Shown: in pieces, positions 1-64,000 of the stretch
Position numbering within the stretch: the first letter of the stretch is position 1
Layout of the letters: each line of letters begins with the position of its first letter
Source of the DNA: Pycnococcus provasolii
Lineage: Eukaryota > Chlorophyta > Pseudoscourfieldiophyceae > Pseudoscourfieldiales > Pycnococcaceae
DNA length: 64,000 nt
NCBI GenBank assembly: GCA_938743325.2
Contig: OW568888.1
Location: 535,170-599,169 of the forward strand
Direction: 5' to 3'
Translations under genes and position numbers: made by a program
Notes under the pieces: generated by a model
The model's database searches: none
The model's input: only the letters and a program-made list of their open reading frames with translations
What the model was told of the DNA's origin: nothing

Positions 1-17
1 GCAGCAGAACGCAGCTC

Positions 18-599
18 ATGGACTACAGGGTGGGGTGCACAGTGTTCCTTAACACTTTTCCGTGGCCAATGTCGTTGGTCCTGTCGACCGGGGCGTCGAG
101 ACGAGTGTGGTCATCCTCCTCGTTGCTGACGCGTCCTGGTGAGTGCAGGGCCGACAATGACGTGGGCGCGGGCAAAGCAGCGTGCGCGGAGATTACCCTT
201 AAGGGTCTCAAGCACGTGAGCCTCATCAACACCGAGGGTGCGAAGCTAGCGAAGCGCGTCTGCGCGAAGGACACCGCGAAGACGCCGAACAAGCCGCGCT
301 TCGTCGCGGGCGCCATCGGACCGACGAACCGCACGCTGTCGGTGTCGCCTTCGGTGGAGAACCCGGCGTACCGCAACTGCACGTACGACGAGGTGGTGCA
401 CGCGTACATAGAGCAGGCTGAGGGCCTGTACGCCGGCGGCGTGGACCTCTTCCTGGTGGAGACGATCTTCGACTCTCTGAATACTAAAGCAACGATGTAC
501 ACGCTCGACCTATTCTTTCAGAAGGTTGGCAAGCGCATCCCCCGTGTTCATCTCCGGCACGATGTGTCCACAACAGCGGACCCAAGACGAATGGTATGA
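18..599 (+). pseudogene. Methionine synthase (MetH) homocysteine-domain fragment
   Basis: Bases about 213-560 encode part of the homocysteine-binding barrel of cobalamin-dependent methionine synthase. Recognisable family motifs are 'INTEGAKLAKRV', 'RFVAGAIGPTNRTLSVSP', 'NPAYRNCTYDEVV' and 'GGVDLFLVETIFDSLNTKA'. The intact enzyme transfers a methyl group to homocysteine and exceeds 1,100 residues; only about 115 are here, with no zinc-site cysteines, no folate domain and no cobalamin domain. The first 65 codons of the frame do not look like MetH. After 'GKRIP' the frame is lost, but a one-base shift in the C5 run near 540 restores 'PVFISGTM', which matches the family. This is a truncated, frameshifted relic. 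A second, diverged piece of the same motif lies at 14373-14451. Confidence 0.8.
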
Positions 600-698
600 G
601 ACCCAGACATGTTCCCATAGGTGCGTTTACAAAAAAAATAAAAGCGTTTTCTAACCAAACCAAAACAATGAAAACTCACTCACTCACTCACCAAAGGA

Positions 699-1382
699 TC
701 AGGAGGAGGAGAAGTGGCGGGGGCGCTTGGCGGGCGCCTGCTCGTCGCGGGGCGTCTCTGAAGCTCCTGCTCCTGCTCCTGAACCAGCGCCAGCTCCTGC
801 TCCTGCTCCTGAACCAGCGCCAGCTCCTGCTCCTGCTCCTGAACCAGCGCCAGCGCCAGCTCCTGCTCCTGAACCAGCGCCAGCGCCGCAGAGGATTGCG
901 CGGTCCTCGAAGCCGCGAGGCACGCGTTGGTTTTGGAGGAGTCGCACTACGTGCGGGTGCATGGCGCGGTTTCTTTCGAGAGGGACTAGGGTGTCGAGGT
1001 CCGAAGGCTTGTTCTTCGTGAAAACGAGCCGGTCGGCCGGAACCGAGTGCAAAGCCTCGGATTGCGCGGGGTGGAAGAGCTGGAGCCCGAGCGCTTGCGT
1101 CATCGAGCTCGCATTTGCCACCGCCTCCATGTTGGAGGCTTGCTGTCGGTTGGCGGTGACGCGCATGCAAGGCAAGAGCACATCCTGCATGAAGTTCGGC
1201 TTGTCCACCAACACCACGGGTAGATCCATCGCAGGGTCTTGCATGAGCAAGACGCGGCGACTCGAAGCGTTCATGATATCGGGGAGCTTGCGGGGGTCGC
1301 CCCCGATCGCCTCGAACATCGCGCACGCCGTGGCGGTGCATCCGAGCTCCTCCACGAAGCCGGTCTGGTCGTGGACCAACAC
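699..1382 (-). CDS. Hypothetical protein with Gly-Ala-Ser repeat tail, probably 5'-incomplete
   Basis: The 227-codon frame has a globular-looking N-terminal part (about residues 1-165; 'VHDQTGFVEELGCTATACAM', 'MRVTANRQQASNMEAVANAS'). A GAGAGS-type low-complexity run of about 45 residues and a basic end (KRPRHFSSS) follow. I do not recognise the family. The same frame stays open upstream to about 1510, with plausible protein ('THGAGLCFKFGHSGIVGR') preceded by a Gly run from a GGA/CTCC microsatellite. The displayed ATG may therefore be internal, with the real start lost or in an upstream exon. The GAGAG tail comes from a 30-bp-scale minisatellite at about 768-890. No function can be assigned. 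Confidence 0.45.
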   Translation of the reverse strand: MLVHDQTGFVEELGCTATACAMFEAIGGDPRKLPDIMNASSRRVLLMQDPAMDLPVVLVDKPNFMQDVLLPCMRVTANRQQASNMEAVANASSMTQALGLQLFHPAQSEALHSVPADRLVFTKNKPSDLDTLVPLERNRAMHPHVVRLLQNQRVPRGFEDRAILCGAGAGSGAGAGAGAGSGAGAGAGAGSGAGAGAGAGSGAGAGASETPRDEQAPAKRPRHFSSS

Positions 1383-1516
1383 CGACGCGCGAACGAGGAG
1401 GGTGCGCCCGACAATTCCGCTGTGCCCGAACTTGAAGCAGAGACCGGCACCGTGGGTGCCGTACTCCCCCCTTCCCCCTCCTCCTCCTCCTCCAGCAGAC
1501 CCGAAGTGCAGAAGAA

Positions 1517-3613
1517 GTGGCCATCCTCCTACCTATAACTGGCGACATGGCGGACATCCTCCTAGGCTTCACCGTCGACATCGTGCAGGCGGTGCACCTG
1601 CTCGCCGTCGAAACCAAGCGCAGGCTGGACGCGGCGCACCTCCTCCCGCAGACCTCGGCCAGGTGCCTCTCGCTCGTAGAGGAAGTGCAAGCGGCTATCT
1701 AAAATGTTCCTGACGACAAGGCGACCGCTATCACGCTCAAGTCGATGAAGCGGTGCATGGAGGAACTGCTCGACGTCGTCAAGAGCCTTGAGGCTGTGCA
1801 AGCGACCAAGCAGCTAAAAGGGCCGTTCCAGGCATTGCGAAGGTGCTGCGGAATGGTGCGCGTTGGACAGGACGTTCTCTCCGCGGAAGAGGACCTCGAC
1901 CGACTCGACGCGGAACTCAGAAAGCACATGCAGCAGCTCGTTCACACAGCCTCGCTGCAAAGCTTCTCCACGAGGGCGGGAGCGCTCCTCAAGGACAGAA
2001 GTGCAAGGGCGTTCTGGGACAGCCACTTTGGGGATGCACGCGAGGCGTCCATCTCCGCGCTCGCCGAGGCGCTCAGGTTTGCGTGCGAGGAACAAATCAA
2101 AAATCCTGGCGACAGCGAAGAAGACAACCCCGCCACGAAGATGGACATTCTTGAGCTCGACGCGGCTATGCCAGCCGTGCAGGCGGCTTTCAAGGCGGCG
2201 GCTGGAAGAGGCGCGGAGCAGCTCAGCGTCATCAAGTTCAACGAAATTTTTAAGGGATCTGTCGTCGACACCATCGCGAAGCACGCGGAGCGAAACACCG
2301 CGCCCACGTTCCTGCTCGCACTACGGGGCAATCGATCGGGACTCTGTCCTCGCATTCCCAATGCGCACGAGAAGTGCAAGGCTTGCCTGGAAGGTCTTGG
2401 CGTCAATGTCATCATTGGTGAACGCGTGGTGGAGTTCAAAGAATCGGCAGGCATGTATACCACAGACAAGGGGCGAGTGATCAAGGCTGATAAGGTGTAC
2501 AAGTGCACCGGCAATATACCGAACATGAATTACCTGCAGAAGGGCTCTGGCAGTGACGAAATCTTCACCGAGAGTCTCGATCGCATAGGATATCTGCGTG
2601 TCGACAAGCACCTTCGTGTTGGTGGCTTGCCGAATGTGTTCGCAGTCGGAGACATGCTCTCTGATGCAAGCCACATGACTGACCATAAAGGCATTGCTGA
2701 TCGCCGTGCTCAGACCGCCGGTCTTCACGCGTACGTCGCCTCGACCAATGCGGAAAGGCTCACAAGGGGGGAGGAGCTCTTGCTTGCTTGCGATGAACGC
2801 AAACGCCCTTTCGCGCCGACTTCCGCGATCAGTTTGGGTATCACCAAGGGTATGCTGGCATCTGGCGATACCGCGGACTCTTTGGCGGCATACGGAGTTA
2901 TATTTACAGACGAGGAGAAGGAGGAGTTCAATCGCGACCACTGCATCGTGCATACATCTGTCCAAGGCGTGAAAAGTTTTGTCACGGGTGCTATCGTGAA
3001 CGATGCGAGTGCTGACTATCGGGCGAGTGAAATGGGCGCGCAGATGCTGATGATGATGCAGATGCAGAATCCAACGATCATCGATTTGGCGAAGGGAGAG
3101 AGACTCCGAGAGGAGGAAGCTTCTTCTGGAGCACCTGCACCAGCAGCTGAGGTGGATCGTCAATCTGATCATGAGGCTGCTGCCGCCAAACCGAGTTCGG
3201 AGATGGGCGACGGGGCGAGCGAGACGGCAAGCGTCCTGGAGTCACGCTACAAGGAGAGCTTGCACCAGACTGAAGTGATGCGCATGGCTCTCGAGGAAGA
3301 ACGCACAGTCGCCGCGCAGCTACGTGGCAGCCTTAGCTCGGCGGAGGATCAGGTGAGAGACCTGATGGCTCGGATGCGCAAGCTTGAGACAGATGCGCGG
3401 GATGCCGAGGAAAGAGCATCAGTTGCAGAGAGAGCCAGAGGCGCTCCGGCAGCATTGAACGTCATTGGTTCGGTATTGAGTGGTGGCGGTGTGCCTTCTG
3501 ATGGCGGCTCCTCTCTAAGCAATGATGTTATCCTTGCAAACTTGCTTCAGACGCAGGTGATGGCGATCGCCCAGCTTGTCGGGAACGCGCACCGTGGTGG
3601 TGGTGAGAACTAA
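1517..3613 (+). pseudogene. Chimeric gene: helical-bundle domain joined to truncated AIF/AMID-type flavoreductase plus coiled coil
   Basis: One frame runs 1517-3613, interrupted only by TAA at 1700-1702. The first part ('ADILLGFTVDIVQAVHLLA', 'LKSMKRCMEELLDVVKSLEAV', 'LDAELRKHMQQLV') is a helical bundle resembling MLKL/RPW8-type N-terminal domains; that comparison is inference. From about 2330 the protein matches the C-terminal half of FAD/NAD-dependent oxidoreductases of the AIF2/AMID class: 'GVNVIIGERVVEF', 'KADKVYKCTGNIPN', 'LRVGGLPNVFAVGDM'. The N-terminal Rossmann fold with its GxGxxG FAD motif is absent, so the enzyme part cannot be complete. A coiled coil and a Gly/Ser tail end the frame. 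If translated, ATG 1745 would give 622 residues. The stop and the missing FAD motif favour a fusion relic over an active enzyme. Confidence 0.6.
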
Positions 3614-4065
3614 AAAAAGTAACATATTGTACATACTACTACTACTACTTTATGGACATTGTGTGTTTGATGAAGAGGCAGATCAGCAGAGAGTACTACT
3701 ATATCTCTTCAACGGACGGCCAATAAAACCGCAAGACTGGCTGGAGCTCGTACGCGAATCCGATTCCTCTGACAGGTGCGCTCGCCGCTCGTGCCCGCTC
3801 CTCCTCCGGAGTCCGGAGGAGGAGTATTTTAGCTTTGATTGATTTGTTACCTTTTTATTCCTGTGCCACAGGTGTAAGTTTACATGATAGCCACGGAGCC
3901 AACGACGGCCACGGAGCTGAACGACTTGAAAATACTCGTGGAAAAAGTGTACGGCCCGGGAGTCACCGCGAGCGTTTGGCTTGGCGGGCATTCGTTACAT
4001 GGAACGCACCGGTACCCCCCCCCCCCCCCCCACCCCCCCCCCCCCCCCCCAAAAAAAAAACTCCC
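3614..4065. repeat. Intergenic stretch with a long C/A homopolymer tract
   Basis: No supported gene. The stretch separates the converging frames ending at 3613 (+) and 4066 (-). A C-rich run (4014-4050, interrupted once by A) followed by ten A residues (4051-4060) lies just past the stop of the minus-strand gene. A short plus-strand frame from 3884 reads into the tract and is not convincing. Confidence 0.6.
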
Positions 4066-6072
4066 CTACATCTTAACCTTCTTCTTTGCAGGAGATTTCG
4101 ATGGCGACGATGCAACCGCCGCCGATGACGACGACGCACCACAAGATGAAGCACCTGGCACGAGATTGTGAAGGAGTCCTTTCCTCTTGTTGTCAAACAA
4201 ATCAAACTTGCGCAAGCGTTGTTCGTGCAAAGCACACGCCACGCCCCACGAGCCGTCTTGGAACGTCATGGTCTTGGCCGAGAAGCCGTGCACGTTTCCA
4301 CGCATCAACATGTTCTCAACGCACGTTTCCTTGACCGTCTCGACCAAGCCGTCCATCCATGCGATGGCAAGCACGGGCACTTGTGACGTAGGAACGCCAA
4401 TGCACCGGCGAGGCGTCGACGTGTCGACTTCGATGCTCCGAGTGTATGCCGCGAGAGCCGCCGGCACGTCGGTCCACAAGACGACGATTCCGTAGTGCCT
4501 TCCCTCGTCCTTCGGCTTGGACGACCTCACGACCAACCCGACGAGATCGTGCTTCCTAGGCTCCCGTTCGAGCGGATTGCCCATCTTCGCGATGATGGAA
4601 CTCACGCTCGTAGTCGTGGTGGGCTTCCGCCAAGCGTCATTGAGAATGTAGGCAAGCACCTCCTTCTCGACGACGTTGTCGCCTCCGCAAAGGACTTTTG
4701 CCATGTTTATGATCTCGTGCGGCACATGCCAACGAAACGGCCCCACGCCGGTGTCCTTCGTCATCTTCGACGAGTGCGCAAACGTCGGTCCAACAGGAAG
4801 CACCTCGCGACCCTTCCCCGCGTTCTTGCTACCACCGTCCACCTTCTTCGTCTCGAGGAACATGTGGTTCGTGACCTTGCCCTCCGTCCCGTCAACCGTG
4901 CCCGTCATCGGCAAGCTTACCTTGCCAAGCGAAGCGTTGCGCACCTCCATCTTCTTCGGGTTTGCCGAACTTGAGTCTCCTTTTCCTTCTTGCACGCTCA
5001 CGACGTTGGGAATGCCACGCTTGTAGATCTCGTTTAAGCTCGACGATGCGCGAGCGTACTTGCGCATCCACCCGTAAGGAGTGTACGGGACGTTCGTCCT
5101 CGCCACCGCGGCGTTCACGATGGCACACTCGCGCTCGAAGAGCGTGATCGCCGAAGCGGCCAAAACGACGAGGCGGTCGCGCGTCACGTCACCTCGCGCG
5201 GCGCTTACGTCGTGCCCCGCCTCCGCCAATGCGTCGCAAGCGATACGCAACACCTCCGTCTTGTGCCTGGCACCAAGGCCGTTAACGACCTTCTCTTGCG
5301 TGATCCCGTGTCCGACGCAATCGAGGAGCGTCTTGCCGCGGATATCGCCGTCTTCGAGATCATGCATAAGGAACCTCGCGGTTTCACGCTCGTCGATGAG
5401 GATGGATGGGCCGTGGTTGCTATGCCCATGAACCTGTGCGCTCACCGCGCCCGTGTCCCATAAGCCTTCCTTTAGCATTTCCTCGTTGTCCCACGCGTCC
5501 GTGCGCAACACGCCCGACTCCCATGCTTTCTCGTCCACCTTCGTTTCAATGGCGTTGTGCATGAACAACTTGATCGTGCCGGATCCCGCGCTACATGCGA
5601 TGATGAGGATGCCCGCGCCCGACTTGAAGCGAATGGCGAGCTCGAGGCGCTTACCGAGGAGCTTACTTTCGATCGCCTTGTCGACGTTGTGCACGTACTC
5701 CATGAACGCGCCTAAGCCAAGGCTCACTTGCACGTTGAGGATCTCGATGTTGATCTTGCCATCACGATCCTTGACATTGTCGACGCGACGTGCGAAGGCG
5801 AGGCCAATCATCTTTCCCCACGGAACTACGCCCACGAGGCGAACGTTTCCCTTTGCCAAGAAGCTTGGTACCGTGCCATCCTTCTTGAAATGGGGTTTCG
5901 GTTCGTCCGCATGGGGCTTGCCATCCTTCCTTATCTTCTCCTTATCTTTATTCACTCTCTTGTCCAAGAAGCCGTACACGTCGATGGTTTCGATGGGTTC
6001 CGTCGCGTGGCGGATGATGGCGTCAAGGATGACGAGAAGCGAGAGCACGAAGACCTCGATGAGCTCAGCCAT
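4066..6072 (-). CDS. Unrecognised 668-residue protein with C-terminal basic tail
   Basis: This long frame has no visible introns. I chose the ATG at 6072 because the extra N-terminal part from 6177 is only Pro/Ser/Leu translated from a GA/G microsatellite. The N-terminus 'MAELIEVFVLSLLVILDAI' is hydrophobic and could be a signal anchor or simply a helix. The middle is mixed globular sequence ('VPWGKMIGLAFARRVDNVK', 'GAGILIIACSAGSGTIKLF'). The end is Ser/Ala-rich with 'SPSKSPAKKKVKM', a plausible nuclear-localisation motif. I recognise no catalytic motif or domain. Composition and length support a real gene. It is divergent from the EcsC-like gene to the right, separated by about 660 bp of low-complexity DNA. 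Confidence 0.7.
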   Translation of the reverse strand: MAELIEVFVLSLLVILDAIIRHATEPIETIDVYGFLDKRVNKDKEKIRKDGKPHADEPKPHFKKDGTVPSFLAKGNVRLVGVVPWGKMIGLAFARRVDNVKDRDGKINIEILNVQVSLGLGAFMEYVHNVDKAIESKLLGKRLELAIRFKSGAGILIIACSAGSGTIKLFMHNAIETKVDEKAWESGVLRTDAWDNEEMLKEGLWDTGAVSAQVHGHSNHGPSILIDERETARFLMHDLEDGDIRGKTLLDCVGHGITQEKVVNGLGARHKTEVLRIACDALAEAGHDVSAARGDVTRDRLVVLAASAITLFERECAIVNAAVARTNVPYTPYGWMRKYARASSSLNEIYKRGIPNVVSVQEGKGDSSSANPKKMEVRNASLGKVSLPMTGTVDGTEGKVTNHMFLETKKVDGGSKNAGKGREVLPVGPTFAHSSKMTKDTGVGPFRWHVPHEIINMAKVLCGGDNVVEKEVLAYILNDAWRKPTTTTSVSSIIAKMGNPLEREPRKHDLVGLVVRSSKPKDEGRHYGIVVLWTDVPAALAAYTRSIEVDTSTPRRCIGVPTSQVPVLAIAWMDGLVETVKETCVENMLMRGNVHGFSAKTMTFQDGSWGVACALHEQRLRKFDLFDNKRKGLLHNLVPGASSCGASSSSAAVASSPSKSPAKKKVKM

Positions 6073-6112
6073 TCGGACGGGAGGCTCGGGAAAAGGGAAA
6101 GGGAGGAATGAA

Positions 6113-6153
6113 ACCAAAAAAGAGAGAGAGAGAGAGGGGGGGGGGGGGGGGGG
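6113..6153. repeat. GA microsatellite running into poly-G
   Basis: An (AG)n tract passes directly into about 20 consecutive G residues. It lies just upstream of the start of the minus-strand gene at 6072. Similar G/C runs occur at 4014, 6405, 18807 and 21274. Confidence 0.9.
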
Positions 6154-6164
6154 CCTTGACCAAA

Positions 6165-6234
6165 ACGCGTGAAACAAAATGACGCGCTAAACAAAACGAC
6201 GCGCTAAACAAAACGACGCGTCAAACAAAAGCGT
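6165..6234. repeat. Four 17-bp tandem units
   Basis: Units of the form ACGCGYTAAACAAAACG repeat four times with small changes. The ACGCGT/ACGCGC core recurs at fixed 17-bp spacing about 100 bp upstream of the minus-strand start at 6072. It could be promoter-proximal, but nothing proves it. Confidence 0.7.
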
Positions 6235-6235
6235 C

Positions 6236-6732
6236 TCTGTCGTTAGTTTTTTCCCCTATAAAAAACCGAACGTTTGTTTGTTTTGCTTTCGCAGAAAGAA
6301 GCATGGAAATGTTCGCTTTTCGTACGGGATACTCAGGGTGGGATTCCAGTTCATGAGGGGCAAAAGCCGATGGCAACAACCATCGCATAGGAGAGGTTGG
6401 GTTTGGGGGGGGGGGGGCAAAAAAGAAAGAAAAAAAACGAGGCTGAAATCCCAAAATTAAGGCGCTTGAAAGACAGGAAAAACCATCCATCCGTCCACGC
6501 CTTTAGGTTGGAAAAAAAGGGTGGAAAATGTGGAAGGAAAGCCAGAAAAATGAAGATGTGCAACGGGAGAAAACGCCCAAGGGCATGTAGGGCCAAAAAA
6601 CTTGCACGAAATATTCCCCCTAAAAAAACCGGAAAAAACCGGAAAAAAGCACAATACGGTTAGGCACATGTGTAGCGGCCACCTAAGGTAGTTGGCCCGA
6701 GGCCGGTCTGGCTGGCCTCGGGCCGTTCCTGC
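6236..6732. other. Intergenic region, no gene seen
   Basis: AT-richer DNA with a TATA-like CCCCTATAAAAAACC near 6250-6265, a 13-G run at 6405-6417, and purine-rich low-complexity sequence to about 6650. Short frames here have no family resemblance and end in homopolymers. It lies between divergent genes and probably holds their promoters. Confidence 0.5.
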
Positions 6733-7810
6733 ATGCCCCAGACCCTCTCTCCACCCAGGCAAAGCCCGCGCTCCTCCTCCAAGGCGCGAGACTCGGCCTC
6801 CGTTTCGGCCGCTCCACCTGTTGGTGATGAAGATGCAGGTAACGGTGAGGCCGCTGACGGTGAGGACAGTGAGGCCGCTACGACGAATCAAAGCGACAAG
6901 GTGGCAGAGTCGGTGAAAGCGTCGTTGGACTCGTCGGAGGTGGATGCACTGCTCGATGTCGGTCGAATGCGTAAGTTCATACCTCTAGCCATCCGTGGCG
7001 GATTAACGACAGTCACTAACCTTCTAACACACTACGATAAATAAAATAGTCATATCGCTCGGTGCTGCAGCGGTGCCAGTGGACGATCCGACAAATGGCG
7101 GTGTCGACTTTGCTGGTGACCTTACCGCATGCTTGGATACCGTCGAAAGACTGAGACGGCAGGATGCGACGACGTCCGAATCCGTATCGCACGCACAGGC
7201 GGCCGTGCGATCTGCGCATGCGAAAGTAGCTTTCTGGAAGTCGCTGAAGGACAGTGACCAGCCCGCGGTATCCAGCCTGTATCGCCTCATGAAGTTGGCT
7301 ACTGAAGGTGGCGGAACAAATTTGTTTGACTCGGCGCGTGCGCTCGCGACGCGCTATAGAGCTCAAGGAGAAAACGTCACTCAGCGTGCCAAGGCGGAAG
7401 AGATGCTCGCATGGCAAGCGGCTGGCACGTTCGGCTCGGGTTTTGCGTCAGGTGTTGGTGGCATTCTGACACTTCCAGTCACGATGCCCGCTGGCCTTGC
7501 CGCCAGTCTTATTCTCGCGCTGCGGCTCGCGGCTTCCATAGCAATCTTGGCTGGAGAGGACCCACTGTTCCCGCGCGTGGCTGCGGAGATTATGGCATGC
7601 GCCTTCGGCTCAGAGGTTATTGAGGAGGAGGAGGGCGCAAAGCAGCACGACGATGGTGTGCTTGCCGACGTGTCCGCTCGCGCGCCGGATGCAAAGAATC
7701 TTGGCGAATACGATAACAACAGTTGGTTACTTCTTCTGCTTACTCTTCTCTTCCTTCCTTTTTTTATGCTCCCTCCAAGTGTTCATCACAAACTCCTTCG
7801 GATTCTTTAA
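6733..7810 (+). CDS. EcsC-family protein, one intron, C-terminus probably truncated
   Basis: Two exons (6733-6970 and 7071-7810) join in frame across a 100-bp intron with donor GTAAGT at 6971, CTAAC-like branch sequences and acceptor GCTGCAG ending at 7070. The spliced product is about 325 residues. The second exon carries the EcsC-family signature: 'AAGTFGSGFASGVGGILTLP', 'PAGLAASLILALRLAASIAI', 'DPLFPRVAAEIMACAFGSE'. These are two membrane-associating Gly-rich helices typical of EcsC-like proteins, whose biochemical role is poorly known. The N-terminus is Ser/Pro/Glu-rich. After residue about 290 the similarity stops and the frame runs into a Leu/Phe stretch that overlaps the opposite-strand gene ending at 7727, so the 3' end looks cut or rearranged. 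The start codon is the first ATG in frame. Confidence 0.7.
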
Positions 7811-8128
7811 AATCACCTGCGCCTCTTCCAACTCCTTCAACTTCTCCTCACTGCCCGCCGCCTCGCGCTGGTACGCGTCAAAGACGCGCTCCTCCTCAAG
7901 CCGCGCCTCTTTCGTGCTGGTCCAACCAAACACACCCTTAAGAACGCGCGCCTCTGCGATACGCGCGGCGTCGTCGGCACTCCTCTTTTGACGAGGAGGT
8001 GGCGGAGGAGGCGGAAGTGCGCTGGGCGGAGGCACCTTTGGCGGCGGCGGCGGCGGCGGCGGCGGCGGAGGCGGCGGCGGCGGCAGAGTCGCGTGCGCCT
8101 CCGGAGGCGACTTAGCGCCGTTCGACAT
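7727..8128 (-). CDS. Small proline-rich protein with charged helical C-terminus
   Basis: The 133-residue product starts at MSNGAKSPPEAHA. An extension to 8236 is possible but reads a repeat-rich intergenic region. After two poly-proline blocks from a GGC/GGA microsatellite comes a charged helical part: 'ARVLKGVFGWTSTKEARLEE', 'EEKLKELEEAQVILKNPKEF', 'MNTWREHKKRKEEK'. I do not recognise the family. The last bases overlap the 3' end of the EcsC-like frame on the other strand, so one of the two ends is probably wrong or rearranged. Confidence 0.5.
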   Translation of the reverse strand: MSNGAKSPPEAHATLPPPPPPPPPPPPPPPKVPPPSALPPPPPPPRQKRSADDAARIAEARVLKGVFGWTSTKEARLEEERVFDAYQREAAGSEEKLKELEEAQVILKNPKEFVMNTWREHKKRKEEKSKQKK

Positions 8129-8199
8129 TAGGACTCGCGATGAGGAGTCGTGATGATGGGACGGGACTACCAAACTCCGGCCAGTAAAAAAAGACCCCC

Positions 8200-8308
8200 C
8201 CTTGCACACCGGCCGCGAGCTTCCCAGAGCTTGCAAGAGCTTGCAAGAGCTTGTTCGGGCGCTTGACCGCCTTAATCAACGTGGTGCAACACCGGCCGGT
8301 GTGCAAGG
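8200..8308. repeat. 15-bp inverted repeat with about 79-bp loop
   Basis: The left arm CCTTGCACACCGGCC (8200-8214) is perfectly complementary to GGCCGGTGTGCAAGG (8294-8308). The loop contains direct repeats of CTTGCAAGAG. It sits between divergent genes, upstream of the histone gene. It could be a small foldback element or a structured 5' region. Confidence 0.7.
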
Positions 8309-8561
8309 CCTCTAGGGAACTGTGCATTTGTGCAAGGGGGAGGTGCGAGGGACCTGTGCAAGGGGGGGACATTTTTTTCTAGTCGGAGGTTGGTACGGGA
8401 GCCTCTCGCTCATGAAACCCCGAAAACGGGGTTACGGGGCAAGGGAGTTCACAAGGGAGTCAGACCGTGCGTCCCCTTCACCCGGAAACAGGGGGCCCTT
8501 AATAGCACGTGAACAAGGAGCTCGCCTTCAGTCACCGCCTACTGAGTACTCATCCTCCCTC

Positions 8562-8969
8562 ATGGGCAAGACAAAGAGCGCGGCCAAGAAGAAAGTACAG
8601 CAGCAGCAGCAGCAGCAGCAGCAGCACAGGACGCAGCAGCCACCGAAGAAGCACAGGTACCGACCGGGTACCGTTGCGCTGCGCGAGATTCGGAAGTACC
8701 AGCGGTCCGTCGACCTTTTGTTTCGCAAACTGCCTTTTGCTAAACTGTGCAAGGAGATAAGTAACACCTACAACCTTGACGGCATGCGCTGGACGGGAGA
8801 GGCGCTGTTGGCAATGCAGCACGCGACTGAGGGTGTCATGGTCTCGCTCTTCGAGGACATCAACCTGTGTGCCATCCACGCGAAGAGAGTCACCATCCAA
8901 CCCAGGGACCTGCAGCTGGCGAGGAGGGTGCGAGGAGGTGGGGGGGAACAGTGCTTCAAGGCCCATTAA
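8562..8969 (+). CDS. Centromeric-type histone H3 (CENP-A/cenH3-like)
   Basis: The 135-residue protein has a basic tail with a nine-glutamine run (CAG repeat) and a full histone-fold domain: '[20 protein letters not shown]', '[14 protein letters not shown]', 'GLFED'-type '[19 protein letters not shown]', '[13 protein letters not shown]'. Against canonical H3, the tail lacks the ARTKQTARKS and ARKSAP modification blocks, and loop 1 is one residue longer ('[10 protein letters not shown]'). A Trp stands where H3 has Phe, and helix 2 is diverged. These are hallmarks of centromere-specifying H3 variants that replace H3 in centromeric nucleosomes. A divergent non-centromeric H3 is the main alternative. 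I chose ATG 8562 because upstream codons do not look like protein. Confidence 0.8.
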
Positions 8970-8994
8970 AAAGTAACATTTTTTTTGTTTTTCT

Positions 8995-10425
8995 TTAAGT
9001 ACTTGTTACAAGACATGGGTGGCGCCTTTTCCCACCATGGCACGCTGCCTGGAGTTGGTACAATACTCCTCTCGTGTCCCTCCGGAACGGGCATACCCAA
9101 AGCGGCACGCAGCGCGAACGACAGCCGACCTGCTCTTGGTCGTTCCACCGCCGCCGCCTGTGCGCTCGTGTCGTCGCCCGTTCCCTGGTGCGTCCATGCT
9201 TCCTCCTCGAATTCCTTGCCTTCGTAGTACAGGTCACCGAAGCCGTCTTGCGCGAGCTCTCCTCCACAGACGACGTGGACACAGGCGCAGGCTTCGTCTT
9301 GCGCGAGCTCTCCTCCACAGACGACGAAGACACAGGCGCAGGCTTCGTCTTGCGCGAGCTCTCCTCCACAGACGACGAGGACACATGCGCAGGCTTCGTC
9401 GTGCGCGAGCTCTCCTCCACAGACGACGTGGACACAGGCACAGGCTTCGTCTTGCGCGAGCTCTCCTCCACAGACGACGTGGACACAGGCACAGGCTTCG
9501 TCTTGCGCGAGCTCTCCTCCACAGACGACGAAGACACATGCGCAGGCTTCGTCTTGCGTGTGCTCTCCTCCACAGACGACGTGGACACAGGCGCAGGCTT
9601 CGTCGTGCGCGAGCTCTCCTCCACAGACGACGTGGACACAGGCACAGGCTTCGTCTTGCGTGCGCTCTCCTCCACAGACGACGTGGACACAGGCGCAGGC
9701 TTCGTCTTGCGCGAGCTCTCCTCCACAGACGACGAAGACACATGCGCAGGCTTCGTCTTGCGCGAGCTCTCCTCCACAGACGACGAGGACACAGGCGCAG
9801 GCTTCGTCTTGCGTGCGCTGTCCTCGAGCGTTCGCGGCGACGGTTTCGGGCTCGTGTCCACCGCGCGATGTGAGATGTCGAAGCGCACGACAGGCACCTC
9901 GGCACGTTGTTTACGGGCGGCGGTCGCGTTTGTCTGCGCCGAGCGTCGCGTGGACGTCGAGCTTTGCGGCAGCGCTTCCCATCCCTTGTAGACTGAGCCG
10001 TAGCACTCTCCGCAGCACGTCGGGTTTTCCGTCGTGGTGAGTTTGAGGGGCAGCGTGGCGTCCAGTCTCGGGTTGTCCGCCGCGAACCTGGCCCTTGCTC
10101 TTGTCGTGAGCGGCCTCCACAGGAATTCACCCGTTCGTAGGCAGACTGGGCACCTATCTTTGGCCGGCTGTTCTGCTTCTCGCGTCTCCTTGTCTCTGAG
10201 CGGCAGGAAGTAGTGGTCACTGCACACTCTCCACTCGGAGCGTTCGTTGTCGAAGTCTTTATGCATTTTGTAGAACTTGATCGCCTCCGCGGTTGGCGGC
10301 CGCATGCGTTCGCCTCGTCCGGTGGTGCTGTCGAATAGCTCGAGGTTCCTCGATGGCGGGCACAGGCAGCACGACGCGGGGACCATGACGTGCACGCGTG
10401 CGAGCATGTGCGCGGACGACGACAT
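8995..10425 (-). CDS. Cys-rich N-terminal domain plus 17-residue Ser/Lys repeat protein
   Basis: The 476-residue frame has three parts. About residues 15-150 contain paired cysteines and histidine that could bind zinc: 'SCCLCPP', 'WRVCSDHYF', 'DRCPVCLRTGEF', 'TCCGECYGSVYKGW'. Residues about 200-400 are about 12 tandem copies of a 17-residue unit (SSVEESSRKTKPAPVST; 51 bp), very uniform at DNA level and rich in Ser/Thr and Lys. The end is Arg-rich. I recognise no family. A chromatin or adaptor role is only a guess from the putative zinc ribbons and charged repeats. The 3' end abuts the histone H3 variant gene, tail to tail, with about 25 bp between the stops. Confidence 0.65.
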   Translation of the reverse strand: MSSSAHMLARVHVMVPASCCLCPPSRNLELFDSTTGRGERMRPPTAEAIKFYKMHKDFDNERSEWRVCSDHYFLPLRDKETREAEQPAKDRCPVCLRTGEFLWRPLTTRARARFAADNPRLDATLPLKLTTTENPTCCGECYGSVYKGWEALPQSSTSTRRSAQTNATAARKQRAEVPVVRFDISHRAVDTSPKPSPRTLEDSARKTKPAPVSSSSVEESSRKTKPAHVSSSSVEESSRKTKPAPVSTSSVEESARKTKPVPVSTSSVEESSRTTKPAPVSTSSVEESTRKTKPAHVSSSSVEESSRKTKPVPVSTSSVEESSRKTKPVPVSTSSVEESSRTTKPAHVSSSSVEESSRKTKPAPVSSSSVEESSRKTKPAPVSTSSVEESSRKTASVTCTTKARNSRRKHGRTRERATTRAHRRRRWNDQEQVGCRSRCVPLWVCPFRRDTRGVLYQLQAACHGGKRRHPCLVTST

Positions 10426-11050
10426 ACTGTACGAGTATGTGGATATGATTGATAACTAAGGGAGAGAGGACAGGGAGGGTACATACCTCTCGCGACATCG
10501 GAGCACAAATATGCGCACGCAAGGTTCGTGGTGATAACGTTCTCCAGGTATGACCTTAAGGGTAGCCTGATAGGATCCGTAGATCACGCTTCACCCTAAC
10601 TCATGGGAAGCATGGGGCGGAGAGGTTTGGAGCTCAAGAGGCTAGGGAAAGCTCCAAACCATTTGGCGCTTAACAACCCCTAAAATGTGCACCCCTTCCC
10701 AAAAAAGATGCAGGTCATCCCTCTGGTCCAATCCCCTCATCGAGCGTTGTTACCTTTTTTCTTGGTTTTTTTTTTACGTAGTACAATAGTCCTTACTATC
10801 CCCTCTACCAACTCTAATAGACACTTGGTCGCACTCCCCTTTTCCCTCCTACCCTTCCCCTCGCAATACAATCACTTCCTTCTTTCCGAATGGCTCTCAC
10901 GGGGGGAGGGAGATGTGCGGTGCGAGGTACGGATGCCTTGGCCCGACGGCCGCCTTCGGGCCGCCCCGGGTCAGGCTCCACAATGGTTCGGTGAACCGCC
11001 TCGCGCCGTACCTCCCTCCCACTGTGGCAGCCATTCGGAAAGAATCTAGG
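10426..11050. other. Intergenic region with structured foldback
   Basis: No coding sequence is supported. It holds the upstream region of the minus-strand Cys/repeat protein, T-rich and C-rich low-complexity DNA, and from 10883 a GC-rich foldback that ends next to the giant repeat gene. Confidence 0.5.
10883..11041. ncRNA. Candidate structured RNA or foldback element (about 159 bp)
   Basis: Outer arms TTTCCGAATGGCT (10883-10895) and its exact complement (11029-11041) continue inward as an imperfect stem (GGGAGGGAG/CTCCCTCCC, then GGTACGG/CCGTACC). The interior contains smaller hairpins, for example GGCCCG...CGGGCC and GGTTC-GGT-GAACC. Nested stems of this kind suggest a folded RNA or a small palindromic element. 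I could not match it to tRNA, 5S rRNA, SRP RNA or a spliceosomal RNA by eye. Confidence 0.35.
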
Positions 11051-11073
11051 GCGGCGGTGCGGGCGACTTCACG

Positions 11074-14000
11074 GTGAGCGTCGGCGACGGCGACACCGGC
11101 GCGGGCGGTCTCGTGTCCTTGAGCGCGGGCGTGTCGACGGCGGCCTTCGAGTCGGGCGGGCTTGTGTCCGTGTCCGGCGGATCTGGCGCGTCGTCTGAGG
11201 GCGGCCGCGGCGGCGTGGTGACGCTGTCTGGCGGCTCCTCGCTCGGCGAGACGGGCTGCGTGCTGACGGAGTACAACTGCAGCGGCGTGATCGTGCCTTC
11301 GACGGTGTACGAGGCTGTGAAGCGCGGATGCACGCGCGACTGCTCGTTCTACGGCGCGGACACGCGCACGTTCATGTGCGGCACGATGCCGGTGAGCGTG
11401 GAGGAGCACGCGCTTGTGCTCGGCGGATGCACGCAGTACTGCCTCGGCGGTGCCGTGGAGATGTCCGGCGGCGCCTCGTCTTCCGGCGTGGGTGGCGCGC
11501 TGACGCTTCTCGGCGGCTCGAGCTCGGGCGAGTCCGAGATGAGCCGCGGCGGCCACGTGGAGCTGGCGGCTGGTACGTCCGCGCGCGGCGTGGGCGGCAG
11601 CGTGCTTGTGAGCTCCGGCTTCAGCGAGACGGGCACGAGCGGCGAGGTGATCGTACGCAGCGATCGCTCGGGCGTATCGGGCACGAGCGGCGCGGTGCTT
11701 GTTGCGTCCGGCCAGTCATGCGCGGGCGACAGCGGGTCGCTGACGCTGATCAGCGGCGCGTCTACGGGCGGCGCTGGCGGCGACATTCGCGTGGCGGTTG
11801 GCTCGGGCGACACGGGCGACGGCGGCTCAGTGGTTGTGAGCGCTGGCGACACGAGCGCCTCGTACGCGAGCGGCGGCGACGTGTTCGTGAGCGCGGGCAC
11901 CGGCACGGACACGACGAGTGGCTCTGGCGGCTCCGTGAGCGTGCTCGGCGGTGAGGCGCTGGGCGAGACGGAGGGCGCGGGCGGCTCTGTGAGCGTGCTT
12001 GGCGGTCAGTCCGTGAGCGGCGTGGGCGGCAGCGTATCTGTGGTGAGCGGCCGCAGCGTGACAGGCACGAGCGGATCCGTGCTCGTGCACACGCAGGACG
12101 CGGGCGTGTCGGGCACGAGCGGTCCCGTGACTGTGGAGACGGGCACGTCTTCGGCGGGCGCTTCGGGCGCGGTGCACGTGACCACGGGCGACGCGCGCGG
12201 CGGCGCCGGCGGCGACATCGCCGTGCGCGTGGGCGCGGGCGACACGGGTCCTGGCGGCGTGCTGACGCTGTCTGCGGGCCTGACGACCGCGGCGAACGCG
12301 ACGGGCGGCGCGATCGAGGTGACGGGCGGCTCTGCGACGAGCGCGCTCGGAGGCATCGGTGGCGGCGTTTCGGTGTCTGCAGGCTACGGCGCGGACGCGG
12401 GCGGCGCGGTGGTAGTGTCTGGCGGCGCAGGCGCCTCGGGCGACAGCGGCGACGTGATCGTGCTCACGCCTTATGCGGGCACGAGCGGCGTGAGCGGCGC
12501 CTTGTCCCTGACGAGCGGCGCGTCGACGGCAGGCCGCACCGGCTCAGTGTCGGTGGTGACGGGCGACGCCTCGGGCGGCGGTGCGGGCGACTTCACGGTG
12601 AGCGTCGGCGACGGCGACACCGGCGCGGGCGGTCTCGTGTCCTTGAGCGCGGGCGTGTCGACGGCGGCCTTCGAGTCGGGCGGGCTTGTGTCCGTGTCCG
12701 GCGGATCTGGCGCGTCGTCTGAGGGCGGCCGCGGCGGCGTGGTGACGCTGTCTGGCGGCTCCTCGCTCGGCGAGACGGGCTGCGTGCTGACGGAGTACAA
12801 CTGCAGCGGCGTGATCGTGCCTTCGACGGTGTACGAGGCTGTGAAGCGCGGATGCACGCGCGACTGCTCGTTCTACGGCGCGGACACGCGCACGTTCATG
12901 TGCGGCACGATGCCGGTGAGCGTGGAGGAGCACGCGCTTGTGCTCGGCGGATGCACGCAGTACTGCCTCGGCGGTGCCGTGGAGATGTCCGGCGGCGCCT
13001 CGTCTTCCGGCGTGGGTGGCGCGCTGACGCTTCTCGGCGGCTCGAGCTCGGGCGAGTCCGAGATGAGCCGCGGCGGCCACGTGGAGCTGGCGGCTGGTAC
13101 GTCCGCGCGCGGCGTGGGCGGCAGCGTGCTTGTGAGCTCCGGCTTCAGCGAGACGGGCACGAGCGGCGAGGTGATCGTACGCAGCGATCGCTCGGGCGTA
13201 TCGGGCACGAGCGGCGCGGTGCTTGTTGCGTCCGGCCAGTCATGCGCGGGCGACAGCGGGTCGCTGACGCTGATCAGCGGCGCGTCTACGGGCGGCGCTG
13301 GCGGCGACATTCGCGTGGCGGTTGGCTCGGGCGACACGGGCGACGGCGGCTCAGTGGTTGTGAGCGCTGGCGACACGAGCGCCTCGTACGCGAGCGGCGG
13401 CGACGTGTTCGTGAGCGCGGGCACCGGCACGGACACGACGAGTGGCTCTGGCGGCTCCGTGAGCGTGCTCGGCGGTGAGGCGCTGGGCGAGACGGAGGGC
13501 GCGGGCGGCTCTGTGAGCGTGCTTGGCGGTCAGTCCGTGAGCGGCGTGGGCGGCAGCGTATCTGTGGTGAGCGGCCGCAGCGTGACAGGCACGAGCGGAT
13601 CCGTGCTCGTGCACACGCAGGACGCGGGCGTGTCGGGCACGAGCGGTCCCGTGACTGTGGAGACGGGCACGTCTTCGGCGGGCGCTTCGGGCGCGGTGCA
13701 CGTGACCACGGGCGACGCGCGCGGCGGCGCCGGCGGCGACATCGCCGTGCGCGTGGGCGCGGGCGACACGGGTCCTGGCGGCGTGCTGACGCTGTCTGCG
13801 GGCCTGACGACCGCGGCGAACGCGACGGGCGGCTCTGCGACGAGCGCGCTCGGAGGCATCGGTGGCGGCGTTTCGGTGTCTGCAGGCTACGGCGCGGACG
13901 CGGGCGGCGCGGTGGTAGTGTCTGGCGGCGCAGGCGCCTCGGGCGACAGCGGCGACGTGATCGTGCTCACGCCTGATGCGGGCACGAGCGGCGTGAGCGG

Positions 14001-14667
14001 CGCCTTGTCCCTGACGAGCGGCGCGTCGACGGCAGGCCGCAGCGGCTCAGTGTCGGTGGTGACGGGCGACGCCTTGGGCGGCGCTACGGGCGACTTGGTG
14101 AGCGTCGGCGACGGCGACACCGGCGCGGGCGGTCTCGTGTCCTTGAGCGCGGGCGTGTCGACGGCGGCCTTCGAGTCGGGCGGGCTTGTGTCCGTGTCCG
14201 GCGGATCTGGCGCGTCGTCTGAGGGCGGCCGCGGCGGCGTGGTGACGCTGTCTGGCGGCTCCTCGCTCGGCGAGACGGGCTGCGTGCTGACGGAGTACAA
14301 CTGCAGCGGCGTGATCGTGCCTTCGACGGTGTACGAGGCTGTGAAGCGCGGATGCACGCGCGACTGCTCGTTCCTGGTGGAGACGATCTTCGACTCGCTG
14401 AACGCCAAGGCGGCGATGTACGCGCTCGAGAAGGTGGGCAAGCGCATTCCCGTGCTCAACGATGAGGATGGCGGCTTCCGAAAGTTCCTCGGGCACAAGA
14501 TTGAGAATGCCGACAATCTCTGTCGCCCCGAGGCTCAGGCGGCGGCGCCGTCTGCCTGTGCGGGCGCAGGCGCAGGCGCAGGCGCAGGTGCACCGTTCGA
14601 CCCGAAAACGCGATACAAGCGATTGTGTACGCCGAGGATGGTATTGCGATTGCCACGTACACGATAA
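11074..14667 (+). CDS. Giant Gly/Ser/Val repeat protein fragment (beta-solenoid-like), fused to foreign pieces at its 3' end
   Basis: A 1,197-residue frame is built of 14-17-residue units of the form GGSVxVxSGxSxxGxSG, predicted to stack as beta strands; such proteins are usually large and secreted or on the surface. At DNA level there is a 1,524-bp unit (11051-12574), a second near-identical copy (12575-about 14095, lacking 21 bp encoding 7 residues) and a partial third copy. Each carries a Cys-containing insert ('TGCVLTEYNCSGVIVPS', 'KRGCTRDCSFYGADTRTF', 'LGGCTQYCLGG'). At 14372 the third copy breaks inside 'CTRDCSF' and continues into a methionine-synthase piece, then unrelated sequence. 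There is no signal peptide at the start; the frame is open upstream of the first ATG, so the 5' end is missing. Confidence 0.7.
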   Translation: MSVGDGDTGAGGLVSLSAGVSTAAFESGGLVSVSGGSGASSEGGRGGVVTLSGGSSLGETGCVLTEYNCSGVIVPSTVYEAVKRGCTRDCSFYGADTRTFMCGTMPVSVEEHALVLGGCTQYCLGGAVEMSGGASSSGVGGALTLLGGSSSGESEMSRGGHVELAAGTSARGVGGSVLVSSGFSETGTSGEVIVRSDRSGVSGTSGAVLVASGQSCAGDSGSLTLISGASTGGAGGDIRVAVGSGDTGDGGSVVVSAGDTSASYASGGDVFVSAGTGTDTTSGSGGSVSVLGGEALGETEGAGGSVSVLGGQSVSGVGGSVSVVSGRSVTGTSGSVLVHTQDAGVSGTSGPVTVETGTSSAGASGAVHVTTGDARGGAGGDIAVRVGAGDTGPGGVLTLSAGLTTAANATGGAIEVTGGSATSALGGIGGGVSVSAGYGADAGGAVVVSGGAGASGDSGDVIVLTPYAGTSGVSGALSLTSGASTAGRTGSVSVVTGDASGGGAGDFTVSVGDGDTGAGGLVSLSAGVSTAAFESGGLVSVSGGSGASSEGGRGGVVTLSGGSSLGETGCVLTEYNCSGVIVPSTVYEAVKRGCTRDCSFYGADTRTFMCGTMPVSVEEHALVLGGCTQYCLGGAVEMSGGASSSGVGGALTLLGGSSSGESEMSRGGHVELAAGTSARGVGGSVLVSSGFSETGTSGEVIVRSDRSGVSGTSGAVLVASGQSCAGDSGSLTLISGASTGGAGGDIRVAVGSGDTGDGGSVVVSAGDTSASYASGGDVFVSAGTGTDTTSGSGGSVSVLGGEALGETEGAGGSVSVLGGQSVSGVGGSVSVVSGRSVTGTSGSVLVHTQDAGVSGTSGPVTVETGTSSAGASGAVHVTTGDARGGAGGDIAVRVGAGDTGPGGVLTLSAGLTTAANATGGSATSALGGIGGGVSVSAGYGADAGGAVVVSGGAGASGDSGDVIVLTPDAGTSGVSGALSLTSGASTAGRSGSVSVVTGDALGGATGDLVSVGDGDTGAGGLVSLSAGVSTAAFESGGLVSVSGGSGASSEGGRGGVVTLSGGSSLGETGCVLTEYNCSGVIVPSTVYEAVKRGCTRDCSFLVETIFDSLNAKAAMYALEKVGKRIPVLNDEDGGFRKFLGHKIENADNLCRPEAQAAAPSACAGAGAGAGAGAPFDPKTRYKRLCTPRMVLRLPRTR
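14373..14451 (+). pseudogene. Second methionine-synthase fragment, inserted in frame
   Basis: Codons here read 'LVETIFDSLNAKAAMYALEK' and 'VGKRIP', the same MetH homocysteine-domain motif as at 441-545, with different synonymous codons and five residues missing. It is joined in frame after 'CTRDCSF' of the giant repeat gene, with TTC shared at the junction. The following 'VLNDEDGGFRKFLGHKIENA' is not MetH and I do not recognise it. Confidence 0.75.
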
Positions 14668-16228
14668 CGGTGCGCCGCCTTACTGGCTCCGAGCTTATCG
14701 ACCTCGAGGTGTTCGCGCCGGATCTCAGCAACAAGCTTGATGGATTCGCGTTCAAGCATGCTTTTGCGGCGGAAACGTTCACCTACCAGGTGTACGCTCC
14801 GACGATTGCGACCGTCGCCTTTGTTCGCCCGACGTCGCGCGACGCTGACGCCACGATCACCATGACCACCTCGCACGTGCCTGTGAACGCGGGCCGACGC
14901 CGCCTCAGCGCTGTTGGGTGCGATGCCGCCGCAGGACAGAACTCCGGGGACTTTGTGCTGCAGCAGGCAACGGTCAGCGACTCAATTTGCCTTGTGTTTG
15001 GCACGAACACGTTCGAGGTCACGGTGAAGAATGGCGCGAATCCTGCGTCAACCTACACGCTAATCGTCACGCGCCGTGCCGCGGATGCACTGCTCATCAA
15101 CCTGTTCGCAATTGTCGCGCTTTCCTTCGCGGACCCCAAGCCGTACATCACGGATACGGACTTCACGCCCCCCCCCAAGGAATCGGATCATCGGCATCAA
15201 CATGGACGACAACCTGAAGGCTACAAGTGTCCCGTGACCGCCGGGAAGTGGAGCTTCGTCAGCGGGCGCTACGACGGATCGTCGATGTACATGAACGTCG
15301 ACGGATACGACTGCCAGTTCAAGCACTTTACGCAAGCGCCTTTCAGCGAGAAGGCTCTCTTCCCCGAGGAGTCGACGAGCGGCATTGCCATCGGACGCGA
15401 GCTTGCCTCCGAGATGGTGACTGGTGCACCCGAGGACAAGCGCATTTTCCAGGGCGAGATCTACGCCGTCTCGATGAAGTCGTCCGTCGCCTTCTCCGTT
15501 TCCGACGCTCACTGCCTGCCGTCGGAAACGGCGTCTGACCTTGTTCTCGACCTCAAGGGATCTGAGGTTGCCACGGCGTCGAAGATGAACAACTTTGCCA
15601 ACGACACGAAGAACACGAGGTTCGCGCAGTACGGCGACGCGAGCGTCACCTCGCGAGGCATGCCTTTCACGCAGTTCACAAACTCGACGTGCGGTACGTA
15701 CGGAGCCGACGCCACGAAGTCGACGCCTGACGGCGCCGCGCTCCACGAGGGTGTTGCCGGACAGTGCATGTCGTTCTCGATCACCGCCGTGGACATGTGC
15801 GGATCGAAGCTCAAGGAGGGTGGCTCGGGCTTCAAGGTGGAGGTGGTTGGACCGCTGCACCTTCACACGCATGTTCTCACGCTCACGCCCGGCTCTGGCA
15901 TCGAGGATGTTGGCGATGGATCGTACCTCGTGAAGTTCACGCGCGACCTCTCGGGATACTACAAGATCAACGTGCTCCTCGACGGCACGGCGATGGCGCA
16001 GTACAACATCAAGACGTACGTGCACCCCTACGTCACGGATGCGGCCACGACGTTCCTTTACGATGTCGACGCACGGTCCAGCGCCCGCCCATCATCTACT
16101 ACATCGCGTGCGCGAAAACGTTTGACACGGAGCTCGCGAAGTACTCCGAGGACAAGATGGAGGCGACGCTGAACCCGACCAAGGGTGCGAAGGGCGGTAT
16201 TGCCATCGACAGCCGAGGCGGCGGCTGA
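14625..16228 (+). pseudogene. Surface-protein fragment: cadherin-like, LamG-like and filamin-like domains
   Basis: Domain order from the frame 14625-16172: a cadherin-like beta-sandwich (about 14690-15090; 'TFEVTVKNGANPASTYTLIV' is its closing strand); a concanavalin/LamG-like part (about 15220-15520; 'VTAGKWSFVSGRYDGSSMYM', 'IFQGEIYAVSMKS'); and a filamin-type Ig domain (about 15750-16040; 'SFSITAVDMCGSKLKEGGSG', 'VKFTRDLSGYYKINVLLDG'). Such modules form extracellular adhesins. Near 15120-15230 the order is disturbed and a C-run joins segments. At about 16070 the frame turns into Arg/Ser nonsense while another frame continues 'KTFDTELAKYSEDKMEATLN' to 16228, so there is at least one frameshift. 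There is no signal peptide and no natural end. Confidence 0.6.
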
Positions 16229-16378
16229 TCTCGCGCTTCGTACGACGGTCGCACGTGGCAGACAAAAATTCGTGCTCACCACCGGTCACTAGGGATGGCA
16301 ACGACGGTACGCTCGGATAGGTGGAGGCGATTGGGGAGAAAGATGAAACGTGTAACACAAAAAAAAACAATTTTTTTA

Positions 16379-18712
16379 TTAAACAACCTTATAGCTTCGT
16401 AGCTTGCATCGGACACTCTCGTCCGATGCATCCAACAAACCAACGCAGTGTTTTGTTTCTTGGAACACACTATGATTTGCGCACAGGAACTGTCCTGCAC
16501 GCAAATCATGTCCGAACGGGTACCAATGCGACTGGCCAAGCAGTTCGACGCACATGTGCTGAGATTCGGTGAGGTCGCGCGGGCGTCCCTTGTCGTCCTC
16601 GTGAAGGGAACAACACCACACGGCGACGCCGTGTGTCGGTGGATGGTGCGAGGTGTGGTGTCCTGTGTTGCTGCGCACCTCCACCACTCTCCATGCGTGG
16701 CCCGCCGGCAGAGTCTTCGCGGCCGAGGCGCACCTTATTAGCTCCTGCACCACCACCTCATCCAGCCTCGGCGGAGCCACGCCGTCGTGGTGGCCGTAGT
16801 GGTTGCAATATTTGTTTGTTGCCACGCGCGTCGACCCTGCCACGAACCACGGATTCGCATCCGTGATCCGCAGCAGTTTTGCCGCAAGCGCGTGCGACTC
16901 CCACCTTGAGCCAAATGTTCCAACAACAGGCGGCGGCGGCGGCGGCGGCGGCGGGGGCGGCGGCGAGGGCGGGGGCGGCGGCGAGGGCGGGGGCGGCGGC
17001 GAGGGCGGGGGCGGCGGCGAGGTAGGGGGCGGCGGCGAGGTAGGGGGCGGCGGCTCCCACTCCGACAAACTCCGCCGTCTTGGCCGGGTTGGCCGAACTT
17101 GGCGCATCTTGCATCCGAGGAAGTCGCCGAACGATGTCCAGCCAGATGACTTGTACGGCCTGTTAGGATTAGCTGGAATGTCGGGAGGTCGCGCGCCAGA
17201 CTTCTTCCACGCCTTCCACTCATACCAGCTCTTCAGGCCGAGCGTGCGCACGTACGTGCGCGCATCCGCGAACGTGCGAAATGAGCCTGCCACTTTGCCC
17301 ACGTCGAATCCGAGGAAGTCTCCGTACGACGTCCAGCCCGATGACGCGTACGTCTTATCAGGAGTGCTTGGAATGTCGGGAGGTCGCGCGCCAGACTTCT
17401 TCCACGCACGCCACTCCTTCTCGCTCTTCAGGCCGAGCGTGTGCACGTACGTGCGCGCATCCGCGAACGTGCGAAATGAGCCTGCCACTTTGCCCACGTC
17501 GAATCCGAGGAAGTCTCCGTACGACGTCCAGCCTGTCGACGCATACTTCTTGTCAGGATTGCCCGGAATATCACACGGTCGCTTGCCTGACTTCTTCCAC
17601 GCACGCCACTCCTTCTCGCTCTTCAGACCGAGCGTGTGCACGTACGTGCGCGCATCCGCGAACGTGCGAAATGAGCCTGCCACCTTGCCGTCCGCGTATC
17701 CGAGGAAGTCTCCGTACAACATCCAGCCCGATGACCTGTACGTCTCCTCAGGAGCGCTCGGAATGTCGGGCGGCCTCGCGCCTGACGAACTCCACGCACG
17801 CCACTCCTCCACGCTCTTCAGGCCGAGCGTTCGCACGTACGCCCGCGCATCCTCGAACGTGCGAAACGTTGTACTCCGCGCCGCCTTGCCCACTGCAAAT
17901 CCGAGGAAGTCGCCCCACGATGTCCAGCCTGTCGACGCATACTTCTTGACAGGATTGCCCGGAATATCACACGGTCGCTTGCCTGACTTCTTCCACGCCT
18001 CCCACGCCTCCTTGCTCTTCAGGCCGAGCGTTCGCACGTACGCGCGCGCATCCTCGAACGAGCGAAACGAGCCAGTTGCCTTGCCGTCCGCGTATCCGAG
18101 GAAGTCTCCGTACAACATCCAGCCCGATGACCTGTACGTCTGCTCAGGAGCGCTCGGAATGTCGGGCGGTCGTGCACCTGACTTCTTCCACGCACGCCAC
18201 TCCTCCTGGCTCTTCAGACCGAGCGTGTGCACGTACGTGCGCGCATCCGCGAACGTGCGAAATGAGCCTGCCACCTTGCCGTCCGCGTATCCGAGGAAGT
18301 CTCCGTACAACATCCAGCCCGATGACCTGTACGTCTGCTCAGGAGCGCTCGGAATGTCGGGCGGTCGTGCACCTGACTTGCTCCACGCCTCCCACGCCTC
18401 CTTGCTCTTCAGGCCGAGCGTTCGCACGTACGCGCGCGCATCCTCGAACGAGCGAAACGAGCCAGTTGCCTTGCCCACTGCAAATCCGTGGAAGTCGCCC
18501 CACGATGTCTTAGGATTACTTGGAATGTGGTGCGGGCGTTTGCCTGACGTACTCCACGCCTTCCACTCCTCCTCACTCTTCAGACCGAGCGTTCGCACGT
18601 ACTCGCGCGCATCCTCGAACGTGCGAAACTCTTTGTTGTGCGGGCCCCGGGCACGCTTCGCTGGCGTGGAAGCCGTGGATTCAGGCGTGCCCAATTTCCT
18701 CTTCCGCGGCAT
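16379..18712 (-). CDS. Integrase-repeat protein with eight approx. 66-residue repeats, poly-proline linker and unknown C-terminal domain
   Basis: The 777-residue protein begins with a nuclear-localisation-like 'MPRKRKLGTPESTASTPAKR'. Eight repeats follow, with consensus FRTFxDARxYVRTLGLKS (then xEWxAWxKSG, RPPDIPSxP, SSGWxSYGDFLGY). These match the short repeat widespread in marine algal and large-DNA-virus proteins and often labelled 'phage-integrase repeat'; it probably binds nucleic acid, but this is not shown. A long Pro run from a GGC/GGCGAGGGC microsatellite separates a C-terminal domain of about 190 residues with many His, Trp and Cys ('GHAWRVVEVRSNTGHHTSHH', 'HMCVELLGQSHWYPFGHDL') that I do not recognise. 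No catalytic tyrosine-recombinase motif is visible. A second gene of the family lies at 22084. Confidence 0.75.
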   Translation of the reverse strand: MPRKRKLGTPESTASTPAKRARGPHNKEFRTFEDAREYVRTLGLKSEEEWKAWSTSGKRPHHIPSNPKTSWGDFHGFAVGKATGSFRSFEDARAYVRTLGLKSKEAWEAWSKSGARPPDIPSAPEQTYRSSGWMLYGDFLGYADGKVAGSFRTFADARTYVHTLGLKSQEEWRAWKKSGARPPDIPSAPEQTYRSSGWMLYGDFLGYADGKATGSFRSFEDARAYVRTLGLKSKEAWEAWKKSGKRPCDIPGNPVKKYASTGWTSWGDFLGFAVGKAARSTTFRTFEDARAYVRTLGLKSVEEWRAWSSSGARPPDIPSAPEETYRSSGWMLYGDFLGYADGKVAGSFRTFADARTYVHTLGLKSEKEWRAWKKSGKRPCDIPGNPDKKYASTGWTSYGDFLGFDVGKVAGSFRTFADARTYVHTLGLKSEKEWRAWKKSGARPPDIPSTPDKTYASSGWTSYGDFLGFDVGKVAGSFRTFADARTYVRTLGLKSWYEWKAWKKSGARPPDIPANPNRPYKSSGWTSFGDFLGCKMRQVRPTRPRRRSLSEWEPPPPTSPPPPTSPPPPPSPPPPPSPPPPPSPPPPPPPPPPPPVVGTFGSRWESHALAAKLLRITDANPWFVAGSTRVATNKYCNHYGHHDGVAPPRLDEVVVQELIRCASAAKTLPAGHAWRVVEVRSNTGHHTSHHPPTHGVAVWCCSLHEDDKGRPRDLTESQHMCVELLGQSHWYPFGHDLRAGQFLCANHSVFQETKHCVGLLDASDESVRCKLRSYKVV

Positions 18713-18746
18713 TCCTAGGGTTTTTTTTTCAGGCCGTTAGTCATGT

Positions 18747-20886
18747 ATGTTAGTAGTGCAGTCAATTCTCGCCCCTTCGTTAAGCCTGCTCCCTCTCCCT
18801 CTCCATCCCCCCCCCCCCCCCCCCCCCCCCCCCCCGCCCATCTCCCCTCCACTCCTCGAAGCAGCAGGCGGACGAGCAGCGGAGGCGGCGTTGCGTATAT
18901 GGTCACGACAGAAACAGACTGAGGAACGCATGACTGCGAAGCTTCAGCAAGGTGAGGCAGAAGCGATGGCAAAATCCGCAGCAGACGCGAAGGTCCGCGA
19001 TCATCTTAACGATCGACGACAGAAGGAGGCTGAGGAACGAGCACGGGCATTCGCCGAGGCGAAGGCAGCGACGCCAGCGCCGCAAGCCGCATCCGCTGCA
19101 CCCGCTGCACCCGCGTCTGTCCCCCAAGCCGCACCGTCGCCTCAGCTGCGACAACAGGCCAAGCAGACGTCCGACGAGCAGGCACGGGCTCGCGCCGCCG
19201 CGGACGCCAAGGCGCGAGCAGCTCGACATGCAGCGCAAGAAGCAGGCGGAGGAACGTGCGAAGGCGTACGCGCAGGCCAAGTCCGAGGCACCCACGCCTG
19301 TCGCTCCGCCTGCACATGTGCCGCAGCAAACCGACGAACAGGCAAGACGCGCCGAGGCGGCGAAGCAAGCCGAAGAGCGTGCAAAGGCATTCGCGGCGGC
19401 GAAGGCGACTGCCACGCCCGCCAGTGTGCCCGCATCACCGCCGGCGCCCGCTCCTCGCATGCGTTCGCAGCAGGATGGTCAGGCGCGACGCGAGGCGGAG
19501 GCGAAAGCACTTGCGGATGCGAAAGCGCGCGAGCAGCTCGACATGCAGCGCAAGAAGCAGGCGGAGGAACGTGCGAAGGCGTACGCGCAGGCCAAGTCCG
19601 AGGCACCCACGCCTGTCGCTCCGCCTGCACATGTGCCGCAGCAAACCGACGAACAGGCAAGACGCGCCGAGGCGGCGAAGCAAGCCGAAGAGCGTGCAAA
19701 GGCATTCGCGGCGGCGAAGGCGACTGCCACGCCCGCCAGTGTGCCCGCATCACCGCCGGCGCCCGCTCCTCGCATGCGTTCGCAGCAGGATGACCAGTCG
19801 CGACGCGAGGCGGAGGCGAAAGCACTTGCGGATGCGAAAGCGCGCGAGCAGCTCGACATGCAGCGCAAGAAGCAGGCGGAGGAGCGTGCGAAGGCGTACG
19901 CGCAGGCCAAGTCCGAGGCACCCACGCCTGTCGCTCCACCTGCACCAGCGGCGCCTGCACATGTGCCGCAGCAAACCGACGAACAGGCAAGACGCGCCGA
20001 GGCGGCGAAGCAAGCCGAAGAGCGTGCAAAGGCATTCGCGGCGGCGAAGGCGACTGCCACGCCCGCCAGTGTGCCCGCATCACCGCCGGCGCCCGCTCCT
20101 CGCATGCGTTCGCAGCAGGATGGTCAGGCGCGACGCGAGGCGGAGGCGAAAGCACTTGCGGATGCGAAAGCGCGCGAGCAGCTCGACATGCAGCGCAAGA
20201 AGCAGGCGGAGGAGCGTGCGAAGGCGTACGCGCAGGCCAAGTCCGAGGCACCCACGCCTGTCGCTCCACCTGCACATGTGCCGCAGCAAACCGACGAACA
20301 GGCAAGACGCGCCGAGGCGGCGAAGCAAGCCGAAGAGCGTGCAAAGGCATTCGCGGCGGCGAAGGCGACTGCCACGCCCGCCAGTGTGCCCGCATCACCG
20401 CCGGCGCCCGCTCCTCGCATGCGTTCGCAGCAGGATGGTCAGGCGCGACGCGAGGCGGAGGCGAAAGCACTTGCGGATGCGAAAGCGCGCGAGCAGCTCG
20501 ACATGCAGCGCAAGAAGCAGGCGGAGGAGCGTGCGAAGGCGTACGCGCAGGCCAAGTCCGAGGCACCCACGCCTGTCGCTCCACCTGCACATGTGCCGCA
20601 GCAAACCGACGAACAGGCAAGACGCGCCGAGGCGGCGAAGCAAGCCGAAGAGCGTGCAAAGGCATTCGCGGCGGCGAAGGCGACTGCCACGCCCGCCAGT
20701 GTGCCCGCATCGCCGCCGGCGCCCGCTCCTCGCATGCGTCCGCAGCAGGATGACCAGTCGCGACGCGAAGCGGAGGCGAAAGCACTTGCGGATGCGAAAG
20801 CGCGCGAGCAGCTCGACATGCAGCGTAAGAAGCAGGCGGAGGAGCGTGCGAAGGCGTACGCGCAGGCCAAGTCCGACCCTAACTAA
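18747..20886 (+). pseudogene. Alanine/lysine/glutamate coiled-coil repeat gene with frameshift
   Basis: Two frames encode one protein type. Frame 1 (18747 to about 19220) reads 'MTAKLQQGEAEAMAKSAADA' and 'NDRRQKEAEERARAFAEAKA'. Frame 2 (about 19220-20886) is a series of tandem 315-bp units (105 residues; 'REQLDMQRKKQAEERAKAYA', 'PTPVAPPAHVPQQTDEQARR', 'VPASPPAPAPRMRSQQD'), one of them 12 bp longer. The switch is visible at 19215-19225, where the first unit has GCGCGAGCAG and every later unit GCGCGCGAGCAG, so a 2-bp difference puts the repeats out of frame. A 29-C run at 18807-18835 precedes it. The 3' end stops inside a unit (KSDPN, stop), so it is probably truncated. Function unknown; it resembles long helical rod or linker proteins. 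Confidence 0.6.
18807..18835. repeat. Poly-C tract (29 C)
   Basis: An uninterrupted C homopolymer between the divergent integrase-repeat gene and the coiled-coil gene. Its length may be imprecise in the assembly. Confidence 0.9.
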
Positions 20887-22083
20887 AAGTAAAACTAAAA
20901 AAAGCTAAAAAACAAAAAAAACCCACCAACCCAACCCTCGAGTCAAGTACCCGTATTACCCAACGTACCTATGAGTAGGTGGTGAGGTTGTGGTGAGTAA
21001 GGGAAGGTAGGGTGGTGGTAGGGTACGTGCAGGTAGGGTGAGGTTGTGGTAAGTTGACAGGTAGGGTGGGGTTAGGGTACGGGTGAGGCAGGCATGTGTA
21101 ATGACCATTGTGTGTTGTGTTCATGTGTCTACACACACAAACACACAACATATAAAAAAAAAGGCACAGACACAAACACAGACACAAAGGCAGGACGTAC
21201 CTTAAGGCTCACACTTGACAAGCGTGCGTCAGTGATGAGATGGAAGATGTCGTGGACGAGGGAAGGGGGGAAAGGGGGGGGGGGGGGGGGGGAGGTTTCG
21301 GAACGAGGCGGGGCGTACTTTCGAAACGAGTCAAATATCGTACAGTATGCACGACAACTAGAGGATCAATTTTAGAGTTGCAAGGTGCCAGGCAGGCGCT
21401 GAGGGGCGGCGATGAGCGGAAAATTCCCAGTCTCATGAGTCCTCAGACTTCCGGTTAAGATATGGACGTCGTGGATGGTTGCCTTGGGCTGCCTTTTTGA
21501 TTTGATCGTGCTCTCTAAGCTAAAAAGTCCACAGCATGTGCCCCTTGGTACCTGTACCTTCGACTAACGTTAGAACAAGGTGTGGAAGGTTGAGGAGTCA
21601 TACCAAACAAGGCTATCCATAGGTGTGCGATCAGGTGATGTGAAGGCGAACCACCAGGCTCAACGTGTACTGTAGTTGCAAGTTGCAAGTTGTGGAAAGC
21701 GATGAATGGGTGTGGCGCGCGTGTTCCGTCCTTCCGAAACGGCTTCAGAGGGGAACCCACGGCCACGGGTAGGGTAGGAAGGCTACTTCCTACCCGTGGT
21801 GAAGTGCCGTGATGGGCCTTGAACAGCATCGGGCAGATTTGACTATTGTAGACGCTGGGCGCGTGCCTCTTTGATTTGATTTGCGGAATTGCACTTTTTA
21901 CTGTGCTCTCCAGCCATTCTCATGGTGTCGCGGCATCTGTGTGCCTTGCCCTGCATGCAAAGCAGGCTACGGGCCGGGAAGTTTGTCCAAGACTTCCCTA
22001 TCGTAGCCCCGAAGGAGAATGGGAGGAATTCCACTATTCGGACAGAGCCCCCGCGTGCTCTTCCCTGCCCCATTCTCATTCAC
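20887..22083. other. Intergenic region with G-rich degenerate repeats, microsatellites and a hairpin
   Basis: No gene is supported. From about 20970 to 21090 the sequence is made of GGTAGGGT/GGTGAGG-type units that resemble degenerate telomeric DNA. At 21124-21190 there are (AC)n-type and ACAGACACAAAC repeats, and at 21274-21292 a 19-G run. At about 21756-21800 an imperfect hairpin pairs CCACGGGTA...GGAAG with CTTCC-TACCCGTGG. The frame of the next integrase-repeat gene is open from 21889, but the recognisable repeat begins at 22084. Confidence 0.5.
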
Positions 22084-22851
22084 ATGGAGTTTCGCAGCTT
22101 CGAGGATGCGCGCACGTACGTGCGCACGCTTGGTCTGAGGAGCCAGTCGGAGTGGCGTGCGTGGAGCAGGTCAGGCGCGAGGCCGCAGGACATACCCGGC
22201 AATCCTCAGGCGACGTACTGGTCATCGGGCTGGACGTCGTACGGCGACTTCCTCGGGTACGCAGACGGCCAAGGTGCGCGCGGCACGTTTCGCTCGTTCG
22301 AGGAGGCGCGCACGTACGTGCGCACGCTCGGCCTGGGGAGCCAGTCGGAGTGGCGTGCGTGGAGCAGGTCAGGCGCGAGGCCGCAGGACATACCCGGCAA
22401 TCCTCAGGCGACGTACTGGTCATCGGGCTGGACGTCGTACGGCGACTTCCTCGGGTACGCAGACGGCCAAGGTGCGCGCGGCACGTTTCGCTCGTTCGAG
22501 GAGGCGCGCACGTACGTGCGCACGCTCGGCCTGGGGAGCCAGTCGGAGTGGCGTGCGTGGAGCAGGTCAGGCGCGAGGCCGCAGGACATACCCGGCAATC
22601 CTCAGGCGACGTACAGGTCATCGGGCTGGACGTCGTACGGCGACTTCCTCGGGTACGCAGACGGCCAAGGTGCGCGCGGCACGTTTCGCTCGTTCGAGGA
22701 GGCGCGCACGTACGTGCGCACGCTCGGCCTGGGGAGCCAGTCGGAGTGGCGTGCGTGGAGCAGGTCAGGCGCGAGGCCGCAGGACATACCCGGCAATCCT
22801 CAGGCGACGTACAGGTCATCGGGCTGGACGTCGTACGGCGATTTTCTTTAG
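22084..22851 (+). CDS. Short integrase-repeat protein, four near-identical 198-bp repeats
   Basis: The 255-residue product begins at MEFRSFEDARTYVRTLGLRS and contains four tandem 66-residue units (FRSFEEARTYVRTLGLGSQS, then EWRAWSRSGARPQDIPGNPQ, ATYxSSGWTSYGDFLGYADG). The units are almost identical at DNA level, differing mainly at TGG/AGG in the ATYWSSGW/ATYRSSGW position, which indicates recent expansion. The frame ends abruptly within the fourth unit (YGDFL, stop), without the C-terminal domain seen in the 16379-18712 protein. It is either a short paralogue or a truncated copy. ATG 22084 is chosen because it starts exactly at the repeat; the frame is open upstream to 21889. Confidence 0.6.
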   Translation: MEFRSFEDARTYVRTLGLRSQSEWRAWSRSGARPQDIPGNPQATYWSSGWTSYGDFLGYADGQGARGTFRSFEEARTYVRTLGLGSQSEWRAWSRSGARPQDIPGNPQATYWSSGWTSYGDFLGYADGQGARGTFRSFEEARTYVRTLGLGSQSEWRAWSRSGARPQDIPGNPQATYRSSGWTSYGDFLGYADGQGARGTFRSFEEARTYVRTLGLGSQSEWRAWSRSGARPQDIPGNPQATYRSSGWTSYGDFL

Positions 22852-22989
22852 GCGCGATTGACGTGCTTGAGTGGATGACAAGTTGAGGAAACAGGGAGAT
22901 CGTCATCCAGTCCCGGGTAATAGGTTGGGCGTTTTGGTGGGCAGCGCCATCAGTCCTTAAAGTTGATAGTTGTAACCAGCCGGCTTTCT

Positions 22990-23400
22990 TTACAACTTTT
23001 GGCAGCTTGATAGCAGCCTTGATGTCCCGCTTCTCGACACCCGCCTGCCCCGGTGCTCCGTCCGCTCCTCCTCGATATCAATGCGCCTCTCAATTCGTTC
23101 TTTTCTTGGCTCAGCCTGCTGTCCCAGTACGAACCGCATGATGATTCCATGCTTGTTGAACGTTGCATCAATCGCCTCCTCGTTCGGCGGAAACCACGTC
23201 GAGCGTAGCGCATCCCTCCTAGTGAACGAATCGCGTTTTGGAGGCTGCTCCAAAAACGACGTGAATACCCCCACCACAGCGAGAATGTCTCTTTGGTGTT
23301 TTTTCGTGGACGATGACGATGATGTGGTGGTAATCTTCAGACTGTTGTTGACCCTGGGATCGTGATGATAACGCTGCTCCTGTTGTTGTTGTTGCTGCCC
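22990..23400 (-). pseudogene. GT31-type glycosyltransferase fragment
   Basis: Reading leftward from about 23400, a Gln/Ser/Thr-rich leader is followed by 'DILAVVGVFTSF', 'FTRRDALRSTWFPP', 'KHGIIMRFVLGQQAEP' and 'ERIERRIDIEEERTEH'. This is the N-terminal third of the beta-1,3-galactosyltransferase (GT31) catalytic domain, including the RRD-xxRxTW block. The downstream DxD metal site and the rest of the roughly 250-residue domain are absent, and the frame decays into unrelated residues by 23050. It is a truncated piece of a Golgi glycosyltransferase gene. Confidence 0.7.
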
Positions 23401-23439
23401 TGTAGTACTATCACGATTTATTTTATGATAGTACTACAG
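23400..23439. repeat. Perfect 14-bp hairpin
   Basis: CTGTAGTACTATCA (23400-23413) and its exact reverse complement (23426-23439) flank a 12-bp AT-rich loop. It lies between the glycosyltransferase fragment and the end of the TPR fragment, both on the minus strand. It could be a 3'-end structure or a footprint of a palindromic insertion. Confidence 0.85.
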
Positions 23440-24165
23440 AAAGTCGTCGCGCCGCACGGTGCTCGCGAGCGATCGACTTGGCACGATTTCGAGCGTGCCG
23501 CCCGTGCCTGGCACTGCGCGGCCGTCCACCCAACGCGCGGGTGCGCCGCCACCCACCAGACGCTCCGCGCTGTAACGCGCATTGAATGTCGTCAGGGACG
23601 TGACACCGTAGAGGTTGAAGAACTTCGCAAGGTCAACACGCACCGCGCAGCGGCCTCGTATCGCTCGGATCCGACGCGCTCGCATCCATCCAGAAGCCAG
23701 CCTCCGCCGCGAGCTCGAGCACTTGCTTGAGCGTGAGAGGCTTACGCGGCGCGACGCCTGACTCCTCCCACCTCGCGGGCGTTACAGGCGCGTCCTTCGC
23801 GTACCCGTCCGACGCCGTGACTAAGAGGTTGTCCCCGCTCGTTGGTACAGGTAGCCTTGCTGCGCACTCCTCTCGTCCGTGCAGACAGACTTCGTTCGAC
23901 GGGTCGATCTGCAGCGCACTCCCGAAGGCGTCGTATGCTTCGCGAAACTTGCCAATAGCGAACAGCGCGCTGGCGATTCGCGTGTACGCCTTCGCGCGCG
24001 CGTTGTCTGGCTCGTCGCACAGATTGAGCATGGATACAGCATCGTAATTCAGCTCGTACCGCTTCCTTCGATCAGCCTCCTGCTGCTCCGTTCGCTCGCG
24101 AATCAGACGTTTGGCTGCCACCGTGCTCCACGGGATGGCGCGAAACTTTTTATCTGCACCATTTG
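23434..24165 (-). pseudogene. TPR-containing gene fragment with frameshift
   Basis: On the minus strand from about 24165: 'KKFRAIPWSTVAAKRLIRER', then a TPR-like pair ('NARAKAYTRIASALFAIGKF', 'REAYDAFGSALQIDPSNEVC'), then 'PLTLKQVLELAAEAGFWMDA'. At about 23640-23660 the frame stops (RPLRGAC, stop) while the neighbouring frame continues as 'CAVRVDLAKFFNLYGVTSLT' to a stop at 23434. This is one gene piece with a single frameshift. Its upstream end is joined in frame to the surface-protein fragment at about 24170. TPR repeats mediate protein contacts; no specific partner can be named. Confidence 0.55.
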
Positions 24166-25375
24166 AAGGTGCCCGGGTGCACCTCGCTCGGCGACAGTGC
24201 GCGGGCGTGTACGTGAACACGTGCGCGTCGTTGAAAGTTCCGCAGTATCCACCAGCGTGGTTCGACATCACATCCACCGAGATCATGTCCATGCCCATGG
24301 CAAAGCATCCCTCGCTAGGTCCGCTCGGGCTCGTGCCGTACACCTCGAAGCCGTAGGAGAACGTGCCCTTGTAGAGCTCCTTCTCCTCAGGCGTGTAGTC
24401 CGAGTATCCGCAGCCATCCTTCTTGACAATTCCAAAGGTGACAATTTCTCCCACAGTTGCCTCAGACAAGTCGAATCCGTCGCACGTCTTGTTCGCAAGC
24501 ATGTCAGAGAACTCCGCGGGATACGTCGTGTTCCACGCTGATCCAAACGCACACGTCGGCTGCACCGCCGCATCGGCGACACCGACGAGCGTCGGCGCCG
24601 TCATGTTCGACCAGAACGGCTCACCCGCCATTCCGCACGTCGCCGTCACCGCGAGTGTCTTCACGCTGTTCTTGCACGGCTGCCCGAAGTTGCGAACAAC
24701 CGCGTGCATGCGGCAGCTCTGCTTGCCAAGGCACTCCTTCGTCACCTCCTTCATCGACGTCGACGCCGAGCATCCGTCAACGTAGTAGGCACCCGCGGTT
24801 CCGCCGGTAACTCCAAAGTTGGCGTAGAGGATGTTGGTGATGTGGCTGCCCGCAGGGCAGTTCAACTTCATCTCGGACTTCTCAGCCACCTGCGAGCTCA
24901 CCAGTCCGACGATTCCGTGAGCCTTGCCCTTGGCGTCGCGAACGCCGTAGTTGTTGCCCTCGTTGAACCTGTAGTGCGCCACGAGCTTGTCCTCGGAGTC
25001 CTTGAGCGGGCAGAACGAATCGCCGAACATGTTCTCCGCGCTCACGGCGCCGCTGTCGTACATGCGCACGTCGTCAATCAGCCCGAGGAATCCCTGGCCA
25101 ATGCGCAGAGGCTGCGTGTTCGTTCGGCTCGGCATGTCCTGGTTCGCCCAGCTCGTCGTCGAGATGGCGCCAAACGCGCCGTCAACCTCGGCAAACAGCG
25201 TCAGCTCCGTTCCAGTGTAGCTCATGCCCACGAGAGTCCACGCGTCAAGCTTGATGCTCGTCGTCTTCTCGTGAATGCGCCACGCCTGGCTTCCGACGTA
25301 GACGCCAGCCTCGATCTTGTACTCCGACACGTCCGACGCGCTCGTCGAGTACATCGCAAGCCAGTATCCCTTTCC
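24166..25375 (-). pseudogene. Surface-protein fragment: LamG-like, SUEL-type lectin and filamin-like domains
   Basis: Domain order on the minus strand: LamG/concanavalin-like C-terminal half (25375-about 25030; 'KLDAWTLVGMSYTGTELTLF', 'GLIDDVRMYDSG'); a SUEL/D-galactoside-binding lectin domain (about 24880-24630; 'LNCPAGSHITNILYANFG', 'ECLGKQSCRMHAVVRNFGQP', 'VKTLAVTATC'); and an Ig/filamin-like region ('VGEIVTFGIVKKDGCGYSDY', 'FEVYGTSPSGPSEGCFAMG') to 'FTYTP', where it is cut and joined to the TPR fragment. The intact protein would be a large secreted adhesin or lectin. Pieces of this stretch recur, unchanged as far as I can see, at 28035-28260 and 31080-31250 in the opposite orientation. 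Confidence 0.65.
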
Positions 25376-25706
25376 GCGCCGCTGTCGTACATGCGCACGT
25401 CGTCAATCAGCCCGAGGAATCCCTGGCCAATGCGCAGAGGCTGCGTGTTCGTTCGGCTCGGCATGTCCTGGTTCGCCCAGCTCGTCGTCGAGATGGCGCC
25501 AAACGCGCCGTCAACCTCGGCAAACAGCGTCAGCTCCGTTCCAGTGTAGCTCATGCCCACGAGGGTCCACGCGTCAAGCTTGATGCTCGTCGTCTTCTCG
25601 TGAATGCGCCACGCCTGGCTTCCGACGTAGACGCCAGCCTCGATCTTGTACTCCGACGCGTCCGACGCGCTCGTCGAGTACATCGCAAGCCAGTATCCCT
25701 TTCCGC
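25049..25706. repeat. 329-bp tandem duplication within the LamG-like fragment
   Basis: The segment 25049-25377 is repeated at 25378-25706, and the first 16 bases of a third copy (GCCGCTGTCGTACATG) follow at 25707. The copies differ at only a few bases, for example GACACGTCC against GACGCGTCC. The same 16-mer at every boundary suggests repeat-mediated or replication-slippage duplication. Confidence 0.85.
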
Positions 25707-25722
25707 GCCGCTGTCGTACATG

Positions 25723-25866
25723 ATATCGTAGTAGCTTGATTGTTATTATTCTGATGAGGTTGACGAGGAGGATGAGGTTGATGAGGAGGATAAGAACGAG
25801 GATGACGAGGATGACAAAGAAGCAGCGAGCTCCTCCTAAACCTGTTGTTATTATTCTTATACCTCA

Positions 25867-25917
<51 letters not shown>

Positions 25918-26395
25918 GGCGGACACGGAAAGGTATTTTGCATAGGAAGGAGGGAGCCTTAAGGAGAGGCGCCATCAGAGCACTCGACGGCGCATGTTGG
26001 TTGGTTTGGACTGGTTGGCCTGGGGTAGAGGGAACGGGAGGTTATTTTCAAGATTGGGGGTTGGGCGACGCCTTCTTCTCGCGCCATCAATGGCGCCGCG
26101 CATCGCCAGTCGTGCGTGGCATGCACGGTCGCGCTGGAGGTTCGTTGTGTGTGATGTAAGTTGTAATGTGTACGTTGGTGAGGTGTGGTTGTTTTCCTTC
26201 CTTAGCTCGTCCTTAACGTACCTGTGTGGGACGCAATGTCGTCCAGAGTTGCGTCGATCCTCCATGGACATGGCGTCCCGTTAGAGCCTTTTTTCCCCGT
26301 TGTACCAAAGAGGCAAGAAGAAAAACGACAGATGATAGTCTAGGCACTTTGAGAAAAAGACAAAGTAGAGGTGGTTAGGGTTTTAAAAGTTAGGG
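25723..26395. other. Low-complexity intergenic stretch
   Basis: No gene is supported. It contains GATGAGGTTGA/GAGGATGAC-type purine-rich repeats (about 25750-25830), a (GCAGAC)8 hexanucleotide array at 25869-25916 and otherwise unremarkable sequence. Confidence 0.55.
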
Positions 26396-26430
26396 ACTAG
26401 GGTTAGGATTAGGGTTAGGGTTAGGGCTAG
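26396..26430 (+). repeat. Short interstitial telomere-type repeat
   Basis: About five imperfect TTAGGG units (including TTAGGA and CTAGGG variants) read on the plus strand. An opposite-strand CCCTAA-type remnant lies about 900 bp to the right (27305-27322). Confidence 0.75.
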
Positions 26431-27301
26431 GTATATTCTCACTGGAAAATCAATTCGGGGTTATCTTCATGCGCGTCGCGTGGACGTTGTGCGCACCGAG
26501 CGCGTCGCCAGCATTTACAAAAGTTGCGCACAGGTGCCTCCTTGCGCCTACTACCACCCACGATGCACCCAAGAAGCACGCCGCGGCAAAGCCGGTGCAC
26601 AATTCGCGGATGATGTGCTCGAGAATATTATCACCATGGTCTTCGCGCGCGTGTCATCGTCTGGATAGGGATGTGGTTTGTATTACGGAGGCCCGATCAG
26701 GGATTCGAAGGCGTTCTGTAAGTCGTCGTACGCACGATCACGAATTGTCGCCTTGTACTGATCGATAGTGCTTCTTTCGACGTGGCGGTCTTCTTCTAGG
26801 GGTTGGTGTCATTTCACGCGATGCTACCGTTGCCTCTAAGCGCTAGCGAGTGTCGATCGATCACCCGCTGCGATCGCACCGCCTAAGAGCGGCGCCAATC
26901 GAAGGCGCTCTTTCTCCTTGGCAATGCGTCGCTCTCGCTGCCACGGGAAAAAAGCGATGGTCAGCGCGTCGTACGCTAACACTCCCAGAGACGCTGACAT
27001 GTGCACAAACAAGTTTTGTGATGTGATTTTGTGAAGTTTGAAATCCGAGGATGTCGATCTTGCCGTTTCTGTAGTTCAATGTTTTGTTGAGACGCCATTT
27101 GCTAGACGAATGCTTACGATGGGTCGCGAACTTGCAACGGTTGCGCGCCACCTTAAGGTTGAAGGAGCGGGCGAGCGGCCATGGCCCGCCGGCCGCCGCG
27201 AACTTAAGAGTTTTGAGACGCATACTTTTCTTCTCGTAGTTATAGGAATGCGGTTATGACTTATCCCCTATGAGTGCCGGAGCGGGATCCCCAAAATCCC
27301 C
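26431..27301. other. Degenerate region with an RCC1-leader-like piece
   Basis: No complete gene. On the minus strand at about 26995-26870 the sequence reads 'LAYDALTIAFFPWQRERRIA' then 'KEKERLRLAPLLGGAIAAG'. This resembles the N-terminal leader of the RCC1-like gene at 28292-29305 ('LAYKVMRTVWVPWQRERRLN'). It is therefore probably a relic of a paralogous gene start. A plus-strand piece at 26480-26668 ('DVVRTERVASIYKSCAQVPP') is unrecognised. Confidence 0.45.
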
Positions 27302-27370
27302 CCCCCCGTTTCCCTCCTAACCCTAGCCCTAACTCCGACCCCTTCGTCTCCCAGTCAAAAACACGTCGCC

Positions 27371-27685
27371 ATGGCGTCAGCACCGCAGCAGACGCAAAGA
27401 GCTGGCCACGTTGTCGTGCACTGCGCGACGTAGAACGTCGGCAACAAGCAGCCGACGCGCGCATCAATGGACGCGTGGCTCGCATCCGCGCGCACCGCGG
27501 ATGTCGTCGCGGTTGCGGCGCAGGAGGCGCACTTCACAACGCGCGATTCATCCGCATCGTCGTCGTCGTCGTCATCTCAGACGGGTAAACGTCGCGTCAG
27601 CTTTACGGAGTCAATAGGCGCGACGCTTGGGAAAACGGGTGGGCGACTACTAGGTGCAATTGGCGGCGAACTCGCGGGTCGATAG
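27371..27685 (+). pseudogene. Fragment of an inositol-5-phosphatase/EEP-type phosphatase with in-frame stop
   Basis: The frame from ATG 27371 reads 'HVVVHCAT', stop (TAG at 27433), 'NVGNKQPTRASMDAWLASAR' and 'TADVVAVAAQEAHF'. This is the first block of the endonuclease/exonuclease/phosphatase fold in inositol-polyphosphate 5-phosphatases, normally TWNVGN...ADVVAVGxQE, with the Trp codon changed to TAG. After about 27540 the similarity stops and a Ser run and 'KRRVSFTESIGATLGKTGGR' follow. Catalytic blocks further on are absent. It is a broken N-terminal piece. Confidence 0.6.
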
Positions 27686-27708
27686 CGTGAGCATCCAGTT
27701 CTTTGTGA

Positions 27709-28034
27709 CGGATCGTGCTTGGCACGGCTGCCGATGCGGCTGGAGCGTCTCAGCACTTCGTTGGCATGATCGCCTCGTTCGCCTTCTATGCCACGGGTGA
27801 CTTCACCGAGGCACAGATGCTGGAGATGGCTCGCTGCGAGTCGGCGGCTCTCGACGACATGCAGGTGAAGCTCACGTTCGTCGAGGGTGGCTCTTCGACG
27901 GTGTTCAACAAGGCGTTCGCGTTCCAGCCGATGTTCGCCGACGCGACTATTGCGATTGGCACGGAGGAGAGCCTGAACGAGGTGTGGGCATTCGCGCCAT
28001 ACAGCGAGTACGGAACGGACAGCTCTTTCACCAC
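27709..28034 (+). pseudogene. LamG/concanavalin-like domain fragment
   Basis: The sequence reads 'ASQHFVGMIASFAFYATGDF', 'TEAQMLEMARCESAALDDMQ' and 'VEGGSSTVFNKAFAFQPMF'. The first block is the closing part of a LamG-type sandwich, where a new domain usually follows after 'GxIxxFAxYxxAL'. No start codon context or signal is visible. At about 28034 it is joined, with TCC shared at the junction, to the copied lectin-region piece that follows, and the frame changes there. Confidence 0.55.
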
Positions 28035-28285
28035 GATCCGAGGACAAGCTCGTGGCGCACTACAGGTTCAACGAGGGCAACAACTACGGCGTTCGCGACG
28101 CCAAGGGCAAGGCTCACGGAATCGTCGGACTGGTGAGCTCGCAGGTGGCTGAGAAGTCCGAGATGAAGTTGAACTGCCCTGCGGGCAGCCACATCACCAA
28201 CATCCTCTACGCCAACTTTGGAGTTACCGGCGGAACCGCGGGTGCCTACTACGTTGACGGATGTTACAAGTTGAGTAAACAATAA
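28035..28285 (+). pseudogene. Inverted, apparently unchanged copy of part of the LamG/SUEL region
   Basis: From GAGGACAAGCTCGTGGCGC to GACGTTGACGGATG-type sequence at about 28262, the DNA is the reverse complement of about 24773-24998 with no difference I can see over about 225 bp. It encodes 'EDKLVAHYRFNEGNNYGVRD' and the start of the SUEL lectin domain. It then breaks into 'YKLSKQ' and a stop. The lack of divergence implies very recent duplication or an assembly duplicate. Confidence 0.8.
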
Positions 28286-28291
28286 TCCTTT

Positions 28292-29305
28292 TTACAATTC
28301 CGCCTGCGTAACCCTGAATGGACCAGAGACGCCGGCGGGAGGTGCTTGGCCTGCGTTGTTTTGGCCCCAGCACGCGACACTTCCGTCGCGCCGAAGCGCC
28401 AAAGAGTGGTTGTGAGCCGCAGCGATTGCGACGAAGTCGCCCGGAACGCCGGCGGGAGGGGCCTGGTCAAACCCGTTATATCCCCAGCACGCGATACTGC
28501 CGTCGACTCGTAGCGCCAAAGAGTGCACGGTACCCGCAGCGATTGCGACGAAGTTTCCCGGAACGCCAGCGGGAGGCGCTTGGCCGAAGGTGTTGTCTCC
28601 CCAGCACGCGATACTGCCGTCGACTCGTAGCGCCAAAGAGTGACCACCACCCGCAGCGATTGCGACGAAGTTGCCCGGAACGCCGTCGGGAGGGGCCTGG
28701 CCATGCCCGTTATATCCCCAGCACGCGATACTGCCGTCGACTCGTAGCGCCAAAGAGTGAGTACGACCCGCGGCGATTGCGACGAAGTTGCCCGGAACGC
28801 CGTCGGGAGGGGCCTGGCCGAAGTTGTTATATCCCCAGCACGCGATGCTGCCGTCGGGTCGTAGCGCCAAGGAGTGAAGCCCACCCGCAGCGATTGCAAC
28901 GAAGTTGCCCGGAACGCCAGCGGGAGGGGCCTGGCCGAATCCGTTGATGCCCCAGCACGCGATACTGCCGTCGACTCGTAGTGCCAAAGAGTGACGCGCA
29001 CCCGCAGCGATTGCGACGAAGTCACCCGGAACGCCGGCGGGAGGGGCCTGGCCGCGACCGTTGATGCCCCAGCACGCGACACTGCCGTCGACTCGTATCG
29101 CTAACGAGTGACATTCATGAGATACATGCCACCACCTACCACCTCCTGCGAGCAGTCCAGTTGCCGTTCGCGCGGCTTGTTTCCGCTCCCGCACCTTGTT
29201 TAATCTTCGTTCACGCTGCCACGGCACCCACACGGTGCGCATCACCTTGTACGCGAGCGACTCTTCTGAGGCAGAGCCATTCTCAGATCCAAAGGAGCAC
29301 TCCAT
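28292..29305 (-). CDS. RCC1/BLIP-II-like repeat protein
   Basis: The 337-residue protein has a basic leader ('PWQRERRLNKVRERKQAART') and seven 39-residue repeats of the form HSLALRVDGSIACWGYNxxG, then QAPPxGVPGNFVAIAAG. This is the RCC1-type seven-bladed propeller signature, with the characteristic CWG and GxxHSLAL blocks. Seven blades are exactly one propeller, so the gene can be complete. The 117-bp DNA units are highly similar, indicating repeat homogenisation. RCC1-like propellers bind proteins, and in RCC1 itself chromatin and Ran; the partner here is unknown. It ends directly beside the copied lectin fragment, on the opposite strand. Confidence 0.75.
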   Translation of the reverse strand: MECSFGSENGSASEESLAYKVMRTVWVPWQRERRLNKVRERKQAARTATGLLAGGGRWWHVSHECHSLAIRVDGSVACWGINGRGQAPPAGVPGDFVAIAAGARHSLALRVDGSIACWGINGFGQAPPAGVPGNFVAIAAGGLHSLALRPDGSIACWGYNNFGQAPPDGVPGNFVAIAAGRTHSLALRVDGSIACWGYNGHGQAPPDGVPGNFVAIAAGGGHSLALRVDGSIACWGDNTFGQAPPAGVPGNFVAIAAGTVHSLALRVDGSIACWGYNGFDQAPPAGVPGDFVAIAAAHNHSLALRRDGSVACWGQNNAGQAPPAGVSGPFRVTQAEL

Positions 29306-30899
29306 GAAAGACAGAGAGAGGGGGGGTATTATCCTAAGCCTTAAGCCTCTACGACGTTGCGTGGAACGATGACGGCCTTGGCCTTACCTTAAGACGTGGA
29401 ACGATGATGACGAACGGCCTTAAGTTAAGCCTTACAGTACAGGAATGTCGCACGCCTTAAGAGAGGGAATGACGAATGGGAAGCTGCGCTCATCAAAAAG
29501 CGAAAAAGAACAAACCCCTAAATCAAACCCCGAATAGGAAAACCTTTCCAGCAGATGTGAAGTGGGAACCCTTTCAACCTCATTCGCCTGCCGCCACTAA
29601 AGCTCGCAAGCTAAGGTTAGGTGACCCGACTCCCGCGTCACTCTACGGGACTCCTTGCTGTATTGTTGGTTGGATGAGGGTGAGGATCTCATTCCTAGTT
29701 CTCTGGGAGGAAAAGAAGCGTGTGCTCACATTGGAAATTGGAGGTGTGACTAAATAAAGCAAGAGGAACTGTGGTCTTTGCGGAAGGACTGCAAAGACCC
29801 GTAGAGGACGATGGCGCGAAGAATTGGGAGGCACCACGGATCGTCCGATTCCAGGGAGCGCCATCTCTCAAAAGAGGGAGGCGTAGGAGGAGAGGAGGTC
29901 TCGAATCGTGGAGGAGGATCCTCTGCAGGAGATGTTCGAGGAAGGCATCGAGACACACAGAAGAGGAAGAGAAGGAGGCGGCACACTATCGTAGAACTAA
30001 GTTTAGCCTAACTAAGCTCAGGCGACAGCAGGTTGGAGGGTGATTGATGATGCGTCGACGCCCGCCTCGTAAATTTTTCGTCTATCGTAACCTTAGCTCG
30101 AGCCTCTGGACACCGCGCCTGTTCTCAAGAAAGAAGAGTGACGAAAGCCTCTTGAAAGAAGGGTGAAGAGTGACACACCTCTTCATAGACTTCCCTAGGG
30201 AGTGGTTCTCCTCCTCAGGGACCCCAAAGAGAGAGAAGAAAGAGCGCGAGTCACTCTTTCCCGTAGTACAGTAATGTACACTCGAGTCTACTTAAGGCTT
30301 CGTTTAGTGACTTACTTCAAGTGGTTGTTCGTCTAAACTGTTACTGTACTGTACCTCTAAATAAATAGAGACCTCTACGATAGAGACCTTAAGTGTAGAT
30401 ATCTATATCTATATCTCACTCACTTCGAGTCTTGCTTTTTGCTTTTTGTGTTTTTTATTTTAAAATACCTTAAGCAAACTTCTTCCAGCAAAGCAAACTT
30501 CTTCATTCCATTCCAGCAAGCAAACTCGTTTTGAACTTCAGTCGACTCGTCATCCATCTCATTTTTATTTTATTTTTCTTTTCAACACCTGGCCGCACTT
30601 TTTGGCACTTGTTTGTTTGGTTTGTTTTTTCACAGACAGACAGACTTCTCTTCCGTCTTCAAGAAAGACATATTGGTACCTTAGCATAGCTGCTGCTTTG
30701 GCTTTTGGCTCTGACTGTCTGAGCTTTTCCTGGAACGTCTTCTTGTCTTTTTTTTCAAACATACAGAACAGAACTCTGCACTCTCATCTTCATCTTTCTA
30801 AGGCCTCACTCAGTCTCTAAGCTAATTTTTTCCCTTTCTCTTGAGCGAGTTAAGAATACTTCTTCCTTCTTCATTCAAGGGCGCGGTTCTGAGATTAGG
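29306..30899. other. Long AT-richer intergenic region, no gene seen
   Basis: About 1.6 kb with no family resemblance in any frame. It is enriched for CTTAAG/CCTTAAGG palindromes (near 29338, 29390, 29420, 29455, 30291, 30387 and 30467). From 30350 it becomes T-rich with TATATCTATATCTATATC near 30400, which would suit a promoter for the plus-strand frame at 30900. Confidence 0.5.
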
Positions 30900-31084
30900 A
30901 TGATGAATACAACAACGCAAGAACCTGAACAACAACCTCCCCAGCAAAACAACTCGCCTGAGCTCGGACTCCTCCTCCTCGAAGAAGAAGAAGAGGAACT
31001 CGAGGCACTCGAAGAACTCGAAGCACCCGAAGAAGCCGCTGCCGAAGCCGAAGAAAAACAGGAAAACACTCTCCCCTCCTCCCC
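30900..31084 (+). pseudogene. Acidic N-terminal coding piece, cut by insertion of a copied fragment
   Basis: ATG 30900 opens 'MMNTTTQEPEQQPPQQNNSP' and a Glu/Leu-rich acidic stretch. At about 31082 it meets the copied surface-protein fragment in the wrong frame, so the natural reading is lost and a stop follows at 31172. It may once have been the first exon of the FG-motif protein that resumes at about 31456, whose composition (Gln/Asn, acidic) is similar. That link is inference. Confidence 0.4.
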
Positions 31085-31455
31085 AAGGGCACGTTCTCCT
31101 ACGGCTTCGAGGTGTACGGCACGAGCCCGAGCGGACCTAGCGAGGGATGCTTTGCCATGGGCATGGACATGATCTCGGTGGATGTGATGTCGAACCACGC
31201 TGGTGGATACTGCGGAACTTTCAACGACGCGCACGTGTTCACGTACACGCCCACGCACGTCGGCCCCGCCGACTTCAAGCTGATGCTTGGCGACAGCGTG
31301 GTGATGGAGCACGTCGTGAATGTCAAGCCTGCGGCGCCGAGCCTGGCGAATTTCTCGTACGACTGCCCCACGGATGTCGAGGCTGGTGCCGAGGTGCACG
31401 TGGGAGTGAGCGTCAAGGATGAGGTTGGCGAGAACATGGTTACCTGGCTCGGAGC
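31080..31455 (+). pseudogene. Copied piece of the filamin-like surface-protein region
   Basis: The sequence from AAGGGCACGTTCTCCTACG to about 31250 is the reverse complement of about 24190-24390, essentially unchanged, and encodes 'FSYGFEVYGTSPSGPSEGCF' and 'VMSNHAGGYCGTFNDAHVFT'. Here it continues past the point where the other copy is cut, with 'HVGPADFKLMLGDSVVMEHV' and 'EVHVGVSVKDEVGENMVTW' (another Ig-like strand set), to about 31455. CAAGGGC is shared at the left junction. Confidence 0.75.
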
Positions 31456-32239
31456 GGACCACGGCATCCATCACCATGTTCACTCCACGCAGTTGTCGCC
31501 GGGAGGAGGAGGAGGCGGGAACCAGCAGCAGATGTACTCTCCGTCGATGATGCAGCAGCAGCATAATAATAATAACAATCATGTCGTCTTTGGGACTCCT
31601 CAGCAGCACCATTCTTCCTATTCCCACTTTTCTCAAATCCAACCAGACAGTCAGATGATGATGCAACAGCCCATGGCGATGCCGATGCCAATGCCGATGG
31701 CGATGCAGCAACAACACCTGCAAACGAACACGGACGACTTTGGAGACTTCGAGGACGCCGAGCGCACCGTTCAGGCGAAGCAAAAGGCGCAAGCGGATGC
31801 AGTGTTTGGCGCGCTCGCGACCGAGGCTCTTGGCAAGCCAGCTACAAATGACTCGGCAGGAACAGGGACGGCGAGTACGACACTACCTTCGTTCGACGAC
31901 TACTATGCAAGCCTTAAGGTGTCGCAGCAGCCAAAGCAACAAAATCTTGCATCCGCTAAGGTTGACGACGACGACGATTTCGGCGCATTCAACGACGCCG
32001 GCAGTACGCTCACTCCAGTGCACGGCGTAGGGGTTGCACCGCTCTCAGAAGACCTTTTTGATCGAGGTTTGCGAGCCTTGCGCAAGGAAAGGAGGGCGAA
32101 GGCGTGCTCGCGACGCATACGTTTACCACCTGCACGGCACAGTTCAACTGCCGGATCAGTTCAACGTGTGGCACCCCCTCGCACGCTGCTTGCACCGGCG
32201 GGTCCTTCTAGGAAGTGCGGGACGAAGAGAAGGCTTTGA
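31456..32239 (+). CDS. Gln-rich protein with AP-1 gamma-ear binding motifs (synergin/aftiphilin-like), partial
   Basis: This is the downstream part of a frame open from 31112. It has Gln/Met/Pro low-complexity sequence, then two acidic-phenylalanine motifs, 'TDDFGDFEDAE' (about 31732) and 'DDDDFGAFNDA' (about 31966). Motifs of this kind (DFGxF/W) bind the gamma-adaptin ear of AP-1 or GGA in gamma-synergin, aftiphilin and epsinR, which act in clathrin-coated vesicle traffic. A helical 'SFDDYYASLKV' lies between. After about 32040 the frame becomes Arg-rich, with no resemblance, and overlaps the 5' region of the TTLL gene. The 5' end is replaced by the copied fragment, so this is at best a partial gene. 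Confidence 0.45.
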
Positions 32240-32393
32240 ATCTCCATCCAACCTCCTCTCCAACCACGTCCTCCGGTCAACCCTCCCCTTCCCTTCCCTC
32301 CCCTCCCCTTCCCTCCCCTTTCCAAACTACACACCCCAGCTGCCAGTCGTCGCGCCTGCACCACAACGGCTGGAAACTTGCACTCGCGGCAAC

Positions 32394-34259
32394 ATGGATG
32401 ACACCGCGGGCGTGCTGCCTGCGAGGGACAACGCGCCAAGGATGGTGAGGTATGGCGACGTCAAGGATGGCGTCGTGAGCGCTCCCAGGCTGGTGCGCAA
32501 GGTGTTCGCTGAGAGAGGCTGGCACGAGTTCCCAAGCACGCAGGTGGCAACGAGCGGCAGTCTGCCGTCGAGGTACGCGGAGTCAGCAACCTCCAATACG
32601 AGCTGGAGCCTGTACTGGAAGTCGGGCAGATTCACCGTGCAGGAATACAAAAACTGGACGGGCAGTCAGCGTATGAACCACTTCCCGGGCAGCGGCATCG
32701 TCTGCCAGAAGGACAGCCTCGCGAGATTCATGAAGCGGTGCCGAGCGACGTACGGGCAGGTGTACAACTTCATACCGTCGTCTTTCATATTGCCAACCGA
32801 GTACACCAAGTTCTTGGAGGAGTACGCGCGTGCCCAGGATTTGCACGGCCGGCACGCCGTGCTTTGGATCTGCAAGCCGAGCAGCCTAAGTCGTGGCCGC
32901 AAGATCTTTCTCATCCGAGACATCGCACACCTCGTCTACGATCAGCAGTACGTCGTTCAGCGATATGTCGAGAGGCCGTTGCTGATTGGCAACTACAAGT
33001 TTGACCTTCGCCTTTACGTACTTCTGCTGAGCGTGCATCCGCTAGCCATATACGTTTCCACCGAAGGCCTTGCACGGTTCAGCACGGAGCAGTACAGCGA
33101 CAAGGACACCGACGTGCTTGCTGACACGGACAACCTGTTCGCACACCTGACAAACTCCAGCATCAACAAGCACAACACCGTTGCATGGAATGCAGACAAG
33201 GATACGGTGGGCCACGGCGCGAAGTGGACTCTCACCATGCTGCGTGAACACTTTGCACGCAACGGCTTGGACTGGATGACGATGTGGGAGAAAATACGCG
33301 CTTTAATCGTGCTCACGCTGCTGCCTCTGCCCGGGCACGTCCCTCGCACAGCCAGCCCGGCATGCTTCGAGCTGCTCGGTTTCGATGTGATGATTGACGC
33401 CGACCTGCGACCGTGGCTGATCGAGGTGAACACGAGCCCGGCTCTCAGCTGCGACTGCCACGAGGATGCTCTCGTGAAAGAGGGGCTGCTGCACGACGTC
33501 GTCGATGCGGCGGAAACCGACCCATTCGTCGAGGCGGCGAGACAAGAGGCTGTGCAAGATGCCAAGGCGATGGATGGCATACCTCACTCGAGGAGGCAAC
33601 CATCATCGAGACCTGGAACAACGCCGTCGTCAACCAGGGCCGCAGCATCGACGGCGCCGTCATCGTCGTTGTCGTCGCCGTCGAGTGCAAAGGTGACAAG
33701 GGCAGGAAGTGCAGCTGACGAGATGCTCGACAGCATGCGCCAACGCGCTGCGAGTGCGAGAGTCGTGGCACGCGAAGTTGGCACGTCCAACGTTAGCATG
33801 CGCGTCGCTGCACGCGCGCAGATGCAAGTTCGAGCGTCATCCGCCGCGTCGAGAGGGAAAACTGCATCTGGCCTGCCACCGCGAGCAACTGTACCGGGAG
33901 GTTCGCTCACGCGTTCATCAACGGCAAGGCCTGCGACGAAGCGAGACCAACTGTCGTCAACCATCACCATGCCCCGTCGCCTCTCCACGGCCAAAACCAA
34001 CATGCTAAATTATACGCGCAAGCTTCGTCGGAATGTTGGAAATCTCGAGCTGATTTTTCCATTCAACGCAGCGACCGAAGAGCTCGGCACAGATCTAGGC
34101 CTCCTCAGCAGCGGCGGCGCATCGACGATTGGGGGTGGTGAGCCGGTTGATGTGCTGAAGCAGCTTGTTGCCGAGGTGCGAAGTCAGTGGGCAAATCCTG
34201 CGAGCGGTGACAAGAAGCTGAAGAGAGCAGCTTCTTCTCGTGCTCAAACGGAAATGTAA
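32394..34259 (+). CDS. Tubulin-tyrosine-ligase-like (TTLL) amino-acid ligase
   Basis: The 621-residue protein has a full TTL domain in about residues 60-370 and a Ser/Ala/Arg-rich tail. Visible family blocks: 'LWICKPSSLSRGRKIFLI' (about 155; ATP-grasp lysine and P-S-SRG), 'YVVQRYVERPLLI', 'NYKFDLRLYVLL' (about 200), 'FAHLTNSSINKHN' (about 248), 'CFELLGFDVMID' (about 323) and 'PWLIEVNTSPAL' (about 340; metal-binding E and N). The family adds glutamate, glycine or tyrosine to tubulin tails; the layout is nearest TTLL2-type polyglutamylases. I chose ATG 32394, about 60 residues before the domain; the upstream open codons are a CCCTTC repeat. It converges with the ketopantoate-reductase gene, with 56 bp between the stops. 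No break is seen. Confidence 0.9.
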   Translation: MDDTAGVLPARDNAPRMVRYGDVKDGVVSAPRLVRKVFAERGWHEFPSTQVATSGSLPSRYAESATSNTSWSLYWKSGRFTVQEYKNWTGSQRMNHFPGSGIVCQKDSLARFMKRCRATYGQVYNFIPSSFILPTEYTKFLEEYARAQDLHGRHAVLWICKPSSLSRGRKIFLIRDIAHLVYDQQYVVQRYVERPLLIGNYKFDLRLYVLLLSVHPLAIYVSTEGLARFSTEQYSDKDTDVLADTDNLFAHLTNSSINKHNTVAWNADKDTVGHGAKWTLTMLREHFARNGLDWMTMWEKIRALIVLTLLPLPGHVPRTASPACFELLGFDVMIDADLRPWLIEVNTSPALSCDCHEDALVKEGLLHDVVDAAETDPFVEAARQEAVQDAKAMDGIPHSRRQPSSRPGTTPSSTRAAASTAPSSSLSSPSSAKVTRAGSAADEMLDSMRQRAASARVVAREVGTSNVSMRVAARAQMQVRASSAASRGKTASGLPPRATVPGGSLTRSSTARPATKRDQLSSTITMPRRLSTAKTNMLNYTRKLRRNVGNLELIFPFNAATEELGTDLGLLSSGGASTIGGGEPVDVLKQLVAEVRSQWANPASGDKKLKRAASSRAQTEM

Positions 34260-34315
34260 AACTTAAAATAATAAATAGAGATGATTTTTATTGCACAACA
34301 TACAAAACATATTTA

Positions 34316-35410
34316 CTACAAATAGCACACCGCGTCGCCGCGCAATTGTGTGAGCACAGCCAAAGTTGTCATCCTTGGCGTATCCACCTTAAGCACTTGA
34401 GCGAGCTCAATGAGAGCGTTCAGAATGTCGATCTCCATCGGCCGCTTTCGGATGAGGTCTTGCAGTGTGCTCGGTCGAACTGGGTGCTTCGTGTCGCTCA
34501 TTTTGAGGCGATCTTCAGGACTCATCATCGACACGCCGCAAGCCTGACCGACGGCGCGTGCCTCTGCCATGACATCGCCAGCCAACTTACGAGACACCGC
34601 CGTGCTACTCAGTACTCCCATATCGCAAAGCGTGAGAGCAGAAATGAAGTTGTACGACACGTTCCCCATCAACTTGTTGAACATGACTGTCCAAAGTTCG
34701 GCTGGCGTTTCGATGAGAAGGGCGTCCAAGTTTGCGACGCACAGAACGTGAACTAGCTCTCGTGCTTTGGACATCAGGTGCGCATCTTTCGTCGGCGCGC
34801 CAATGTGTATCCGCTCTCTCGCGTTGCCGTGCATCGTTCTCTTCACAACCAGTGCAACGTCACTGCTGCTAGAGGAGTCGTCGTCACCCACAATCTCACC
34901 GCAAACGAAAAGTGCACACCCAAGGCAACTTGACACGGGGACAGCATCTGCGAGCGCGCCGCTCGGGTCGACGCTCGTCAACTTGTGACCCCTGACGGCG
35001 TCGCTGATATCTTCGGATTGTGGGAAGAAGAAAGGCACGCCATTCTGAGCAAACAAGAAGGTGGTTTTGCAGTCGTTTGCCGCTAGCGCTTTGAGGCTTG
35101 GCGCGAGCGCAGGCAGCTGGTGTAACTTGCATGCAACGATAACGAAGTCGAAAACTTCCTCGCAAACTTCGTCCACGCTTGCGACGACACGCACATCCTT
35201 CGGATGAAGCGCCTTTACTTGCGTCGTGCCGTCTGCATCGACGACAGACAAGCCGGCTTTTGCGATGCGTTCGCGCGACGCTTGCGACCGTACGACGAGC
35301 GTTAGGTTGGCGACGCTTCCCAGACGAGCGGCAATGAGCGCGCCAACAGCGCCGACGCCGACGACGAGAAAGCGCCATGACAGCGGCGGCTCATCGTCGG
35401 AGAGAATCAT
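34316..35410 (-). CDS. 2-dehydropantoate 2-reductase (ketopantoate reductase, ApbA/PanE family)
   Basis: The 364-residue protein is of typical family length. The N-terminal Rossmann fold begins 'RFLVVGVGAVGALIAARLG' (NADPH motif GxGxxG, residues 18-23). 'VIVACKLHQLPAL' carries the conserved Lys after the nucleotide domain, and 'TTFLFAQNGVPF' is the conserved Q-NG block. The C-terminal helical domain has the catalytic-lysine region 'VMFNKLMGNVSYN' (about 245), 'VMAEARAVGQACGV' and 'RPMEIDILNALIELA'. The enzyme reduces 2-dehydropantoate to pantoate in the pantothenate/CoA pathway. An insert of about 25 residues around 'DDDSSSSSD' sits on the surface between strands. The frame is complete and uninterrupted, suggesting a working gene. 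Confidence 0.9.
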   Translation of the reverse strand: MILSDDEPPLSWRFLVVGVGAVGALIAARLGSVANLTLVVRSQASRERIAKAGLSVVDADGTTQVKALHPKDVRVVASVDEVCEEVFDFVIVACKLHQLPALAPSLKALAANDCKTTFLFAQNGVPFFFPQSEDISDAVRGHKLTSVDPSGALADAVPVSSCLGCALFVCGEIVGDDDSSSSSDVALVVKRTMHGNARERIHIGAPTKDAHLMSKARELVHVLCVANLDALLIETPAELWTVMFNKLMGNVSYNFISALTLCDMGVLSSTAVSRKLAGDVMAEARAVGQACGVSMMSPEDRLKMSDTKHPVRPSTLQDLIRKRPMEIDILNALIELAQVLKVDTPRMTTLAVLTQLRGDAVCYL

Positions 35411-36224
35411 TATCTCTCTATGATGTGTAACTCAACCACCACCTCTGTGAAACCAAAATTCCTTGAAAGAAAGTGATTTCGCTCGGACTTGCATCCCTCT
35501 CTTCAAGGTGGTATCGTTTTGACCACCTTAGTGATGCAGAATGTTGGTCCAGAAACAGGTGAATTAAGATTCTACGGGGCATATTGGCCTTACTGATAAA
35601 GAGCGGTAATAGGAGGTTTCCCGAGGGAAACTCACGCGGCCTCGCCTAACTCTTATGGAGGGAAATACCACCCCCAAGGAGAGGACTTACAGCCACCTAC
35701 GCCCCTACTCATAGCAGTTCTCCGCTTGAGGGCGGATGCCGTCAAGGCGGCATCTCACCCCCCGACCTTGCACGAAGACTTGCAAGCTAACAACGAGTCA
35801 ACGACCGACAGACCTTCTCGACAGACCGACGGACCGACAACCATTCTTGTGTGCCGGCAACATGTCTCTGCCTCAAGCACATGGCGCGCCCTCGTGGCCG
35901 CCAACCCGCCCTACTGGCCGTTACATGGCTTGACAGTTTCGCGAAGCGTGCTGTCAGCCGGCCGAAGGGTCACTCCTTATGGAAGTGGCCCGGCGGGTGT
36001 GCTTGGGGCGGGTCGACATGGCGCTCTCCCACACCTCCTTGCCACCACCGCCACCACCATCCCACAATCTCACCAGGAGCAGCACTCCACCACTTCCTCC
36101 TCCGAGGTCGAACGCGGCTGCCACCACCACCACCACCATTCTACCACCAGACTCACCTCCTCCACCACCCTCCCACCAACCGCACCGCTGCCAGCACCAC
36201 CTCCTTCTCCTCCACCGCCACTGC
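35411..36224. other. Intergenic region, no gene seen
   Basis: It holds the upstream region of the ketopantoate-reductase gene, then from about 35990 a CCACCACCA-rich low-complexity stretch. Open frames here encode only His/Pro/Ser/Thr runs. Confidence 0.5.
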
Positions 36225-39200
36225 GGTACGTGCCGAAACAGAACGCCAAGGGTTCGCTGCACGGAGAGCCGTACGACACTTTCGCGTACATGGTGCGCGA
36301 TGCGATGAGTGTGTCGACCGAATCTGCCGTGAGCGTTTACGCGCTCGACACGGGCCTCACGCAGCCGGTGGCTGGTGGATCGGGATACGCGCTCATGTTC
36401 GACATGTTGCAATGACGATGCGGCGACGCTTGGGTTGCTTGGAAACCTTATTCCCGCGCTCGGCGGCGAGTTTTCACTTGCCGCGCAGGTCACGGCGATG
36501 CTGTGCACGACGTCCTTTCCGTTGAGCATTGGTTCAAGGCGCAGATGATTGTGTCGTCCGCGTCAATTTCGGAGCGCACGCTGATCGACTTGGCTCCATT
36601 TTCGTCGAGCTTTTGTGCCTCGCCGTCGGCAGGCAGCTACGTTGCGTCAACCTCGATGTACTTCAACGATGGTGTGTGGCACTAAGCAAGCATGTCAGTA
36701 CAGCGGTACCCACATTTGCGTTGATGTGGATGCGACGGTTCGCGCTTGCGTGCACGCTCCCGGGGTGGAGGCGGTGGCCAGCTCTACCGTTGTGCTCGGT
36801 GCAACCGCGAAGTCTACGGGATACTTCAAGGGACAGGTCGACGAGGTGTCGTTCTGGTGCTACGCTCGCACGCGCGCTGAGGTGGAGAGCGACATGATCG
36901 TTCCCATATCTGACTGCAACATGCTCTGGGCGTCGACGTTCTACGCCAATGGCACGATGTACCCCCAGACCCGTATGGCATTCATTGATAAGCCACCCAC
37001 CGCGTACTTCGCATTCAACGAGGGACTTGGAGGCGAGGTGTCGACGTTCACGTGCCCAGTCGCTTATGTTGATGCGTTCCTCTCGATCGACGAGAGCGGC
37101 CGTCTGGCTCTCGATTCGTCGGATGAGCCCACATTTGGCTTCACGCCAATTGTGCCTCAAACCGCCTCAGGTGAGACCGTAACTGGATCTCTCGGCCTGA
37201 ACGGTGCGGCGGGCAGTTCGCCCGAATTCATTCCGAGCAGCGTTCCAGTGCTTGACGACCTCGAGGATGCCCTTACATTTCACTGCGGCTCGTCGACGAA
37301 GGTCTCGTCGAAGGAGAACTTCAACGATGGACTGTGGCACTTCGTCTCGGCGTCGTGCAACAGCTCGTTTGCTGAGTTGATGGTGGACGGTAAGAGCTAC
37401 GGAACGAGGGCGACGCAGCATTTCCCCGAGAGCACGGAGACGTGCGGTGACTACGAGCAGACGGGAGCAATTTTTAGTAGAGAAAGCCCAAGCCAATCTT
37501 CATGCCCCAATCTCATGAAGGGAGGATTCTGCGAGCACGCATCGTTTGGCCCGCTGATTCGAGGTTTGTGCTCCATGTCTTGCGGAATGTGTGGCAAGTA
37601 CTACGACGACAAGGATGATGTGGTGGCAGTGTGGGTTACACAGAACAACCCGAACGCTCCCAAGTCGTGCGTCGGAGCGGTTGGAACGTCGTTTGCGGCA
37701 GACTCGATCTTTTTGTAAGCCTGCCCCGAGACTCTCAACCCGATCAAGGGGCCGATTGCTCTCGGCAACGTTGCGACAAAGACAGCGTCTGGCAACTACA
37801 CCGCGGGAAGCTCGTACGGTTTCCAGGGCGAGATTGTTGAGCTCGTCATCCGAACAGGTCATACCGCTGCCGAGTTCAGCGACACGCTCTACAGCAAGAA
37901 GGCGCCTTTGGATGTCGTGATGAAGGATCTGTTTTTGGCACTTCCGCATGAACGAGCCTGATGGCATCTCGCTGACGAACGACGCCCCCGCGTTGGATCT
38001 CATGCTCGTGCCCAACTGTGCAGTACTTGGCGCACTGACGGCGCCATTACGACAACACCGACGCGAACGCCATCGACTTGTGTTTGACTTTGGTAACATT
38101 GTTCACACGCTCGAGAGCACGGCTAAGTCAGTGAAGCTCACTGGACTCTCCGAAGCACGGCAAGATCGCGCACGGTGGCAAGACGGTGCACTCGACGACG
38201 GAGGTTGCTCGCGGCAATCTCACCACCCACCCTTAGCGTCGAGTACATTCCGAACGCCCACTACAGCGGCTCTGACTCGTTCACGCACGCGATTGTATTG
38301 CTGAGGACGGCGTTGCCGAGAGCATTGACATGGACACCTCCGCGACTCTTGCCGCGATTGAAGACGAGGAGGTCGTGGTTGGCGGTGCTGGCGCGTACGT
38401 GGACATGGACGAGCTGAAGATTAGCGGTGTGGGAACTTCCTTGCGAGGCTACTACACGATGAACGAAAAGTCGGGCAGCGCGCTAAGCAACGAGATTGCG
38501 AGCGTCCCAAGCCTTGCGGCGCACCGCCACATTGTCGTGCCCGAGTCGGCGCCGGCTGGCGGTGCAGTCGGCGTGAACGGAACGTTGGCACCCGAGCGTG
38601 TTACCTCGACGCTGACGCTCCCCGAAAAGAAGGTGACCATGGTGGAGGACAGCTCGGCTGCCATCAAGCTGAATGGCTACGCGTCCGACCACGTCGACAC
38701 ACCGATCATGGTGATTGATGTGCTTCCGAACGTTGGTAAGCTGCACTACACGTCAGTCGTGGGAAAGAGTCACGCTTCCCAGCGGGATTGGCATTGTGCA
38801 CTACACTCCGGCGGCTAACGGCCACAGCGCATCGCATCGCCCGGGGCGACGTACGCAACGTTCTCGTACGCGAACGAGCCACTCGGTGGTTGCGTGCGTG
38901 ACTTCATTTTCTGCATCGGGTTGCAATTGTCGTTGACGCGCTGCCGGACGTTCCTGCGATGAAGCACCCGGGGCACATCAGCATTCTCGAGAATGAGGTT
39001 GCTAAGTTCTGCTTGGCTGGCCTTTGGGTCGACCATGAAATCGAAAGAACTCACGTACATTGTCACGGCGCTTCCGCTGCACGGAACGCTGTAGCTCAAC
39101 GTGGCGTTGAGCTCACGAGCCCTGGCGAGGTGATCCCCGCCCCTTACGAGATGAAGTACGATCCGCCTCTCAACGTTCACGCCATGCCGTTCGACACGCT

Positions 39201-39792
39201 CGGGTTCGCCGTGACTGACGGCGAAACCGCAGTCCGAGATCCAGACGGTGGACGTGAGCAGTGACGGCAACAACGCCTTGGATCTGAGCCGCATGAACAG
39301 CGCGGCTGTGAAGTTCACGGCGTTTAAGCCGGCCGACTTGTCCGGCGACTTTACCGTGTCCGCCTGGGTGAAGCTTGCGATGGCTGCCAAAACGCATGCG
39401 GAGCGCGCGCTACCTCACCTCACTTCAGTGGTCAATCGAGCTCTACTCCGTCGCATCCGACGGCTTTTGTTTTTTCCTGACGAACGATCGCTGGCATCAC
39501 ATTGGTTTCATTCTGTCTCAGTCAGCCGGTGGAGTCTAGAATATCGATGAACGCGGGTAAGCACATCTTCGTGGATGGTCTGATGGTTTCCACCGCGGCA
39601 ACGCTGACGACCAACGCGGCACCGACACTCCGAAGGTACGTGCTGTACATTGGCGGCGACGCTTCGTCAAACACCACTTTCCCCAGCGTGCTTGACAACG
39701 TCATGATTTACTCGCGTGCCCGGCAGCATCACGAGGTGGTTGAGAACATGGGTGCCCGTGTGCCCACAGACGTGATACATGTCAGAATGTAA
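36225..39792 (+). pseudogene. Decayed surface-protein gene: cadherin-like, LamG-like and ShK-like modules with many frameshifts
   Basis: Modules can be followed only by changing frame. 36225-36405: cadherin-like ('GYALMFDM' then LamG 'NDDAATLGLLGNLIPALGG' one base off). 36640-37440: LamG pair ('YFKGQVDEVSFWCYARTRAE', 'LWHFVSASCNSSFAELMVDG'). 37440-37600: a six-cysteine ShK-like motif ('GFCEHASF', 'GLCSMSCGMCGKYY'). 37716: in-frame TAA followed in the same frame by LamG 'SYGFQGEIVELVIRTGH'. Near 37935 a shift gives 'MNEPDGISLTNDAPALDLML'. At 38190-38310 and 38640-38880 come cadherin-like strands ('VEYIPNAHYSGSDSFTH', 'KLNGYASDHVDTPIMVIDVL', 'GIVHYTPAANG'). 39300-39790: a last LamG ('LSGDFTVSAWVKL', 'LDNVMIYSRARQHHEVVENM'). 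The many breaks, spread outside homopolymers, favour real decay over sequencing error. Confidence 0.7.
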
Positions 39793-40209
39793 TATGCAAC
39801 TACACTATACTATATTTGTTTGACGAGACGTTCATGTCCACGCACAACTGTTGTCACTTATTGGCAGCTTCTAGCGGGATGTTTAGTTGCGGCAGTGCAT
39901 GAATCCGAGGTGTGTGCCACGTCATGTGCTCGAAAGGTATTGGGAAGTAGGCTCCGCAATATGGTATTGGCATCCAGTCTGGATCTGCTTACTTAGTCCT
40001 ATCGTAGTGCAACTTGTTAATCTTTCCCCTCTTTTTCCCCCCTGTTCTCCCCTCTTCCCTCGCTCTCCTGTTCTACGAGAATGAAAAGGACAGGTAAGCG
40101 AACCGTTTTCTTTTTTTCCTTACGTTCTATGGCCTCCTTTCCGCGAAGCAGGTCGGTTCCGTCGTAATTAAGAGCTTAAGAGCTCCGATTAGCTCGTCAT
40201 TGCTCGACA
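39793..40209. other. Intergenic region, no gene seen
   Basis: It has T-rich and CCCTTTTTCCC-type pyrimidine tracts near 40025-40075 and 40110-40130, suitable for a promoter of the following gene. No coding resemblance. Confidence 0.5.
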
Positions 40210-42165
40210 ATGGTGACATCAAGCAAAACACTTGCTAATATGGTCTTGCAAGGTCACGCGCGTGTAGTCCCGGGCCAGCATGGCAAGCCGGATGGCTGGC
40301 ACTGCTACAGGTGCGAGAGGTCTTATGGCAACCAGAACCACGTATTGGGACACGTGGAGGGACCCAAACACAAGGCCAACTGCGCTCAGTGGCTTGAACA
40401 ACAGATGTCCGGCGAAGATGAGGCAATGGTGGAGGATGCTGACGCAGTGATGGAGGAGGCCGGGGATGCTGACCAACAGGTTGATGATGCTCGTCTTAGG
40501 GCGGCCGAGGCTGCCGCTGCTGCAGCGGCTGAGGTTGCTGCCGCCGCCAAGGTCGAGGTGCAGCGAATCGAGGCGCAATTGGAGGAGGCGAAGCACATTG
40601 CTGCGGAGGAGGAGGCGAAGCGCCTTGCCGCTGAGGCTGATGCGCGACGTATCGCCGCTGAGGAGGCTGAGGCGAAGCGCCTTGCAGCCCTTGCTGCCGC
40701 GGCCGAGGAGGCGAAGCGCCTTGCCGCTGAGGAGGAGGCGAAGCGCCTTGCCGCTGAGGAGGCTGAGGCGAAGCGCCTTGCAGCCCTTGCTGCCGCGGCC
40801 GAGGAGGCGAAGCGCCTTGCCGCTGAGGAGGAGGCGAAGCGCCTTGCCGCTGAGGAGGCTGAGGCGAAGCGCCTTGCAGCCCTTGCTGCCGCGGCCGAGG
40901 AGGCGAAGCGCCTTGCCGCTGAGGAGGAGGCGAAGCGCCTTGCCGCTGAGGAGGCTGAGGCGAAGCGCCTTGCAGCCCTTGCTGCCGCGGCCGAGGAGGC
41001 GAAGCGCCTTGCCGCTGAGGAGGAGGCGAAGCGCCTTGCCGCTGAGGAGGCTGAGGCGAAGCGCCTTGCAGCCCTTGCTGCCGCGGCCGAGGAGGCGAAG
41101 CGCCTTGCCGCTGAGGAGGAGGCGAAGCGCCTTGCCGCTGAGGAGGCTGAGGCGAAGCGCCTTGCAGCCCTTGCTGCCGCGGCCGAGGAGGCGAAGCGCC
41201 TTGCCGCTGAGGAGGAGGCGAAGCGCCTTGCCGCTGAGGAGGCTGAGGCGAAGCGCCTTGCAGCCCTTGCTGCCGCGGCCGAGGAGGCGAAGCGCCTTGC
41301 CGCTGAGGAGGAGGCGAAGCGCCTTGCCGCTGAGGAGGCTGAGGCGAAGCGCCTTGCAGCCCTTGCCGCCATGGTCGACCTGACGCATTCACCTGCCGCG
41401 ACGCCATCCGCACGTAACTGGCTGGAAAGCTATGCTGCTCGGGCCTCCACGTCCTCCGCCGCCTCCTCCTCAGCAAGCTCCACGGTTAACGAGCAACCTT
41501 TCGGGCCGCAGAACGACGCGGACCCGTCGAAGTACGGCATGATACTTCGCAACGTCGTGCCAGAGGAAGACCTTGCGCGCAGCCGTGAAGAGTTCCAAGG
41601 CGCTTGGACTGGGTCGAAGGACGACGGGCAGCACCGGTGGTTCGCACCGAGACCCCAAGGCCATAGCGGTCCTTGTCTCGAGCCGGAAAATGTCGGTTAC
41701 ACCTACAAAATTACAGCCAGCGAACCAGACTCCAAGAGGCGCACGGAGGACGTGACTGCATTGGTGGGAAATGTCGTCGCGAAATTTGGACTCGAGCTTA
41801 TTGGCTCCTATCACGCCGGGCCGAAGGACCACAGGGCGTCTTGGAATCCGCAGAAATCTGTCATTAACGCCGGATGCTTAAGGCATCCTGACAAAACGGA
41901 TGAGAATACCGACTACCAGGCCATGATCGTGCAGCAAGGCCTCCTAGTGGTAGAGTTCGAAGGCATCGGCAAGATCAAGCTGAATGCCGGTGACATTTTT
42001 TTGGGGCCTCGATCTCTTTTCGCGAAGAATCACATCACTAGGATCGTACCACAAGAGACGATCTGCGAGCGTCTGACGATTAGGTTGAAGGGAGTATTTA
42101 AGAAGGTGGTCACCCCGCCTCCACCCAAGCGACAACGTCTCATCATACAGCGTCGTACTCGATGA
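40210..42165 (+). CDS. U1-type zinc finger, Ala/Glu/Lys coiled coil and dioxygenase-like C-terminal domain
   Basis: The 651-residue protein has three parts. Residues about 30-55 hold a U1/dsRBD-type zinc finger with spacing C-x2-C-x12-H-x5-H ('[20 protein letters not shown]', then EGPKH). Residues about 130-385 are a coiled coil of tandem 32-residue units (96 bp; [20 protein letters not shown], then [12 protein letters not shown]), seven nearly identical at DNA level. The C-terminal 240 residues are globular: '[19 protein letters not shown]', '[12 protein letters not shown]', '[20 protein letters not shown]', '[10 protein letters not shown]'. The H-x-D (about 558), distal His (about 606) and following Arg resemble the metal and 2-oxoglutarate site of Fe(II) dioxygenases of the AlkB/TET-JBP kind; this is inference from motif spacing. 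The frame is intact. Confidence 0.7.
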
Positions 42166-42780
42166 ACTACGGTACTAGAACTACTGTACGCATGGGCGTA
42201 AGGGCGTTGCATAAGAACTACATTGGGACTAATATTATATTTTGTAACACAAATCTTATCTTAATTACATTTACAGGTGATACGTTACACCTCCTCCGAC
42301 TAACGCTGCATGATGCTGACCGAGCAGAGCGCGCGCGCGCTGAATGGCACGTGGGATTGCGCAGAGCATGAGCGCCATCAAGGCGTCACTCTCGCAAGAA
42401 CGGTCCTGCTGCCTCATTTCAGTCAGCTCCGTCGCACATGCATTCAAGGCCGACTCCGCGCGTGCACCGCCCGCGTCAATCGCCGTCGATAGCCAAGCAA
42501 GTGCATCCCCGTGCATTGCTTCATCTTCAGAAAGAATCGCGTGCACTGCCGCATGTGCAGATGCATCCCAATCAGTTCCAGACTTCGGCGCGGCACGCAA
42601 GGCAAAGGGAAATGCGATATTTGACGAAGCGGCATCTCTTGCCTCCCTGGCTGGCGTGCTCGTCGGAGCCAGAATTGATACAGCCGAGGCGGCAGCCAGT
42701 GCCGCCTGCGCACGACGTCCATTGGCATGGCAAGATAGTCGTCGTTGTCGTCTGACACATCACTACAAGCTGCCACAGTT
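42166..42780 (-). other. Region 3' of the HEAT-repeat gene, possible last coding part
   Basis: Between the zinc-finger gene and the HEAT gene, minus-strand codons from about 42750 to 42271 read helical protein ('AAPKSGTDWDASAHAAVHAI', 'DALAWLSTAIDAGGARAESA', 'CESDALMALMLCAIPRAI') in a frame different from the 1,037-codon HEAT frame that stops at 42781. A GTGTCAG donor-like site at about 42821 and a GTGTCAG acceptor at about 42751 could join them in frame. Alternatively a single frameshift separates them. The join is not proven. Confidence 0.4.
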
Positions 42781-45700
42781 CTATGTGCTTCTAAGCTTGC
42801 AGTCGCGCTGACACCTTTGACATCTTGCCAGTTCGTACATCCGCACGACATCCCAAGCAGTGTCAGCGAGGCACGCCGCCAAACTTTCGGCAGATTGCTC
42901 GTTGTTGTGCCGTGCCGCCAACCTTGCCACGCGAGCCACGTGATCTAGCCACGAACTCACTTCGACGATTGCGCCAACTCCCGTCGTGTGTGAGCTTGAC
43001 ATGGCTGCATCCAGGCGTCGAGACAGGTCGTCAAACAGCACGGGAGAACAAGGCGCATGCACATCCTTCGCTTCGCCGTACGCGAGAGCACGCACCGCGT
43101 GACCATGGCACCGCCGCAGTGCATCGCGAACGCGTGGGTGCGTGGAATTGTCATCCAAATCGTCGAGACGCATGCTTCGCCAAATTACGTCAGACCAGCC
43201 CTGGCGCAGGCTAGAAGAACACGCCGCGACATGTTTGTCCCATGCCGCGCGCGATTCCTCTGACACACTCAAACCTGACGACGTGTCTCCGCCACCGCTG
43301 AAATCTCCGCCACCAGCTTTCGCCTCGTCTTCGTAGAAGAGCTCGGTAACCTGAGCATGGCACTCGAGAAGGCGAACGCGCGTCAGCTCACCGCACCAGT
43401 CCGCAAAGCTGCCGATAAAATCCTCCGACGACGCCTTGCCGACGTGCTGGAGAAGGGCGGCATCGACGAGCGAAAGAAGACGCGTGAACACGGCGTCATC
43501 GTCGCCCATCATACGTGCGTCCATAAAGGCGTTCAACAGCGCGCATCCACGCTCGAGCAAAAGTGGGTCTACCGCAGATGCGGGAGATGTCTCCCCCTCG
43601 TTGACCGATGAGGCTGCGGCAGTGCTAAACGCAGCTTTGATCGCGCCTACGAATTGCACCTGGTAAAGCTCCATGGCACGGTGCCCATGCATCACAGGAT
43701 CGGGGAGATTGCCGCAGGTTGCAACGAGAGCCAGCAAGAGGTCGAGGTCAGGCGCACGCAGGTTGGGCGAGTTTCCAGTTGCCAGACGATATCCAGCTTG
43801 AGATAGCTCACCGAGCTTTTCCACGAGCGGCGATGGCGGGACAGTCGTTGCACTCTCCCGTATCGCCGTGTCAACGACGTCCGTCGAGCCATTCGAGCCA
43901 TTCGAGCCATCGTCAACCAGACGAACGCACAACTGCGGAATACAAGCGAGCGTACTTGCTGCATGCTCGCGAGCACGCAAGCCGGGAGAATTCAAGCGAG
44001 TTGCAGATGTAGGAATCGCCGCGTCAGCCGCGTGTGCATTCTCGCCGGCGTTGCTGGCGTCGCCAAAGTCGTCATCGTTGTCGCCGTCGCTATCATCGAA
44101 GTCGGCACGACTTTCCCCGCGGCTTGTCATTCGACTTTGAAAGGGCTGCAGCACAGCCGCAACGCTCTCCGCTCGCCCGTCTGCAAGGGCAACGCTGCGT
44201 AGAAGAGCAACCCAGTGCGCAAACACGTCTGAAACGCTGCCAACCTTCTTCGCCGATTCCTGTAGATGCACTGTCAAGCATGACTCGAGCAATCGTGACA
44301 GCACGTGTGCGGCGTCTGCGGCACTCGCGGCGACTCGAAGCAGTTCTACTTTCTCCGCACGTGCGATTCTAGACGCTGTCGAAGCATGCTCGGCAAGTGC
44401 GTAAGCCGCCGCAACGGCTGCGCGACATGAACGGAGCATATCTCCGAGGCTAGCAGGCGTAGCCTGCGCAATTGCTGCGCACGCACTCGAGCCTAGGGCC
44501 GTGCCGAGGGCGTCGGCAGCGCAACGAGCACCTTCAGAATGCACGGGTGCTTCGTCCTTCAAAAGCGACGTCTCCGAGGCGAACGATTGCGGCAGTGATA
44601 CGGCTGATGCACCGCCATGTGGCCAGTGTGCCGCCAAAATAGCAAAGCCTGGTACGGCATGCTCACCGCCCTTGGCGATGTGCGACGCAGCAAATGTCAC
44701 AGAACGGTTCAGAATGCGCGCAGGCATCCCAAGGGTTAGCTGTGGCAGCGCGCCGAGCAAGGCTGTCGCCTGGCATGCAAGTGCCACAGGCGGCGAAGAC
44801 GAGCACTCCATGCCATCGATTACCGAGTTTAGCATGCCAGCTGCACGTCTCGGATCCGCCACGGCAAGTCGAGCGGTTGCCCTGCCGATTGCCGCCGCAA
44901 CAAAACCACACGTTGGATTGGCAGCCACGGCAAGTTTTTCTAGTGCGGTGTCTAGTGCACTAGCATGCGCCTGCGTGAGCTCGGTGAGAAGGTCGATGGC
45001 GTCAATGCATAGAAGAAGCGCCGCAGCGTCAGCCGCGCTCGTCGTGCACGTCGTCGCCTCCGCCGTGGCGAGCAGGCGTTTGGTCAGGGCACCGAGCAGA
45101 GCCCGTCGCGTTGCATCGTCACCGCGGACAAGCACGCCGGCGTTCACCGCACGGACGACGCGAGTTGTGGCAGCGGCGGCGACACCGGCATCTATGGTGG
45201 TGTCGAGTGCCAGCGCGCCGGTACCTCCTGCTCTTGGCGACGAGCTACCCCCGGAAGTGGTTCCACTGCGCACGGCTCGTCCAAGCCATCTTGTGATATT
45301 GCCGCCGCTGGATCCAGAGACTGCATCCATACTTGAGGCTCGCTGCATCGGACGGTCGCCAAATGCAATCGAATCAATGGATGAAACGACACGAATGGCG
45401 GCATCCACAATGCCCTGAGCGTCGTCCTGAGCTGCAAGGTATATCTCTACCGCCGTGGCAGCCGCGTTAGCGGCGTGACCGACAGCTTCCACGCAAGCAC
45501 GGCGAAATGGAGCGATGATGCACTTATCCTCCGCAGCGGCGATTAATTTCTGAACGGTGGGAGATGGTCCTACCACACGCTTGCCCTGCTTCGCGGCAGC
45601 CTCTGACGACGCGGTGAGAGCCGCGAGCGCCGCGCCTGACGTTGCCATGATTGCAAGGCGAGCAAGTGCGGTAGCTGCAGATGCGCGCACGGCCCCGTCC

Positions 45701-46237
45701 GTGTCGTTGAGCAATGCGCGTGCGGTGTCTGTCGCATCCATCCACGCCCTTCCCTCCTTCTCGAACAAGCACGGCGAAGCTGCTCGCGCGAGAGACTCGA
45801 CGACTCGCATCGCCGTCGCCCTGTCGGACGGAGATTTCGCGCGCGCGTGCGCCTCGACGAGCGTGAGCGCCGGCGGAGCCTCCCGCAAGCGCACGTTCGT
45901 CCGAGTGTCGGAGCTTGGAGGTTAGCGTCGTCAGCACCTGCACGTGCTTTTGTGCACACTTGGGATCCTCCCTGGCAAGCCACGCAGTTGCCTCAAGCGC
46001 TCGTAAGGTTGTGTCTTGCTGCTGCTGCTGCTGCTGCGGGGAAGCCATGTCCACGAGCCTGCTAACGGCCATCACGCGCGCCACATCTCCTCCCTGAGCA
46101 CGTCGCAGCACGGCGATCAGCAAGTGTACCGCCATGCGCCGCACGGCGAGCGACTGCGACGTGAGTGCGAGTTTGACGAGTGTATCTTCCGCTTGCGATC
46201 GGATCGCCTTCAATAAGCGAGGTGGGACGCGACACAT
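42781..46237 (-). CDS. HEATR5/LAA1-like HEAT-repeat protein (frameshifted near its 5' end)
   Basis: The main frame (45894-42781, 1,037 codons) is alpha-helical HEAT repeats. Its later part aligns with HEATR5/Laa1: 'YRLATGNSPNLRAPDLDLLL' and 'MELYQVQFVGAIKAAFS' correspond to the conserved [20 protein letters not shown]-type block, and 'VSDVFAHWVALLRSV' to the block before it. An acidic 'DDSDGDNDDDFGDA' sits where HEATR5 proteins carry an AP-1-ear motif. HEATR5/Laa1 helps AP-1/clathrin sorting at the trans-Golgi and endosomes. The N-terminal part (46237 to about 45915; 'MCRVPPRLLKAIRSQAEDTL', 'LALTSQSLAVRRMAVHLLIA', a CAG/Q7 run) is in a neighbouring frame, and the switch lies at about 45890-45915. 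An assembly indel, a very short intron or a real mutation could explain it. Animal HEATR5 is about 2,000 residues, so this is short or incomplete. Confidence 0.65.
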
Positions 46238-46549
46238 GACGATGACGATGACGCCGATGGAGTGAGAAGTGACGACAGGAGCGCGGCGACGTCGACGGAA
46301 GAAGAAGGAGCCTCCGACGGTCCGCTATCTGTTGAGAGGGCAGTCAAATGAGGAGAGGGAGGGGGGCTCCAAAGCAGTCCAAATAACACATGCCAACGGC
46401 TGGCTACCTTTGGCGACTGGGAAGGAAAGGCAGGCTTTTGGGATCGGTGGTTATAACAACGAGGGTTCTCATTCCCTCCTGGTGCCTGGAGACTGGGGTG
46501 GGGGTGCATTGTTGCCCTCCATCAAATCCCATAGGAGGGCCAGGTGGGA
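46238..46549. other. Spacer between HEAT gene and satellite
   Basis: 312 bp with no gene seen. It probably holds the HEAT-gene promoter. The satellite begins abruptly at about 46550 with a partial monomer. Confidence 0.5.
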
Positions 46550-49500
46550 TGAGCGCATTATCACCTTAGTACCACCACGGAGCATGCCTGCATGCGGTAC
46601 CGTGTGCGTGGACGTCACAGGCTCAGGGCAACACCATTGCCCGGAGAATGTGACGCGCAGACGTGCGTAGTTGTGCCGCCGGTAACGCGCCGCAGCCCCT
46701 TTGACGCAAAAAGTCTTGCAAAAAACCATGCCATAGATTTCTCGGGGTATGAGCGCATTATCACTCCAGTACCACCACGGAGCATGCGGTACCGTGTGCG
46801 TGGACGTCACAGGCTCAGGGCAACACCATTGCCCGGAGAATGTGGCGCGCCGACGTGCGTAGTTGTGCCGCCGATAACGCGCCGCAGCCCCTTTGACGCA
46901 AAAAGTCTTGCAAAAAACCATACGATAGATTTCTCGGGGTCTGAGCTCGTTTGCACGCCCGCACGGCTGTGTCGCGTACGGTACCGTGTGCGTGGACGTC
47001 ACAGGCTCAGGGCAACACCATTGCCCGGAGAATGTGACGCGCCGACGTGCGTAGTTGTGCCCTCGATAACGCGCCGCAGCCCCTTTGACGCAAAAAGTCT
47101 TGCAAAAAACCATGCCATAGATTTCTCGGGGTATGAGCGTATTATCACTCCAGTACCACCACGGAGCATGCGGTACCGTGTGCGTGGACGTCACAGGCTC
47201 AGGGCAACACCATTGACCGGAGAATGTGACGCGCCGACGTGCGTAGTTGTGCCGCCGATAACGCGCCGCAGCCCCTTTGACGCAAAAAGTCTTGCAAAAA
47301 ACCATACGATAGATTTCTCGGGGTCTGAGCTCGTTTGCACGCCCGCACGGCTGTGTCGCGTACGGTACCGTGTGCGTGGACGTCACAGGCTCAGGGCAAC
47401 ACCATTGCCCGGAGAATGTGACGCGCCGACGTGCGTAGTTGTGCCGCCGATAACGCGCCGCAGCCCCTTTGACGCAAAAAGTCTTGCAAAAAACCATACG
47501 ATAGATTTCTCGGGGTCTGAGCTCGTTTGCACGCCCGCACGGCTGTGTCGCGTACGGTACCGTGTGCGTGGACGTCACAGGCTCAGGGCAACACCATTGC
47601 CCGGAGAATGTGACGCGCCGACGTGCGTAGTTGTGCCGCCGATAACGCGCCGCAGCCCCTTTGACGCAAAAAGTCTTGCAAAAAACCATACGATAGATTT
47701 CTCGGGGTCTGAGCTCGTTTGCACGCCCGCACGGCTGTGTCGCGTACGGTACCGTGTGCGTGGACGTCACAGGCTCAGGGCAACACCATTGCCCGGAGAA
47801 TGTGACGCGCCGACGTGCGTAGTTGTGCCCTCGATAACGCGCCGCAGCCCCTTTGACGCAAAAAGTCTTGCAAAAAACCATACATACGATAGATTTCTCG
47901 GGGTATGAGCTCGTTTGCACGCCCGCACGGCTGTGTCGCGTACGGTACCGTGTGCGTGGACGTCACAGGCTCAGGGCAACACCATTGCCCGGAGAATGTG
48001 GCGCGCCGACGTGCGTAGTTGTGCCGCCGGTAACGCGCCGCAGCCCCTTTGACGCAAAAAGTCTTGCAAAAAACCATACGATAGATTTCTCGGGGTATGA
48101 GCGCATTATCACTCCAGTACCACCACGGAGCATGCGGTACCGTGTGCGTGGACGTCACAGGCTCAGGGCAACACCATTGCCCGGAGAATGTGGCGCGCCG
48201 ACGTGCGTAGTTGTGCCGCCGATAACGCGCCGCAGCCCCTTTGACGCAAAAAGTCTTGCAAAAAACCATACGATAGATTTCTCGGGGTCTGAGCTCGTTT
48301 GCACGCCCGCACGGCTGTGTCGCGTACGGTACCGTGTGCGTGGACGTCACAGGCTCAGGGCAACACCATTGCCCGGAGAATGTGACGCGCCGACGTGCGT
48401 AGTTGTGCCCTCGATAACGCGCCGCAGCCCCTTTGACGCAAAAAGTCTTGCAAAAAACCATACGATAGATTTCTCGGGGTCTGAGCTCGTTTGCACGCCC
48501 GCACGGCTGTGTCGCGTACGGTACCGTGTGCGTGGACGTCACAGGCTCAGGGCAACACCATTGCCCGGAGAATGTGGCGCGCCGACGTGCGTAGTTGTGC
48601 CGCCGGTAACGCGCCGCAGCCCCTTTGACGCAAAAAGTCTTGCAAAAAACCATACGATAGATTTCTCGGGGTATGAGCGCATTATCACTCCAGTACCACC
48701 ACGGAGCATGCGGTACCGTGTGCGTGGACGTCACAGGCTCAGGGCAACACCATTGCCCGGAGAATGTGACGCGCCGACGTGCGTAGTTGTGCCGCCGATA
48801 ACGCGCCGCAGCCCCTTTGACGCAAAAAGTCTTGCAAAAAACCATACATACGATAGATTTCTCGGGGTATGAGCTCGTTTGCACGCCCGCACGGCTGTGT
48901 CGCGTACGGTACCGTGTGCGTGGACGTCACAGGCTCAGGGCAACACCATTGCCCGGAGAATGTGACGCGCCGACGTGCGTAGTTGTACCCTCGATAACGC
49001 GCCGCAGCCCCTTTGACGCAAAAAGTCTTGCAAAAAACCATGCCATAGATTTCTCGGGGTATGAGCGTATTATCACTCCAGTACCACCACGGAGCATGCG
49101 GTACCGTGTGCGTGGACGTCACAGGCTCAGGGCAACACCATTGACCGGAGAATGTGACGCGCCGACGTGCGTAGTTGTGCCGCCGATAACGCGCCGCAGC
49201 CCCTTTGACGCAAAAAGTTTTGCAAAAAACCATACGATAGATTTCTCGGGGTCTGAGCTCGTTTGCACGCCCGCACGGCTGTGTCGCGTACGGTACCGTG
49301 TGCGTGGACGTCACAGGCTCAGGGCAACACCATTGCCCGGAGAATGTGACGCGCCGACGTGCGTAGTTGTGCCGCCGATAACGCGCCGCAGCCCCTTTGA
49401 CGCAAAAAGTCTTGCAAAAAACCATACGATAGATTTCTCGGGGTCTGAGCTCGTTTGCACGCCCGCACGGCTGTGTCGCGCACGGTACCGTGTGCGTGGA

Positions 49501-52500
49501 CGTCACAGGCTCAGGGCAACACCATTGCCCGGAGAATGTGACGCGCCGACGTGCGTAGTTGTGCCGCCGATAACGCGCCGCAGCCCCTTTGACGCAAAAA
49601 GTCTTGCAAAAAACCATACGATAGATTTCTCGGGGTCTGAGCTCGTTTGCACGCCCGCACGGCTGTGTCGCGTACGGTACCGTGTGCGTGGACGTCACAG
49701 GCTCAGGGCAACACCATTGCCCGGAGAATGTGACGCGCCGACGTGCGTAGTTGTGCCGCCGATAACGCGCCGCAGCCCCTTTGACGCAAAAAGTCTTGCA
49801 AAAAACCATACGATAGATTTCTCGGGGTCTGAGCTCGTTTGCACGCCCGCACGGCTGTGTCGCGCACGGTACCGTGTGCGTGGACGTCACAGGCTCAGGG
49901 CAACACCATTGCCCGGAGAATGTGACGCGCCGACGTGCGTAGTTGTGCCCTCGATAACGCGCCGCAGCCCCTTTGACGCAAAAAGTCTTGCAAAAAACCA
50001 CACATACGATAGATTTCTCGGGGTCTGAGCTCGTTTGCACGCCCGCACGGCTGTGTCGCGTACGGTACCGTGTGCGTGGACGTCACAGGCTCAGGGCAAC
50101 ACCATTGCCCGGAGAATGTGACGCGCCGACGTGCGTAGTTGTGCCGCCGATAACGCGCCGCAGCCCCTTTGACGCAAAAAGTCTTGCAAAAAACCATACA
50201 TACGATAGATTTCTCGGGGTATGAGCGCATTATCACTCCAGTACCACCACGGAGCATGCGGTACCGTGTGCGTGGACGTCACAGGCTCAGGGCAACACCA
50301 TTGCCCGGAGAATGTGACGCGCCGACGTGCGTAGTTGTGCCGCCGATAACGCGCCGCAGCCCCTTTGACGCAAAAAGTCTTGCAAAAAACCATACGATAG
50401 ATTTCTCGGGGTCTGAGCTCGTTTGCACGCCCGCACGGCTGTGTCGCGCACGGTACCGTGTGCGTGGACGTCACAGGCTCAGGGCAACACCATTGCCCGG
50501 AGAATGTGACGCGCCGACGTGCGTAGTTGTGCCCTCGATAACGCGCCGCAGCCCCTTTGACGCAAAAAGTCTTGCAAAAAACCACACATACGATAGATTT
50601 CTCGGGGTATGAGCGCATTATCACTCCAGTACCACCACGGAGCATGCGGTACCGTGTGCGTGGACGTCACAGGCTCAGGGCAACACCATTGCCCGGAGAA
50701 TGTGACGCGCCGACGTGCGTAGTTGTGCCGCCGATAACGCGCCGCAGCCCCTTTGACGCAAAAAGTCTTGCAAAAAACCATACGATAGATTTCTCGGGGT
50801 ATGAGCTCGTTTGCACGCCCGCACGGCTGTGTCGCGTACGGTACCGTGTGCGTGGACGTCACAGGCTCAGGGCAACACCATTGCCCGGAGAATGTGACAC
50901 GCCGACGTGCGTAGTTGTGCCCTCGATAACGCGCCGCAGCCCCTTTGACGCAAAAAGTCTTACAAAAAACCATGCCATAGATTTCTCGGGGTATGAGCGC
51001 ATTATCACTCCAGTACCACCACGGAGCATGCGGTACCTTGTGCGTGGACGTCACAGGCTCAGGGCAACACCATTGCCCGGAGAATGTGACGCGCCGACGT
51101 GCGTAGTTGTGCCGCCGATAACGCGCCGCAGCCCCTTTGACGCAAAAAGTCTTGCAAAAAACCATACGATAGATTTCTCGGGGTCTGAGCTCGTTTGCAC
51201 GCCCGCACGGCTGTGTCGCGTACGGTACCGTGTGCGTGGACGTCACAGGCTCAGGGCAACACCATTGCCCGGAGAATGTGACGCGCCGACGTGCGTAGTT
51301 GTGCCCTCGATAACGCGCCGCAGCCCCTTTGACGCAAAAAGTCTTGCAAAAAACCACACATACGATAGATTTCTCGGGGTATGAGCGCATTATCACTCCA
51401 GTACCACCACGGAGCATGCGGTACCGTGTGCGTGGACGTCACAGGCTCAGGGCAACACCATTGCCCGGAGAATGTGACGCGCCGACGTGCGTAGTTGTGC
51501 CGCCAATAACGCGCCGCAGCCCCTTTGACGCAAAAAGTCTTGCAAAAAACCATACGATAGATTTCTCGGGGTATGAGCTCGTTTGCACGCCCGCACGGCT
51601 GTGTCGCGTACGGTACCGTGTGCGTGGACGTCACAGGCTCAGGGCAACACCATTGCCCGGAGAATGTGACGCGCCGACGTGCGTAGTTGTGCCCTCGATA
51701 ACGCGCCGCAGCCCCTTTGACGCAAAAAGTCTTACAAAAAACCATGCCATAGATTTCTCGGGGTATGAGCGCATTATCACTCCAGTACCACCACGGAGCA
51801 TGCGGTACCTTGTGCGTGGACGTCACAGGCTCAGGGCAACACCATTGCCCGGAGAATGTGACGCGCCGACGTGCGTAGTTGTGCCGCCGATAACGCGCCG
51901 CAGCCCCTTTGACGCAAAAAGTCTTGCAAAAAACCATACGATAGATTTCTCGGGGTCTGAGCTCGTTTGCACGCCCGCACGGCTGTGTCGCGTACGGTAC
52001 CGTGTGCGTGGACGTCACAGGCTCAGGGCAACACCATTGCCCGGAGAATGTGACGCGCCGACGTGCGTAGTTGTGCCCTCGATAACGCGCCGCAGCCCCT
52101 TTGACGCAAAAAGTCTTGCAAAAAACCATGCCATAGATTTCTCGGGGTATGAGCGTATTATCACTCCAGTACCACCACGGAGCATGCGGTACCGTGTGCG
52201 TGGACGTCACAGGCTCAGGGCAACACCATTGCCCGGAGAATGTGACGCGCCGACGTGCGTAGTTGTGCCGCCGATAACGCGCCGCAGCCCCTTTGACGCA
52301 AAAAGTCTTGCAAAAAACCATACGATAGATTTCTCGGGGTATGAGCTCGTTTGCACGCCCGCACGGCTGTGTCGCGTACGGTACCGTGTGCGTGGACGTC
52401 ACAGGCTCAGGGCAACACCATTGCCCGGAGAATGTGACGCGCCGACGTGCGTAGTTGTGCCGCCGATAACGCGCCGCAGCCCCTTTGACGCAAAAAGTCT

Positions 52501-55500
52501 TGCAAAAAACCATACGATAGATTTCTCGGGGTCTGAGCTCGTTTGCACGCCCGCACGGCTGTGTCGCGCACGGTACCGTGTGCGTGGACGTCACAGGCTC
52601 AGGGCAACACCATTGCCCGGAGAATGTGACGCGCCGACGTGCGTAGTTGTGCCCTCGATAACGCGCCGCAGCCCCTTTGACGCAAAAAGTCTTGCAAAAA
52701 ACCACACATACGATAGATTTCTCGGGGTCTGAGCTCGTTTGCACGCCCGCACGGCTGTGTCGCGTACGGTACCGTGTGCGTGGACGTCACAGGCTCAGGG
52801 CAACACCATTGCCCGGAGAATGTGACGCGCCGACGTGCGTAGTTGTGCCGCCGATAACGCGCCGCAGCCCCTTTGACGCAAAAAGTCTTGCAAAAAACCA
52901 TACGATAGATTTCTCGGGGTCTGAGCTCGTTTGCACGCCCGCACGGCTGTGTCGCGTACGGTACCGTGTGCGTGGACGTCACAGGCTCAGGGCAACACCA
53001 TTGCCCGGAGAATGTGACGCGCCGACGTGCGTAGTTGTGCCCTCGATAACGCGCCGCAGCCCCTTTGACGCAAAAAGTCTTGCAAAAAACCATGCCATAG
53101 ATTTCTCGGGGTATGAGCGTATTATCACTCCAGTACCACCACGGAGCATGCGGTACCGTGTGCGTGGACGTCACAGGCTCAGGGCAACACCATTGACCGG
53201 AGAATGTGACGCGCCGACGTGCGTAGTTGTGCCGCCGATAACGCGCCGCAGCCCCTTTGACGCAAAAAGTCTTGCAAAAAACCATACGATAGATTTCTCG
53301 GGGTCTGAGCTCGTTTGCACGCCCGCACGGCTGTGTCGCGTACGGTACCGTGTGCGTGGACGTCACAGGCTCAGGGCAACACCATTGCCCGGAGAATGTG
53401 ACGCGCCGACGTGCGTAGTTGTGCCCTCGATAACGCGCCGCAGCCCCTTTGACGCAAAAAGTCTTGCAAAAAACCATACGATAGATTTCTCGGGGTCTGA
53501 GCTCGTTTGCACGCCCGCACGGCTGTGTCGCGCACGGTACCGTGTGCGTGGACGTCACAGGCTCAGGGCAACACCATTGCCCGGAGAATGTGACGCGCCG
53601 ACGTGCGTAGTTGTGCCGCCGATAACGCGCCGCAGCCCCTTTGACGCAAAAAGTCTTGCAAAAAACCATACGATAGATTTCTCGGGGTCTGAGCTCGTTT
53701 GCACGCCCGCACGGCTGTGTCGCGTACGGTACCGTGTGCGTGGACGTCACAGGCTCAGGGCAACACCATTGCCCGGAGAATGTGACGCGCCGACGTGCGT
53801 AGTTGTGCCGCCGATAATGCGCCGCAGCCCCTTTGACGCAAAAAGTCTTGCAAAAAACCATACGATAGATTTCTCGGGGTCTGAGCTCGTTTGCACGCCC
53901 GCACGGCTGTGTCGCGTACGGTACCGTGTGCGTGGACGTCACAGGCTCAGGGCAACACCATTGCCCGGAGAATGTGACGCGCCGACGTGCGTAGTTGTGC
54001 CGCCGATAACGCGCCGCAGCCCCTTTGACGCAAAAAGTCTTGCAAAAAACCATACGATAGATTTCTCGGGGTCTGAGCTCGTTTGCACGCCCGCACGGCT
54101 GTGTCGCGCACGGTACCGTGTGCGTGGACGTCACAGGCTCAGGGCAACACCATTGCCCGGAGAATGTGACGCGCCGACGTGCGTAGTTGTGCCGCCGATA
54201 ACGCGCCGCAGCCCCTTTGACGCAAAAAGTCTTGCAAAAAACCATACGATAGATTTCTCGGGGTCTGAGCTCGTTTGCACGCCCGCACGGCTGTGTCGCG
54301 TACGGTACCGTGTGCGTGGACGTCACAGGCTCAGGGCAACACCATTGCCCGGAGAATGTGACGCGCCGACGTGCGTAGTTGTGCCGCCGATAACGCGCCG
54401 CAGCCCCTTTGACGCAAAAAGTCTTGCAAAAAACCATACGATAGATTTCTCGGGGTCTGAGCTCGTTTGCACGCCCGCACGGCTGTGTCGCGCACGGTAC
54501 CGTGTGCGTGGACGTCACAGGCTCAGGGCAACACCATTGCCCGGAGAATGTGACGCGCCGACGTGCGTAGTTGTGCCCTCGATAACGCGCCGCAGCCCCT
54601 TTGACGCAAAAAGTCTTGCAAAAAACCACACATACGATAGATTTCTCGGGGTCTGAGCTCGTTTGCACGCCCGCACGGCTGTGTCGCGTACGGTACCGTG
54701 TGCGTGGACGTCACAGGCTCAGGGCAACACCATTGCCCGGAGAATGTGACGCGCCGACGTGCGTAGTTGTGCCGCCGATAACGCGCCGCAGCCCCTTTGA
54801 CGCAAAAAGTCTTGCAAAAAACCATACATACGATAGATTTCTCGGGGTATGAGCGCATTATCACTCCAGTACCACCACGGAGCATGCGGTACCGTGTGCG
54901 TGGACGTCACAGGCTCAGGGCAACACCATTGCCCGGAGAATGTGACGCGCCGACGTGCGTAGTTGTGCCGCCGATAACGCGCCGCAGCCCCTTTGACGCA
55001 AAAAGTCTTGCAAAAAACCATACGATAGATTTCTCGGGGTATGAGCTCGTTTGCACGCCCGCACGGCTGTGTCGCGTACGGTACCGTGTGCGTGGACGTC
55101 ACAGGCTCAGGGCAACACCATTGCCCGGAGAATGTGACGCGCCGACGTGCGTAGTTGTGCCGCCGATAACGCGCCGCAGCCCCTTTGACGCAAAAAGTCT
55201 TGCAAAAAACCATACGATAGATTTCTCGGGGTCTGAGCTCGTTTGCACGCCCGCACGGCTGTGTCGCGTACGGTACCGTGTGCGTGGACGTCACAGGCTC
55301 AGGGCAACACCATTGCCCGGAGAATGTGACGCGCCGACGTGCGTAGTTGTGCCACCGGTAACGCGCCGCAGCCCCTTTGACGCAAAAAGTCTTGCAAAAA
55401 ACCATGCCATAGATTTCTCGGGGTATGAGCGCATTATCACTCCAGTACCACCACGGAGCATGCGGTACCGTGTGCGTGGACGTCACAGGCTCAGGGCAAC

Positions 55501-56793
55501 ACCATTGCCCGGAGAATGTGACGCGCAGACGTGCGTAGTTGTGCCGCCGGTAACGCGCCGCAGCCCCTTTGACGCAAAAAGTCTTGCAAAAAAACATACG
55601 ATAGATTTCTCGGGGTATGAGCTCGTTTGCACGCCCGCACGGCTGTGTCGCGTACGGTACCGTGTGCGTGGACGTCACAGGCTCAGGGCAACACCATTGA
55701 CCGGAGAATGTGACGCGCCGACGTGCGTAGTTGTGCCGCCGATAACGCGCCGCAGCCCCTTTGACGCAAAAAGTCTTGCAAAAAACCATACGATAGATTT
55801 CTCGGGGTCTGAGCTCGTTTGCACGCCCGCACGGCTGTGTCGCGTACGGTACCGTGTGCGTGGACGTCACAGGCTCAGGGCAACACCATTGCCCGGAGAA
55901 TGTGACGCGCCGACGTGCGTAGTTGTGCCGCCGATAACGCGCCGCAGCCCCTTTGACGCAAAAAGTCTTGCAAAAAACCATACGATAGATTTCTCGGGGT
56001 ATGAGCTCGTTTGCACGCCCGCACGGCTGTGTCGCGTACGGTACCGTGTGCGTGGACGTCACAGGCTCAGGGCAACACCATTGCCCGGAGAATGTGACGC
56101 GCCGACGTGCGTAGTTGTGCCCTCGATAACGCGCCGCAGCCCCTTTGACGCAAAAAGTCTTGCAAAAAACCATGCCATAGATTTCTCGGGGTCTGAGCTC
56201 GTTTGCACGCCCGCACGGCTGTGTCGCGTACGGTACCGTGTGCGTGGACGTCACAGGCTCAGGGCAACACCATTGCCCGGAGAATGTGACGCGCCGACGT
56301 GCGTAGTTGTGCCGCCGATAACGCGCCGCAGCCCCTTTGACGCAAAAAGTCTTGCAAAAAACCATACGATAGATTTCTCGGGGTCTGAGCTCGTTTGCAC
56401 GCCCGCACGGCTGTGTCGCGTACGGTACCGTGTGCGTGGACGTCACAGGCTCAGGGCAACACCATTGCCCGGAGAATGTGACGCGCAGACGTGCGTAGTT
56501 GTGCCGCCGGTAACGCGCCGCAGCCCCTTTGACGCAAAAAGTCTTGCAAAAAAACATACGATAGATTTCTCGGGGTATGAGCTCGTTTGCACGCCCGCAC
56601 GGCTGTGTCGCGTACGGTACCGTGTGCGTGGACGTCACAGGCTCAGGGCAACACCATTGCCCGGAGAATGTGACGCGCCGACGTGCGTAGTTGTGCCGCC
56701 GGTAACGCGCCACAGCCCCTTTGACGCAAAAAGTCTTGCAAAAAACCATACGATAGATTTCTCGGGGTATGAGCTCGTTTGCACGCCCGCACG
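46550..56793. repeat. Satellite array, 192-bp monomers (about 53 copies)
   Basis: The motif CCTTTGACGCAAAAAGTC first occurs at 46698 and last at 56718. The spacing fits 52 intervals of 192 bp plus nine 4-bp insertions (units with CATACATACGAT). Most of the monomer is near-invariant; a segment of about 46 bp is one of two alternatives, A (GAGCGCATTATCACTCCAG...) or B (GAGCTCGTTTGCACGCCCG...), both the same length. Because 192 is a multiple of three and stop-free in a frame on each strand, long open frames run through both strands; the 4-bp insertions break them. Four-monomer blocks at 50557-51328 and 51329-52100 are nearly identical, so higher-order repeats exist. The monomer is near nucleosome-repeat length, as in many centromeric or subtelomeric satellites. 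Confidence 0.95.
56788..56793. repeat. Target-site duplication, left copy (CGCACG)
   Basis: Satellite bases immediately left of the terminal inverted repeat; the same hexamer follows the right terminus at 62112-62117. The uninterrupted monomer has it once. Confidence 0.85.
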
Positions 56794-56816
56794 TCTACTT
56801 CTTCGACAGCGGCCTC
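56794..56816 (+). repeat. Left terminal inverted repeat (23 bp)
   Basis: Begins TCTACTTCTTCGACAGC and is the exact reverse complement of 62089-62111. It does not start with CACTA, so it is not a canonical CACTA terminus. Confidence 0.9.
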
Positions 56817-57080
56817 ACGCGGGCGCGGCGTACTTCCAGAAGCCGCGTGAGGCCGCGTGAGGCCGCAAGAGGCCGCGTGAGGCCTCACGCGGCCTCACGC
56901 GGGGTCTGTGGCCGCGTGAGGCCTCTAGAGGGGTCTGAGGGGTCCCTCTCCATCGGGTATCCCCTCTGACCCTTGGAGGGGTCTGAGGCCTCTTGGGGCC
57001 TCGTGGGGCCTCACGCGGCCGTTTACGGCCCCACGAGGCCCCACGCGGCCCCTTGAGGGCCCATGGGGACCCATGTTAGC
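56811..57080. repeat. Left subterminal GC-rich repeats
   Basis: A dense series of GAGGCCGCGTGAGGC / GCCTCACGCGGCCTC motifs in both orientations, decaying into GGGGCCTC-type units. Repeated subterminal motifs next to the terminal repeats are typical of CACTA-class elements, where they bind element-encoded proteins. Binding here is inference. Confidence 0.7.
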
Positions 57081-57214
57081 CGCCTTTCGCGTTGACCTCT
57101 TTCCCTCCTCAACTTGAAACGCGTCAACACAGACACGTCCGAGTAGGCCGGGGCCGGCCTCGTCTTAACGGAGCTCGCCTTCACTCCTCATTCTTGACGT
57201 TGCGTGGACCTTGC
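57081..57214. other. Left internal spacer of the transposon
   Basis: Short unique sequence between the subterminal repeats and the 51-bp minisatellite. Possible promoter region; no motif is strong enough to name. Confidence 0.4.
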
Positions 57215-57716
57215 AGTGGACAGCAAGTGCACGAACATCGACGTGCCAGCAGTGACCTTGCAGTGACAAGACAGTGACAAGCAAGTGCACGAACATCGAC
57301 GTGCCAGCAGTGACCTTGCAGTGACAAGACAGCAAGTGCACGAACATCGACGTGCCAGCAGTGACCTTGCAGTGACAAGACAGCAAGTGCACGAACATCG
57401 ACGTGCCAGCAGTGACCTTGCAGTGACAAGACAGCAAGTGCACGAACATCGACGTGCCAGCAGTGACCTTGCAGTGACAAGACAGCAAGTGCACGAACAT
57501 CGACGTGCCAGCAGTGACCTTGCAGTGACAAGACAGCAAGTGCACGAACATCGACGTGCCAGCAGTGACCTTGCAGTGACAAGACAGCAAGTGCACGAAC
57601 ATCGACGTGCCAGCAGTGACCTTGCAGTGACAAGACAGTGACAAGCAAGTGCACGAACATCGACGTGCCAGCAGTGACCTTGCAGTGACAAGACAGTGAC
57701 AAGCAAGTGCACGAAC
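57215..57716. repeat. 51-bp minisatellite (about nine units) inside the transposon
   Basis: The unit contains AGTGCACGAACATCGACGTG and CCAGCAGTGACCTTGCAGTG. Most units are 51 bp; the first and last ones are 60 bp with an extra GTGACAAGA-type insertion. It lies immediately upstream of the first transposon gene. Because 51 is a multiple of three, spurious frames run through it on both strands. It may be a promoter-proximal or transposase-binding array. Confidence 0.85.
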
Positions 57717-57759
57717 AGGACCTGGAGGTGGGCGTGGTTCCGTTTATCCTTCTCGTGGT

Positions 57760-58890
57760 GTGCAATACGGAAACGCTGCTGCTAACGCTCGGAACGCTGC
57801 TGCTAACGCGCACGGCGCTACTTTTCATCATACAAACCGTGCGAACCAGAACAATAACACAGCATTAGCAATCGTCCCCGGAGGTGTACAGCTCGACGGT
57901 ACTGGCGCCGGTGCCGGTGGCAACTCGAACTTCGGTGGTTCTGTGAACGGCGACATACGAGCAAGGGGGGGCACGAAGAACGATAAGAACACGAACTCTC
58001 TTATTCTCGCGAATAAACTTTTTTTCATTGTCGCTGAGCAAATCGTGCAAGGCAAGTGCTCGCTATTCCCAAATAAAGACGTGTACCGCGATTGTTTACC
58101 ACAGGCTTTCGTGAAGGCAGCATTCACTTCTAACGAGTTAGAAGACGATTATACGTTAGATACTGAAATCATAGTGACGACACTGAAACGAAACTCTTCA
58201 GACGAATTAAAGACGGACAGCAAGAGGGAGACTATTTATTTGCACGCTACAAACAAAGTCACACTTTTCCGGAGCGGATTGTACATGCACGTTGGCGAGG
58301 CAGCGAAGACGCACGTACTAGAAAAGAGACCTGGACTCTGGAAGAATATATCGGAATTAAAGGGCGAGGCGTACAGGGCAGAATTGCGTGATTGGCGAAC
58401 AAATCAAGAGTTGCACCGGGCTTGCCTGCGACACTTCTCCACGCATTGTACAAAAGTCCGCCAGATCCAAGTTTCTGACTTCTACGAAAACAGATCATAC
58501 GAAAGTTCCGACGGAAGCAAAAGAGCATACACAAAGATTCCCGAAGGAATCGTTCAGGTGATTGCACTAAAACTGTACATGGACGCGAGGGAAGTCGTGT
58601 TGGCAACGTTCGGTGTAGATCTTGATAAGAAGAGAGAGCTTCTTCGTGGTGTTCAGTTAGACTTTAGCTTACTTTTTCAAGCTGACCCAGGTGAAGGGAA
58701 ACGATACGTGCGAGTTCTGAAGGAGGAAACGCCAATCGAGGACTGTGCGAATAAGAAGGAGTGGGAACAGTTGAATACACTTGACGGTAAGGGTGGTTTC
58801 ATTCCACTATCCGCATTGGACGATACCGGCACCGTCTTGGCCGGAGTCGACTCTGATCCGCCATCGCCAGATTTGGTTGGGCGACGTTAA
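57760..58890 (+). CDS. Transposon ORF1: unrecognised protein (about 376 codons)
   Basis: This is the first gene of the element. The N-terminus is Asn/Ala/Gly-rich and low-complexity ('NAAANARNAAANAHGATFHH'); from about residue 75 the sequence looks globular ('NSLILANKLFFIVAEQIVQG', 'CSLFPNKDVYRDCLPQAFVK', 'VTLFRSGLYMHVGEAAKTHV', 'KLYMDAREVVLATFGVDLD'). I do not recognise a family. No ATG lies near the start: the frame opens at GTG 57760 and the next ATG is about 175 codons in, so an upstream exon or a non-ATG start is likely. It ends 11 bp before ORF2. Position and codon use suggest a second protein of the transposition machinery, comparable in place, not in visible sequence, to the DNA-binding partner of CACTA elements. 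Confidence 0.7.
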   Translation: MQYGNAAANARNAAANAHGATFHHTNRANQNNNTALAIVPGGVQLDGTGAGAGGNSNFGGSVNGDIRARGGTKNDKNTNSLILANKLFFIVAEQIVQGKCSLFPNKDVYRDCLPQAFVKAAFTSNELEDDYTLDTEIIVTTLKRNSSDELKTDSKRETIYLHATNKVTLFRSGLYMHVGEAAKTHVLEKRPGLWKNISELKGEAYRAELRDWRTNQELHRACLRHFSTHCTKVRQIQVSDFYENRSYESSDGSKRAYTKIPEGIVQVIALKLYMDAREVVLATFGVDLDKKRELLRGVQLDFSLLFQADPGEGKRYVRVLKEETPIEDCANKKEWEQLNTLDGKGGFIPLSALDDTGTVLAGVDSDPPSPDLVGRR

Positions 58891-58901
58891 GGGGGTCACA
58901 T

Positions 58902-60998
58902 ATGCCAGGTGTTGGGGGAAGACTCGGAGGTACTACTGGGAGGGCGGATGAAAATATTTCGGAATTCACTTCGCGACAGTCGCCGGATCTGATGGTTGCA
59001 CGTGACAACGATGGCGGTGATGTACATTATGCAGGGAATGTTCATCATGGTGGCGGCGACGACGACGACTTTAACGATGAAGCGGGCATTCTCTTTGGAT
59101 TCGAGGAGGACAGCGAAGTCGACGACGACGACGAAGCAGAAGATGGCGACGACGTTGACGTAGGCGAAGGTGACTTACACGGTGGTAGGAATAATGTGGA
59201 ATGGGACTCCGACGGTGACATGGAGGACAAAGAAGAAGATGAAGACAGTGAATGGTCGACGGACGCATTGGCGGCGGTTCTGGCGAGTCAACCGTACAGA
59301 GTTATCGACGATGTTCTCAAAGTCATCAAAGACAAGCGTTTCAACGCGCATTCGGTGAAGCTTAGAAGAGCGGCTGATGTGACAGCGTATATAAGAGCTG
59401 CTTCTGAGAAGATGATTAACGTGGACGCACGGTTGAAAGCCGAGGAGATGTGCATCGGTTCTCATGAAGTGTTGAGGGCGTACTCTTCAGAGTTGAAGTC
59501 TTCGTGCAGTCTTCGGTGCAGAACGACTTTGTTGAGAGAAATGATAACAGAGTACATGAGCGAAATGCAATGGAAAAGGTATTCGGAACCTGGAAAACAT
59601 TCGGGAGATCTTGTCGATGGAACTTGGTATGGAAAAGTCGTGCAAAGGGCGAAGCACAGGGTCGTGGCTTTGCACATCGCGCAGGACAGCACAATATTGA
59701 ATGTTAGAGGCACGCGTAAGTGTGTTCCCGTGCACGTTTGTGTTGCGAACATGCCAGTGAAAATGAAGATGAAGCGTAGTTCGTGGAAACTTGTTGGCTA
59801 CATCCCAGATGTAGAAGACGTCATGGACGATCTGCTAGCACAAACGAAAGTAACCGTGAAGCTAGATGAAGACGGGGCTATGTTGAGAACAGCAATCGTG
59901 AATGCACTTATGCAAGGCGTGTGGAAAGAAGTAATTGCCCAAGCAGATGACTTCAGAGTTGACGAGAATGTGTTCTCGTTGAGACTGGCACCAATGGCTG
60001 TGGACAAGGTGGAAGCGTGGAGGGTTGCTTGCGTGAAACACATGACGTGCATTCTGTGCACGGAAACGAATCTAGGTTTGGTGAGACCAAGTAATCCAAC
60101 GAATTGGAGAAGGGCCGATGCGTTCAGTGCGAGTACAAGTGCTAATGTAGGAGACGCGAGTATTCGGCAAGGAATGACGCCCGCGTTATCAGCGTGGCCC
60201 GACGCGAACGTGTACGAGGTGTGCGCGGCAATGGATACGCTACACAACGACCACGTCGGAGAGTGCCGGCATTTGTTGAAAAGGATTTTCGGTGACAAGA
60301 AGGGCTCTAAGTCTTTGTTTTTACACCGACTTCAGCAACAAGACGTGGCGGCGGCAAACGTCGGAAGTCCTTCCATGGGTGCATCACAAGGAACGCACGG
60401 AACGCAAGCAACACAAGGAACGCAGAAATCGGCGCGCCGTGCGGGGAGGAAGAACAAGAAGGAGAAGGTACTGAGCGCGAAGTGCGTCGCAGAAATGGTT
60501 CGACGACATGTGAATAACACGATCATGAAGCAAGCGTCATTTCCAGGGTGTAGGGCGCCGTCAAGAGCGCTAGACTCTGAAAAGTTTACGGGCGATGAGT
60601 ACTGGGCTTTGGTAAGACGCACGCCGTGTGGAATAGCCTCCTTATGCATGGAGTCGAGCACGCCTTGGGCAAGTGCCCCGAGAAGGGCGAAGTGCGTTCG
60701 GCAGACTTGTGTGGAGGTAATGGGAGTGGTGACGAAGTATTTGCGCATGATGGACAAGCGGAAGATGTTGGCGTTCACGGATTTAGATCTCACGCAGTTG
60801 AGGAGGAGGACCACAGAGTACATGAATGCTGTGCAGAGCTTGTTTTCGCACGTGTCTTGGTCTCATCCGAAATTTCACGCGTTAAGTCACTTCGCGGATT
60901 ACATGGCAAAGTATGGGTCGTGCAGAAATTTTGACACGCAAATGTCTGAAGGTATAATGGAGGGAAGTGTGCACGCGAAGATGAAACTTGTGAACTAA
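58902..60998 (+). CDS. Transposon ORF2: Plavaka/CACTA-like transposase, catalytic part
   Basis: The 698-residue protein begins with a very acidic region (about 45-125). The middle resembles the core of Plavaka-type transposases: 'HSGDLVDGTWYGKV' (about 234), 'VVALHIAQDSTILNVRGTRK' (about 253, with a probable catalytic Asp in AQDS), then 'CVPVHVCVANMPVKMK' and 'SWKLVGYIPDVED'. In the family this reads as a V-ILASDKT--- block followed by YPVYLTIGN and LLGYIPV. The end 'SHPKFHALSHFADYMAKYGS' matches the conserved C-terminal helix block (PKFHxLxHYxxxIxxxG). A Gly/Thr/Gln insert near 490-510 is low-complexity. The frame ends where the family protein would continue, so the C-terminal domain is on ORF3. 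Assignment rests on eye-level motif comparison. Confidence 0.75.
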   Translation: MPGVGGRLGGTTGRADENISEFTSRQSPDLMVARDNDGGDVHYAGNVHHGGGDDDDFNDEAGILFGFEEDSEVDDDDEAEDGDDVDVGEGDLHGGRNNVEWDSDGDMEDKEEDEDSEWSTDALAAVLASQPYRVIDDVLKVIKDKRFNAHSVKLRRAADVTAYIRAASEKMINVDARLKAEEMCIGSHEVLRAYSSELKSSCSLRCRTTLLREMITEYMSEMQWKRYSEPGKHSGDLVDGTWYGKVVQRAKHRVVALHIAQDSTILNVRGTRKCVPVHVCVANMPVKMKMKRSSWKLVGYIPDVEDVMDDLLAQTKVTVKLDEDGAMLRTAIVNALMQGVWKEVIAQADDFRVDENVFSLRLAPMAVDKVEAWRVACVKHMTCILCTETNLGLVRPSNPTNWRRADAFSASTSANVGDASIRQGMTPALSAWPDANVYEVCAAMDTLHNDHVGECRHLLKRIFGDKKGSKSLFLHRLQQQDVAAANVGSPSMGASQGTHGTQATQGTQKSARRAGRKNKKEKVLSAKCVAEMVRRHVNNTIMKQASFPGCRAPSRALDSEKFTGDEYWALVRRTPCGIASLCMESSTPWASAPRRAKCVRQTCVEVMGVVTKYLRMMDKRKMLAFTDLDLTQLRRRTTEYMNAVQSLFSHVSWSHPKFHALSHFADYMAKYGSCRNFDTQMSEGIMEGSVHAKMKLVN

Positions 60999-61029
60999 CA
61001 CGGAAAAACACGATACAGGCATTCACACG

Positions 61030-61830
61030 ATGGACACAAAGCCGCACGGCAAGCGAATAAGGAGTACGCAAGGAAATCTTGTGCGAAGCATGGGGGATTG
61101 GCAGAACAGGCAAGAAGGAACGTCCGAATTGCGTGCGACGTGCGAAATGAAAGGTGTTGGAAAGAAGCGTGAGAGGGACCCTGATGGTTTGCGTAATGTG
61201 CTTCAAGGAGTGATATACAAGAGCCTGAGGTCTGATGTCTTGTTGAATGTGTTGAAAGGAATGGACGGCACGTTGGGAATGGAATACATCGAAGACAAGC
61301 TACGAACGTACTTGCGCGAAGAACAGGTGGATATGAAGGATATGAAGTACAGCGTGTATAGAACTGCCGAAGTATATCGTGGTGTGGACGACGAAGGCGG
61401 GAATGCCGAGGTGGTGCAGTTTGTGAGAGCAACAGAATCTTTTCGCGGGGAAGAACGAAGGGATTTCTGCGTCGTGAAGGGGAACGCAAGAAAAGGAAGA
61501 TGGGCAGGCAGAGAAACGGAATGGCACGCAAAGGCACTGGTGTTCTTGACAGCGAGTGGTTACCAGAAGGGGAATTTCGAAAAGCGAGTGACGTTTGACA
61601 TGGTGTATGTGAGGTGGCTCAGGAAGGTATCCGACGAGTGGTTCAACAAGCTAGGTGAAGACAAGCAAGAAGTCATGAAACACTTCAAAGGGGCAACATT
61701 CACGTTTATGACTGGGGAAGAGGCATACGATGTGATTACAACACAGGCACTCGAGAAGAGGGCTCCGTTGGAGAATGTGAACAAAGATGGGCAAGGAGTA
61801 TTTGTGAATAACGAGTACGTGGAAATGTAA
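61030..61830 (+). CDS. Transposon ORF3: C-terminal domain of the transposase in a separate frame
   Basis: The 266-codon frame begins 31 bp after the ORF2 stop. Residues about 125-200 ('VQFVRATESFRGEERRDFCV', 'WHAKALVFLTASG', 'VTFDMVYVRWLRK') and the last residues ('QGVFVNNEYVEM') match the terminal domain of Plavaka/CACTA transposases, usually fused to the catalytic part (VRC-xSFR-GxxRxDxV, WYAxLLxxF, AxVRWF, FFVN). Here it lies in another frame. A short intron, programmed frameshifting or an old indel could explain the split. Codon use is the same as in ORF1 and ORF2. Confidence 0.7.
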   Translation: MDTKPHGKRIRSTQGNLVRSMGDWQNRQEGTSELRATCEMKGVGKKRERDPDGLRNVLQGVIYKSLRSDVLLNVLKGMDGTLGMEYIEDKLRTYLREEQVDMKDMKYSVYRTAEVYRGVDDEGGNAEVVQFVRATESFRGEERRDFCVVKGNARKGRWAGRETEWHAKALVFLTASGYQKGNFEKRVTFDMVYVRWLRKVSDEWFNKLGEDKQEVMKHFKGATFTFMTGEEAYDVITTQALEKRAPLENVNKDGQGVFVNNEYVEM

Positions 61831-61865
61831 GAAGGTGGCGTGTAACACCAATTGGGCAACCAACC

Positions 61866-62088
61866 CCCCAGCTCCGACCCCTCCGGAGGCCTCAGGAGGC
61901 CTCAAGACCCCTCCGGACCCCTCAGGAGGCCTCAGGAGGCCTCAGACCCCTCAGACCCCTCCGGAGGCCTCCGGAGGCCTCCGGAGGCCTCAGACCCCTC
62001 CGGAGGCCTCAGGAGGCCTCAGGAGGCCTCGCCAAAAGCGCGGCCTCCGGAGGCCTCCGGAGGGGTCTGCGGCCTCCGGAGGCCTCCG
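61866..62088. repeat. Right subterminal GC-rich repeats
   Basis: Tandem CCTCCGGAGGCCTC / CAGGAGGCCTC / CAGACCCCTCCGGAGG motifs run almost without break to the right terminal repeat. They share the GAGGCC core with the left subterminal block but not its CACGCGG part, so the two ends are asymmetric. Confidence 0.75.
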
Positions 62089-62111
62089 GAGGCCGCTGTC
62101 GAAGAAGTAGA
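62089..62111 (-). repeat. Right terminal inverted repeat (23 bp)
   Basis: Exact reverse complement of 56794-56816, followed directly by the hexamer CGCACG (62112-62117) and resumed satellite. Confidence 0.9.
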
Positions 62112-62645
62112 CGCACGGCTTTGTCGCGTACGGTACCGTGTGCGTGGACGTCACAGGCTCAGGGCAACACCATTGCCCGGAGAATGTGACGCGCCGACGT
62201 GCGTAGTTGTGCCGCCGGTAACGCGCCGCAGCCCCTTTGACGCAAAAAGTCTTGCAAAAAACCATACGATAGATTTCTCGGGGTATGAGCTCGTTTGCAC
62301 GCCCGCACGGCTGTGTCGCGTACGGTACCGTGTGCGTGGACGTCACAGGCTCAGGGAAACACCATTGCCCGGAGAATGTGACGCGCCGACGTGCGTAGTT
62401 GTGCCGCCGGTAACGCGCCGCAGCCCCTTTGACGCAAAAAGTCTTGCAAAAAACCATACGATAGATTTCTCGGGGTATGAGCTCGTTTGCACGCCCGCAC
62501 GGCTTTGTCGCGTACGGTACCGTGTGCGTGGACGTCACAGGCTCAGGGCAACACCATTGCCCGGAGAATGTGACGCGCCGACGTGCGTAGTTGTGCCGCC
62601 GGTAACGCGCCACAGCCCCTTTGACGCAAAAAGTCTTGTGAAAAA
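62112..62645. repeat. Satellite array, right remnant (about three monomers)
   Basis: The satellite resumes with the B-type segment (GGCTTTGTCGCGTACGGTACC, a local T variant of GCTGTGTCGCG) and runs for nearly three 192-bp monomers. It ends mid-unit at CTTGTGAAAAACCACC, where a new GT-rich sequence starts. Confidence 0.9.
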
Positions 62646-62650
62646 CCACC

Positions 62651-62868
62651 GTGTGCGTGGATGCTGTGGTGTATGCATGTACCTGCTTGTGAGTTTGTTA
62701 TGATGTGCCGTCCGATACGCGCGTGCTTTCTGTGGTACGTGCTAAATATGCTTGTGCGTGCGTGTGCTGTGGTGTATGCATGTACCTGCTTGTGAGTTTG
62801 TTATGGTGTGCTTTGCGATACGCGCGTGCTCTCTGTGGTACGTGCTTAATATTCTTTTTTTCGCGTAT
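62651..62868. repeat. 103-bp tandem duplication
   Basis: GCTGTGGTGTATGCATGTAC recurs at 62663 and 62766 and the following about 100 bp are similar (CCTGCTTGTGAGTTTGTTATG, ...GATACGCGCGTGCT). It is not coding. Confidence 0.8.
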
Positions 62869-62879
62869 AACTTGGAGCA

Positions 62880-62955
62880 ACACGTGACGGCGTCACGTTT
62901 ACTTGACGCGTGACGCGTCACGTGACGCGTCGCGACGCCTTCCCTTTCCGGCGTG
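62880..62955. repeat. Cluster of CACGTGACG/ACGCGT palindromes
   Basis: Overlapping palindromic words (TGACGCGTGACGCGTCA, CACGTG, GACGCGTC) allow several alternative hairpins within 75 bp. It lies between the satellite and the telomere-type repeats. Confidence 0.7.
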
Positions 62956-63534
62956 ACGGCGTAAATGCCCAGGTATACGTCCGCGTACGTGTGCGTACAT
63001 ATGCATGTCTGCGTAAGTGTCGCGTTATTAGCATATGCCGGGAGTATTTGTTTTCTTGTGTTTGCGCGTCCGTGCGTGTGATATACTCTTCTGCCGCCAA
63101 CCTAGCCAGCGTGATTGAGTGCTTTGTCGCGTGTGGTTTGCCACCATAATGCTCTTACATGCCTTGCTGCTTGCGCGGTGAGCGTGCTTACCTGTACGCT
63201 CGCTTGTCCTTGACTGACTTGACTGACGACTTCGTGTGTGTGAGCGGCTGAGCGCTGGGTGGTATAATGGTTTGCGTGTTTGTGTGTGTTTGCTGCGCAT
63301 GTATGTGTTTATGGTCGCATGTGTCAAGTGCGTGTAAGGTGTGTGTGTTGTGGTGTGCTAGAGAGTGCTACGCGTGTGTTTGCGTGTGCGTGTGTGTATG
63401 CTGCGTGAGGGTGCCTAGAGGTGTGCACGCAAAGGGTGTGCGCCGCTCACTCAGGTGGTGTGCGCGAAAGGTATGTGTATGCTGCGTGCGGGTGCTTAGA
63501 GGTATGTGTGCAAGCAAGGGGTGTTAGGGCATGG
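62956..63534. other. GT-rich subtelomere-like DNA without genes
   Basis: TGTGTGCGTGTGTGCTGCG-like irregular repeats on the plus strand; frames here encode Cys/Val/Arg low-complexity only. No gene is supported. Confidence 0.6.
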
Positions 63535-63537
63535 GGT

Positions 63538-63606
63538 GTGCACGCAGGCAGGGGGTGCACGCAGGCAGGGGGTGCACGCAGGCAGGGGGTGCAAGCAGGC
63601 AGGGGG
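63538..63606. repeat. 16-bp tandem repeat (GTGCACGCAGGCAGGG)
   Basis: Four units, the last with GTGCAAGC, directly before the telomere-type tract. Confidence 0.85.
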
Positions 63607-63630
63607 TGTGAGCGCTAGGGGTGTGCGCGC

Positions 63631-63835
63631 TAGGGTTAGGGTTAGGGTTGCGGGTTAGGGGTTAGGGTTAGGGTTAGGGTTAGGGTTAGGGTTAGGGTTA
63701 GGGTTAGGGTTAGGGTTAGGGTTAGGGTTAGGGTTAGGGTTAGGGTTAGGGTTAGGGTTAGGGTTAGGGTTAGGGTTAGGGTTAGGGTTAGGGTTAGGGT
63801 TAGGGTTAGGGTTAGGGTTAGGGTTATGGTTACGG
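63631..63835 (+). repeat. TTAGGG telomere-type tract (about 30 units), internal
   Basis: The plus strand reads (TTAGGG)n with a few variants at the left edge (TTGCGGG, TTAGGGG) and at the right edge (TTATGG, TTACGGG). Orientation is that of a right-hand chromosome end, but about 165 bp of non-telomeric sequence follows, so in this assembly the tract is interstitial. Confidence 0.95.
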
Positions 63836-64000
63836 GTGCCAGTTTCCCTTTTCCCCTGCTTTCCGCATTCGCTCGCTTGTGCGTGCTTGCCTGCTCACTT
63901 GCTTGCTACGAAGTACGTAAGTTTTGATGTCGCTCTTCGTGGATCGCGTCGTCGTCGTCGTCGTCGTCGTCCTCGGGTGATGATCAGAGGAGGACGAGGT
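63836..64000. other. Non-telomeric flank with GTC trinucleotide run
   Basis: Unique sequence with CTTGC-rich part, then (GTC)8-9 at about 63946-63971 and AGGAGGACGAGG at the window edge. It could be the edge of the next gene; nothing can be assigned. Confidence 0.6.

Follow-up and report, generated by a model that had tools for sequence, protein, structure and literature searches.

A transposon in a subtelomeric satellite

What kind of transposon has entered the satellite near the end of contig C28, where exactly does it begin and end, and how many bases did its insertion duplicate? The window in which these questions arise is a stretch of 64,000 nucleotides (C28:535170-599169) near the end of that contig (599169 bases), and genome-wide searches covered the 32.3-Mb genome in 46 contigs. 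A first-pass annotation had described a complete Plavaka/CACTA-like element of about 5.3 kb in an algal satellite, with perfect 23-bp terminal inverted repeats, a 6-bp duplication, subterminal repeats at both ends, and three open frames. Perfect terminal repeats, dense subterminal repeats, and a transposase scoring above the Plavaka cut-off confirm that a complete element of ∼5.3 kb is present (Table 1). We consider it very probably a potentially autonomous cut-and-paste transposon with a Plavaka-type DDE transposase, a spliced gene, and a 2-bp target-site duplication, within the broad CACTA/EnSpm-Transib assemblage. The 192-bp satellite array lies on both sides of it, in agreement with the annotation, and a TTAGGG array (63631-63837) is found beyond the satellite.

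Table 1. Features of the element and its surroundings (positions in the window).
Feature	Position	Strand	Remarks
192-bp subtelomeric satellite, left part	about 46595..56791		insertion target
Target-site duplication CA, left copy	56790..56791		single CA here in 40/40 GCACGCCCG satellite units
Complete element, including terminal CG on both sides	56792..62113		5322 bp; 25-bp inverted repeats; CG at 21/22 termini
Left terminal inverted repeat	56792..56816	+	CGTCTACTTCTTCGACAGCGGCCTC
Left subterminal repeats	56817..57065		GGCCTC motifs, spacing mostly 10 bp
51-bp minisatellite	57219..57696	+	9.1 copies, between left end and gene
ORF1, upstream open frame	57760..58786	+	probable exon
Candidate intron 1	58787..58908	+	GTAAGG...CCAG, 122 bp; would join ORF1 and ORF2 in frame
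ORF2, main transposase exon	58909..60951	+	Plavaka domain
First catalytic D	about 59685		by motif
Second catalytic D	about 60003		by motif
C(2)C	60048-60059		by motif
H(3)H	60876-60890		by motif
Catalytic E	60948-60950		by motif
Intron 2	60952..61018	+	GTATAA...CTAAC...ACAG, 67 bp; contains ORF2 stop codon; best of 49 joins
ORF3, 3' exon	61019..61830	+	C-terminal part of transposase, and stop
Right subterminal repeats	61870..62088		decamers CCTCCGGAGG (palindromic) and CCTCAGGAGG
Right terminal inverted repeat	62089..62113	-	matches left repeat over 25/25 bp
Target-site duplication CA, right copy	62114..62115
192-bp satellite, right part	about 62114..62648

The subterminal repeats noted earlier stood up to a comparison with first-order Markov controls. 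The leftmost 274 bp of the element hold 14 occurrences of the motif GGCCTC/GAGGCC and the rightmost 244 bp hold 27, compared with none in 57700-61840 and 25 in positions 1-46000 of the window. The controls contained on average 0.71 (left) and 1.69 (right) motifs, and none of 2,000 reached either observed count, showing that the enrichment is not due to chance. At the two ends, 12/15 and 10/14 of the spacings between GGCC sequences are multiples of 10. Given that transposase-binding repeats of CACTA-type elements usually sit in subterminal position, the GGCCTC repeats are putative binding sites of the transposase.

Termini and target-site duplication

The 23-bp sequence TCTACTTCTTCGACAGCGGCCTC is found at 56794 and, inverted, at 62111, and CGCACG flanks it on both sides, as the annotation had claimed from the sequence. 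The repeats are indeed perfect, but their full perfect length is 25 bp instead of 23 bp, with ends two bases further out. We searched the genome with 20 bp of the terminal repeat and obtained 40 sites at up to 3 mismatches, of which 22 had at most one; as the reversed-pattern control yielded 28, most of the 3-mismatch sites are due to chance. All 22 termini with at most one mismatch were inspected: CG directly precedes TCTAC in 21 of them (the lone exception, C10:707473, reads CTGCTAC), and the 25 bp outward of CG are unrelated between termini as judged by eye. The sharing of CG within unrelated flanks suggests that it is most likely part of the element terminus. The one site inspected among the 18 3-mismatch sites, C16:731147, has a left end 91% identical to that of the element and carries CG as well. 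The element therefore most likely ends in CGT..ACG, an unusual terminal sequence.

If the element is taken to end at CG, its flanks read ...GCCCGCA on the left and CACGGCTTTG... on the right, i.e., with CA doubled, and the apparent CGCACG resolves as CG+CA+CG. Roughly 56 satellite units are present, of which 40 hold GCACGCCCG, and in 40/40 of these CACGGCT, with one CA, comes next; GTGTC then follows in 39 units and TTGTC in one, the latter as in the right flank. The insertion site is a satellite unit with CA doubled; its unfilled sequence stands in each of the 40 units and is restored when the element and one CA are taken out. An insertion at CG, with ends starting at TCTAC and a 2-bp duplication of CG, would account for the CG found at nearly all termini, including those of a copy on C13 whose flanks mismatch (CA/TA). 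We give it very little credence, given that it requires the pre-insertion sequence GCCCGCACGCACGGCT at the present site and all 40 satellite units of this context read GCCCGCACGGCT.

Counting the present element, there are three two-ended copies, two of which have a 2-bp duplication and one of which has none. The copy on C32 (251818-253015, 1.2 kb) is flanked by CCA/CAC, i.e., CA/CA, and the one on C13 (160463-160802, 340 bp) by CA/TA, i.e., without a 2-bp duplication. Their six flanking bases are unequal on the two sides (ACCACG left and CGCACG right for C32; AACACG and CGTATT for C13), so that neither has the 6-bp duplication that the annotation had expected of further copies with the same termini. 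The originally proposed model, with 23-bp ends starting at TCTAC and CGCACG as a 6-bp target duplication, fits the present site equally well, as the satellite unit reappears here too once a single CGCACG is taken out; it is nevertheless contradicted by both of these copies and by the CG before TCTAC at 21/22 termini in unrelated flanks, which leaves it next to no probability. For neither the C32 copy (searched at up to 3 mismatches) nor the C13 copy (searched as an exact match with a variable gap) did the genome yield an empty site. Comparison of the flanks thus supports a duplication that seems to comprise two bases, CA at this site, and not six.

Gene structure

The three open frames reported before are present, but they are probably exons of one spliced transposase gene. 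The ORF2 stop falls immediately after ..FDTQMSEGIMEGSVHAKMKLVN, and a 67-bp GT-AG intron with CTAAC before its acceptor links ORF2 in frame to ORF3. We compared the possible joins with two diverged transposase pieces elsewhere in the genome, on C20 and C44, which share 28 to 33% identity with this element. Of 49 in-frame GT-AG joins within the range examined, the 60952/61018 join scored highest against the C20 peptide (135, compared with 121 for the next and 99 for unspliced ORF2), and it scored 110 against the C44 peptide (96 unspliced). The C20 relative (L016) is uninterrupted across the junction, reading WDTQTSENLHTVVKRVGRRLKSTKNLVGEM, and the C44 locus (L015) reads WDTQTAENLHTVV and is divergent thereafter. 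Since the two loci have 262 bp in common at 99%, they are not independent comparisons. The join yields SEGIHT...GKRIRSTQGNLV, against SENLHT...GRRLKSTKNLV in the C20 relative. The Plavaka score does not rise on joining (41.2 bits, compared with 42.1 bits for ORF2 alone), because the matching region stops far short of the junction. The same intron type, GTAAGT..ACAG, was seen by eye in a light-harvesting gene of this genome. Taken together, the alignments and splice signals support intron 2 as the link between ORF2 and ORF3.

The case for intron 1 is weaker. The join between ORF1 and ORF2 keeps the frame but is one of 120 possible joins, and the sole other match to ORF1 in the genome is a piece of the same element on C17; intron 1 may nonetheless connect the two frames. 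Upstream of the GTG at 57760, ORF1 has no ATG as far back as the preceding stop. CACTA elements can encode two proteins, and every frame here is open by itself, both of which would suit separate genes, e.g., for a DNA-binding protein, a transposase, and a third protein. Splice and branch signals in the sequence that holds the ORF2 stop speak against this for ORF2 and ORF3, as does the alignment with the C20 relative, whose score goes up from 99 to 135 on joining, a comparison that leaves ORF1 aside; overall, we regard separate genes as unlikely and a single spliced gene as the probable arrangement.

Transposase domain and catalytic motifs

The Plavaka/CACTA-like identity assigned by the annotation holds at the level of protein domains: ORF2 matches the Pfam Plavaka model PF18759 with 42.1 bits (cut-off, 26.3; E value, 8.4e-11) over profile positions 71 to 323 of 325, ending at ORF2 residue 460, and no other transposase family is among its Pfam matches. 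The profile search for a DDE transposase that had been suggested thus leads to Plavaka, for the ORF2-ORF3 join as well. ORF3 has no match in Pfam, and ORF1 has a single one (E value, 0.028) that is below its cut-off, i.e., nothing convincing.

The motif set common to EnSpm, Transib, and Plavaka consists of D, D, C(2)C, H(3)H, and E, in the account of these superfamilies drawn on here (PMC12730594). Assigning residues by motif and by eye, we found in the spliced protein the D of AQDST, the D of MAVDKVEAW, CILC, HALSH, and the E of SEGIHT. This is the Plavaka arrangement of that account, with C(2)C and H(3-4)H between the second D and the E (PMC12730594), and, together with intron 2, it supports a complete motif set in the predicted transposase. 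We found no relative of ORF2 in the protein collection among the 7,992 candidates with the most shared words that were scored, none of residues 580 to 720 of the spliced protein among 72 candidates, and none of ORF2 in the Protein Data Bank; in viral contigs, three pattern matches to the transposase gave no confirmed case. A single-sequence structure model of 530 residues had a mean pLDDT of 35.3, too low for the model to be of use.

Copies in the genome and activity

The genome contains at least one full-length transposase, the present one, and seven further matches that are pieces; all copy counts are lower bounds. In a search of the genome with the Plavaka profile, this transposase alone matched. 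Among the matches listed (at least 60 bp and at most 12 per locus, leaving out cross-matches between subterminal repeats), partial copies are 87 to 100% identical to the element in stretches, and those on C1, C6, C17, C32, and C37 include stretches at 98 to 100%; a stretch of 281 bp on C37 and one of 201 bp on C1, for instance, show no difference at all. Such near identity suggests recent copying. For 16 of the 22 termini, no partner was seen either in the genome-wide list or in the fetched stretches, which mostly cover 1.5 kb on each side (further for C1, C10, and C17), a count in which far diverged ends would escape. The C32 and C13 copies keep their ends and have lost the middle; they look like nonautonomous derivatives, which may have been moved in trans.

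The element may be active at present. A dead relic that is complete merely by chance would agree with the single full-length transposase found and with an upstream exon without ATG. We nevertheless consider a relic improbable, in view of the perfect 25-bp repeats, the clean duplication, the long open exons, and the near-identical partial copies at other loci.

Comparison with known elements and proposed mechanism

CACTA elements carry subterminal repeat arrays, and the present element resembles CACTA/EnSpm in these arrays and in its short duplication, but its frames match no CACTA transposase model in Pfam up to an E value of 10, a search in which the HMMER filters drop most matches above about 0.1. 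The catalytic motif set is also that of CACTA/EnSpm, but these elements have CAC..GTG ends and a 3-bp duplication, differing from the present ends, which lack the CAC start, and from the 2-bp duplication (PMC12730594). The same account describes two Plavaka types reconstructed from fungi: one, PlavakaA, ends in TGT..ACA and leaves 2-bp duplications; the other, PlavakaB, ends in CATCA..TGATG and duplicates 2 or 3 bp (PMC12730594). The element shares with them the Plavaka transposase domain and the 2-bp duplication (CA/CA in two of three two-ended copies, with CA/TA in the third), but its CGT..ACG ends match neither TGT..ACA nor, reading CGTCT..AGACG, CATCA..TGATG. It further differs in its algal host and in having no TET/JBP dioxygenase domain among the Pfam matches of its three frames up to an E value of 10.

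Outside fungi, from which it is best known, the Plavaka kind is already reported from a green alga and from Amoebidium, and the present element is a variant of it. The green alga is Auxenochlorella, in which potentially active EnSpm-Plavaka transposons have been reported (PMC12633428; journal version, PMC12636532), a likeness by reported class only. In Amoebidium, a protist relative of animals, Plavaka transposases flank giant repeats, usually enclosing gene clusters of up to 50 kb (PMC11244446); the present element is compact, at 5.3 kb. In the mostly open-access literature, we found no published ends or duplications of algal Plavaka elements; the printed description found is the fungal one (PMC12730594), so that ends, duplication, and a gene model are now given for a Plavaka-type transposon outside fungi. 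Ordinary in kind, the transposon has an unusual terminal sequence and sits in a host where Plavaka is little described; the correction to 2 bp removes its oddest feature, and it now agrees in this respect with known Plavaka elements.

Mechanistically, a transposase made from one spliced gene would bind the 10-bp-phased GGCCTC repeats inside both ends, either itself or through a partner domain in its upstream part. It would then pair the two 25-bp repeats, cut out the element, and join it to a target with a 2-bp stagger, producing the 2-bp duplication. In the present insertion, a unit of the 192-bp subtelomeric satellite would have been hit and its CA duplicated, and the shorter end-only copies would move in trans.

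Tentatively, and along the lines of the distinct protist lineage that the annotation had suggested as possible, we propose that the element could represent a third, nonfungal Plavaka lineage. It would be marked by CGT..ACG ends, subterminal repeats in 10-bp phase, and one spliced gene encoding a transposase of ∼1,300 residues, and the C20 and C44 fragments would represent at least one diverged sister family within this alga. The element was possibly acquired from outside, as the GC content of its coding regions is lower than that of most long host frames. The CGT..ACG ends and the sister fragments could help to decide whether Plavaka arose before fungi and green algae diverged or was transferred between these two groups.

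Host alga

The algal host named by the annotation is supported by light-harvesting protein genes, with 51 matches to the chlorophyll-binding family in the genome. One of these was compared with solved structures, and its best single-domain chains were Lhca2-type chlorophyll a-b binding proteins (217 bits); the multidomain LHCI chains of entry 9vfj had a higher total score, summed over several repeats. The Lhca type belongs to plants and green algae, and the host is likely an alga with green-type antennae.

Diverged transposase fragments and partial copies of the element

Fragments of a second, diverged Plavaka transposase lie on two other contigs of the genome, C44 and C20, and a place-to-place comparison showed them to be 99% identical over 262 bp. 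The C44 fragment is flanked on both sides by 176-bp inverted repeats that are 99% complementary, and GGGAGCTCCC palindrome repeats adjoin the fragment on C20. These fragments may represent either a sister family or a piece of transposase captured by other elements. Elsewhere on C44, at position 263765 (stretch L076), a right end cut down to ∼30 bp is surrounded by telomere-like repeats.

Internal pieces of the element (200 to 320 bp) also stand alone at C37:466812, C38:116846, C21:504637, and C1:633004, with 95 to 100% identity to the element and sharp borders. The sites listed in the genome-wide terminus search include no terminus on C21, C37, or C38, and a search of stretches L011 and L012 gave no inverted repeats.

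Repeat and transposase features
Feature	Location	Details
Minisatellite, 5′ part of element	window 57219-57696	51-bp unit, 9.1 copies
Diverged Plavaka transposase fragment, C44	L015:1268-2436	
Diverged Plavaka transposase fragment, C20	L016:1330-1880	

Composition and surroundings of the element

The matches listed for the shortened copy on C32 do not include the minisatellite; in them, the left part of this copy stops at element position 57194. Third-codon-position GC was 0.43 to 0.58 in the element exons (window 57760-61830) versus 0.51 to 0.86 in 18 long open reading frames of window 1-46600, some of which are overlapping frames; judged by this sequence composition, the element is possibly of foreign origin. 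At window 63631-64000, a TTAGGG array is followed by ∼160 bp of nontelomeric sequence up to the contig end; the array may be a telomere stretch in an internal position, or the final bases may be a tail of the assembly.
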